DNA from: Campylobacteraceae bacterium
GTDB taxonomy: Bacteria > Campylobacterota > Campylobacteria > Campylobacterales > Sulfurovaceae
Reading direction: 5' to 3'
Assembly: GCA_026996165.1 (NCBI GenBank)
Contig: JALWMP010000099.1
Span: 1-45,322, forward strand
DNA length: 45,322 nt
Under the pieces are notes generated by a model, which worked only from the letters and a program-made list of their open reading frames with translations, did not search any database and was not told the origin of the DNA. Positions 1 through 45,322 of this stretch are shown one piece after another (position 1 is the first letter of the stretch; every line of letters begins with the position of its first letter). The translations under genes were made by a program, and so were the position numbers.

Positions 1-40
1 ATAATACCAACTATTTAATTAAAGTAAGGAATAAATTGGT

Positions 41-1507
41 TTAAATTTTATTATCTATTTTGGGTCTAGGTCGATAAACCTTAACATTCTCTCGTGACTC
101 CTCATCTCTTAAATACTGTGCATGAAGCTGACTCATCACCCCTTTGTCACAGTAGAGCAGATACTCTTTGTCTTGTGGAAGCTTTTTAAACTCAGATTTA
201 AGCTTATGGAATGGAATTTGAATTGTCTCACAAGAGGTTTTTATGCACTCCTCATTTTCACGAATATCTATAACTACATGTTTATCGGTTAGCTCATTAA
301 CTACTGCAACAGGAGCTTGTTCAGTAATATCGTCTACTACCTCATCTACATAGATACTCTTTGCATTGGCTACTGCTTTGTCTAATACCTCATAGTTAAA
401 ACGTTTTGCTTCACGCTCCATTCTTTTAAAAGAACCATGAGTAATTGGATTTTTAGAGATAACACCACAATACTCTGGCATACTCTCTGCAAAATGTTTT
501 GTACCTATCTTAGAGGCAATCTCTATAATTTCAGGTTTATTCATGGTTGCTAGTGGGCGTAAGACTAGCATATTGGTTGCACTATCTATAAGTGCTAGGT
601 TTCTTAGAGTTTGGCTAGAGACCTGTGCTACTGATTCACCTGTTACTAGAGCGTCTATCTCCATCTCTTTTGCTATCTTCTCAGAAGCCATAAGCATTAG
701 ACGCTTTAGGGTTACCCCCATATATGTTTCAGGTGTTGAACGAAAAATTTCAGTTAAGACCTCATCGAAAGGAACAGAGACTATCTTCACACGGTGAGAA
801 GCTCCAAACTTATTCCAGAGATAGAAGGAGACCTGTTTAACTCCTATCTCATGAGCAATTCCACCAAGATTAAAGAAGATAAAGTGTGTCTTAATCCCTC
901 TTTTCATAGTTAGGTAAGAAGCTACAGTGGAGTCAAAACCACCCGACATAAGTGAGAGTATATCACCTTGTGTTCCTATAGGATAGCCACCTAAACCTTT
1001 ATGTCTGTCGGTAATAATATTTAATTGATTGTTAATAAGCTCTACTCTAATAGTTACTTCTGGATTGTGCAAGTCAACCCCTTTAGCATTTGAGTGTGCT
1101 AAAATATACCCCCCAATAACACGCTCCATCTCTGAAGAGTTAAACTCATGTGAACCTGTGCGTTTGGCTCTAACAACAAAGGTTTTACCCTCTACCTCTT
1201 TGGCACACACTTCACACACTTGCTCTTTAATAGCATCTAAGGTTAACATATTGTCAAACTGTAAAGCTTCTAATACTTGTTCAATCCCAGAGGTTTGTAA
1301 AAGACGTGTTCGTACCTTGTCCACTACCTCAATAGGAGCAACTACTTCTACTTTATCTGAAAATTTTCTAATAGCTATATCTTTATGAATATCACCCATA
1401 AGTTTTATAAGATTGTTATAGAGTTGCCCTACCATCTGTCTTTTAGCTGATGAGCCTTTGACCATAATTTCAGGAAAGAGTTTTAAGATAAATTTTTGGG
1501 TTTTCAA
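41..1507 (-). CDS. thiI: tRNA 4-thiouridine synthetase ThiI with C-terminal rhodanese domain
   Basis: Contains PP-loop SGGFDST, the PEYCGVIS segment and a C-terminal rhodanese-like LLYCDKGVMS. The listed ORF extends to 1552, but a TTG at 1507 preceded by AAGGAA gives the expected N-terminus (M)KTQKFILKLFPEIMVKG. Confidence 0.93.
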   Translation of the reverse strand: MKTQKFILKLFPEIMVKGSSAKRQMVGQLYNNLIKLMGDIHKDIAIRKFSDKVEVVAPIEVVDKVRTRLLQTSGIEQVLEALQFDNMLTLDAIKEQVCEVCAKEVEGKTFVVRAKRTGSHEFNSSEMERVIGGYILAHSNAKGVDLHNPEVTIRVELINNQLNIITDRHKGLGGYPIGTQGDILSLMSGGFDSTVASYLTMKRGIKTHFIFFNLGGIAHEIGVKQVSFYLWNKFGASHRVKIVSVPFDEVLTEIFRSTPETYMGVTLKRLMLMASEKIAKEMEIDALVTGESVAQVSSQTLRNLALIDSATNMLVLRPLATMNKPEIIEIASKIGTKHFAESMPEYCGVISKNPITHGSFKRMEREAKRFNYEVLDKAVANAKSIYVDEVVDDITEQAPVAVVNELTDKHVVIDIRENEECIKTSCETIQIPFHKLKSEFKKLPQDKEYLLYCDKGVMSQLHAQYLRDEESRENVKVYRPRPKIDNKI

Positions 1508-1541
1508 GTGAGTAATTCCTTCGTAAAAAATAAAAGCCGTA

Positions 1542-2636
1542 TTATAGTCCAAAATAACTGTTTATGCCTTTAGCAATACCATAAACTAATACGCTTTGAT
1601 AAGTCTTATCTTGTAACCTCTCAACTTCATTTTTATTACTTATATAACCTGTTTCTACCAAAATAGATGGCATAGTTGTTGCTAAAAGTACCCAATATGG
1701 TTTACGTTTTATTCCCTTGTCATTTACATCTCTATACCGTTTTCGTAAATGTCTTAAAACACTATTTCTAACTTTTATAGCCAATTTTTTAGCATAAATA
1801 CGTTTTTTATCTCCTATCATCTGTTTATATTCTCGTATAGTATAAACCTCTTTTCCTCTATATACAATTCGTCTATTGTTAATACGTTTTGTATTTTTTG
1901 TAGATAGATAAAAAACAGTAATTCCTTCATATTTTACCTTAGGAGTACGTTTTATAGGTGCTGCATCAACATGAATTGAGACAAAAATATCTCCCTTGTA
2001 TTTATTAGCAAAATCAGTACGTTGTTTTAAACTTACAGTCTTATCTTTGGAGCGAGTCATTAACACTCTATAACCCATCCGTTTTAGTATCTCTCTAAGT
2101 CTCAAAGTCATACTCAAAGTCAAATCTTTCTCTCTAACTCTTTTGTTGGAAGCACCAATATCTCGCCCTCCATGACCTGCATCGAGAATAACAAGCTTTT
2201 GATGTCGTTTTCTACTATAGTGATATTTTTTTATCTGTTTAACAGTTTTTGGTAATACTCTTTTATAAGAGGGTAGGTAGATAGTTAATGTTCTATTTTT
2301 TAGCCGATGTCGCTTTGCTAAAAAATATTTAGACTCAATAACAATTCGTAAAATATGTTGGTTAAACTGCCCTATTCTTAACGACTCTACACCATCAGCT
2401 TTAAGATTTTTAATAGTCTTTCCAGATAAGAGAAGAGCATTTTTAATATCATAGACATGTTTAATTATTCCATTTTTTTTAATAGTAAAGTATCTTACTT
2501 TTTCAATTTTATGTTCAAAAGTTAGTTTGAGTCTATTTGAAACTAATGAGGTATTTTCTAAAGGATTATCCACTCTAGCCAATAGATTTAAATTAGTAAA
2601 AAGCAACATACAAAAGAAGATTAATAATTTATTCAA
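1542..2636 (-). CDS. N-acetylmuramoyl-L-alanine amidase (Amidase_3/AmiC type)
   Basis: Contains VILDAGHGGRDIGA, FVSIHVDA and ILVETGYISN motifs; N-terminal signal peptide. Confidence 0.92.
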   Translation of the reverse strand: MNKLLIFFCMLLFTNLNLLARVDNPLENTSLVSNRLKLTFEHKIEKVRYFTIKKNGIIKHVYDIKNALLLSGKTIKNLKADGVESLRIGQFNQHILRIVIESKYFLAKRHRLKNRTLTIYLPSYKRVLPKTVKQIKKYHYSRKRHQKLVILDAGHGGRDIGASNKRVREKDLTLSMTLRLREILKRMGYRVLMTRSKDKTVSLKQRTDFANKYKGDIFVSIHVDAAPIKRTPKVKYEGITVFYLSTKNTKRINNRRIVYRGKEVYTIREYKQMIGDKKRIYAKKLAIKVRNSVLRHLRKRYRDVNDKGIKRKPYWVLLATTMPSILVETGYISNKNEVERLQDKTYQSVLVYGIAKGINSYFGL

Positions 2637-2723
2637 ATGATACTCCCTATTTCATGACTACTTAGTCTAACATAAAATAATATTTTAAACTACTAGTTCA
2701 TTAATTTTTATTGACAATATTTT

Positions 2724-2751
2724 AAAGAAAACAGATTCTGTTTTCTTTTTT
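2724..2751 (+). terminator. Terminator-like perfect hairpin with T-tract
   Basis: AAAGAAAACAGA-T-TCTGTTTTCTTT followed by further T residues (six-T run). Lies in the divergent gap between 2636 (-) and 2839 (+). Confidence 0.55.
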
Positions 2752-2838
2752 CACATATTTTATAGTTTATTTAGATATTAAGAAACAATATTAAAAAAAT
2801 AATATAAAATATAATTATTATTAAGAAAGGATTTAATA

Positions 2839-3300
2839 ATGTCTATATTCCTTAAAAAACTATTTAATTTTAATAAAAACATTATTGATAATTATCAAAA
2901 GAAAACCAATAAAGAAGATAATAGTAATTATGAGGAGTATATTAAAGACTACTATTCAAAACAAGGCTATACAGTTTGGCATCATAAAAATAGAGACATT
3001 ACTTTTGTAGCAAAACGAAAAAGACAAATTTTACTTATTCATTGCTGTGATAGCCAATCTGATATTTCAGTTGAAGGATTAAAGAGTTTTCAAGCCCAAC
3101 GTGACCAATTTAAAAAAAACAATCCTATCTTTGAAAACTATAATCTCTCTTTACACTATATTATGTCAGGATTTTTTATAACAGAAGAGGCTTACAAATA
3201 TATGGAGAGTCATAAAGGTGGAATTACATATGAAGTGATAAAAAATAATTCAAATAATAACTGGCTAAACTCACTACTACTAGATAAAAAATCTAGTTAG
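2839..3300 (+). CDS. Mrr/restriction-endonuclease-like small protein (possibly catalytically altered)
   Basis: YEEYIKDYYSKQGYTVWHHKNRDITFVAKRKRQILLIHCCD resembles the Mrr_cat core (D...QxK), with HCC at the QCK position. Confidence 0.55.
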   Translation: MSIFLKKLFNFNKNIIDNYQKKTNKEDNSNYEEYIKDYYSKQGYTVWHHKNRDITFVAKRKRQILLIHCCDSQSDISVEGLKSFQAQRDQFKKNNPIFENYNLSLHYIMSGFFITEEAYKYMESHKGGITYEVIKNNSNNNWLNSLLLDKKSS

Positions 3301-4099
3301 CAAAAAAACTAACTATCTCTTCATCAACTCCTTTTATGAGTTCATTGTCACGATTATCATACTCAATATTTAACAATAAAAAACGAATTAAATTTAATCT
3401 CGCTCTCTTTTTATCATTTGCATCTAGCATACACCAAGGAGCAGAAATAGTTCCAGATTTTTGAAACATCTTATCTCGTAACTCTACATATCTATCATAC
3501 TCTTGATGAGACTTATAGTCTAAATCCGATAACTTCCAAGATTTTAAAGGGTCATCTTCTCTATCTTTTATTCTTTTAGCTTGAGTCTCTTTTGAAATAT
3601 TGAGATAAAACTTAAATATTATTACTCCATCATCTACTAACATCTTCTCTACATCATTTACTTGTGCATAAAACAGTTGATGTTGTTTCTCTGTACAAAA
3701 AGCAAAAACCTCTTCTATTCCTGCTCGATTATACCAAGACCTATCAAAACAGACAATCTCTCCTGCATTTGGTATCTGTTTTAAATGACGCTGAAAATAC
3801 CATTGACCTAACTCTTTAGAGTTTGGTTTAGGAAGTGCTACAGAACGTGCTTCACGAGGATTCCAAAAACGATTGAGAGTCTTTATAGACGAGCTTTTAC
3901 CACCTGTATCCATTCCTTCAAATATAATAAGTAGACGCTTATTATTTTCTATAGTCCACTTTTGTAACTTTACCAACTCTAAATATAGCTTTAAAAGCTC
4001 TTCTTCATAAAACTTTAGCCCTAATTTCCCATTTTTTTTAAAAACTTTTTTTCGTTTTTCTTGATATTCAGGTAGTTCTTTTGTGTAGATTACTTTCAT
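3293..4099 (-). CDS. ppk2: Polyphosphate kinase 2 family protein
   Basis: Contains Walker-A-like FEGMDTGGKSS, CFDRSWYNRAGIE and DREDDPLKSWKLSDLD motifs typical of PPK2. Confidence 0.9.
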   Translation of the reverse strand: MKVIYTKELPEYQEKRKKVFKKNGKLGLKFYEEELLKLYLELVKLQKWTIENNKRLLIIFEGMDTGGKSSSIKTLNRFWNPREARSVALPKPNSKELGQWYFQRHLKQIPNAGEIVCFDRSWYNRAGIEEVFAFCTEKQHQLFYAQVNDVEKMLVDDGVIIFKFYLNISKETQAKRIKDREDDPLKSWKLSDLDYKSHQEYDRYVELRDKMFQKSGTISAPWCMLDANDKKRARLNLIRFLLLNIEYDNRDNELIKGVDEEIVSFFAN

Positions 4100-5668
4100 C
4101 TATATCTCCTTTGGAATACTCTTAGAGGTCTTAGCTCCCATCTCTTTTAGCTGTTCAACTTGCCTTACAATATTTCCTCTTCCCTCACTAAGACGTTTTT
4201 TAGCCGATTCAAAACTATTTTGAAGAGTATCAAACTGTTTTGATAGTTTAACCATATCTTCTGAAAAACTTACAAACTTATCATATAAAGCACCTGCTCG
4301 TCTTGCTATCTCTTTTGCATTTTGAGTCTGCTTCTCATACTTCCAAACATTTTCAATAGCTCTCATAGCAATAAGTAGCGTAGTAGGGCCAACTAATAAA
4401 ATCTGCTTTTTAAAGGCATCATCATAGAGTGAAGCATCTTTTTCAAGCGCTAAAGCCAATGCCCCCTCAATAGGAACAAACATAAAGATAAAATCTAAAG
4501 TATTAATCCCTAAAAGCTTCTCATAATTTTTAGATGCTAAATTTTTAATATGATTACGCATAGCTTTAATATGTTCATTAAGGTGCAACTCTTTCATTTT
4601 GTCAGTTTGGGCTGAGATATACTTTTCATAAGCATTAAGTGAAGTTTTTGCATCTATAATAAGGTCTCGTTTATCAGGTAAATGTACCAAAACATCAGGA
4701 CGATAGGTCTTACCATCATCATTTTTTAAAGGAACTTCTCTAGTATACTCAATGCCTTTTCTAAGACCAGATGACTCTAAAACTTTTTCTAAAATCATCT
4801 CACCCCAAATACCCTGCTGTTTCTTTTCACCTTTTAGAGCATTTGTAAGGTTTATGGCATCTTGACTTATCTGTTGATTTAACTCTTTTAGTGACATAAT
4901 CTCCTGTTTAAGCATAGCACGTTCTTTAGACTCATCACTATATAGACTGTTTATCTGCTTTTTAAACTCAGATAGTTGAGACTCCATAGGTTTGATAATA
5001 GAAGAGAGGCTCTCTTGACTAAGTCTTGAGAAATCTTTTGAGTTACTCTCGAAGACTTTTGAAGCAAGTTGAGCGAACTCCTCTCTTATCTCACCTCTAT
5101 GCTCCTCTAACATTTTAAGCTTCTCTTGGGTCTGTTTTTGTTGCTCTTCCATCTGTATCTGTGTTTCACAAACACTTAAGTTTAGTCTATTGTTCTCTTC
5201 AACTAAAGCTTCATTACGCTTTTGTAGTAGATGGTAACCCTCCTCTTGTTTTAAGTAGGTCTGCTCTAAAAGTTCATAATGTACATTGAGTTGCTCTAGT
5301 GCTGATTGAGATTGATGTAGTTCGGTAAGATGCTCTTCTCTCTCCTTAAATAGACGCTCTTTTAACTCTTCTACTTTAGCTTTTGCCTCTTTAAGCTTCT
5401 CTTTAGTTTGAGAAAACTCCTCTAACTCTCTCTCTAACTTTGCTGTCTTTTTTCGCTCCTCTTGAAATGCTTCATAAAACTCACTTAAACGCTCCTCTTT
5501 TGCATTATCTATTGCTTTTGCTTGGTCTAAAATGGCTTCAAGCCGATTAATTCTACCTATGAAAAGTACAATAATAGTTGAGATAAGAACTGTTATAAGT
5601 AAAAAAAGCCCTACAGCAACCATTGTCATTTCACTACTCATTCCAAGTTTAGAAAATAGTTCTTCCAA
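4100..5668 (-). CDS. rmuC: DNA recombination protein RmuC homolog
   Basis: N-terminal TM segment, long coiled coil, then KKQQGIWGEMILEKVLESSGL, PDVLVHLPDKRDLIIDAKTSL and FMFVPIEGAL. Confidence 0.92.
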   Translation of the reverse strand: MEELFSKLGMSSEMTMVAVGLFLLITVLISTIIVLFIGRINRLEAILDQAKAIDNAKEERLSEFYEAFQEERKKTAKLERELEEFSQTKEKLKEAKAKVEELKERLFKEREEHLTELHQSQSALEQLNVHYELLEQTYLKQEEGYHLLQKRNEALVEENNRLNLSVCETQIQMEEQQKQTQEKLKMLEEHRGEIREEFAQLASKVFESNSKDFSRLSQESLSSIIKPMESQLSEFKKQINSLYSDESKERAMLKQEIMSLKELNQQISQDAINLTNALKGEKKQQGIWGEMILEKVLESSGLRKGIEYTREVPLKNDDGKTYRPDVLVHLPDKRDLIIDAKTSLNAYEKYISAQTDKMKELHLNEHIKAMRNHIKNLASKNYEKLLGINTLDFIFMFVPIEGALALALEKDASLYDDAFKKQILLVGPTTLLIAMRAIENVWKYEKQTQNAKEIARRAGALYDKFVSFSEDMVKLSKQFDTLQNSFESAKKRLSEGRGNIVRQVEQLKEMGAKTSKSIPKEI

Positions 5669-5671
5669 ATA

Positions 5672-6238
5672 TTACCCCTCTACAATATCATAATCAGCAG
5701 GAGCATTACACTCTAAATCTTGCTCTTTAACTAAACTATTATAGTTCATATTTTTAAATATGATTTTTACCTTATTGTCCAATCCATCTACATAGACAAT
5801 CTTTTTAAGATGTTGATTTTTATCCATAGTAATCAAATACTCAATATCTTTATAGGTAGCTTTATAGTCTGTTTTAGTTAATGGTTGTGCCAATTTTAAG
5901 ACCTGTTCGAGGTCAATTCCTTCACTAATCAAATAGTGAGATACCTGCTCTAAGTCGTGGTCTATTACAGTTAACTCTACTCCATTAGTACAAACCTCTT
6001 TTTGAGTAGGTGAGCTATATGTCCATTTAAATAGACTTTGTGTATATATCTCATCTCCACCCTCTGGAGTAGAGAGAACTTCTTTAATATTTTTGAAGAC
6101 TACATTCCCTTTATACTTAATGACTTTTCCTTTATCATTAGTAATTGTCTGTTCAAAATCTGTTGTAAATGTTTTTGGGAGAAGTATATCAGCATTAAGT
6201 GCTAAACTTAATACAAAAATTGATAGAAAATATTTCAT
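5672..6238 (-). CDS. lolA: Outer-membrane lipoprotein carrier protein LolA
   Basis: Signal peptide; FTTDFEQTITNDKGKVIKYKGNVVFK...LFKWTYSSP is LolA-like. Confidence 0.82.
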   Translation of the reverse strand: MKYFLSIFVLSLALNADILLPKTFTTDFEQTITNDKGKVIKYKGNVVFKNIKEVLSTPEGGDEIYTQSLFKWTYSSPTQKEVCTNGVELTVIDHDLEQVSHYLISEGIDLEQVLKLAQPLTKTDYKATYKDIEYLITMDKNQHLKKIVYVDGLDNKVKIIFKNMNYNSLVKEQDLECNAPADYDIVEG

Positions 6239-6326
6239 TAGATAAATCCTTTTTAGTATAAAAATATATCAAAAGCACACTTGATGTGTGATTATGTTGA
6301 TACTATTTTGACTAAAAATTGTGGAT

Positions 6327-6476
6327 TTAAAGAAACAACATACCAATCATCAAAATAACCAACCCAGCAATAGGATACCCATACTTAGGATTTTTAGTTT
6401 TTACAGCCTGAAAAGAGAAGTAAAAGATTCCAATAATTAGAACTATATTAATAAGTAGCCAAACAAGGAGATTCAT
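6327..6476 (-). CDS. Small membrane protein (49 aa)
   Basis: My translation, not in the ORF track: MNLLVWLLINIVLIIGIFYFSFQAVKTKNPKYGYPIAGLVILMIGMLFL*. Two hydrophobic segments, AGGAG upstream, and only a 1-bp gap to the neighbouring ORF. Confidence 0.55.
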   Translation of the reverse strand: MNLLVWLLINIVLIIGIFYFSFQAVKTKNPKYGYPIAGLVILMIGMLFL

Positions 6477-6477
6477 A

Positions 6478-6687
6478 TTAACTCTCCAAATCTTTTTTTG
6501 CTAACTCATCGACCATCTTAATACTATCTAAAGCATTCTCTAAAATTTTCTTGGTAGATGTTAAAGGTTTAACTCGTAAGTTGGTTTGTTTTTTATCAAG
6601 AGATTCATCCATAAGAATCTCCATAACCTCTTTTTCTAGTTCAGCATAAATCTCTTTGAGCTTTAGCTCTATAAATTCTATATTCAT
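6478..6687 (-). CDS. Hypothetical small coiled protein (69 aa)
   Basis: Overlaps the end of the upstream mog ORF by 1 bp, so probably translationally coupled; no recognised domain. Confidence 0.6.
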   Translation of the reverse strand: MNIEFIELKLKEIYAELEKEVMEILMDESLDKKQTNLRVKPLTSTKKILENALDSIKMVDELAKKDLES

Positions 6688-7220
6688 TATTTACTCTTTG
6701 GTCTAAAAATTTTGATGACATCTTCATTTGCTTCCATATAAGCCCCACCAATAAGGTCAATACAGTAAGGAACAGCAGGAAAAACTGCATCTAAACACTC
6801 TCTAATAGACTTTGGTTTCCCTGGTAGATTAATAATAAGAGAGTTATTACAGATACCTGCTGTCTGTCGTGACAAAATGGCTGTAGGAACATACTGCAAA
6901 CTTACTGCTCTCATCTGCTCTCCAAACCCAGGGAGGAGTTTTTGACATACATTTTCAGTCGCTTCTGTTGTAACATCTCTCTTTGCTGGACCTGTTCCCC
7001 CTGTAGTCACTATAAGGTCACAGTTATGCTCACGAGCAAGTTTAATAAGTGTACTCTCAATAAGTGGTTGTTCATCAGGAATACATCGATACTCATACTC
7101 ACACTCATTTAGTAGATACTCTTTCATAGTCTCCATAATGGCAACCCCTGAAATATCTTCATAGATTCCTTGACTTGCTCTGTCGCTTGTGGTAACTACA
7201 CCAATTTTAATTTTATCCAT
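6687..7220 (-). CDS. mog: Molybdopterin adenylyltransferase (MogA/MoaB family)
   Basis: Contains LIVTTGGTGPAKRDVTTEAT and LIINLPGKPKSIRECLDAVFPAVPYCIDLIGG. Confidence 0.93.
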   Translation of the reverse strand: MDKIKIGVVTTSDRASQGIYEDISGVAIMETMKEYLLNECEYEYRCIPDEQPLIESTLIKLAREHNCDLIVTTGGTGPAKRDVTTEATENVCQKLLPGFGEQMRAVSLQYVPTAILSRQTAGICNNSLIINLPGKPKSIRECLDAVFPAVPYCIDLIGGAYMEANEDVIKIFRPKSK

Positions 7221-7335
7221 TTTTTATCCTCAATATATATAATGGTCGAATTATAATATACTCACCTTAGCTAAACAACATTTACACAAACTTTAGATAA
7301 AATAATCCGAATTTTAATACTAGGTTATAATAATA

Positions 7336-9936
7336 ATGTTAAAAAAAATATTTGGTTCTAAAAACGATAGAATCGTAAAAGGGTACATGAAACGTGCCAA
7401 GCAAATTAATAAACTAGAAGATAACTACAAAAATCTCTCAGATGATGAGTTAAAATCTGCCTTTAATGAACTCAGAAGAGCTGTTCAAAATAAAGAAAAA
7501 ACCCTTGATGATGTTCTTAATGAATCTTTTGCAATAACTAGAGAAGCTGGTACACGTGTACTGGGAATGCGTCATTTTGATGTGCAACTTGTTGGGGGTA
7601 TGGTACTTCATGAAAACTCTATTGCAGAGATGAAAACAGGTGAAGGTAAAACACTTGTTGCTACTCTTCCTGTTGTACTTAATGCAATGTTGGGTCGTGG
7701 AGTACACATTGTTACTGTTAATGATTACCTTGCTAAACGTGACTCTGAAGAGATGGGAAAACTATATAACTTCTTGGGGTACAGTGTTGGGTGTTTAACA
7801 GATGATATTTATGATGAGCGTGTTAAAAAAGCTCAATATGATGCTGATATTACCTATGGAACTAATAATGAGTACGGATTTGACTATCTTCGTGACAATA
7901 TGAAAACTCGTGCAGAAGAGAAGGTACAACGTGACCACTACTATGCTATTGTCGATGAGGTAGACTCCATCTTAATTGATGAAGCTAGAACACCACTGAT
8001 TATCTCTGGACCTGTACAAAGAGACTCAAACCACTATGCTAAAGCTAATGAAATTGCCTTACAGATGATTAAGGGTGAAAAGATAGAGACACGACCAGAT
8101 GAACCAGAGAAGACCACTGGTGACTTCTATGTTGATGAGAAAAATAGACAAGTGATTATGACTGAAGATGGTCTACAAAAAGCACAAGATTTATTTGAAG
8201 TAGATAATCTCTATAGCCTAGAGAATGCCTCTTTGTCTCACCATCTTGACCAAGCTATGAAAGCTCAATATATATTTGTTAAAGATGTTGACTATGTAGT
8301 GCGTAATGGTGAAGTTGTTATTGTTGATGAGTTTACAGGTCGTCTTAGTGAAGGTCGTCGTTTCTCTGAGGGGTTACATCAAGCTATTGAAGCTAAAGAG
8401 GGTGTAGAGGTTCAAGACGAGTCACAAACTCTAGCAGAGATTACATACCAAAACTACTTTAGACTCTATGAGAAACTAGCAGGTATGACAGGAACAGCTC
8501 AAACTGAGGCAACAGAGTTTGCAGAGATTTATAACCTAGAGGTTATATCTATTCCTACCAATTTACCTATTGCAAGAAAAGACCTCAATGACCTTATCTA
8601 TAACACAGAAAAAGAGAAGCTTGACGCAGTTGCTAAAAAAGTTAAAGAACTTCATGAAAAAGGGCAACCTGTACTTATTGGTACAGCATCTATTGAGAAG
8701 TCTGAATTGATTCACAATCGTCTAAAAACAGCTAAAATACCTCACAATATACTTAATGCTAAAAACCATGAGCAAGAGGCACAGATTATTATGGAAGCTG
8801 GTAAAAAAGGGGCTGTTACGGTAGCTACCAACATGGCTGGTCGTGGGGTTGATATTAAAATAGATGATGAGGTTAAAAAACTAGGAGGGCTTTACATTAT
8901 AGGAACGGAACGTCATGAGAGTAGACGTATTGACAACCAATTACGAGGTCGTTCTGGTCGTCAAGGTGACCCAGGAGTTTCACAGTTTTACCTCTCTCTT
9001 GATGACAACCTTTTAAGAATTTTTGGTGGAGAGAAAATTAGAAATATTATGAACAAGTTAGGAGTTGAAGAGGGTGAGTATATTGACTCTAAAATTGTAA
9101 CTCGTTCAGTAGAGAAAGCTCAAAAGAAAGTTGAGAGTATGCACTATGAGTCTCGTAAACATATCTTAGAGTATGATGATATTGCTAATGAGCAAAGAAA
9201 GGTTATATACAACTTTAGAAACCAACTTCTTGATGAAAACTTTGATATTGACTCAAAAATTAGAGAGAATAGAGTAGAGTATGTTGAACATATTTTAGCT
9301 GAATCTGACATATATAATGGAGCTTCACAAGAGGATTTTAATTTAGAAAAGTTAGTTAATATATTAAGAGAAGAACTCAATATAGCTGTTGATATAGAGA
9401 TGTTTAAAGGTAAAGAGTATGATGAACTTCATGAACTTGTTTTAGAAATTTTAGTTAATACTTACGAAGAGAAGATGGCTCCTCTTACTCCAGAGCAACG
9501 TTCAGAGGTGCAACGTATTCTATACCTACAAGTGCTTGACCCTCAATGGAGAGACCATCTTTATGAAATGGACGTTATGAAAACAGGTATTGGGCTTAGA
9601 GGTTACAACCAAAAAGACCCATTAACTGAATATAAAAAAGACTCTTATAACCTCTTTATGTCTTTGATTGAGAGAATTAAATTTGAAGCTATTAAAGTGC
9701 TTCAACTTGTTCAATTTAACTTTGAAGACCCTGCTGAGGAACAAGCTAAACTTGAAGCTATGCGTGATGAACTAGAGGCAGACTTAGAGAGAGCAAAAAC
9801 AAATGAAGATGTAGTTGAAGCTGAAGTTGAGATAGGAAAAAAGCCTAAACGAAATGAGCCTTGTCCTTGTGGTTCAGGTAAAAAATATAAACACTGCTGT
9901 GGAAAGAGTGGACCTAAAAAAGGGTTACTAGCCTAA
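7336..9936 (+). CDS. secA: Preprotein translocase ATPase SecA
   Basis: Contains [39 protein letters not shown] and C-terminal zinc motif [14 protein letters not shown]. Confidence 0.99.
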
Positions 9937-11171
9937 TGGCAACCACAGTTAACCATACCTTTGTTAACAAGGTCATAAAACACTACTTAAAATACGATAA
10001 AGATAACCCTTTTATCTTTATCTCCTCACTACTAGCCTTTTTAGGTGTTGCTGCTGGGGTTATGGTACTTATGTTAGCAATGGGTATTATGAATGGAACA
10101 GAGAAAGAGTTTAAAAAAAAACTTTTTGTTATGAACTATCCTATGACTCTTATTCCTGTAGGATACCAAAGTGCAAACAATACTCTCATAGAGAGACTAT
10201 CAACTCAATTTCCTAACTTAAAGTTTTCACCCTACTATACTACTCAAGTCATCTCAAAATCTGGTTCTAATGTCAATGGTTCTATCTTGTATGGTGTAGA
10301 TTTTGAAAAAGAGAAGATGATAAATGAGGTCTTCCAAAAGGCTATGCAGTCATCACTCAATACAAAAAGTAAATTTAAGATAGTTGCAGGTGAAGCCCTA
10401 GCTGTTGAGATGAATGTCTACAAAGGTCAAAAACTTACACTCTATTTCTCAGAAGAACAAGCTGTTGGTTTTGGCTCTATGCCACTACATAAACGCTTTA
10501 CTATTGATGCTACCTTTCACTCTGGACTTAACACCTACGACAAAGCCATTGTCTATACAACACATGGTGCTTTTGAGAAGATTTTAAAACGTAAAAAAGG
10601 AGTCTATGATGGTATTCATATCTACTCTGCCAATGCACAAGAGGACAAAAAAAAGATTATTGCATATCTTGAAAAAATAGGTTATGCAAAGAGTGTACGT
10701 ATACAAGGTTGGTGGGAACAAAATGCCTCATTTTTTGCTGCTATGGAGATGGAGAAGCACTCTCTATTTTTAGTTCTACTACTTATTATCTTAGTTGCTT
10801 CACTCAATATTATCTCTTCACTTCTTATGACAGTAATGAGCCGTCGTTCAGAGATTGCACTTATGAAAACTTTAGGAGCAACAGGAAAAGAGATACAACG
10901 AATCTTCTTTAAACTTGGAACTATTATTGGTGTAGGTGGTATTGTTGCAGGAACTATTTTAGGACTTATTGGAAAATGGATTTTAACCACATTTCCTATT
11001 ATTCAACTCTCAGAAGAGGTTTATGGTTTCTCTAAACTTCCTATTGATTTAACACTAAGCGATTTTATTATGATAATAGTAGGAGCGATTGCTATTGTGC
11101 TTCTCTCTTCTCTTTATCCTGCGAAAAAAGCTTCATCTACTAATCCACTTAATGTACTTAGAAATGAGTAA
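9936..11171 (+). CDS. Lipoprotein-releasing ABC transporter permease (LolC/LolE-like, FtsX family)
   Basis: N-terminal TM region, periplasmic domain, SSLLMTVMSRRSEIALMKTLGATGKEIQRIF and C-terminal SLYPAKKASSTNPLNVLRNE; start overlaps the secA stop. Confidence 0.88.
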   Translation: MATTVNHTFVNKVIKHYLKYDKDNPFIFISSLLAFLGVAAGVMVLMLAMGIMNGTEKEFKKKLFVMNYPMTLIPVGYQSANNTLIERLSTQFPNLKFSPYYTTQVISKSGSNVNGSILYGVDFEKEKMINEVFQKAMQSSLNTKSKFKIVAGEALAVEMNVYKGQKLTLYFSEEQAVGFGSMPLHKRFTIDATFHSGLNTYDKAIVYTTHGAFEKILKRKKGVYDGIHIYSANAQEDKKKIIAYLEKIGYAKSVRIQGWWEQNASFFAAMEMEKHSLFLVLLLIILVASLNIISSLLMTVMSRRSEIALMKTLGATGKEIQRIFFKLGTIIGVGGIVAGTILGLIGKWILTTFPIIQLSEEVYGFSKLPIDLTLSDFIMIIVGAIAIVLLSSLYPAKKASSTNPLNVLRNE

Positions 11172-11172
11172 A

Positions 11173-11204
11173 ATTTATAGGGTCAATAACTCGACCCTAT
11201 AAAT
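11173..11204. terminator. Bidirectional terminator-like hairpin between convergent genes
   Basis: Perfect 12-bp stem ATTTATAGGGTC/GACCCTATAAAT with an 8-nt loop, between lolC-like (+) and valS (-). Confidence 0.75.
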
Positions 11205-11206
11205 CT

Positions 11207-13840
11207 CTATTTAAACTCCTTAAGCTCACTCTCAACTTTAGCTAACTTCTCAGTAGCCTCCTCTAAAGCTTTTCTATTAGTATCAATAACCTGTTTAGGA
11301 GCATTGGCTACAAACTTCTCATTGTTTAACATACCATTTAGTTTAGCTATCTCTTTTTCAAGCTTCTCTTTTTGCTTTGTAAGTTTTGCAATAATTGCTG
11401 ACATATCAATATCATCAGTAGATATAAACGTCTCTAAGTTATCTGAAACATCAGTTACACAGTTAGCTATTTTTTCATCTACAAAGCTTATCTCTCCCAC
11501 TTTTCCAAGCTTCTCAATAAATGGTTTCATCATCTCTACGTCTGAACCACTTGGAAGTTTAATAGAGGCTTTTTCTATCTTTTGGTTTGCTTTGTCAATA
11601 AGTGTTTTACAACGTCTTACAGAGACAATCGCCTCCATAATAAGCTCAAACTGTTTAATCACCTCATCATCTACTTTGCTTACTGTAGGATAAGCCTTAA
11701 CCATAATAGACTCAGCACCCTCCTCTAGGCTTTCACTACTTAGTCTCATATATAGATTTTCAGTAATAAATGGCATAAATGGGTGAAGTAGCTTCATAGA
11801 CTCTTTAAATATACTTCCAAGCTCTGCTACACTCTCTTTAGAGGCTTTACTTAGTTCAATCCCCCAGTCACAGAACTCACCCCATAAGAAACGATAAAGT
11901 ACAGTTGCTGCATCATTAAAACGGTAAACGTCTATAAACTCTCTTGTCTCTTTAACGGCCATATTAAACCTTGCTAACATATAACGCCCAAGAGGTGTTT
12001 TAATATTTGTAGGGTCAAGGTCTTCAAAATGTTCTTGGTTAAGTTGTAAGAAATTAGTTGCATTAAAGAGTTTATTTGTAAAGTTACGGCTCTGTTCTAA
12101 TTTATCTTCACTAAGTTTAATATCTCGCCCTTGAACAGCTAAAACAGCTAAAGTAAAACGTAAAGCATCGGTAGAGTATTTTTCTATAGTCTCTAAAGGG
12201 TCTATAACATTCCCTTTAGATTTACTCATCTTTTCGCCCTTTTCATCTTTTACTAAGGCATGTAGATAGATGTCTTTAAATGGTAACTCTCCTGTAATGT
12301 TCTCTCCCATCATTAACATTCTAGCAACCCAAAAGAAGAGAATATCAAATCCTGTAATAAGCAGATTATTTGGGTAGAAGTTTTTCATATCATCTTCATT
12401 CCAAAGTGTACCTTTTCCAAACTCTCCATTACCCCAACCAAGCGTTGAAAATGGCCATAAACCAGAACTAAACCAAGTATCAAGTACATCAGGGTCTTGA
12501 TAGATATTTTCAGAGTTACACTTCTCACAAACAGTAGGAGCTTCACCCTCTTCTACCCACTCATGACCACAATCTCTACAGTAGAAAACAGGAATCTGAT
12601 GACCCCACCATAACTGACGAGAGATACACCAATCTCTTAACTCATTCATCCATGCATTGTAAGAGTTTATCCAGTGGCTAGGGAAGAACTCTGCTTCACC
12701 GCGATTTACCTTTTCAATAGCTTTTTGAGCAAACTCTTTTTTAACAAACCACTGTTTAGAGATGTATGGTTCTACAATATTTTTACATCGGTAGCAGTGA
12801 CCAACTTGGTGAGGGTGTTCCTCTATTTTAACCATAAAGCCTTCATCTTCAAGCTTCTTAACAATAACATCACGAGCCTCTAGTCTCTCTAAACCTTGAA
12901 ACTCTCCACAATGCTCATTTAAAATACCTTTTTCATCAAATATAGTAATGAACTTTAAGTTATGTCGTTTTCCAACCTCGTAGTCATTAGTATCATGAGC
13001 AGGAGTAACCTTTACAAATCCTGTTCCAAACTCCATATCTACATGACTGTCTGCAATAATCTCTACTTCACGTTCAATAAGTGGTAACTTAACTTTTTTA
13101 CCAATAAGATGATTATGCCTCTCATCATCTGGGTGAACCATAACAGCTGTATCTCCAAAGTATGTCTCAGGTCTTGTAGTAGCAACTGTAATATTTCCAG
13201 AACCATCAGCAAGTGGATAATTAATATGATACATCTTTCCTATATGGTCTTCATGTTCAACCTCAATATCACTCAATGCACCATCGTGAGTACACCAGTT
13301 AATCATATAGTTATCACGAACTATAAAACCATTGTCATACATCTGTTTAAATGCTTTTTTTACAGAGTTAGCTAAACCCTTATCCATAGTAAAACGCTCA
13401 CGAGACCAAGCAGGACTTACTCCTAATTTTCTAAGTTGTGAAGTAATAGCATCTTGTGAATTCTCTTTTTGTTGCCAAGCACGTTTTAAAAAGGCTTCTC
13501 TTCCTATCTTCTCTTTGGTAGTTCCCTCTGCTAAGAGCTGTTTTTCAACCACATTTTGAGTAGCAATACCTGCATGGTCAACTCCTGGTTGCCAAAGAGT
13601 TTTGTAGCCGTCCATTCGTTTATAACGTACAATAATATCTTGAAGTGTAAAAGTCAAAGCATGACCAATATGTAACTTCCCTGTAACATTTGGTGGTGGC
13701 ATCATAATTGTAAAGTGTCTGTTAGGTTGCTGAATAGCACTATTACCATCTATCTCAAAGTAGTTTCTCTCTTCCCAAAGTTTGTAGTAACTCTCTTCTA
13801 TCTCTTTTGGGTTATATACATTTTTTTTGGTTTCGCTCAT
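11207..13840 (-). CDS. valS: Valyl-tRNA synthetase
   Basis: Contains PPPNVTGKLHIGHALTFT, GEKMSKSKGNVIDP and a C-terminal coiled arm. Confidence 0.99.
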   Translation of the reverse strand: MSETKKNVYNPKEIEESYYKLWEERNYFEIDGNSAIQQPNRHFTIMMPPPNVTGKLHIGHALTFTLQDIIVRYKRMDGYKTLWQPGVDHAGIATQNVVEKQLLAEGTTKEKIGREAFLKRAWQQKENSQDAITSQLRKLGVSPAWSRERFTMDKGLANSVKKAFKQMYDNGFIVRDNYMINWCTHDGALSDIEVEHEDHIGKMYHINYPLADGSGNITVATTRPETYFGDTAVMVHPDDERHNHLIGKKVKLPLIEREVEIIADSHVDMEFGTGFVKVTPAHDTNDYEVGKRHNLKFITIFDEKGILNEHCGEFQGLERLEARDVIVKKLEDEGFMVKIEEHPHQVGHCYRCKNIVEPYISKQWFVKKEFAQKAIEKVNRGEAEFFPSHWINSYNAWMNELRDWCISRQLWWGHQIPVFYCRDCGHEWVEEGEAPTVCEKCNSENIYQDPDVLDTWFSSGLWPFSTLGWGNGEFGKGTLWNEDDMKNFYPNNLLITGFDILFFWVARMLMMGENITGELPFKDIYLHALVKDEKGEKMSKSKGNVIDPLETIEKYSTDALRFTLAVLAVQGRDIKLSEDKLEQSRNFTNKLFNATNFLQLNQEHFEDLDPTNIKTPLGRYMLARFNMAVKETREFIDVYRFNDAATVLYRFLWGEFCDWGIELSKASKESVAELGSIFKESMKLLHPFMPFITENLYMRLSSESLEEGAESIMVKAYPTVSKVDDEVIKQFELIMEAIVSVRRCKTLIDKANQKIEKASIKLPSGSDVEMMKPFIEKLGKVGEISFVDEKIANCVTDVSDNLETFISTDDIDMSAIIAKLTKQKEKLEKEIAKLNGMLNNEKFVANAPKQVIDTNRKALEEATEKLAKVESELKEFK

Positions 13841-14054
13841 CTGTTAATCCATTAATTATAGTGATTTTTTATTGTCGTGATTATAACTGAAATGTGCTTG
13901 TATGGTGTTTTAAAATTAATAAGACCATTTTAGTCCTAATTAACTTTTTTACACATAAACTATATTTAATATATATTTTTTTTATATAAAACTCTATTTT
14001 ATACAATCTATCTGATACAATAGATAGTATATTAAAAAATATTAAGGAATAAGA

Positions 14055-14855
14055 ATGAAACAAATCACAACTTACGCAACCATTGCTTTAGCTTCAATTC
14101 TTTTAACTGCTTGTAATCAACAACCACAAGCATCTACAAAAGAGGCAACTACACATACAGAACATGCCACAACTCATCAACATAAACATTGGGGTTATTC
14201 AGGAGATGTAGCACCTGCACACTGGAGTAGTTTAGATGATAAATTTAAAATGTGTTCAGAGGGTAAAGCTCAAACACCAATTAATGTTGTAGCTACAAAA
14301 GATGTAGATTTAGCTCCTCTTAATATTAACTATGCTCAAGGTTCAAAAAGTATTATTAACAATGGGCATACTGTTCAAGTCAATATAAAAGATGGAGATA
14401 CTCTTACTATTAATGGTGAACCGTATGAGTTGAAACAGTTTCATTTCCATACACCAAGTGAAAATCATATTAATGGGAAATCATTTCCTTTAGAGGCACA
14501 CTTTGTTCATGCTACTAAAGATGGTAAGTTAGCTGTTATAGCTGTAATGTTCCAAGAGGGTACAGAAAACCCAACACTAAACAAAATTATTAAAAGTTTT
14601 CCATTAGAGAAAAATAAAGAGGCAAAATTAGAGTTTGATAAAGATTATTTAGATGTGGTTATGCCACCTAAGAGAGACTACTACCATTTTATGGGTTCTT
14701 TAACTACTCCACCATGTAGTGAGCAAGTCAACTGGTTTGTACTTAAGCAACCACAAACAGCTTCAGCAGAACAGATTGCAGCTATTCATCAAGAAATTGG
14801 TATGAATAACAACCGTCCTATTCAAAAGAGCAATGGTAGAAGTATAGAAAAGTAA
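14055..14855 (+). CDS. Alpha-class carbonic anhydrase lipoprotein
   Basis: Lipobox-like LLTAC; HFHTPSENHINGKSFPLEAHFVH and GSLTTPPCSEQVNWFVL. Confidence 0.95.
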   Translation: MKQITTYATIALASILLTACNQQPQASTKEATTHTEHATTHQHKHWGYSGDVAPAHWSSLDDKFKMCSEGKAQTPINVVATKDVDLAPLNINYAQGSKSIINNGHTVQVNIKDGDTLTINGEPYELKQFHFHTPSENHINGKSFPLEAHFVHATKDGKLAVIAVMFQEGTENPTLNKIIKSFPLEKNKEAKLEFDKDYLDVVMPPKRDYYHFMGSLTTPPCSEQVNWFVLKQPQTASAEQIAAIHQEIGMNNNRPIQKSNGRSIEK

Positions 14856-14876
14856 ATTTCATATTATTGAGTTTAA

Positions 14877-14906
14877 GTAGGTGATACATTGAAAAATGTA
14901 CCCTAC
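14877..14906. repeat. GTAG-headed imperfect palindrome (REP-like or convergent terminator)
   Basis: GTAGGTGATACATTGAAAAATGTACCCTAC; overlaps the rpiB stop codon. Confidence 0.4.
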
Positions 14907-15352
14907 AAATTAGCACCTAGAGAACAACCCTCTATTTTAGCTACACGACTACTATGTCGTCCTCCCTCAAACTCAGTATTGCAAAAAGCATCTATCATAC
15001 TCTCAATGACTCCCTTTCCTACAACACGCTCACCAAAACATAAAATATTTGCATCATTATGAGCTCTAGTTGCACTTGCTGTATAAGCATCATGACAAAG
15101 AGCTGCTCTAATACCTGCTACTTTATTTGCAGCTATAGAGATACCAATACCTGTACCACAAATTAAGATACCAAAACTTCCTTCATCGGCTACTACAGCT
15201 TCGGCACACTTTTTAGCAAAGTCTGGGTAGTCAACTCTCTCAGCACTCTCTGGACCTAAGTCAACAATCTCATGACCCAACTCTCTTACATAATTTTTTG
15301 TAAACTCTTTTACTGCATATCCTGCATGGTCAGTTGCTATATAAAACTTCAT
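14903..15352 (-). CDS. rpiB: Ribose-5-phosphate isomerase B
   Basis: Contains IATDHAGYAVKE, LICGTGIGISIAANKVAGIRAALCHD and ARAHNDANILCFGERV (RpiB/LacAB family). Confidence 0.95.
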   Translation of the reverse strand: MKFYIATDHAGYAVKEFTKNYVRELGHEIVDLGPESAERVDYPDFAKKCAEAVVADEGSFGILICGTGIGISIAANKVAGIRAALCHDAYTASATRAHNDANILCFGERVVGKGVIESMIDAFCNTEFEGGRHSSRVAKIEGCSLGANL

Positions 15353-15363
15353 TCTATTCTCCT

Positions 15364-16221
15364 TTAATATCTTGGCTTTTCATATTGTAAATCATCTACA
15401 AAAGTACCTAATCTATCCCAACGTACTGTCTTTGTATTATTGTCCCAAGAGAAGTATATAAACCAAGGTTTTCCAATAATATTTTTATAAGGTACAGAAC
15501 CCCAAAAACGACTATCGGCTGAATTATCTCGATTATCTCCCATCATATAGTATTGACCCTTCTCAACCTTTTTATAGAAAGCATTCATAGGGTGACCTGA
15601 TGGACTAGTAGTAATAATATCTCCTAACTCTTCTATATAGATAGGGGACATACTTGGTATATAACGAGGAACAAGACCTCTATTTACAGTAATCAAAGCT
15701 GAGAAAGCATCACCATGTTCTGGGGCATACTGAATTCCTGGGAATCTATCCATATATGGATTGTCTACCCACAATTTATCTCTAAATCTTTTAATCTTCT
15801 CAGGTTTATAATTCTTTTTAATATACTCATCACCCTCAGCAAAATGAATATATAGGTGTTTATCTTGGTAAACTACTTCATCTCCACCTGTAGCTACACA
15901 TCGTTTTACATAGTGTGTCTTATTATCTCCAGGATATAGAAAGATAACAATATCTCCACGCTGTGGTTTTGGTCCTTCTATAAGGTGTCCATTACCATTA
16001 AAATCTGGAACTAATCTTAGATTAACCCAAGGAAGTACAGGAAGAGGGATACCATAGGAGAACTTTTTAGCAAAAAGAAAATCTCCTATTTGTAATGTTC
16101 TTTTCATAGAACCAGATGGAATAACAAAAGACTGAACTACAAAGAATATAAGAAAGAGAACAATAATAACCGTTCCTGTCCAAGAGCTGCTAAAACGGTG
16201 TAGTTTACGTAAAAATTCCAT
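15364..16221 (-). CDS. lepB: Signal peptidase I
   Basis: Contains FVIPSGSMKRTLQIGDFLFAKKFSYG, HYVKRCVATGGDEV and MMGDNRDNSADSRFWG. Confidence 0.97.
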   Translation of the reverse strand: MEFLRKLHRFSSSWTGTVIIVLFLIFFVVQSFVIPSGSMKRTLQIGDFLFAKKFSYGIPLPVLPWVNLRLVPDFNGNGHLIEGPKPQRGDIVIFLYPGDNKTHYVKRCVATGGDEVVYQDKHLYIHFAEGDEYIKKNYKPEKIKRFRDKLWVDNPYMDRFPGIQYAPEHGDAFSALITVNRGLVPRYIPSMSPIYIEELGDIITTSPSGHPMNAFYKKVEKGQYYMMGDNRDNSADSRFWGSVPYKNIIGKPWFIYFSWDNNTKTVRWDRLGTFVDDLQYEKPRY

Positions 16222-17084
16222 TAATTATCCTCTTTTATTTGTGAAAATTGTTTAGCAGATTTAAGTGTATTTTGAAGAAGCATTGCAATAGTCATAGGTC
16301 CTACTCCTCCTGGAACAGGAGTAATATATGAACATTTAGGAGCTACAGATTCAAAGTTAACATCTCCCACTAACCGACCATCATCTAAACGATTAATTCC
16401 AATATCTATAACTATAGCTCCCTCTTTTACCATATCTTCTTTAATAAGGTTTGGCACACCAACACCTACAATAACAATATCTGCTTTTGAGGTATGAGAT
16501 TTTAAATCTTTTGTAAATATATGAGTAACAGTTACAGTTGCATTTTTATTAAGTAGTAAAGATGCCATTGGTTTACCTACAATATTACTAGCCCCTACAA
16601 CAACTACATCTTGCCCCTCTAACTCAATATTATACTCTTCAAACATCTTCATAACACCAAGAGGAGTACAAGCAACAAAGCTATCTAAGTTAGATACCAT
16701 ACGACCAACATTATAAGCGTGAAACCCATCTACATCCTTTTTAGGGTCAATTACCTCTAAAATCTTATTTGTATCTATCTGTGGAGGGAGTGGTAACTGT
16801 ACTAAGATACCATGAATATGAGGGTTATTGTTCATCATTGTAATAATCTCTATAATCTCATCTTGAGTAATAGTCTCAGGCATCTTATGAGCAATAGAGT
16901 AAAATCCTACATTTTTACATGCCTTCTCTTTCATATTGACATACGCATGACTTGCAGGGTCATCTCCTACAATTATAACAGCTAAACCAGGGACTATTCC
17001 CTGCTCTTTTTTTAAAACTTCTACTTCAGATTTAACATAATCTTGAACTTTTTTAGATAATGATTTTCCATCAATAAGTTGCAT
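16221..17084 (-). CDS. folD: Bifunctional methylenetetrahydrofolate dehydrogenase/cyclohydrolase FolD
   Basis: Contains VGDDPASHAYVNMKEKACKNVG, GILVQLPLP, VVGASNIVGKPMASLLL and TPVPGGVGPMTIAMLLQNT. Confidence 0.98.
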   Translation of the reverse strand: MQLIDGKSLSKKVQDYVKSEVEVLKKEQGIVPGLAVIIVGDDPASHAYVNMKEKACKNVGFYSIAHKMPETITQDEIIEIITMMNNNPHIHGILVQLPLPPQIDTNKILEVIDPKKDVDGFHAYNVGRMVSNLDSFVACTPLGVMKMFEEYNIELEGQDVVVVGASNIVGKPMASLLLNKNATVTVTHIFTKDLKSHTSKADIVIVGVGVPNLIKEDMVKEGAIVIDIGINRLDDGRLVGDVNFESVAPKCSYITPVPGGVGPMTIAMLLQNTLKSAKQFSQIKEDN

Positions 17085-17151
17085 ATTTTCACTTTAAGCT
17101 AATTTTTCGGTATTATATCGAAAAATCTATTTTAGTGAGTTAATCAATACT

Positions 17152-17550
17152 ATGAAACAACTATTACTTTTTATTCCCATTTTTCTTATTGCAAATCAAG
17201 ATACAAATATAACCATTCAATCAGATAACCAAGAGAGTTTTTTGTCAACTGTTGAATATGGACGAATGCTATATAAAAATCCACGTGGTATCTCATGTCA
17301 ACAGTGCCATGGTATAGGAGGAAGAGGTGGACAGAAGATTGCTAAATATTATGATAAACATAAAAATCCAAAATTACTAAGAGGTGTTGATATTCGTAAT
17401 TACTCTCTTGAAGAGTTAAGAGCTAGTTTAAAAAATGAGTATAAAGAAAACAACAAAACAAAATATCATAAAATTATGCCATTATACTATCTTACAGAAG
17501 AAGAGGTTAAAGCCATATACGTATATTTACACAAAAACAAAAAGAAATAG
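17152..17550 (+). CDS. Small periplasmic c-type cytochrome
   Basis: Signal peptide and a single CQQCH heme motif; later KIMPLYYLTEEEVKAIYVYL. Confidence 0.8.
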   Translation: MKQLLLFIPIFLIANQDTNITIQSDNQESFLSTVEYGRMLYKNPRGISCQQCHGIGGRGGQKIAKYYDKHKNPKLLRGVDIRNYSLEELRASLKNEYKENNKTKYHKIMPLYYLTEEEVKAIYVYLHKNKKK

Positions 17551-17559
17551 TTTTACAGT

Positions 17560-18411
17560 TTATAAGCCCTTATACTCCTTAGAGATAAGCCTCAAATACT
17601 TAAGAGGAGTAACACGTTTCATCTCTTGTGCTAACCACTGTATCTGAAACCATGCTGCACCTGAGTCTCTTAAGTCAAAGTAGTTTTTAAGAGAGCGAAT
17701 ATTGAATGTTACTACCATATCTACTCTCCAATTATCAGAGACAATGTGTTTAAAGGCATCTCCTACATTTCTCTTTTTCTTTCCAGACTCTAAGGCTTTA
17801 AAAAGCTCCTCTGGACTCTTTTTATACTCCTCTATAAATGGTAGAGAAGATTTAGCAACAGCATTAAGTATAAAATCTGAATCTCTTTTGTATTGAAAAA
17901 CCAATTTATCGTAGATAGCTCGTATCTCAATAGTTAAGTAGTCTTGGTCAACAATAACAAAAAGGTTTAGATTGAGTAATTTTTCTAAAAAAAATGCAAA
18001 TGACTCCTTAGTCTCTATACCAAGAGTCGTAGAGGCTACAAAAGCATTAATAACTGATGACATAGTATAGCGTGTACTTCTTACTGAGATGGCTTGAAGT
18101 CTATGTCTTGCATGTTCTTGAAGTACCCCTCGTGATGTTCCTTCTATAAGAAAAGAGAGTGTTGCATGTTCTATAATGGAGTGATGATGGTGAACCCATG
18201 CCAAATTAGAGAGAAGTTGTGAGTTCTCAATGCTATTAATAGCATCTCTATCCATCTCTAACATAGCATTTTTCACACACTCATTTTCACTATTTTCAAA
18301 ACTATCATAACAAGTTCTTGCAGCAATCTCTGCTACACCCAATCCTGACTCTTGAAGAAGTGTTACCTTTGGTTTTTCATACTCAATATTATATTTTTCT
18401 ATCTTTTCCAT
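17560..18411 (-). CDS. thyX: Flavin-dependent thymidylate synthase ThyX
   Basis: RHRLQAISVRSTRYT matches the ThyX RHRx7S signature; IIEHATLSFLIEGTSRGVLQEHARHR. Confidence 0.93.
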   Translation of the reverse strand: MEKIEKYNIEYEKPKVTLLQESGLGVAEIAARTCYDSFENSENECVKNAMLEMDRDAINSIENSQLLSNLAWVHHHHSIIEHATLSFLIEGTSRGVLQEHARHRLQAISVRSTRYTMSSVINAFVASTTLGIETKESFAFFLEKLLNLNLFVIVDQDYLTIEIRAIYDKLVFQYKRDSDFILNAVAKSSLPFIEEYKKSPEELFKALESGKKKRNVGDAFKHIVSDNWRVDMVVTFNIRSLKNYFDLRDSGAAWFQIQWLAQEMKRVTPLKYLRLISKEYKGL

Positions 18412-18535
18412 TAGTTATACCTATTTAAATTAACTTTTCCATTATATCTAAAGAAATTATGTTCTACAAACACATCAACCCAAATTATGCAATATTTCGA
18501 TAAAATTCTACATTATAAATTTAGGAAAAATATCT

Positions 18536-21112
18536 ATGAAACAACAATATAAGTCCTACGATGAAAGCTGTGCTTTTCTTGAAGCATGTGTCGAAAAATA
18601 TCCTGATTTAATTAGCATTGAAAATATAGGAAACACTTGGGAGGGTCGTCCTATTATGTTAGCGACTATCTCTTTACACGTTGCCTATGCTCATCTAAAA
18701 CCTGCTCTACTCTATACAGGTACAGTCCATGCTCGTGAATGGATTGGACATGAACTTGCTGTTGAGTTTATTGACTATATATTAAGTAACTATGATAGTA
18801 ACCCTGAAATTTTAGAAACCTTGACAGAAAATACACTCTATATTGTTCCATGCCTTAACCCTGATGGTTTTGTCTACTCTCAACGACACTTCTCTTTTTG
18901 GAGAAAAAATCGACGGAACAATGGAGATGGTACTTTCGGTGTTGACCTTAACCGTAACTTCTCTGAAGGCTATAGAAAATCAACTCAAACAAGTTCAAAT
19001 GTCTACTCTGGTCCTTACCCTTTCTCTGAACCTGAAACACAAGCAATTAAAAAGTTTGTTGATGAACATAGTAACATTACCATTGCTTTAGACTACCATT
19101 CACAAGGAAATGTCTTCTTCCCTGCTCATAAATTTAACCATGAGAGTGAGATTGAAGGAACTGACCTTAACTCACTATGTGCCAATATGAACTACCATAT
19201 CCATAAAATAACAGGAAGAAAGTATGGAATTAATAGAGGAAAACCACCAACAAAGCTTATATCTGGTTCAGGACGAGAGTACTACTACTCAAAAGGGATT
19301 ATAGCTGTTGTTGTAGAGGTTGGAACACGAAATATTCCAGACTATATTCAAAATATGACTGAGTCAGTCAATGAAAATATTCCTGCTCTACTTTATGCTT
19401 TAAGTGAAGCTAAAAACTACTCAAAAACAGCACCAAAACGTGTAGAGAACTTTGAAATTGTATCTTTTGATTCTAACTCTTGTGAACTTAAATGGGATTA
19501 TGATGAGGGTGCTAATGTATACTTTGAGATTTATAAAAACCTAAATAACAAAAAGGCATGTAATCAATCTTCTCTTATTGGTACTACCTCTAAGAAGTTC
19601 TTTAAAGACGAAAACTTAAATAGTGGAACTATGTACTTTTACTATATAAGAGCTGTTGATAAACTCACTAAAACACGCTCACCTTACCCTCCAAAAGTAA
19701 AACTAAAAACCCTCTTAGCTGAAAATGAATTTAGTCGAACAATCTTTCCTCATAAAAACGATGTAGGCTATGTCTCAGAGAAATCACCAGAGGCAAACTA
19801 TGGTCACTTTGGAGTAAACTCTTTAAAAATAGGGGTAAGTGAAGGTAGAGGAATCTCTTATGGAGTAATGAGCTTTGATTTGTCAAGCATTCCTAAAAAT
19901 GCAATTATCTTAGAGACTAAAATCTCTCTCTATCCTCTTAATCGTGTCTCTGCAAAAATCGAGAAGTATGGTGAGTGGTCTGTTAATATTATTGACCAAG
20001 AGACAGTTCCAAATATTCGTGACTTTGAACAGGTTCATAAAGCAAAGCATATTGCAACTATTGGACAGAGTATCCCTTCGGAAAAACTTACTCAAGGTAT
20101 ATGGTCACATTGGGATGCAAATGAGTTTGAAAATAAAATAATACAAAATGAATTAAAACATGGCAAAGTAACCTTTAAAATTGCAGGTCCTACAGAGTTG
20201 CCATTGGGTAGAGATTCTCAAATAATGATTTTTGATATTGGATATGGAAATCAAGGAGGAGGAATTCACTATAGACCATCACTTGATATAAAATATACTG
20301 TTCCTCCAACTGAAATTTCCATTCCACTTGAAAACTCTATGACTATTGCTCCTGAGGGTATAAACACAGAAGAGATGGCATGTGGTTTTAACAAAGATGA
20401 TGAGAAGATTTATGCCTATATGTCCTTTGATTTATCTTCTCTACCTAACCCTGATGAGGTGGTTATTACAGAGGCATGGCTAGAGGTTTATAATGACTCA
20501 ACTGTTAAAAAGAAGCTAGATATTCGCTACAATATTGAGTTTGTTGACTTAGAGGAGTTCTCTTACTCCGATATTAAGGAGAGAGAAAGAATAGAGTTTA
20601 TTGGGTATGAAGTGAGTTCTGCTGAACTTGGAGTTAAAAAGAAACATCACTTTATATTTGACCAATACTCTCGCTTAGCACTAGAAGAGAAACAGAGAGA
20701 GGGAAAAGAGGCAAAATTTATTATAAAACCTACTTCTGTCTTTAGTCGCAATCATATCATCAAATGGGCAAACTCTGGTAAAAATGCTACTCAATTAAAA
20801 ATTAAGTACATTAACCGTCGCAAGTTCCCTCTGCCATCTCCTGTTAATTTAAAGACAAAGATAGAGAACAAACTTATTAAGATTACTTGGGACAAGGTCG
20901 AAGATAGTGACCTAAAGGGATACTATGTAGTTAGAAATCGTTGGCATCCACCTAAAAATCCATTTGATGGTGTAAAACTCTATGCAGGATTGGATACTTA
21001 TACTTTTGATAACTTTGGTTCAACTAAAATGAATAAATACTTTGCTGTCTTTACTTATGATAATGTTCCAAACTATAGTCAACCTTCTATTATTGAATAT
21101 AAAGGAAATTGA
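18536..21112 (+). CDS. M14-family zinc carboxypeptidase with FN3-like and two DNRLRE-like modules, no evident signal peptide
   Basis: HAREWIGHE zinc motif, CLNPDGF, GVDLNRNF, DYHSQG and VEVGTRN. Repeated (M)SFDLSS(I/L)P beta modules, FN3-like segments before and after them. Confidence 0.85.
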   Translation: MKQQYKSYDESCAFLEACVEKYPDLISIENIGNTWEGRPIMLATISLHVAYAHLKPALLYTGTVHAREWIGHELAVEFIDYILSNYDSNPEILETLTENTLYIVPCLNPDGFVYSQRHFSFWRKNRRNNGDGTFGVDLNRNFSEGYRKSTQTSSNVYSGPYPFSEPETQAIKKFVDEHSNITIALDYHSQGNVFFPAHKFNHESEIEGTDLNSLCANMNYHIHKITGRKYGINRGKPPTKLISGSGREYYYSKGIIAVVVEVGTRNIPDYIQNMTESVNENIPALLYALSEAKNYSKTAPKRVENFEIVSFDSNSCELKWDYDEGANVYFEIYKNLNNKKACNQSSLIGTTSKKFFKDENLNSGTMYFYYIRAVDKLTKTRSPYPPKVKLKTLLAENEFSRTIFPHKNDVGYVSEKSPEANYGHFGVNSLKIGVSEGRGISYGVMSFDLSSIPKNAIILETKISLYPLNRVSAKIEKYGEWSVNIIDQETVPNIRDFEQVHKAKHIATIGQSIPSEKLTQGIWSHWDANEFENKIIQNELKHGKVTFKIAGPTELPLGRDSQIMIFDIGYGNQGGGIHYRPSLDIKYTVPPTEISIPLENSMTIAPEGINTEEMACGFNKDDEKIYAYMSFDLSSLPNPDEVVITEAWLEVYNDSTVKKKLDIRYNIEFVDLEEFSYSDIKERERIEFIGYEVSSAELGVKKKHHFIFDQYSRLALEEKQREGKEAKFIIKPTSVFSRNHIIKWANSGKNATQLKIKYINRRKFPLPSPVNLKTKIENKLIKITWDKVEDSDLKGYYVVRNRWHPPKNPFDGVKLYAGLDTYTFDNFGSTKMNKYFAVFTYDNVPNYSQPSIIEYKGN

Positions 21113-21119
21113 TTTTAAA

Positions 21120-21240
21120 CTACCAATGTTAAAAATGATTATAGTACGGTAGTAACTACCGTCAAAGCCTCTTAATATCTGACAATAATTAAAGTTTCTA
21201 GGAAGCTCCGCCATTTATAGCGGGGTAATTCACTTCCCTA
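21120..21240 (+). mobile_element. Probable IS200/IS605 (tnpB-type) right-end / omegaRNA-like remnant
   Basis: ACGGTAG-TAA-CTACCGT hairpin at 21146-21162, then TTTCTAGGAAGCTCCGCCATTTATAGCGGGGTAATTCAC with a GC-rich hairpin at 21206-21225. Resembles the conserved terminus of tnpB-encoding IS605-family elements; no tnpA or full tnpB nearby. Confidence 0.6.
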
Positions 21241-21504
21241 CTAGTCAATACACTTAATTAGTATTTTTTTAATTATATTTTTAAATCAATAAGTTTATAT
21301 TATATTAAAATATAAATCATTTAAAAACAAAAAAAATTATTATTAAATTATCTTTCTGTTTCCCACAGTATAATGCTTTGCTTTAGTATTAAAAAAGTTA
21401 AAAATCTTCAAAAAAGTCACAATTATAACACAACTTTACTGCTATACTAACCTTAAGAACATAAGTCAATCAAATAAATATAGAGTAAAAGGAGGATTTA
21501 ACTT

Positions 21505-22185
21505 ATGAAAAAAACAACTTTAACAAATTTACTTATTCTGTCAACTGCTATTCTATTTACAGCTTGTTCAAGTAAAGAAGGACCAGAGAAACAAGCTCAA
21601 TCTATAGAGAGTATTATTGCTCTACAGCAAACAAGAATTGCTTCATTGCCATTAGCTCAAACTTATCCTATTGAAGAGGAGGCAGCAGCAACTGTTGTTA
21701 GAACAAATTACAGACCATTAAGTTATGTTCCTCCAAGAATAGAACAAAGAACTTACTCTGTTCCAAGAGTCAATCCTTATATTGTTAATAAAATAGAATG
21801 GAATGCAAAAAAACTTTTAGGCAAAAAATATGTTTGGGGAGCAACAGGACCTTATACTTATGACTGTTCAGGATTTACACAAAAGGTATTTAGAGATGTA
21901 GGAATTAATATTCCAAGAGTATCAAGAGACCAAGCAAGGGTTGGAAAATATGTTGACTATGCTCACTTAAGAAAAGGAGATATGGTATTTTTCGATACTC
22001 ACAAAAAACGTACAGGTAAAGTAACACATGTTGGTATCTACTTAGGTAATGGGAACTTCATTCATGCTAGTTCAGGTGCGAAAAAAATTGTTATTTTTAA
22101 CTTTAACCAAAAGAAATTTTATAAAAATCGTTTCTTATGGGGTAGAAGAGTTATAAACACTAACACACGTATTGCTTCATTATAA
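21505..22185 (+). CDS. NlpC/P60 family lipoprotein (endopeptidase)
   Basis: Lipobox-like LFTACS; YVWGATGPYTYDCSGFTQKVFRDVGINIPRVSRDQ...THVGIYLGNGNFIHASS. Confidence 0.93.
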   Translation: MKKTTLTNLLILSTAILFTACSSKEGPEKQAQSIESIIALQQTRIASLPLAQTYPIEEEAAATVVRTNYRPLSYVPPRIEQRTYSVPRVNPYIVNKIEWNAKKLLGKKYVWGATGPYTYDCSGFTQKVFRDVGINIPRVSRDQARVGKYVDYAHLRKGDMVFFDTHKKRTGKVTHVGIYLGNGNFIHASSGAKKIVIFNFNQKKFYKNRFLWGRRVINTNTRIASL

Positions 22186-22305
22186 TCTTCATAAACCTAC
22201 ACTGTACAGGTGTAGGTATCTATAAAATTCAATAAAATATTGAAGGACTCACAACATTTAGTTAAGTACACTAAACTTTATTTATAAAAAAATATAAACT
22301 AAACC

Positions 22306-22334
22306 TTGACAAGATAGACTCAATGATGTATAAT
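22306..22334 (+). promoter_or_regulatory. Consensus sigma70-type promoter upstream of grpE
   Basis: TTGACA (22306-22311), 17-nt spacer, TATAAT (22329-22334). Confidence 0.7.
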
Positions 22335-22401
22335 TTCTGCAAATCTTCATTTATATCTTATTTGGAGATTCTAAAATATGAAATAAGGAGTAGTATCTAT
22401 T

Positions 22402-22971
22402 ATGAGTAAAGAAAATAAAAATTCTACAGTAGAGACTGAACCAGAAGTAGAAACTCCAGAGACTGAAGAGGTAACAAAAAGTAGTGAGAGTGAAGAAGAG
22501 CAAACTACTGATGAAATTACACAGTTAAAAGAGTTAGTTACACAATGGGAAGATAAGTACTTAAGAACTCATGCAGATTTTGAAAATGCAAAAAAACGTT
22601 TAGCAAAAGATAAAGCTACAGCTGTATCATATGCAAATGAAAGCTTTGCTAACGATATATTATCAGTTGTAGACTCTTTTGAGAGTGCTTTAGCAACTAT
22701 TGAAGCGATTGAGACAGAAGAGAGTTCTGAAGTATTAGATAAGATTAAAGAGGGGTTAGATTTAACCTATGCACAGTTAACTAAAGTTTTAGAAAAAAAT
22801 GGAATTAAAGCAGTAGAGTGTGAAGGCGAGTTTAATCCAGATGTTCATCAAGCTATTATGCAAGTAGAACATGATGAGAAGAAGTCAGGAGATATAGTAC
22901 AAGTTTTACAAAAAGGTTATACTATAAAAGATAGACTTTTACGTCCAGCAATGGTCTCAACAGCAAAATAA
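22402..22971 (+). CDS. grpE: Nucleotide exchange factor GrpE
   Basis: KYLRTHADFENAKKRLAKDK...DSFESAL...VLEKNGIKAVECEGEFNPDVHQAIMQVEHDEKKSGDIVQVLQKGYTIKDRLLRPAMV. Confidence 0.97.
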   Translation: MSKENKNSTVETEPEVETPETEEVTKSSESEEEQTTDEITQLKELVTQWEDKYLRTHADFENAKKRLAKDKATAVSYANESFANDILSVVDSFESALATIEAIETEESSEVLDKIKEGLDLTYAQLTKVLEKNGIKAVECEGEFNPDVHQAIMQVEHDEKKSGDIVQVLQKGYTIKDRLLRPAMVSTAK

Positions 22972-22983
22972 TCAATAAAATCT

Positions 22984-23011
22984 TAGAAATGCACCTAAAG
23001 TGGCATTTCTA
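22984..23011 (+). other. Intercistronic hairpin between grpE and dnaK followed by an A11 tract
   Basis: TAGAAATGC / GCATTTCTA 9-bp stem; A-run at 23015-23025. No T-tract, so not a canonical + strand terminator. Confidence 0.6.
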
Positions 23012-23070
23012 ATTAAAAAAAAAAACTATAATAACACAAATATAAAAAATAGATAATAAAAGGAACAAAT

Positions 23071-24951
23071 ATGAGTAAAGTATTAGGAATTGACTTAGGA
23101 ACAACAAACTCAGCAATGGCTGTTTATGAAAATGGTGAAGCAAAAATTATTGCAAACAAAGAGGGGAAAAATACAACTCCATCTATTGTAGCATTTACAG
23201 ACAAAGGTGAAGTTTTAGTTGGTGAATCAGCAAAGAGACAAGCAGTAACAAACCCAGAGAAGACAATCTACTCTATTAAAAGAATTATGGGGTTAATGTG
23301 TGAAGAGGAACATGCTAAAGAGGCAAAAGAGAGACTTCCATACCATATTATAGATAGAAATGGTGCATGTGCTATTGAGGTTTCAGGAAAAACATATACA
23401 CCACAAGAGATTTCATCTAAAATTCTTATGAAACTAAAAGAGGATGCAGAGGCTTACCTTGGTGAAACGGTAACTGACGCTGTTATTACAGTACCTGCTT
23501 ACTTTAACGACTCTCAAAGAAAAGCAACAAAAGAGGCTGGAACTATTGCAGGGCTTAATGTTCTAAGAATTATTAACGAGCCAACTTCTGCTGCACTTGC
23601 TTATGGTCTCGATAAAAAAGAGTCTGAGCAAATCGTAGTTTATGACCTTGGTGGTGGTACATTTGACGTTACAGTACTTGAAACTGGTGATAATGTTGTA
23701 GAGGTTATGGCAACAGGTGGAGACGCATTCCTTGGTGGTGATGACTTTGACAACAGAATTATAGACTATGTAGCTAGTGAGTTTAAAAATGAGACAGGTA
23801 TAGATATTAAAGCTGATGTTATGGCACTTCAAAGAGTTAAAGATGCAGCTGAAAATGCGAAAAAAGAGCTCTCATCTTCAACTGAAACAGAGATTAACTT
23901 GCCATTTATTACAGCTGATGCAAGTGGACCAAAGCACCTTGTTCAAAAGATTACAAGAGCAAAATTTGAGTCTTTAATTGAAGATTTAGTAGCCTCTACT
24001 ATTGATACCATTAAGAAAGTTCTTCGTGATGCAGATGTTACTAAATCTGATATTAATGAAGTAGTAATGGTTGGTGGTTCAACCAGAGTTCCGTTAGTTC
24101 AAAAAGAGGTTCAAAATTTCTTTGGAAAAGAGCTTAACAAATCTGTAAACCCAGATGAGGTTGTTGCTATTGGTGCGGCAATTCAAGGTGGGGTTTTAAG
24201 AGGTGATGTTAAAGATGTATTATTGCTAGATGTTACACCACTTTCTCTTGGAATTGAAACTTTAGGTGGGGTTACTACTAAAGTAATTGAAAAAGGTACA
24301 ACTATTCCAGCTAAGAAGTCACAAGTCTTCTCAACAGCAGAAGACAACCAACCAGCAGTAAGCATTCATGTACTTCAAGGTGAGAGAGAGTTTGCAAAAG
24401 ATAACAAATCTTTAGGTATGTTTGAGCTTAGAGATATTCCAGCTGCTCCAAGAGGTGTACCACAAATTGAGGTAACATTTGACATTGATGCCAATGGTAT
24501 CTTGACAGTTTCAGCACAAGACAAAGGAACAGGTAAATCTCAAGAGATTAAGATTACAGGTTCATCTGGACTTTCTGATGAAGAGATTCAAAAAATGGTT
24601 CAAGATGCAGAGATGAATAAAGCAGAAGATGAGAAGAGAAAAGCACTTGTTGAAGCAAGAAACCAAGCAGATGCTTTAGTTCACCAAACTAAGAAATCAT
24701 TAAATGATTTAGGTGATAACTTTGATGCTACAGAAAAAGCATCTATTGAAGCAGCGATTGCAGATGTAGAAAAACTCTTAAAAGATGACTCTACAACAAA
24801 AGAGCAGATTGAAGAGAAAGTTAAAGTGTTAACTGAAAAATCTCATAAACTTGCAGAGGCTGTTTACGCTAAAGAGCAAGGTGGAGCAACTAAAGAGCAA
24901 GGTGCTAAAAAAGTAGATGATGATGACATCATTGATGCAGAAGTAGAGTAA
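23071..24951 (+). CDS. dnaK: Chaperone DnaK (Hsp70)
   Basis: [42 protein letters not shown]...[16 protein letters not shown]. Confidence 0.99.
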
Positions 24952-24971
24952 TCTACTTCTAATATTCTCCT

Positions 24972-25262
24972 ATGCACCAAGTTAGTTTAGAGGAGTTTAA
25001 AAAGTCTGTTGAGACTTTAGAACTACTCTCTCTTACGACTCAAGAAGATGTTCGCAAGAAGTATCTGAAACTATCTCGCAAATACCACCCCGATATGGAG
25101 GGTGGTTCTACCCAAAAATTCCAAGAGATTAGAAAAGCTTATGAGATTTTAGTAGCCTATATGGAAAATTTTCGTTTTGTCTTTTCTGAAGAGGAGTTTA
25201 AACAGCAAAATCCTATATTGGTTAATGTTGTAGATAGAGAAACATTAAGTAGTTTGAAATGA
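24972..25262 (+). CDS. Short J-domain protein (DnaJ-like, 96 aa)
   Basis: VRKKYLKLSRKYHPDMEGGSTQKFQEIRKAYEIL contains HPD; immediately downstream of dnaK. Confidence 0.85.
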   Translation: MHQVSLEEFKKSVETLELLSLTTQEDVRKKYLKLSRKYHPDMEGGSTQKFQEIRKAYEILVAYMENFRFVFSEEEFKQQNPILVNVVDRETLSSLK

Positions 25263-25294
25263 TGAAGTTTTTAGAGGTTTGATTTGTATGATAT

Positions 25295-25321
25295 GTAGGG
25301 GCGACCTCCGTGTCTGCCCTT
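25295..25321. repeat. REP-like GTAG-headed palindrome
   Basis: GTAGGGGCGACCTCCGTGTCTGCCCTT: GTAG head, GGGC-GAC...GTC-T-GCCC stem, locally GC-rich in an AT-rich background. Confidence 0.5.
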
Positions 25322-25324
25322 GGG

Positions 25325-26488
25325 TTAAAAAGTCGTTAAAAGCTGCAATACATTTGCTACCCCAAGCCCCATAAAAGTTCCAATAATATACCCCATCATA
25401 GCCATAAGCACCCCAACAGGAATAAGAGCTTTATGGTAAGCACCTGCTAAAATAGGAGCAGATGCTACCCCTCCAATATTAGCTAATGAAGCTACCCCCA
25501 AAGAGAACAAATCAAGTCTAAATAGTTTAGCAAAAAGTACCATAACTGTTGCATGAATTAAAATGATAATAAAACCAGCAACAATATATAGTGGGGCTTG
25601 AGTAAGTTCTGAAAAGTTGGCACGAGAGGCTATAAGTGCTACAATAAGATAGAGCATTATATTTGCAAGAGGTTCGGCAGAAGAGATTCTGTTTAATGGG
25701 GTTACTCCTGCTACAATTCCTGCTAATGTGGCAAAGATAACAATCCAAGTTGTTTCAGTTAAAAAAGAGGTTGTTGGTAGAAGTGGGGCTAGTTGTTGAG
25801 CAATAACAGAGACCATAAGAGACAGACCTAACATCATAAATAGAGATGGAAAATCAATAGCTCTCTTTTGCTCTGTTGTATCTAGGGTTGAACCAAGCTT
25901 TGTAAGTAGCTCTCCATCTGCTTTTGTCCACCTGTTAAACTTTTTAGCAAAAGGGACAAGAGCTAAAAGTATCATGACCCATATAGCATAGTCTATGGAG
26001 TCAATAAGTAACACATAGCCCATTTTTGAATCAGGTAGATTTAGAGCCGACTGAATGGCTACCATATTGCCTGTTCCTCCCATCCAAGAGCCACTTAACG
26101 CTCCAAAAGCTCTCCATGCACTTGTTTCAAATAGTGGGTGCATAAATGCAAACATAACTATAAATCCTAAAGAGATAGATAACGATGCCAAAAAGAAGGT
26201 AAGCAGAATCTTTTTACCTAGTTTTAGTATGGCTCTTATGTCACTTTGAAGTAGCATCAAAAATATCATTGCAGGTAGTAGGTTCGACTTAAAGCCTTTG
26301 TAGACACTGTTTATCTCTAGGGTTTTGCTCCAAACACCTAAGCTAGAGAGGCTCATAACCATAAAGTATAAAATAACAATAGCAGGTAGATACTCAAAGA
26401 GTTTAGCTTTTGTCTTTGCCTCTATATAGACAAGCATAGAGGCTATAAAGAGTAGAAGTGTTAAGTATGGGAAAGCGTTGGTTATCAT
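25325..26488 (-). CDS. DUF819 family integral membrane protein
   Basis: Multi-TM protein; GSWMGGTGNMVAIQSAL and SLGVASLANIGGVASAPILAGAYHKALIPVGVLMAMMGYIIGTFMG, typical of the DUF819 family. Confidence 0.82.
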   Translation of the reverse strand: MITNAFPYLTLLLFIASMLVYIEAKTKAKLFEYLPAIVILYFMVMSLSSLGVWSKTLEINSVYKGFKSNLLPAMIFLMLLQSDIRAILKLGKKILLTFFLASLSISLGFIVMFAFMHPLFETSAWRAFGALSGSWMGGTGNMVAIQSALNLPDSKMGYVLLIDSIDYAIWVMILLALVPFAKKFNRWTKADGELLTKLGSTLDTTEQKRAIDFPSLFMMLGLSLMVSVIAQQLAPLLPTTSFLTETTWIVIFATLAGIVAGVTPLNRISSAEPLANIMLYLIVALIASRANFSELTQAPLYIVAGFIIILIHATVMVLFAKLFRLDLFSLGVASLANIGGVASAPILAGAYHKALIPVGVLMAMMGYIIGTFMGLGVANVLQLLTTF

Positions 26489-26497
26489 ACCTCTCTC

Positions 26498-26851
26498 CTA
26501 ACTAAATAGGCGACTAAAAAAAGAGCCTTTTCCTGCTAGTTTATCAATTATGCTAAAGTAGTAGCTCTCATCTCTTAGACCTATGTCAGGATATTTGAGC
26601 TTCTCATCAGGCATAACTACTATGGTAAAAGGTATAGATTTTATCTTAAATGCGTTGGTAAGTTTTGGGTTTTCATTTATATTGCATTTAACAACTTTTA
26701 CGCCATTCTCTTCGCCATATTTTTCTAACTTTTCATCTATAAGTTTTTTAAGAGTTTGGCAGGGTGCACAGCTTGGTGAGTAGAAGTCTATAAAGACAGG
26801 TTTGTCACTATTTTTAATGATTGTTGTGTAGTTTTTATCTGTTAATTCCAT
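26498..26851 (-). CDS. Thioredoxin-family protein
   Basis: FIDFYSPSCAPCQTLKKLI active site CAPC and cis-Pro context KSIPFTIVV. Confidence 0.9.
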   Translation of the reverse strand: MELTDKNYTTIIKNSDKPVFIDFYSPSCAPCQTLKKLIDEKLEKYGEENGVKVVKCNINENPKLTNAFKIKSIPFTIVVMPDEKLKYPDIGLRDESYYFSIIDKLAGKGSFFSRLFS

Positions 26852-27001
26852 GTAGGAAGTTTAGCGAAAAAAGTGTTAAAAAATCTTGTAACCAAACCAC
26901 ACAAAAAATTAACTCATTTAGAGAAATGTGCATTATAAAGTAACATTATAACTACTATTAGTATAGAATAGTCTATCAAATTATTCTAAGAGGAGACATA
27001 G

Positions 27002-29575
27002 ATGTCATTATTAGCCCAATACAAAGCACACACAGCAGAACGTGCAAAACTTGGTGTTCCACCACTACCACTTACAGCTGAACAGGTTGCAGAGTTAGTA
27101 GAGTTATTGAAAGCAAGTCCTATTGAAGATGCAGATTATGCAATGGAGCTTTTTACGCAACATGTACCAGCAGGTGTCGATGATGCAGCTTATGTAAAAG
27201 CAGCATTTTTAAATGACATTGTTCAGGGAAATGTCTCTTGCGAAACAATAGATGCTATTAAAGCAATAGAGATTTTAGGAACTATGCTTGGTGGATTTAA
27301 TGTTGCACCATTGGTTGAAGCACTTAAGTCAGATAATGCTGAGATAGCTCAAGCAGCAGCTAATGAACTTAAAAATACACTCCTTGTTTATGACTCATTT
27401 AATGATGTTAAGACCCTTATGGACGAAGGGAATGAGTTAGCTAAAGAGGTTATAGAGTCTTGGGCAGATGCTGAGTGGTTTAAAAACAAAGAGCCTCTAG
27501 CCGAAGAGATAAAACTAACAGTCTACAAAGTTCCAGGTGAGACAAATACAGATGACCTATCTCCAGCTTCAGAGGCATTTACAAGAGCAGATATTCCACT
27601 TCATGCTAACTCTTTCTTGGTTAACAGAATGGAAAAACCACTTGAGACAATGGCAGAGCTTAAAGAGAAAAATGGTCTTCCTTTGGCTTATGTTGGTGAT
27701 GTTGTGGGAACAGGGTCTTCAAGAAAGTCAGGAATTAACTCTGTTCAGTGGCATATAGGTAGAGATATTCCATTTATTCCAGGTAAGAGAACAGGTGGGG
27801 TTGTTATTGGTGATATTATTGCTCCTATCTTCTTTAATACAGCAGAAGATAGTGGATGTTTACCTATTCAAGCTCCTGTATCTAAACTTGAAACTGGTGA
27901 TGTGATTACAGTTAAACCATATGAAGGTGTAATTGAAAAAGATGGTGAAGTTGTAAGTGAGTTTAACCTTGAGCCAAATACACTTCCAGATGAGATGAGA
28001 GCAGGTGGACGTATTCCACTTATTATTGGAAAAGGTCTTACAGCAAAAGCTAGAGAGGCTCTAGGACTTGGTGCTAGTGATGTGTTTATGACTCCTGCAC
28101 AGCCAGAAGATGATGGAAAAGGGTATACTCTTGCTCAAAAAATGGTAGGAAAAGCTTGTGGAATGGAGGGTGTTAAACCAGGTGTATACTGTGAGCCAGT
28201 TTGTACAACTGTAGGTTCTCAAGACACAACAGGTGCTATGACCAGAGATGAGGTAAAAGAGTTAGCTGCACTTAACTTTGGTGCTGATTTTGTACTCCAA
28301 TCATTCTGTCACACAGCAGCTTACCCAAAACCTGCCGATATTAAACTTCAACATACACTTCCTAAGTTCTGGACAGAGAGAAAAGGTTTTGTACTAAGAC
28401 CAGGTGATGGAGTTATTCACTCTTGGTTAAACAGAATGTGTCTTCCAGATACAGTAGGAACAGGTGGAGATAGCCATACCCGTTTCCCTATTGGTATCTC
28501 ATTCCCTGCTGGTTCTGGTCTTGTTGCTTTTGCAGCTGTTACAGGTATGATGCCTCTTACTATGCCAGAGTCTGTACTTGTTAGATTTAAAGGTGAGATG
28601 CAACCAGGTATTGTACTTCGTGACCTTGTAAATGCCATTCCTTATCAAGCAATCAAAGATGGTCTTTTAACTGTTGAGAAAAAAGGTAAGAAAAATATCT
28701 TTGCTGGTCGTATACTAGAGATTGAAGGGTTAGAAGACCTTAAGTGTGAACAAGCATTTGAGTTAAGTGATGCTTCAGCAGAAAGAAGTGCTGCTGCTTG
28801 TACTGTTAAGCTCAACAAAGAGCCTATTATTGAGTACCTAAAATCAAATATTGTTCTTATTGAAGAGCTAATAGCACAAGGTTATCAAGACAAAGCAACA
28901 CTTCAAAGACGTGCAGACAAAATGAAAGCATGGATTGAAAACCCAGAGCTTCTTGAAGCTGATAAAGATGCTCAATATGCTGCTGTTATTGAGATTGACC
29001 TCAATGAGATTAAAGAACCTATCTTAGCTTGTCCAAATGACCCAGATGATGTTAAAACATTAACTGAGATTCATGAAGCAGGTCTTAAAACAGAGATAGA
29101 TGAGGTATTTGTTGGTTCTTGTATGACAAACATTGGTCTCTTTAGAGCATTGGGTGAAGTACTTAGAGGTGAAGGTAAAGTTCCTACTAAACTATGGGTA
29201 TGTCCTCCAACTAAAATGGACGAAAAGACTCTTCAAGAAGAGGGTTACTACTCTGTATTTGGAATGGCAGGGGCTAGAACAGAGATTCCAGGTTGTTCAC
29301 TCTGTATGGGTAATCAAGCCTCTGTTGATGAAGGTGCTTATGTATTTAGTACAAGTACAAGAAACTTCGACAACAGACTTGGAAAAGACTCTCAAGTCTA
29401 TCTTGGTTCTGCTGAACTTGCAGCTGTTGTTGCTCTTAAGGGTAGAATCCCAACTGCACAAGAGTATATGGAGATTGTTCCAAATAAAATTAAGCCTGAG
29501 ATAACAGATGATGTTTACAGATACTTAAACTTCAATAAAGTTTCTAAAGAGGAGCTTGAAGCTATGGTTGGGTAG
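27002..29575 (+). CDS. acnB: Aconitate hydratase B / 2-methylisocitrate dehydratase
   Basis: HEAT-like N-terminus; [47 protein letters not shown] and [10 protein letters not shown]. Confidence 0.98.
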
Positions 29576-29601
29576 TCTTTTGACTGCTTAACTTAAAAAA
29601 C

Positions 29602-29635
29602 TGAGTTCAATAGAATACCATACTTATTGAACTCA
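29602..29635. terminator. Bidirectional terminator-like hairpin between convergent acnB and truD
   Basis: Perfect 11-bp stem TGAGTTCAATA/TATTGAACTCA; A-run on the left side and T-rich TATTTT on the right. Confidence 0.75.
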
Positions 29636-29643
29636 TATTTTAA

Positions 29644-30717
29644 CTACAAATCTCCTCCAGATAAAACATCTAATAGATTAGTAGCATAAGAGCCTTTAGG
29701 TAAACTAAACTCCAACTCATAGTGTGCTTTCTCTTCTACATAACGCTTTTTAATATCTGTAACTCTTATCCAAGCATAACGTCTTGCACCATTTTGAACT
29801 ATCTCTTCATCATAGTTCTTTTCAATAAGCCCTGCAATTTTTTGACTTCTTGTAGTACGCTTTCCTGCTAAGAGACCAGATGGAGAAATGTCCCACTCTT
29901 TAAAACGTCTTGCTTCATCTTCTAAACTATCTAACTCAAAAACTCGTCCATAAGGGTAGTGCATCATCAAATCACCCTCTAAAAGTTTAAAGAAATGTGG
30001 CTGTTTTTTTGTCCCTTTTAGTGAACCTTTAGGAAGTTCAAAAAATTTTTCTGCCTCCTCTTCACTAAAGGATTCAAGAAGAAGTGAAAGCTCTATACGC
30101 TTAGAGAGCCAAGCATTAAAAAGATATGATTGGTAGGCATTAATAAGAAAAGTTCTTGTCTTTTTATCTCGAATCTTTAGCTTTCCATCTAAAATAGCTT
30201 TTCCCTCTTTATAGTTGTCTCCCTGATTCCCAAAACGTTGAACTCCAAAATAGTTAGGTATACCATTGACTTTGACCCATTTTAATACTGAATCAAGCTT
30301 ATCTTTCTGTACTCCAAGTACCTTTTTTAGACGTACTTTAAAATGATTTCCTTTTAAGTGACCTACTCGTATTTTATTGTTGTGTCTATAGGTGTTAAGA
30401 ATCTTAATCTTATCATGGTCAAATGTTTTTAACTTCTCTTCATTATCTTTTGCAAGAAGAGATATATACTGCATAGTCATTGCATTTTTATCTTTTAGCC
30501 CTGCGTAGCCTATATCTCTCTCTTTTATCTTACAGTACCGAGCTATCGCTTTTACCATCTCCCAAGTAGTCATATCTTTTTTACGTACATGTAAAATAAG
30601 GTGTTCTCCCTCTCCTGTAAACTCATAGAGAGGAATCTCATCGACAATAAAATCACGACTAGATGGGTTAAATATAAAGCTATTTTTTACTTTTAAAGGA
30701 TATAGAAGTTTTTGCAT
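29644..30717 (-). CDS. truD: tRNA pseudouridine(13) synthase TruD
   Basis: DIGYAGLKDKNAMTMQYISL and VNGIPNYFGVQRFGNQGDNYKEG. Confidence 0.97.
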   Translation of the reverse strand: MQKLLYPLKVKNSFIFNPSSRDFIVDEIPLYEFTGEGEHLILHVRKKDMTTWEMVKAIARYCKIKERDIGYAGLKDKNAMTMQYISLLAKDNEEKLKTFDHDKIKILNTYRHNNKIRVGHLKGNHFKVRLKKVLGVQKDKLDSVLKWVKVNGIPNYFGVQRFGNQGDNYKEGKAILDGKLKIRDKKTRTFLINAYQSYLFNAWLSKRIELSLLLESFSEEEAEKFFELPKGSLKGTKKQPHFFKLLEGDLMMHYPYGRVFELDSLEDEARRFKEWDISPSGLLAGKRTTRSQKIAGLIEKNYDEEIVQNGARRYAWIRVTDIKKRYVEEKAHYELEFSLPKGSYATNLLDVLSGGDL

Positions 30718-30756
30718 TATTTTTTACTTTTTAAATATAATTATACTAAAATAGTG

Positions 30757-31578
30757 TTAAAAATGGTGGTTTTTACACTCAAAGAGTACCCCATTCTCTT
30801 TAACAACTCTAGCAAAAACAGTTAAAGGAACAGAAGTCTGCTCTGCTATAATTTTAACTCTATCAAGGTTTTTTGAAGCAAAGCTTATAAGTAACTCATA
30901 CTCTTCACCACTTTTACCTACCTCATCACTTATCTCTTTAACTAAAGAGAGGCTAAAATCTTGCGTAGCTAAAAGTTTATTAGTATCACAAAATAGACCA
31001 TCTGATATATCCATGCCTGAGTTAAGATACTCTCTAACATCTTTCATAAACTCTCTACGTAATGTTGGTTCATAAAATCTTGAATTAGAGGATATAATAT
31101 CTCCTCTAAATAGTGCCTCTAAGTCCTTTTTGCTATCTCCAAGCTTACCTGTATATGCCAACAAATCACCCTCTTCTACTCCTGAACGTAAAAGTGGATT
31201 TTTTGATTCAGATATAATAGTAATACTAATATGAAGTTTATCTCCTGCAATGGTATCTCCACCAATAATCTCACACTCAAAATCTTTTGCTGTCTTCTCT
31301 AAAGCCTCTAAGAGTTCATCTATGTCATTAGTAGTAATCTCTTTTGGTAAAGCAAGAGTTACTAACGCATACTTTGGCTCTGCATTCATTGCAATAGCAT
31401 CAGATATATTGATTAACATTGCTTTACGACCTATCTGCCACATACTCATCCACTCACGTTTAAAATGGACATCTTCAAAAAAAGCATCCATACTATAGAG
31501 CTTATCACCAACTACGGCTGCATCATCACCAATATATTTGGAGTTTAACTTGTTAATTAGATAGGCTTCTTTATTCAT
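30757..31578 (-). CDS. thiL: Thiamine-monophosphate kinase ThiL
   Basis: IGDDAAVVGDKLYSMDAFFEDVHFKREWMSMWQIGRKAMLINISDAIAMNAEPKYALV...GMDISDGLFCD. Confidence 0.93.
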   Translation of the reverse strand: MNKEAYLINKLNSKYIGDDAAVVGDKLYSMDAFFEDVHFKREWMSMWQIGRKAMLINISDAIAMNAEPKYALVTLALPKEITTNDIDELLEALEKTAKDFECEIIGGDTIAGDKLHISITIISESKNPLLRSGVEEGDLLAYTGKLGDSKKDLEALFRGDIISSNSRFYEPTLRREFMKDVREYLNSGMDISDGLFCDTNKLLATQDFSLSLVKEISDEVGKSGEEYELLISFASKNLDRVKIIAEQTSVPLTVFARVVKENGVLFECKNHHF

Positions 31579-31583
31579 ATAAT

Positions 31584-31928
31584 CTACTTTAACTTCTTTC
31601 TTACATCATAGAGTTCCCAATAGGTATCTATGGCTTCATCTAGCTCTTCATCTGTTAATGTTGTTTTATCTTTAACTGAAAAATTTTCAATAAACGTATT
31701 ATTCATCAATGAATCTGCTTCGGTTGGATTTTTCAAAAAGGCTTTTAACGCACCCTTAAGACTCAACTCACCACTATAAGTCTTTAGATAAACCATAAAA
31801 AGTTTCTCTAAAGAAGCAGGTGCATAACGATGACATGGAATACAATTTCTCTCATAAACATTTTTATCTTCATCTGCTCCTAAAAAAAGTGTACAAATAG
31901 TACCTATCAATAGAATTTTTTTAACCAT
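31584..31928 (-). CDS. Small c-type cytochrome
   Basis: Signal peptide and a single CIPCH heme motif. Confidence 0.72.
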   Translation of the reverse strand: MVKKILLIGTICTLFLGADEDKNVYERNCIPCHRYAPASLEKLFMVYLKTYSGELSLKGALKAFLKNPTEADSLMNNTFIENFSVKDKTTLTDEELDEAIDTYWELYDVRKKLK

Positions 31929-33129
31929 CTAATGTTCCTTTTGTAAAATCAATTCTTATGGTTGTTCCAACATCTACTATAGACTCTACACTAATCTGTA
32001 AATCATATTCATCTATAATACTTTTAACAATATTTAGTCCTATTCCAAAACCACCCTCTGATGAGTTAAAACGAGTATAACGCTCAAATATCTCATTAAC
32101 CTTTTTAGATTTAATTCCAATTCCAGTGTCTTTGACTTGTAGATAATTTTTACGCAAAGTAATAAATATTTTTCCATTTCTCTTATTGTATTTAATTGCA
32201 TTAGAGATAAGATTATCTAAAACACGAGCAATTTTAATACCATCTATAAATATTGCTGACTCTTTTAAATCTAACTCAAACGTAATCTTTTTAGCTCCAG
32301 CCAAAATAGCAAAGTACTCTACTCTATCTTCAATAAGTTGCTTCATATCTATCCACTCATCTTTGGACTTCCTATTATGAGATAGGGTCAAATAGGTCAA
32401 GTCTTGATATAGATGAGAAACTGTCTTAGCCGCAATATTAATCCGACTCAATCTTTTTTGATTTTTCTCTGACATTAGAGATGTATCCATCATCTCAACA
32501 TTGGCTAAGATAGCTGAAATAGGTGTATTTAACTCATGAGTTGTATCTTTAATAAAATTATCTAAAAGAACAATAGAGTTTCTCATAGGACGTAAAAATA
32601 TACTAACAAAAAATAGACCAAATATAATTAAAACAATTAGTGTCAAAGTTCCAAAAGCCAAGATATTTGACATAGTCTCTTTATACCAAGCTTTATCTTC
32701 ATCTACCTCTATAAATAGATATTTTGCCCCTAAGTAGTAGTCATCAAGTGTTTTCAGAAAATGAATAGAGTTACCTACACGATAAATCTCTTTATCAAAT
32801 CTAATATTGTCATGTTTTAAAAGTGAAAAGATTTTTTCTCCCTCAATATCATAAATAGCTGAACGATACTTAATACTTCTAGGATATATAGTACGATGAG
32901 GAAAGTCATTATGTAACTGCTTTAAAGCCTGTACTTGTCTATTTGCATACTCTGAAAGAATAGTTCGCTGATTTGAGAACATCAACTTCTCTTGACTCTG
33001 ATAATAGAAGATTCCAAGCAGTAACAAAATCATTGTTACTAAGATAAAATATAGTGCTAAAAAACGAAGTAGAGAACTCTTCTCACTACTTCGAAGTAAA
33101 CTTGTACCCTTGTTTTTTGATACTAACAA
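31921..33129 (-). CDS. Membrane sensor histidine kinase
   Basis: Two TM segments, DTTHELNTPISAI H-box, DNLISNAIKYNKRNG N-box and VKDTGIGIKSK. The listed ORF runs to 33249, but a TTG at 33129 preceded by AAGGA is a more plausible start. Confidence 0.9.
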   Translation of the reverse strand: MLVSKNKGTSLLRSSEKSSLLRFLALYFILVTMILLLLGIFYYQSQEKLMFSNQRTILSEYANRQVQALKQLHNDFPHRTIYPRSIKYRSAIYDIEGEKIFSLLKHDNIRFDKEIYRVGNSIHFLKTLDDYYLGAKYLFIEVDEDKAWYKETMSNILAFGTLTLIVLIIFGLFFVSIFLRPMRNSIVLLDNFIKDTTHELNTPISAILANVEMMDTSLMSEKNQKRLSRINIAAKTVSHLYQDLTYLTLSHNRKSKDEWIDMKQLIEDRVEYFAILAGAKKITFELDLKESAIFIDGIKIARVLDNLISNAIKYNKRNGKIFITLRKNYLQVKDTGIGIKSKKVNEIFERYTRFNSSEGGFGIGLNIVKSIIDEYDLQISVESIVDVGTTIRIDFTKGTLDG

Positions 33130-33760
33130 TTCTATCCTTACCAATAATTTTACGAATATTTTTAATATAGGTACGAAGAGCTGTATCGCTTGGGTCTTCA
33201 TCATAATCCCACAGCTCTTTATAGATTCTCTCATGAGAGAGTACCTCATTTGGATGTTGCATAAAGAGTTTAAACAGTGCAGACTCCTTGTTTCCTAAAG
33301 TCTCAGCTACTCCATTAACCAATAGCTCATTTGATTTTGTATTATATTCAATTCCTTCACCAAGCGAAATCATATCATTAGCTTCATGAAAGAATCCTCT
33401 TCTTAAAAGTGTCTCAATACGAATAGATAACTCTTTTAATACAAATGGTTTACGAATATAATCATCGCAACCACTGTTAAAACCTCTCTCTAAATCATCT
33501 ACCCCATCTAAAGAGGTAATAAATATAGAGGGAGCTACTACATCATTTTCTCGTGCCTCTTTTAAAAGAGTAAATCCATCAATACCTGGAGTATTGACAT
33601 CTAATAAAAGCAGGTCAAACTTTGACTCATAAATCTTATCTTGTGCTTCATAGCCATCATATGTACTTGTTACATCATATCCTTCATCTTCAAGAAACTC
33701 AGTAACAGTTTCGTTAAGATTAGCATCATCTTCAAGTAGTAGTATTTTTGCGTTTGCCAT
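33086..33760 (-). CDS. OmpR/PhoB-family response regulator
   Basis: REC domain (LLLEDDANL, DLLLLDVNTPGIDG, DDYIRKPF) and a winged-helix C-terminus (TALRTYIKNIRKIIG...KKQGYKF). Confidence 0.95.
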   Translation of the reverse strand: MANAKILLLEDDANLNETVTEFLEDEGYDVTSTYDGYEAQDKIYESKFDLLLLDVNTPGIDGFTLLKEARENDVVAPSIFITSLDGVDDLERGFNSGCDDYIRKPFVLKELSIRIETLLRRGFFHEANDMISLGEGIEYNTKSNELLVNGVAETLGNKESALFKLFMQHPNEVLSHERIYKELWDYDEDPSDTALRTYIKNIRKIIGKDRIVSIKKQGYKFTSK

Positions 33761-33769
33761 TAATATTCC

Positions 33770-34198
33770 TTAAACAAACTGCTTTGCCCAAGAGACAAGA
33801 CGACCTGTACTCATAGCACCAGATATACGGTCAACCTCTTTTGTTCCTTTAAACATAATAAGAGTTGGAATTGATTGAATCCCATAAATTGCACCTAAAT
33901 CTTGATGCTCTTGAGTATTAACTTTTAAACATTGAACTTGCAATGAGAGGATTCTACTAGCCTCTTCAAAAGCTGGTGCCATTTGACGACAAGGACCACA
34001 CCATGGAGCCCAAAAGTCAACCATAACAGGAATATCACTATTTACTAAAATATGCAACAACTCCTCTTTATTAACCTCTAATGGTTTTTGATTAAGCATA
34101 GACTCTTTACAGTGTCCACAAATAGCCTTTGCATAACTCTCTTTTTTTGGTATTTTATTTACTTTTCCACAATGTGGACATACAACTTTTACATTCAT
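33770..34198 (-). CDS. trxC: Thioredoxin 2 (zinc-ribbon thioredoxin)
   Basis: N-terminal CPHCGK...CGHCK zinc ribbon; [18 protein letters not shown]. Confidence 0.93.
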
Positions 34199-34334
34199 TG
34201 TTTATTCCTTCTTCCAATAATAATTAATATTATATCCCAATAAAATTAATGAATTATGAACAAATATAATTTATTTCTCAAAAAATTTAAACAAGCTATT
34301 CTTTGTTTCCTTTTAATTTTGTTATAATCCTATT

Positions 34335-35666
34335 ATGAAAAAATCTTTATTATCTCTTATACTTCTACTCCTATTCTCTGCTTGTCAAGATATAGATGAG
34401 AACAAACCTCTTTTATCTGACTCAAAGAAGAAACAACCGATTATTATTGTTAATCGTAACAGACATCTAAATATGGCAGAGTTTTGGATAGATAAAGTTG
34501 AAAAACCTTATAAAGAGATAATGACACCAAAAGAGATAGAGGCTTTTAATAATGAAATTGCCCATAAAAACCATACTCTTAACTACTTTAATGAACTAAA
34601 TAGTGCATATAGTGCATCTTGGATAAAAAATAGTATATTGAATTCATATAAAGGAGTTAAATCTATAGCTACCTATTTTGAAGATGGCAATAAAATAGAT
34701 TCAAAATTTTATAAAGATATTAAAAAATATTTAAATTTAGATAGTATTGAAGAGGGAAGTGTTACAACACGATTTGCTATTACTACAAACTATTGTGACC
34801 AAAAGATTGTACCTACTGACCTTGAACTACTTAAAAAGAAAAACCAAATTCATTTTGACAGAAATCAAAATTCTGCTTTAGATATTGGAACTCCTATTGC
34901 TATTTTACATAGCACAAAAGATGGACTTTGGTATTATGGAATTGGACCTACAAGTTCTGGTTGGGTACATAGTAAAGATATTGCTTTTGGAACAAAAGAG
35001 GAGATTGATAACTACTTAAGCTCTAAAAATTTTATAATAACAACATCTGCCAAAACAGCTCTAAAAATTGGTGGAAGCTATCATGATTATCTTCGTATGG
35101 GTGTTCGATTACCAATGATTATGAGTATAGATGATGAGACTATGGTACTAGTTCCTACATCTGATGAAAATGGAAATTTAGTCTTGAGTAATGCAACAGT
35201 CAAAACAGCCAATATTCATAAAGGATATCTAAAGTATACTCCTGAAAATATTTTACTACAAGCCTTTAAATTTCTACATTCACCATATGGTTGGGGGGGA
35301 ATGTATGGAGAGCAAGATTGCTCTAAATTTATACAAGAGGTCTTTGCAACTGTAGGTGTAAAATTACCTAGAAACTCAACCTCTCAATCAAATGTAGGAG
35401 AAGTGAAAATAGAGTTAACAGGTTTATCAAAAAGCTCAAAACATACATTTTTAAAAACGTCTGGAATTGTTGGAGGAACTATTTTACATCTAAAAGGTCA
35501 TATTACACTATATATAGGAGAGTATAAAGGAGAGCCATATATTATCCACACTGTTTGGGGAGAGTCATCTAAACATTTTGCTTTAGGCAGAACAGCTGTT
35601 ACCTCTCTTAATTTCAATAACTACTTAGAAAAAATTGATAGATTAACCAATATTACTGTGCCTTAA
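34335..35666 (+). CDS. SH3/NlpC-P60 family lipoprotein (C40 peptidase)
   Basis: Lipobox-like LLFSAC, SH3-like YYGIGPTSSGWVHSKDIAF, catalytic YGWGGMYGEQDCSKFIQEVFATVGVKLPRNS and GHITLYIGEY. Confidence 0.88.
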   Translation: MKKSLLSLILLLLFSACQDIDENKPLLSDSKKKQPIIIVNRNRHLNMAEFWIDKVEKPYKEIMTPKEIEAFNNEIAHKNHTLNYFNELNSAYSASWIKNSILNSYKGVKSIATYFEDGNKIDSKFYKDIKKYLNLDSIEEGSVTTRFAITTNYCDQKIVPTDLELLKKKNQIHFDRNQNSALDIGTPIAILHSTKDGLWYYGIGPTSSGWVHSKDIAFGTKEEIDNYLSSKNFIITTSAKTALKIGGSYHDYLRMGVRLPMIMSIDDETMVLVPTSDENGNLVLSNATVKTANIHKGYLKYTPENILLQAFKFLHSPYGWGGMYGEQDCSKFIQEVFATVGVKLPRNSTSQSNVGEVKIELTGLSKSSKHTFLKTSGIVGGTILHLKGHITLYIGEYKGEPYIIHTVWGESSKHFALGRTAVTSLNFNNYLEKIDRLTNITVP

Positions 35667-36168
35667 CAAAATCTATAGAGGCATCTATATTATAAGCAGA
35701 AATAGTATCTTGATTAATCTTTAGCTCAAATCCACTCCCTTTTATAATACTTTTATTAAACTCTAAAAGAAAAGGTTCATGGGTTATAACTACTTTATCT
35801 TTAATTACATAGTTTAAACTTTTACTATAAAACTTAATTCCATCAGCCCTTGAAAGCTTCACATTTTGACTCATATAGAGAGTATCATCTTTATATATTG
35901 CTTTTTGTGCAAAGAGTTTATGCCCTAGCTCATCTGATACCTTCACATTATAAAAGTCTATATATTGTTTATATTTTACTGCTTTAGAAGCACTTATCTC
36001 TCTTCCTGAATTATCTTCTTTAATATCATTTGCAAAAAAGTGTTCAAACTCTACCTCTTTTTGCCCCTTGGCTGTTACAGCCTCTTTTGAATGAGGATTA
36101 AAACCAAAAAAAGTTGCCAATAAAATAGCAAAAACCATCATAAGTAGATACTCTATTCTTATTGCCAT
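35653..36168 (-). CDS. lptC: LPS export protein LptC-like
   Basis: Single N-terminal TM followed by a beta-rich periplasmic domain; overlaps kdsC. Confidence 0.75.
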   Translation of the reverse strand: MAIRIEYLLMMVFAILLATFFGFNPHSKEAVTAKGQKEVEFEHFFANDIKEDNSGREISASKAVKYKQYIDFYNVKVSDELGHKLFAQKAIYKDDTLYMSQNVKLSRADGIKFYSKSLNYVIKDKVVITHEPFLLEFNKSIIKGSGFELKINQDTISAYNIDASIDFVKAQ

Positions 36169-36656
36169 AGTGATAAATATTCCTCTTTTAAATTCTCCTG
36201 CTCTATTAGTTCTTCAATCATCTCTCTAATAGCACCATCACCACCATCTCTACTCAATATAAAATCGGCTATCTCTTTAACATAATATGACGCATCAGCA
36301 GGAACAAATGCTAACTTAGAAGCCTTTAACATCTTATAATCATTTAAATCATCACCAGCAGAAGCTACATTTTGCATGGTAAGTTTTAGGCTTTGTAGTA
36401 ACTTTTCTAAAACCTCTTGCTTATTGTGAACTCCTTGAAAAAGATGTTCAATCCCAAGCTCTTTAGCTCGTCGCTCTACTATCTTAGAGTTTCGCCCTGT
36501 TATAATAGCTACTTTCTTACCAAGCTTTACCCATGAAGCAATGGCAAGTCCATCTTTGACAGAAAAGGTTTTAACCTCATCACCATTTTGAGTATATATT
36601 ATCTTACCATCTGTTAAAGTACCATCTACATCTAGGACAATAAGCTCAATGCCCAT
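36159..36656 (-). CDS. kdsC: 3-deoxy-D-manno-octulosonate 8-phosphate phosphatase KdsC
   Basis: IELIVLDVDGTLTDGKIIYTQNGDEVKTFSVKDGLAI, VAIITGRNSKIVERRAKELGIEHLFQGVHNK and AGDDLNDYKML. Confidence 0.95.
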   Translation of the reverse strand: MGIELIVLDVDGTLTDGKIIYTQNGDEVKTFSVKDGLAIASWVKLGKKVAIITGRNSKIVERRAKELGIEHLFQGVHNKQEVLEKLLQSLKLTMQNVASAGDDLNDYKMLKASKLAFVPADASYYVKEIADFILSRDGGDGAIREMIEELIEQENLKEEYLSLWQ

Positions 36657-37228
36657 TATAGAACACCTTTAGTACTTGGAATTCCTGAATTTTCATTAAT
36701 GGTTACTCCACGTCGAAGAGCTACAGCTAAAGCTTTAAAAGAGGCTTCTATCTTATGGTGTTTGTTAGTTCCACGATTACAGATAATATGTACCGTCATA
36801 GAGGCATTAAAGCACAATGCTCTAAAAAACTCCTCTACCAACTCTACATCAAAAGTTCCAACCTTACCCTCCATTGGCATCTCAAAGACTAAAAAAGGAC
36901 GATTAGATATATCTAGGTCACAAGTTACTGAAGCCTCATCCATTACTACTGTAGCATTACCATAACGCTCAATATTTTTAATAGGATAGAGTTCACTTTT
37001 TAGTGCTTGACCAATAACAATACCAATATCTTCAACAGAGTGGTGGTCATCTATATGAGTATCACCATTACAAGTAACTTCAAGATTTATATGTGAGTGT
37101 TTAGCAAATGCCTCTAACATATGGTCAAGAAAGCCTACTCCTGTATTTATGTTAGAGTTACCTTGACCATATAGTTCAAGTTTTATAGAGATTTGAGTCT
37201 CTTTTGTCTCTCGTGAGAGTTCAATCAT
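36656..37228 (-). CDS. hisB: Imidazoleglycerol-phosphate dehydratase HisB
   Basis: GVGFLDHMLEAFAKHSHINLEVTCNGDTHIDDHHSVEDIGI and NKHHKIEASFKALAVALRRG. Confidence 0.97.
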   Translation of the reverse strand: MIELSRETKETQISIKLELYGQGNSNINTGVGFLDHMLEAFAKHSHINLEVTCNGDTHIDDHHSVEDIGIVIGQALKSELYPIKNIERYGNATVVMDEASVTCDLDISNRPFLVFEMPMEGKVGTFDVELVEEFFRALCFNASMTVHIICNRGTNKHHKIEASFKALAVALRRGVTINENSGIPSTKGVL

Positions 37229-37270
37229 ATCAATATCCTATTATGTAATAGGGTATTTTATCATATTTAA

Positions 37271-37918
37271 TTATCTTCTTACAAGAAAAGCATCACTTAT
37301 TGCATATCTTTGCATAAATGATTTAGCTTGTCCTTTAGAGTGAAAGCCTGAAATACGTACACGATGAATAGGCATACCATCTTTTGTTCCTGTCTCTATC
37401 TTAACACTATATTGGTTTGATAGTAAGCTATACTTTCTAGCAATCTTTTTTGCTCCAGAATAGTGTCTAAATGCTCCTACTTGAATTGTTGTATTAGAGG
37501 TCAACTTAGTATTAAATGAGTTTTTAGAAGAGTTAACATAGCTTAACTTTGGTGTAACTTTAATATTTTGAGCTTCCATATATGTATCAGTAGGTGCAAC
37601 ACTATAATCATAAGCTCCATAATTTTGAGTATCTATAACATTATCAACATAATTAGGTTCAGATACTTTAGCTCTATATGCAACAAAGCTATCTTCTAAG
37701 TTAACAGATTTTTTTACACCCATACCAGAAGCATAACAATCAGGACAATCATCTCTTTTTTGTTTAATAGTTTTCCAAGTTTTAGCTTTTTCAACTTGAA
37801 CATTCTGAGGCTGAACAAAAGAGCTTTTTTGAAAAGCATTTTGAGATACACAACCATTTATCATAAGCATACCCACAGCCGTTAAAATTAGTAATTTATT
37901 GTTTAATATAGTATTCAT
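37271..37918 (-). CDS. SPOR-domain lipoprotein (no DPBB domain seen)
   Basis: Lipobox-like MINGC; C-terminal TTIQVGAFRHYSGAKKIARKYSLLSNQYSVKIETGTKDGMPIHRVRISGFHSKGQAKSFMQR SPOR fold. Confidence 0.8.
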   Translation of the reverse strand: MNTILNNKLLILTAVGMLMINGCVSQNAFQKSSFVQPQNVQVEKAKTWKTIKQKRDDCPDCYASGMGVKKSVNLEDSFVAYRAKVSEPNYVDNVIDTQNYGAYDYSVAPTDTYMEAQNIKVTPKLSYVNSSKNSFNTKLTSNTTIQVGAFRHYSGAKKIARKYSLLSNQYSVKIETGTKDGMPIHRVRISGFHSKGQAKSFMQRYAISDAFLVRR

Positions 37919-37929
37919 TCTTTTTACCT

Positions 37930-38880
37930 CTATCTAAAATTAATATAATTGTTCTCAGTATAAACATGATTGTTAGGTCTAATAGTATTAGCATAACGTG
38001 CATAGAAGAGTGGAACTTTAGATGTAGGGATATTTACCATATATCCTCTTCTATATGGTACGCGTCCACTCTTTAAATGAGCGTTTATCTTCTCTAAATA
38101 GAAACTATTCATCTCTAAAGAGGCTGCTAAACTAGTCAACTCTTCTCCAGGACGAACCTTTACAGGAGTAATATTATCTTTATTTATTTGATACATCATC
38201 TCCCCTAATCGGTCATCACTTTTAAAAAGATAATTTTCGCCAATCATAGCCATTAAAAGAACTTTTTGTATATATTTTTTTGTCTCTGCTTTAATATAGT
38301 TATTATTAGAAGAAATCAATGTACCTAAATCTCTAGTTCCCGCTCGTTTTATAGCTCTATTAACACAACCATTTCCACAGTTATATGCCATGGTAGTCAA
38401 ATACCAAGCATGAAGGTTACTGTTCATTTTATAAAGATATGTAATTGCAGAATCTGTTGCACGAATTGGGTCATATCGTTCATCTACACTATCATTAATT
38501 TGTAAATGAAACTCTTTTTGAGCTGTATTGACCGTAAATTGCCATAATCCACCTGCACCTGTACGAGAAGTAGCCTTAGGATTAAACTCCGATTCAATCA
38601 TGGAGATGTATAAAAAAACAGGAGAGATGTCTCTTTGATACATCATCTCCTTAATAGTAGGAATAATTAAACCACCTCTACGAACAGCTTTAATAAAACG
38701 CTTTCTATAGTCTCTCTTATTTGTTTGAATAAAATGTTTAAATTCAGGGTTATCAATAAAATTTTCATTTAAATCAAACTCTGTTAAAACATAAGAGTAA
38801 GAAGGAAACTCAGAGCGTATATCTGCATAGGTAAAAGAGTTTAAAAAAAGTGATATTATTAATATTTTATATAAATTCAT
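37930..38880 (-). CDS. mltD: Membrane-bound lytic murein transglycosylase D (SLT domain)
   Basis: MIESEFNPKATSRTGAGGLWQFTVNTAQ...DERYDPIRATDSAITYLYKMN and MAYNCGNGCVNRAIKRAG; C-terminal LysM-like region. Confidence 0.92.
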   Translation of the reverse strand: MNLYKILIISLFLNSFTYADIRSEFPSYSYVLTEFDLNENFIDNPEFKHFIQTNKRDYRKRFIKAVRRGGLIIPTIKEMMYQRDISPVFLYISMIESEFNPKATSRTGAGGLWQFTVNTAQKEFHLQINDSVDERYDPIRATDSAITYLYKMNSNLHAWYLTTMAYNCGNGCVNRAIKRAGTRDLGTLISSNNNYIKAETKKYIQKVLLMAMIGENYLFKSDDRLGEMMYQINKDNITPVKVRPGEELTSLAASLEMNSFYLEKINAHLKSGRVPYRRGYMVNIPTSKVPLFYARYANTIRPNNHVYTENNYINFR

Positions 38881-38983
38881 AGTTAATCCTTGTCTATAAG
38901 TATAATTATATTGCTATAAATATAAATACAAACTTAAACTAAAAATTTATATATAAAAAATAATATAAAAAAAAGTTTATTTT

Positions 38984-39760
38984 TTATTCTATTTTTGAAA
39001 ATAGTTCAAAAGCATTATTGGTTGTATATACCTCTATCTCACTCTCTTTTTCACCTGATAACTCAGCCATTTTAGCCACTACTAATTTACAATAAGATGG
39101 TTCATTCCTTTTTCCTCTATAAGGGTGTGGGGTTAAATATGGAGCATCAGTCTCTATAATAACTCTCTCTTTTGGAATTTTTGGATAAACATTAATAAGC
39201 TTACGAGCATTTTTAAAAGTTAAAACACCACCTATCCCATAGTAGAAGTTTTTATCTGATAACTTAAGAAGAGATTCATCTGCATTGTAACAGTGTAGAA
39301 CACCACCCTCATCTCCTGCATACTCTTCTAAAAGTTTTAAAGAGTCAAAAGAGGAGTCTCGTATGTGAACAATAAGTGGTAGCTTAAACTCTTTTGCCAA
39401 AAGTATCTGGTCTACAAAAATCTCTTTTTGCAACTCTTTTTCTACTTCAATCTCATCTTTTGATTCTGGTAGACGAAAGTAATCTAACCCGCACTCACCT
39501 ATAGCAACACATTTTGGGTGGGTAACAAATTTTTCTAAAAAGTCTCTATTGTAATTTTGAGCATCGTAGGGGTGAACACCAACTGCAAAGTAGATTTCAT
39601 CATAATTCTCAGCAAGTTCAATAGCTCGGTTAAGTGTTTTTGGGTCAGCACCAGGAATAATAAAACGCTCAATACCACTAACTTTAGCACGTTCTATTAC
39701 TTCTGATATATCTTCTCTATATCGTTCATCATCTAAGTGACAATGGGTATCAATTATCAT
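38984..39760 (-). CDS. tatD: TatD-family deoxyribonuclease
   Basis: MIIDTHCHLDDERYREDI, AIGECGLDYFRLP, PLIVHIRDS and IIETDAPYLTPHPYRGKRNEPSY. Confidence 0.96.
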   Translation of the reverse strand: MIIDTHCHLDDERYREDISEVIERAKVSGIERFIIPGADPKTLNRAIELAENYDEIYFAVGVHPYDAQNYNRDFLEKFVTHPKCVAIGECGLDYFRLPESKDEIEVEKELQKEIFVDQILLAKEFKLPLIVHIRDSSFDSLKLLEEYAGDEGGVLHCYNADESLLKLSDKNFYYGIGGVLTFKNARKLINVYPKIPKERVIIETDAPYLTPHPYRGKRNEPSYCKLVVAKMAELSGEKESEIEVYTTNNAFELFSKIE

Positions 39761-39790
39761 TAAAATCCTTTATTAAATAAAGGATTTTAA
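39760..39790 (-). promoter_or_regulatory. 31-nt perfect palindrome overlapping the tatD RBS
   Basis: TTAAAATCCTTTATT-A-AATAAAGGATTTTAA. On the - strand AAAGGA in the 3' arm lies just upstream of the tatD ATG. Confidence 0.6.
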
Positions 39791-39797
39791 CATATTT

Positions 39798-40517
39798 CTA
39801 ATAAGGTAGAGTAATTATTTGACCTTCATATATGTCACTAGGATTATTTAAAATATTACTATTTCTTGCCATAATCTCTTTATATTTCATTGGATTTCCA
39901 TAAATTTTTTTAGAAATACTCTCAAGCGTATCTCCTTTTTGTACAACAATAACTCGACTCTTGGGTTTACTTTTAACAACAAGCTCTTTTTTTAATTCAT
40001 TTGTATATTTAGAGTTATCTACCATAGCTTTATCAACTATATTACTTATTGCCTCATTTAAATTTACCTGAGTTAAATTATCTTTATTTTTATCTTTTTC
40101 TTTTTTCGATTTAGAATCATCTAAAACATCTACCTCCATACTATCTAAAGCAAGTAGATATTCATCATCTTGTAGAGATACATTTGTAGCAACAGGACTC
40201 TCTTTTGACTTTTCTAATGCAGTTAAGTATTCATCTTTTTTATCTACATTTTCCTCTTTATTGGCAATCTTGGATACTTCTTGAGATATTTTACTATTAT
40301 CCAGTAAATTATGAACTATTTTGGGTTCAGAAGTTATCTTTAACTCTTCATCTAGTAGATTTTGCTTATAATAGTTAAATCCAAGATAAAGAAGCACAGC
40401 TCCTGTTGAAAAAGAGAGTAACCTAATTAAAACTCTTTTTTTATTTTCTTTACGTTCATGAGCATGAATACTAGACCCTCTAATTGCCTCTTCATAATCA
40501 TTATCTGTTGCAAACAT
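39798..40517 (-). CDS. Membrane-anchored LysM-domain protein
   Basis: N-terminal TM; C-terminal RVIVVQKGDTLESISKKIYGNPMKYKEIMARNSNILNNPSDIYEGQIITLPY. Confidence 0.85.
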   Translation of the reverse strand: MFATDNDYEEAIRGSSIHAHERKENKKRVLIRLLSFSTGAVLLYLGFNYYKQNLLDEELKITSEPKIVHNLLDNSKISQEVSKIANKEENVDKKDEYLTALEKSKESPVATNVSLQDDEYLLALDSMEVDVLDDSKSKKEKDKNKDNLTQVNLNEAISNIVDKAMVDNSKYTNELKKELVVKSKPKSRVIVVQKGDTLESISKKIYGNPMKYKEIMARNSNILNNPSDIYEGQIITLPY

Positions 40518-40601
40518 TTATTTTTTCCTTCAATTTTTCTTATTAAAGGATTTTAATAGAGAAATAAGCACCAAATATGAAATATATATATTATTTATAA
40601 A

Positions 40602-41195
40602 TTAATATGGTATATTAATCTTCTCTCCAACATATAGTGTATGAGATTGTTCTGTAATATTTTTGTTATGTTTTATAATCTTATGAAATGCCATTGAGTT
40701 ACCATAATATTTTTCAGCCAATGAAGAGAGTGTATCTCCTTTTTTCACAACAACAACACGTCCTTTAGAATCTTTACTTTTATCATCTAGCTCTTTAGAA
40801 ATGGAAGATTCATAGTAGTTTGATTTACTCTTCATAGTTATATCTTCTATAACTTGATTCATCTCATCTATTAGCTCTGCTTGTTGATTTGATTTAGAAT
40901 TTGTTGGAGCAGTTTCACTATCTGGATTATTTAAAAGAACCATCAGTTCTTCATCACTATAATCTGTGTCTGTTGAACGATGAGTAGCACCAAGAACAGC
41001 TGTCTTTTTTCCAAAAATATTTTCAGAAAGATAATTGCTACTCTGTGTAAAATATAAAAAACCAACAATAGCTAAAGCTAAAAAGAGAAGCATATTTGTA
41101 AAAAGCAGTAAAGCTCTTCTCTCTTTTCTATCTACGGTATAAACCTGTGCATCTCTAGTTGCAAGTAAGTACTCTTCTTCACTATTATTATACAT
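40602..41195 (-). CDS. Membrane-anchored LysM-domain protein (paralog of the adjacent gene)
   Basis: N-terminal TM; C-terminal RVVVVKKGDTLSSLAEKYYGNSMAFHKIIKHNKNITEQSHTLYVGEKINIPY. Confidence 0.85.
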   Translation of the reverse strand: MYNNSEEEYLLATRDAQVYTVDRKERRALLLFTNMLLFLALAIVGFLYFTQSSNYLSENIFGKKTAVLGATHRSTDTDYSDEELMVLLNNPDSETAPTNSKSNQQAELIDEMNQVIEDITMKSKSNYYESSISKELDDKSKDSKGRVVVVKKGDTLSSLAEKYYGNSMAFHKIIKHNKNITEQSHTLYVGEKINIPY

Positions 41196-41298
41196 TTAAC
41201 TTCTCCTAATATTTTAAATCAATACAATCTTAACAAATATTTTTATAGAAAAAGTTTAATTTATTAATTTTTTTTTAAAATAAAAATATACTTTTTAT

Positions 41299-42831
41299 TT
41301 ATAATTTTTTACGAAGTAGCTTTTTAGCAAAGAGTCTAGCCTCTTCATTTGGTCTCTCTCCCCCAATAATTCTAGCTATCTCATTGATTCTTCCCTCTTT
41401 ATCTAGTGAAATTACACTACTTTTATTGTTAATTTTAGAGACTAAAAGATGTTGAGTAGCTTTAGATGCTAAGTGTGGTTGATGAGAAATAGCAAATATC
41501 TGATAGACAGAGGAGAGTTTAGCAATCATATTAGCAATAGCTATAGACTCATCACCTGAGACATTGGCATCTATCTCATCTAAAATAAGAACTCCACTCT
41601 CCTTAACTCCTGATAGAGCTATGACCATTAAAGCTAAACGTACACGATTAAATTCACCTCCACTAAGTGTAGAAGCTTTTGAACCATTTAATTTAACTTC
41701 AACCATATCCTGACCAGTTAAACTTAATGCCTCAGTAGTAAAAATAAAATTTAACTCAGGAAGTTTTAACTCTGCCAAATATTTTTTTAAAGGCTTTTCT
41801 AACTCTTGAGCTTTAGCCTTTCTAACAAAAGAGATTTTAGTTGCCAATGTACTAAGCTCCATAAACTCCATCTCTAAAAAAGACTCTAACATACTTTTAT
41901 CTTTCTCAATATTTTGATAACCTTGCAACTCTTTTTTCTTTAAATCTGCATACTCAAGTGCCTCTTCTATACTCCCATATCTATTTTTTAGAGAGGAGAT
42001 TTTTTCTAACCTATCCAATATCTCTTCAATATTGATTTCAGTTAACTCTTCCGATAAAATCTCTATCTCTTCAAAATCAGCACGAAGTTGATTCATAGCC
42101 TCTGAAAAATTAGTATCATCTTTATCTAATAATCTATATACCTCTGTAACTGCCTCTTCAAAATCAAAAATACCATTAGCTAACTCAACTGCATCATTAA
42201 TTTTATCAATACGTGAAAGTTGTTGCTTAATTTTTAAAAGCTCCTCATCTTCACCCACTTTAGGGTCTATACTCTCTATCTTCTCTATCTCAAACTCTGT
42301 AAACTCAATTAGTTCAGCTAGTTTAGCCTCTTTTTCTCTTATCTTTTTTAACTCTTCAAGTTTAAATTTGTAGTTAGCATACCGTTTGGAGTACTCTTTA
42401 AAAAGTTTTTTAAAGCTTTTATCATTTGACAAGAGTTCATTGTCTATAAGTTTTAGTAAATCTTTACTCTCAAAACCACTCTTATCTCTAACCGATAAAA
42501 ACTGGACATAAGGAGAGAACATCTCTTTTAAAATTTTTTTAGAGATATTCTGCCCATCAATACTATATCGTACTTTCTCCTTTTTTAGACTCTTAAGTGT
42601 TATCTCATCTTCAAACTCAAAGTTTTCATTCTTTAGACTCTTTGGTTTATCTATCAACACTTCACATAGAGATGCTTCAGCAGTTCCATAACCAAATGTA
42701 GAGAGTATACTATTCATAAAGAGAGACTTACCTGCTCCAGATGGTCCAGAGAGAACCACTAAACCTTTTTCTAACTCTAACTCTATTTTATTAAACGATA
42801 TTAAATTTTTTATATATACTCTATTAATCAT
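41299..42831 (-). CDS. recN: DNA repair protein RecN
   Basis: LVVLSGPSGAGKSLFMNSIL Walker A, STLSGGEFNRVRLALMVIAL signature and VLILDEIDANVSGDES Walker B. Confidence 0.95.
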   Translation of the reverse strand: MINRVYIKNLISFNKIELELEKGLVVLSGPSGAGKSLFMNSILSTFGYGTAEASLCEVLIDKPKSLKNENFEFEDEITLKSLKKEKVRYSIDGQNISKKILKEMFSPYVQFLSVRDKSGFESKDLLKLIDNELLSNDKSFKKLFKEYSKRYANYKFKLEELKKIREKEAKLAELIEFTEFEIEKIESIDPKVGEDEELLKIKQQLSRIDKINDAVELANGIFDFEEAVTEVYRLLDKDDTNFSEAMNQLRADFEEIEILSEELTEINIEEILDRLEKISSLKNRYGSIEEALEYADLKKKELQGYQNIEKDKSMLESFLEMEFMELSTLATKISFVRKAKAQELEKPLKKYLAELKLPELNFIFTTEALSLTGQDMVEVKLNGSKASTLSGGEFNRVRLALMVIALSGVKESGVLILDEIDANVSGDESIAIANMIAKLSSVYQIFAISHQPHLASKATQHLLVSKINNKSSVISLDKEGRINEIARIIGGERPNEEARLFAKKLLRKKL

Positions 42832-43706
42832 TATTCGTCATCACCCCACGATAGTTTTTCTCTAAGAACAGAAAAGTAATTTCTCTCTCTTTTGTGTAAT
42901 AATTTTGCTCCTATTTGAGCTCCATTTATGACCAATACCTCACCTGCCTCCATCTCATAATCGTCTTGACCATCAACCATTACAATAACTTTATCTTTAG
43001 GAGATGAGAAGTCAATAGTAAAATTAGAAGGTAACACTAAAGGTCTTTGGGTTAAAGAGTGTGCAGCAATAGGAGTCATAATAAAAGCTTTAGTTAAAGG
43101 GTATATTACAGGTCCTCCTGCTGCTAAATTATAAGCAGTTGAACCAGTTGGTGTAGAGATAATTAGTCCATCACCTCGATATGTATTAAACCACTCACCA
43201 TCAATAGAAGCATCAATTCTAGCCATATGTGAAATAGTTGGACGAGTTACAACTACATCATTAAAAGCATGAAATTTTTTACGACCATCAGCTGTCTGAA
43301 TATAACCATCTATCATCATACGGTCATCTATTCGATAGTTATTAATTAATAAATTATCTAAAAAGGTATCTACTTCTGATATTCGTACATCAGCCAAAAA
43401 TCCTAAAGTTCCAGCATTGATTCCAAGAACTGGTTTATGGTATCCATAACTTTTTCTCACCAAAGAAAGTAGTGTACCATCACCTCCTAAAGAGACTAGA
43501 AAATCTGAATGCTTACAAAGTTCATCAAACTCAATACCATTTGAAAGACCTAACATATCACTTGAGTGTTTTACTAACAAAACTTTGATTTTTCTAGCTT
43601 CAAACTTCTTTTTTATCTCTTTATATATCGGTAAAATCTCTGGAGCATCAGGCTTTATTACAAAACCTGCAACGTTAATCTGTGTTAATTTTTCATCACT
43701 CACCAA
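42831..43706 (-). CDS. nadK: NAD kinase
   Basis: FLVSLGGDGTLLSLVRKS, GINAGTLGFLADV and GDGLIISTPTGSTAYNLAAGGPVIYP. Confidence 0.97.
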   Translation of the reverse strand: MVSDEKLTQINVAGFVIKPDAPEILPIYKEIKKKFEARKIKVLLVKHSSDMLGLSNGIEFDELCKHSDFLVSLGGDGTLLSLVRKSYGYHKPVLGINAGTLGFLADVRISEVDTFLDNLLINNYRIDDRMMIDGYIQTADGRKKFHAFNDVVVTRPTISHMARIDASIDGEWFNTYRGDGLIISTPTGSTAYNLAAGGPVIYPLTKAFIMTPIAAHSLTQRPLVLPSNFTIDFSSPKDKVIVMVDGQDDYEMEAGEVLVINGAQIGAKLLHKRERNYFSVLREKLSWGDDE

Positions 43707-43877
43707 TATTCTCCTACTAACTATAACAGTAGAATATCATAAAATCACTTGTTGATTCTATCTATAATATAAAATTGCAACATTTTATTTTAGAAATGAT
43801 ACGTTATCTTTTTATAGTAAATAGTACAAAATTCAAGTAAAACCCCCTATAATTACATATAAAATTTAGGAGAACAA

Positions 43878-45056
43878 ATGCTTCGATATGCCCCGTCACC
43901 TATTGGTGATATCTGTTTAGATAATTTACAAATTGCCATTGTTAACTACCTTATTGCACAACAAAAAAATGACAAATTCTTAGTGCGTATAGAAGATGTT
44001 AATGTAGTAGATATGGAGGAGGGAAAAGATACAGAAATTATGATGATTTTAGAGAAATTTGCTCTAAAACATGACTTGGTCTTTCATCAAAGTGAACACT
44101 TAAATCTATATCAAACTTTAGCACTTCGTCTACTTAAAGAGAAAAAGGCTTTTATTTGCAAATGTAAAGATGAAAATTCCTCTTGCTATTCAAATTGTGA
44201 AACACTAAGCCAAGAGGAGTATAGAGAGATTAAAGAGAGTGGAAAACCTTTTGTAATACGTCTAAAATATAAAGATGTTGATAACTTTGTTATTTTAAAA
44301 GTAGATGGGAAACCAAGTTATAACTTTGCTTGTGCCACAGATGATATGATAAGTAATATTGAGCTAGTTATTCGTGATGAAAAATATCTTAATGAGACAG
44401 AAAAACAAAACTATATTAAAAAACTACTAGGATATGAAAAAGAGACTCACTATATACATATAAACACTACAAAAGATACCCCATCAGTAAAATCTCTTTT
44501 TAAAGAAGGATTTTTACCTGATGCTATTTTAAACTATTTAATTATTGAGTTAAATCCAAATGCTCCAAAGAAGGTTTTTAGACTTCCTGATGCCATTAAG
44601 TGGTTTAGTTTAGAAGATATTCCAAAAAAAAGTAACTATTTTGATTTAAAAAAGCTACAACAGCTTAATCGAGAACATCTAAAGCTTATTGATGATAAAC
44701 TTCTATCTACACTTTTTGGCTTTGCAGATGCCAATATTGGTAAACTTGCAAAAGTCTATCTTGATGAGTGTAGCACAATAAATGAACTAGAGAAAAAGAT
44801 AAAACTTATCTTTCAACCAAAAGATTTTTCTAGTGAATTTGGTGAGCAGATGAAGAGACTTTCAGAGTTAATCTTTGAAGCTCCAATAATAGAAAATTTT
44901 GATGAGTTTCAAAATTTTCTAATTAGAAAAAGTGGACTTAGTAGAGATGAACTCGAAAAGCCTTTAGCACAACTCTTAACATCAACAGCCCATGGAGCTA
45001 AGTTAAGAGAGATATATCCATACATTAAATCTTACATATTGGAGGTAGCATCATAA
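43878..45056 (+). CDS. Glutamyl-tRNA-synthetase-like protein with degenerate HIGH and KMSKR motifs
   Basis: RYAPSPIGDICLDNLQIAIVNYLIA...LVRIED, PSYNFACATDDM and a C-terminus SGLSRDELEKPLAQLLTSTAHGAKLREIYPYIKSYILE all align to GltX; motif changes described in findings. Strong SD (AGGAGAACAA ATG). Confidence 0.85.
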   Translation: MLRYAPSPIGDICLDNLQIAIVNYLIAQQKNDKFLVRIEDVNVVDMEEGKDTEIMMILEKFALKHDLVFHQSEHLNLYQTLALRLLKEKKAFICKCKDENSSCYSNCETLSQEEYREIKESGKPFVIRLKYKDVDNFVILKVDGKPSYNFACATDDMISNIELVIRDEKYLNETEKQNYIKKLLGYEKETHYIHINTTKDTPSVKSLFKEGFLPDAILNYLIIELNPNAPKKVFRLPDAIKWFSLEDIPKKSNYFDLKKLQQLNREHLKLIDDKLLSTLFGFADANIGKLAKVYLDECSTINELEKKIKLIFQPKDFSSEFGEQMKRLSELIFEAPIIENFDEFQNFLIRKSGLSRDELEKPLAQLLTSTAHGAKLREIYPYIKSYILEVAS

Positions 45057-45322
45057 TGAATTTTATACTACAACCTATCCTACTTTTTATTCAGATATAT
45101 ATCTGGATTGTTATTATTGCAACTATTCTATCTATGCTACAAGTTGACCCTCGTCAACCTTTTGTTGAACTAATAAATCGTATAACAGAACCAGCTTTTC
45201 GTTTTATTCGGCAAAAGATGCCCTTTACTGTTATTGGTGGAATTGACCTATCCCCATTAGTTCTTATTATAGGATTACAATTAATAAGTAGTCTACTATC
45301 TGGTAATATATTTGTTGCTATT
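45056..45322 (+). CDS. yggT: YggT-family integral membrane protein (truncated by window end)
   Basis: MNFILQPILLFIQIYIWIVIIATILSMLQVDPRQPFVELINRITEPAFRFIRQKMPFTVIGGIDLSPLVLIIGLQLISSLLSGNIFVAI; ATG overlaps the preceding TAA. Confidence 0.88.
   Translation, partial: MNFILQPILLFIQIYIWIVIIATILSMLQVDPRQPFVELINRITEPAFRFIRQKMPFTVIGGIDLSPLVLIIGLQLISSLLSGNIFVAI

Follow-up and report, generated by a model that had tools for sequence, protein, structure and literature searches.

In the Campylobacterota, the second glutamyl-tRNA synthetase (GluRS2, GltX2) has lost at least one of its two ATP-site motifs in every sampled genome that also carries GlnRS and has kept both wherever GlnRS is lacking, and the altered copies show the signature of purifying selection. 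We came to this pattern from a stretch of 45,322 nucleotides of a Campylobacteraceae bacterium (contig JALWMP010000099.1, our C99; hereafter the window), in which such a copy, gltX2', lies at positions 43878..45056 (+). From its open reading frame, a profile search, an alignment and an AlphaFold2 model, gltX2' is a degenerate GluRS2 of 392 aa.

The frame of gltX2' runs intact from ATG to TAA over 392 codons. A Shine-Dalgarno sequence, AGGAG, is found 5 nt before the ATG (43868..43872, +), and the ATG of yggT at 45056 shares 1 nt with the gltX2' stop codon, yggT itself (45056..45322, +) being cut by the contig end. The intact frame, strong Shine-Dalgarno sequence and yggT overlap of the initial annotation are thus confirmed, and the altered HIGH, GEDH and KMSKR strings that it had quoted are all present in 43878-45056. 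In the alignment, GDICLDNLQ occupies the place of the canonical GDMHIGNLR (43905..43931, +), so that CLDN replaces HIGN; the GEDH-type segment (44370..44408, +) reads IRDEKYLNETEKQ for a canonical IRGEDHLSNTPKQ; and both alignment and model indicate that the KMSKRD loop is deleted, leaving the short linker NTTKDTP (44463..44483, +). RYAPSP is present, as is the zinc-like cluster that had been reported, a compacted four-cysteine knuckle, CKCKDENSSCYSNC, at 44157..44198 (+), where the canonical form is CxC...YxxxC. The C-terminal domain, of the anticodon-binding type, is kept (44640..45053, +). In the window clade, yggT encodes about 176 aa and looks as though the 90-aa YggT found in other relatives had been doubled in tandem (window 45056-45322; L036 4161-4691). 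This close relative of the window genome also carries a 560-aa AAA-ATPase-like gene between nadK and gltX2 (L036 1164-2846).

The protein belongs to the GluRS family, since it matches Pfam PF00749 at 113.5 bits (cut-off 23.4) and the PDB matches agree. It stays below the cut-off of the GluRS equivalog TIGR00464 of NCBIfam (190.3 against 289.95 bits), lacks the HIGH-type and KMSKS-type motifs of a functional GltX, and is not a GluQ-RS (YadB), as judged by both its score with that model (106.5 bits, cut-off 276.7) and its C-terminal domain. The phylogeny of GltX1 and GltX2 that the initial annotation had proposed places the window gene with the intact Campylobacterota GltX2 and not with GluRS1. 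The gene lies upstream of yggT-slt, and the gltX2-yggT-slt order is common to the window locus and its canonical relatives; the window gene is an ortholog of Campylobacterota GluRS2. Structure modelling, also proposed there, predicts a full GluRS fold from which the KMSKR loop is missing. The AlphaFold2 model (eleven orthologs; mean pLDDT 84.8, pTM 0.83) has the Rossmann core, acceptor-binding insert, stem-contact fold and C-terminal helical domain of a class I GluRS, and its best PDB matches are GluRS over the whole length (TM 0.82 by query length to 3afh). Where the KMSKS loop is expected, strand E191-194 leads through a short linker into helix H204-210.

What the first reading missed, and what proves decisive, is that the genome encodes GlnRS at another locus. 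The assembly, a draft of 192 contigs that is 86.6% complete and probably a metagenome bin, encodes a complete GlnRS of 751 aa with a YqeY-type tail. A search for other canonical gltX copies, suggested at the outset, found in the same assembly a canonical GluRS1 of 461 aa with HIGG and KLSKRDG. The nearest named relatives are Campylobacteraceae and Sulfurovum MAGs. GatB is conserved in most sampled relatives and no AsnRS scores above the cut-off in the window's genus, so GatCAB is still needed for Asn-tRNA; in the 86.6% complete bin of the window itself, no separate GatB turned up. Between G000 and G011 (L002, L069), the dS of GltX1 is only 0.09 whereas that of GlnRS and GltX2 is 0.4-0.7 in the same genome pair, which suggests a recent exchange of GluRS1.

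We surveyed 105 GltX2 proteins of more than 300 residues, sampled across the Campylobacterota class. The HIGH-type and KMSKS-type motifs are intact in 63/63 GltX2 from GlnRS-lacking genomes, whereas at least one of the two is lost in 42/42 from GlnRS-carrying genomes (Fisher 2.6e-30, before correcting for relatedness). GlnRS status comes from partial matches in four genomes (G004, G010, G020 and G026), and without these the comparison is 38 versus 63, with no exception. When the motif columns are left out of the tree, 11 changes of the trait are required, and the 7 contrasts on well-supported branches are all concordant. Sister contrasts oppose G039 (broken) to G058 and G190 (intact) within one genus, G108 and G177 (broken) to G060 (intact), and G187 (broken) to intact congeners. 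Local decay in one MAG is excluded by this class-wide survey.

Within the window's genus, the orthologs span from fully canonical to fully altered, and this spread is explained by GlnRS presence: G016, which is 98% complete and has no GlnRS, carries an intact GltX2. The initial annotation had held that canonical relatives at this locus would speak against a pseudoenzyme. Such relatives do exist, but they do not refute it, because they are without GlnRS. The lesions are graded. In G029, only the histidine of HIGH is changed, to aspartate; G020, G022, G023 and G024 keep HIGH and have a lost or altered KMSKS; and three other genomes, 76-80% identical, share most of the lesions of the window gene. 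Sequencing error does not account for the changes, because these three relatives have most of them too and lesions of varying degree are seen again across 42 genomes. In G020 (Sulfurovum sp. UBA1140; L065), glnS is found in three frames near a contig end and the KMSKS of GltX2 reads RMGKGD with HIGH intact, which may be noise from the assembly or show a genome caught in transition. Neither GlnRS nor GltX2, only a GluRS1-like protein, was found in G068, G070, G101 and G171, all of one genus, or in G049, G052 and G056 (G049 also has a GluQ-RS-sized protein); a return to a non-discriminating GluRS is possible in these genomes.

Are the broken copies under selection? Codon maximum likelihood gives the window clade a dN/dS of 0.173 for the whole gene, 0.175 for the catalytic half and 0.169 for the C-terminal domain, and 0.10-0.17 for the other broken clades with usable divergence. 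Intact GltX2 comes out at 0.043-0.048, and the GluRS1 and GlnRS encoded in the same genomes at 0.05-0.08. Estimates that involve very long branches should be taken as rough. A dN/dS of 1 is rejected in the window clade (likelihood-ratio statistic 237) and for whole genes in the moderately divergent broken clades (144 to 346). In neutral simulation, stops appear in nearly all copies at 0.05 substitutions/site and in all at 0.1. A pseudogene is ruled out by dN/dS together with this simulation. The initial annotation had hesitated between a GluRS-derived pseudoenzyme and an early pseudogene and had named dN/dS as a check; the value of 0.17, not near 1, the statistic of 237 and the absence of stops support the former, a protein whose catalytic residues are gone while its coding sequence is under purifying selection. 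The broken copies are open, predicted to be GluRS-folded and constrained equally in both domains.

The columns lost in broken copies are catalytic (G206, D208, KMSKR, H19 and G21, G028 numbering) and the scaffold columns stay. Two further losses close to the C-terminus, K407 and F410 in the same numbering, make tRNA binding by the gltX2' product doubtful, and our analysis of conserved columns in the broken copies indicated no single retained functional surface. The zinc knuckle is kept in most broken copies; in the window's wider clade and in the unrelated G156, it is shortened to the compact CxC...CxxxC, in which the position usually held by tyrosine is a cysteine. Glu sensing after the manner of HisZ had also been suggested. 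We take Y187 and R205, with R5, S9 and E41, of Thermus GluRS to be Glu-site residues. The window clade keeps the equivalents of all five, but those of Y187 and R205 survive in only 21/42 and 25/42 broken copies. Glu sensing is therefore not supported as a general function, since about half of the broken copies have lost Glu-site residues, and was rejected as such.

The neighbourhood of gltX2' shows a further association. In parts of three families, glnS adjoins gltX2', in some cases in one operon (L175 of G170, 1175-4556; L049, L115, L122, L052, L110, L111, L117, L118, L066 and L067); the two genes either diverge or run in the same direction, in which case their ends overlap or lie close together. 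In G170, where gltX2' is broken, the order is glnS-gltX2'-yggT-slt with 8- and 4-nt overlaps. It looks as if glnS repeatedly landed at, or moved with, the gltX2' locus, and the adjacency could merely mark a glnS insertion site.

We propose that, once GlnRS charges tRNA-Gln, GltX2 loses aminoacylation while its polypeptide is retained for some non-catalytic task, an account that we consider probable as a whole. The ancestral job of GltX2, shown biochemically in Helicobacter as cited in a passage of PMC3927822, is to place Glu onto tRNA-Gln for amidation by GatCAB. The lineage of the window has gained a GlnRS of the Deinococcus type, extended by a YqeY tail, that makes Gln-tRNA-Gln directly. Where GlnRS is present, GltX2 loses its ATP-site motifs (HIGH, GEDH and KMSKR), and this has occurred independently in at least 7 lineages with no exception seen. 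That the ATP site is lost once GlnRS is present we regard as nearly certain; judging from the motifs, aminoacylation would be lost with it. Relaxed selection may suffice as the driver, and selection against Glu-tRNA-Gln formation is possible. The polypeptide would not be left to drift: both domains appear folded and under purifying selection, and most copies have either preserved or rebuilt the knuckle. Its retention under constraint seems very likely to us. The resulting non-catalytic protein would most likely act as a binding partner in the Gln/Asn-tRNA machinery, where the candidates are GatCAB, kept for Asn-tRNA, and GlnRS, encoded alongside in parts of three families. A true non-catalytic function can reasonably be expected, while either of these specific partners is a tentative suggestion. 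We also lean slightly towards the view that GltX2 already had a second, non-catalytic job that does not depend on aminoacylation, or comes by one easily, and that the arrival of GlnRS in at least 7 lineages stripped the enzyme and left a selected, folded pseudo-synthetase.

The most serious alternative, though one we think rather unlikely, is that the protein is a folded relic without function, its frame kept by translational coupling to yggT and its fold by the harm of a misfolded product, on a course of slow decay and eventual deletion. The gltX2'/yggT overlap is found in about 39/41 readable GlnRS-plus loci versus roughly half of the GlnRS-minus loci, as coupling would predict, but this statistic is confounded by family, and yggT manages without gltX2 in G041 and G044. 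Likewise, broken copies have roughly threefold the dN/dS of intact ones, and the retained columns are largely scaffold while catalytic ones are lost, yet 0.17 in both domains alike is a tight constraint if only the fold has to be maintained. Eventual deletion does occur: gltX2 is gone from the GlnRS-plus genomes G034, G041 and G044, with yggT persisting in the latter two, so that gltX2' must be dispensable, and the G111 copy (L176 2637-3578) is truncated to 313 aa, with most of the C-terminal domain missing and no yggT overlap. However, large in-frame deletions, which would be cheaper for a relic, are rare apart from those in the zinc/acceptor insert and the KMSKR loop.

It is very improbable that gltX2' encodes an unusual synthetase, or another adenylate-forming enzyme, that remains active despite its altered motifs. 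Such an enzyme would agree with the Thermus R5, S9, E41, Y187 and R205 equivalents retained by the window clade, and IleRS2 does tolerate an altered signature motif (PMC10485003). However, neither HIGH nor GEDH is left, the KMSKR loop is missing in its entirety, and the lesions vary by lineage and never occur without GlnRS, which a reshaped active enzyme would not be expected to track. Finally, the chance of an assembly or sequencing artefact or of bin contamination, to which a draft genome that is probably a metagenome bin is open, is negligible, since the pattern is found in genomes assembled into one or two contigs with a completeness of at least 99% (G039, G051, G055, G169, G170, G175, G187 and G191) and in independent MAGs.

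Our preferred reading, a pseudo-synthetase kept for a non-catalytic role, bears on earlier work. A 2014 genome survey (PMC3927822) found GluRS2 and GlnRS together in 6/10 epsilonproteobacteria, gave HxGN as the GluRS2 motif, recorded both enzymes in Mesorhizobium, and suggested that GlnRS is possibly the non-functional partner in epsilonproteobacteria. The motif data point to the opposite, with motif loss falling on GluRS2. Since the GluRS2 motifs are lost precisely where GlnRS exists, a switch from the indirect to the direct Gln-tRNA route, several times, is most likely. Among GluRS paralogs, GluQ-RS is the only one given a function in a 2022 review of duplicated aaRS (PMC9437257), and our literature search, mostly of journals open without subscription, returned no report of a pseudo-GluRS2 in Campylobacterota or of inactivation tracking GlnRS. 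As a practical consequence, many gltX annotations in the class mark proteins very probably unable to charge tRNA. If GltX2' is functional, it would be a class I aaRS pseudoenzyme that has arisen repeatedly, and comparisons could draw on sister species with intact and broken copies; if the second-job view is true, it would be a repeated natural experiment separating two jobs of one protein.

The window protein is of a known kind, the aaRS-derived pseudoenzyme; what sets it apart is the recurrence and the perfect link to GlnRS. By tree, length and gltX2-yggT-slt order, it is like Helicobacter pylori GluRS2 and the other Campylobacterota GltX2, whose intact members have an HxGN-type motif, but it is without HIGH, GEDH and KMSKR, co-occurs with GlnRS and evolves faster. 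GluQ-RS is likewise a paralog of the GluRS catalytic domain, but it keeps catalysis and has no anticodon-binding domain, the domain that the window protein retains. HisZ is also aaRS-derived, without adenylation and kept by selection; the analogy is limited to the way of working, as HisZ has the class II HisRS fold and HisG as partner whereas the window protein has a class I GluRS fold. Lastly, a second GluRS that does not charge tRNA, as in our reading of the window protein, is described for Thermotoga maritima in a passage of PMC3927822. That GluRS2 is, according to the same passage, a GluRS1 duplicate that keeps HxGG, whereas in the window GluRS2 the ATP-site motifs are destroyed and GlnRS is present.
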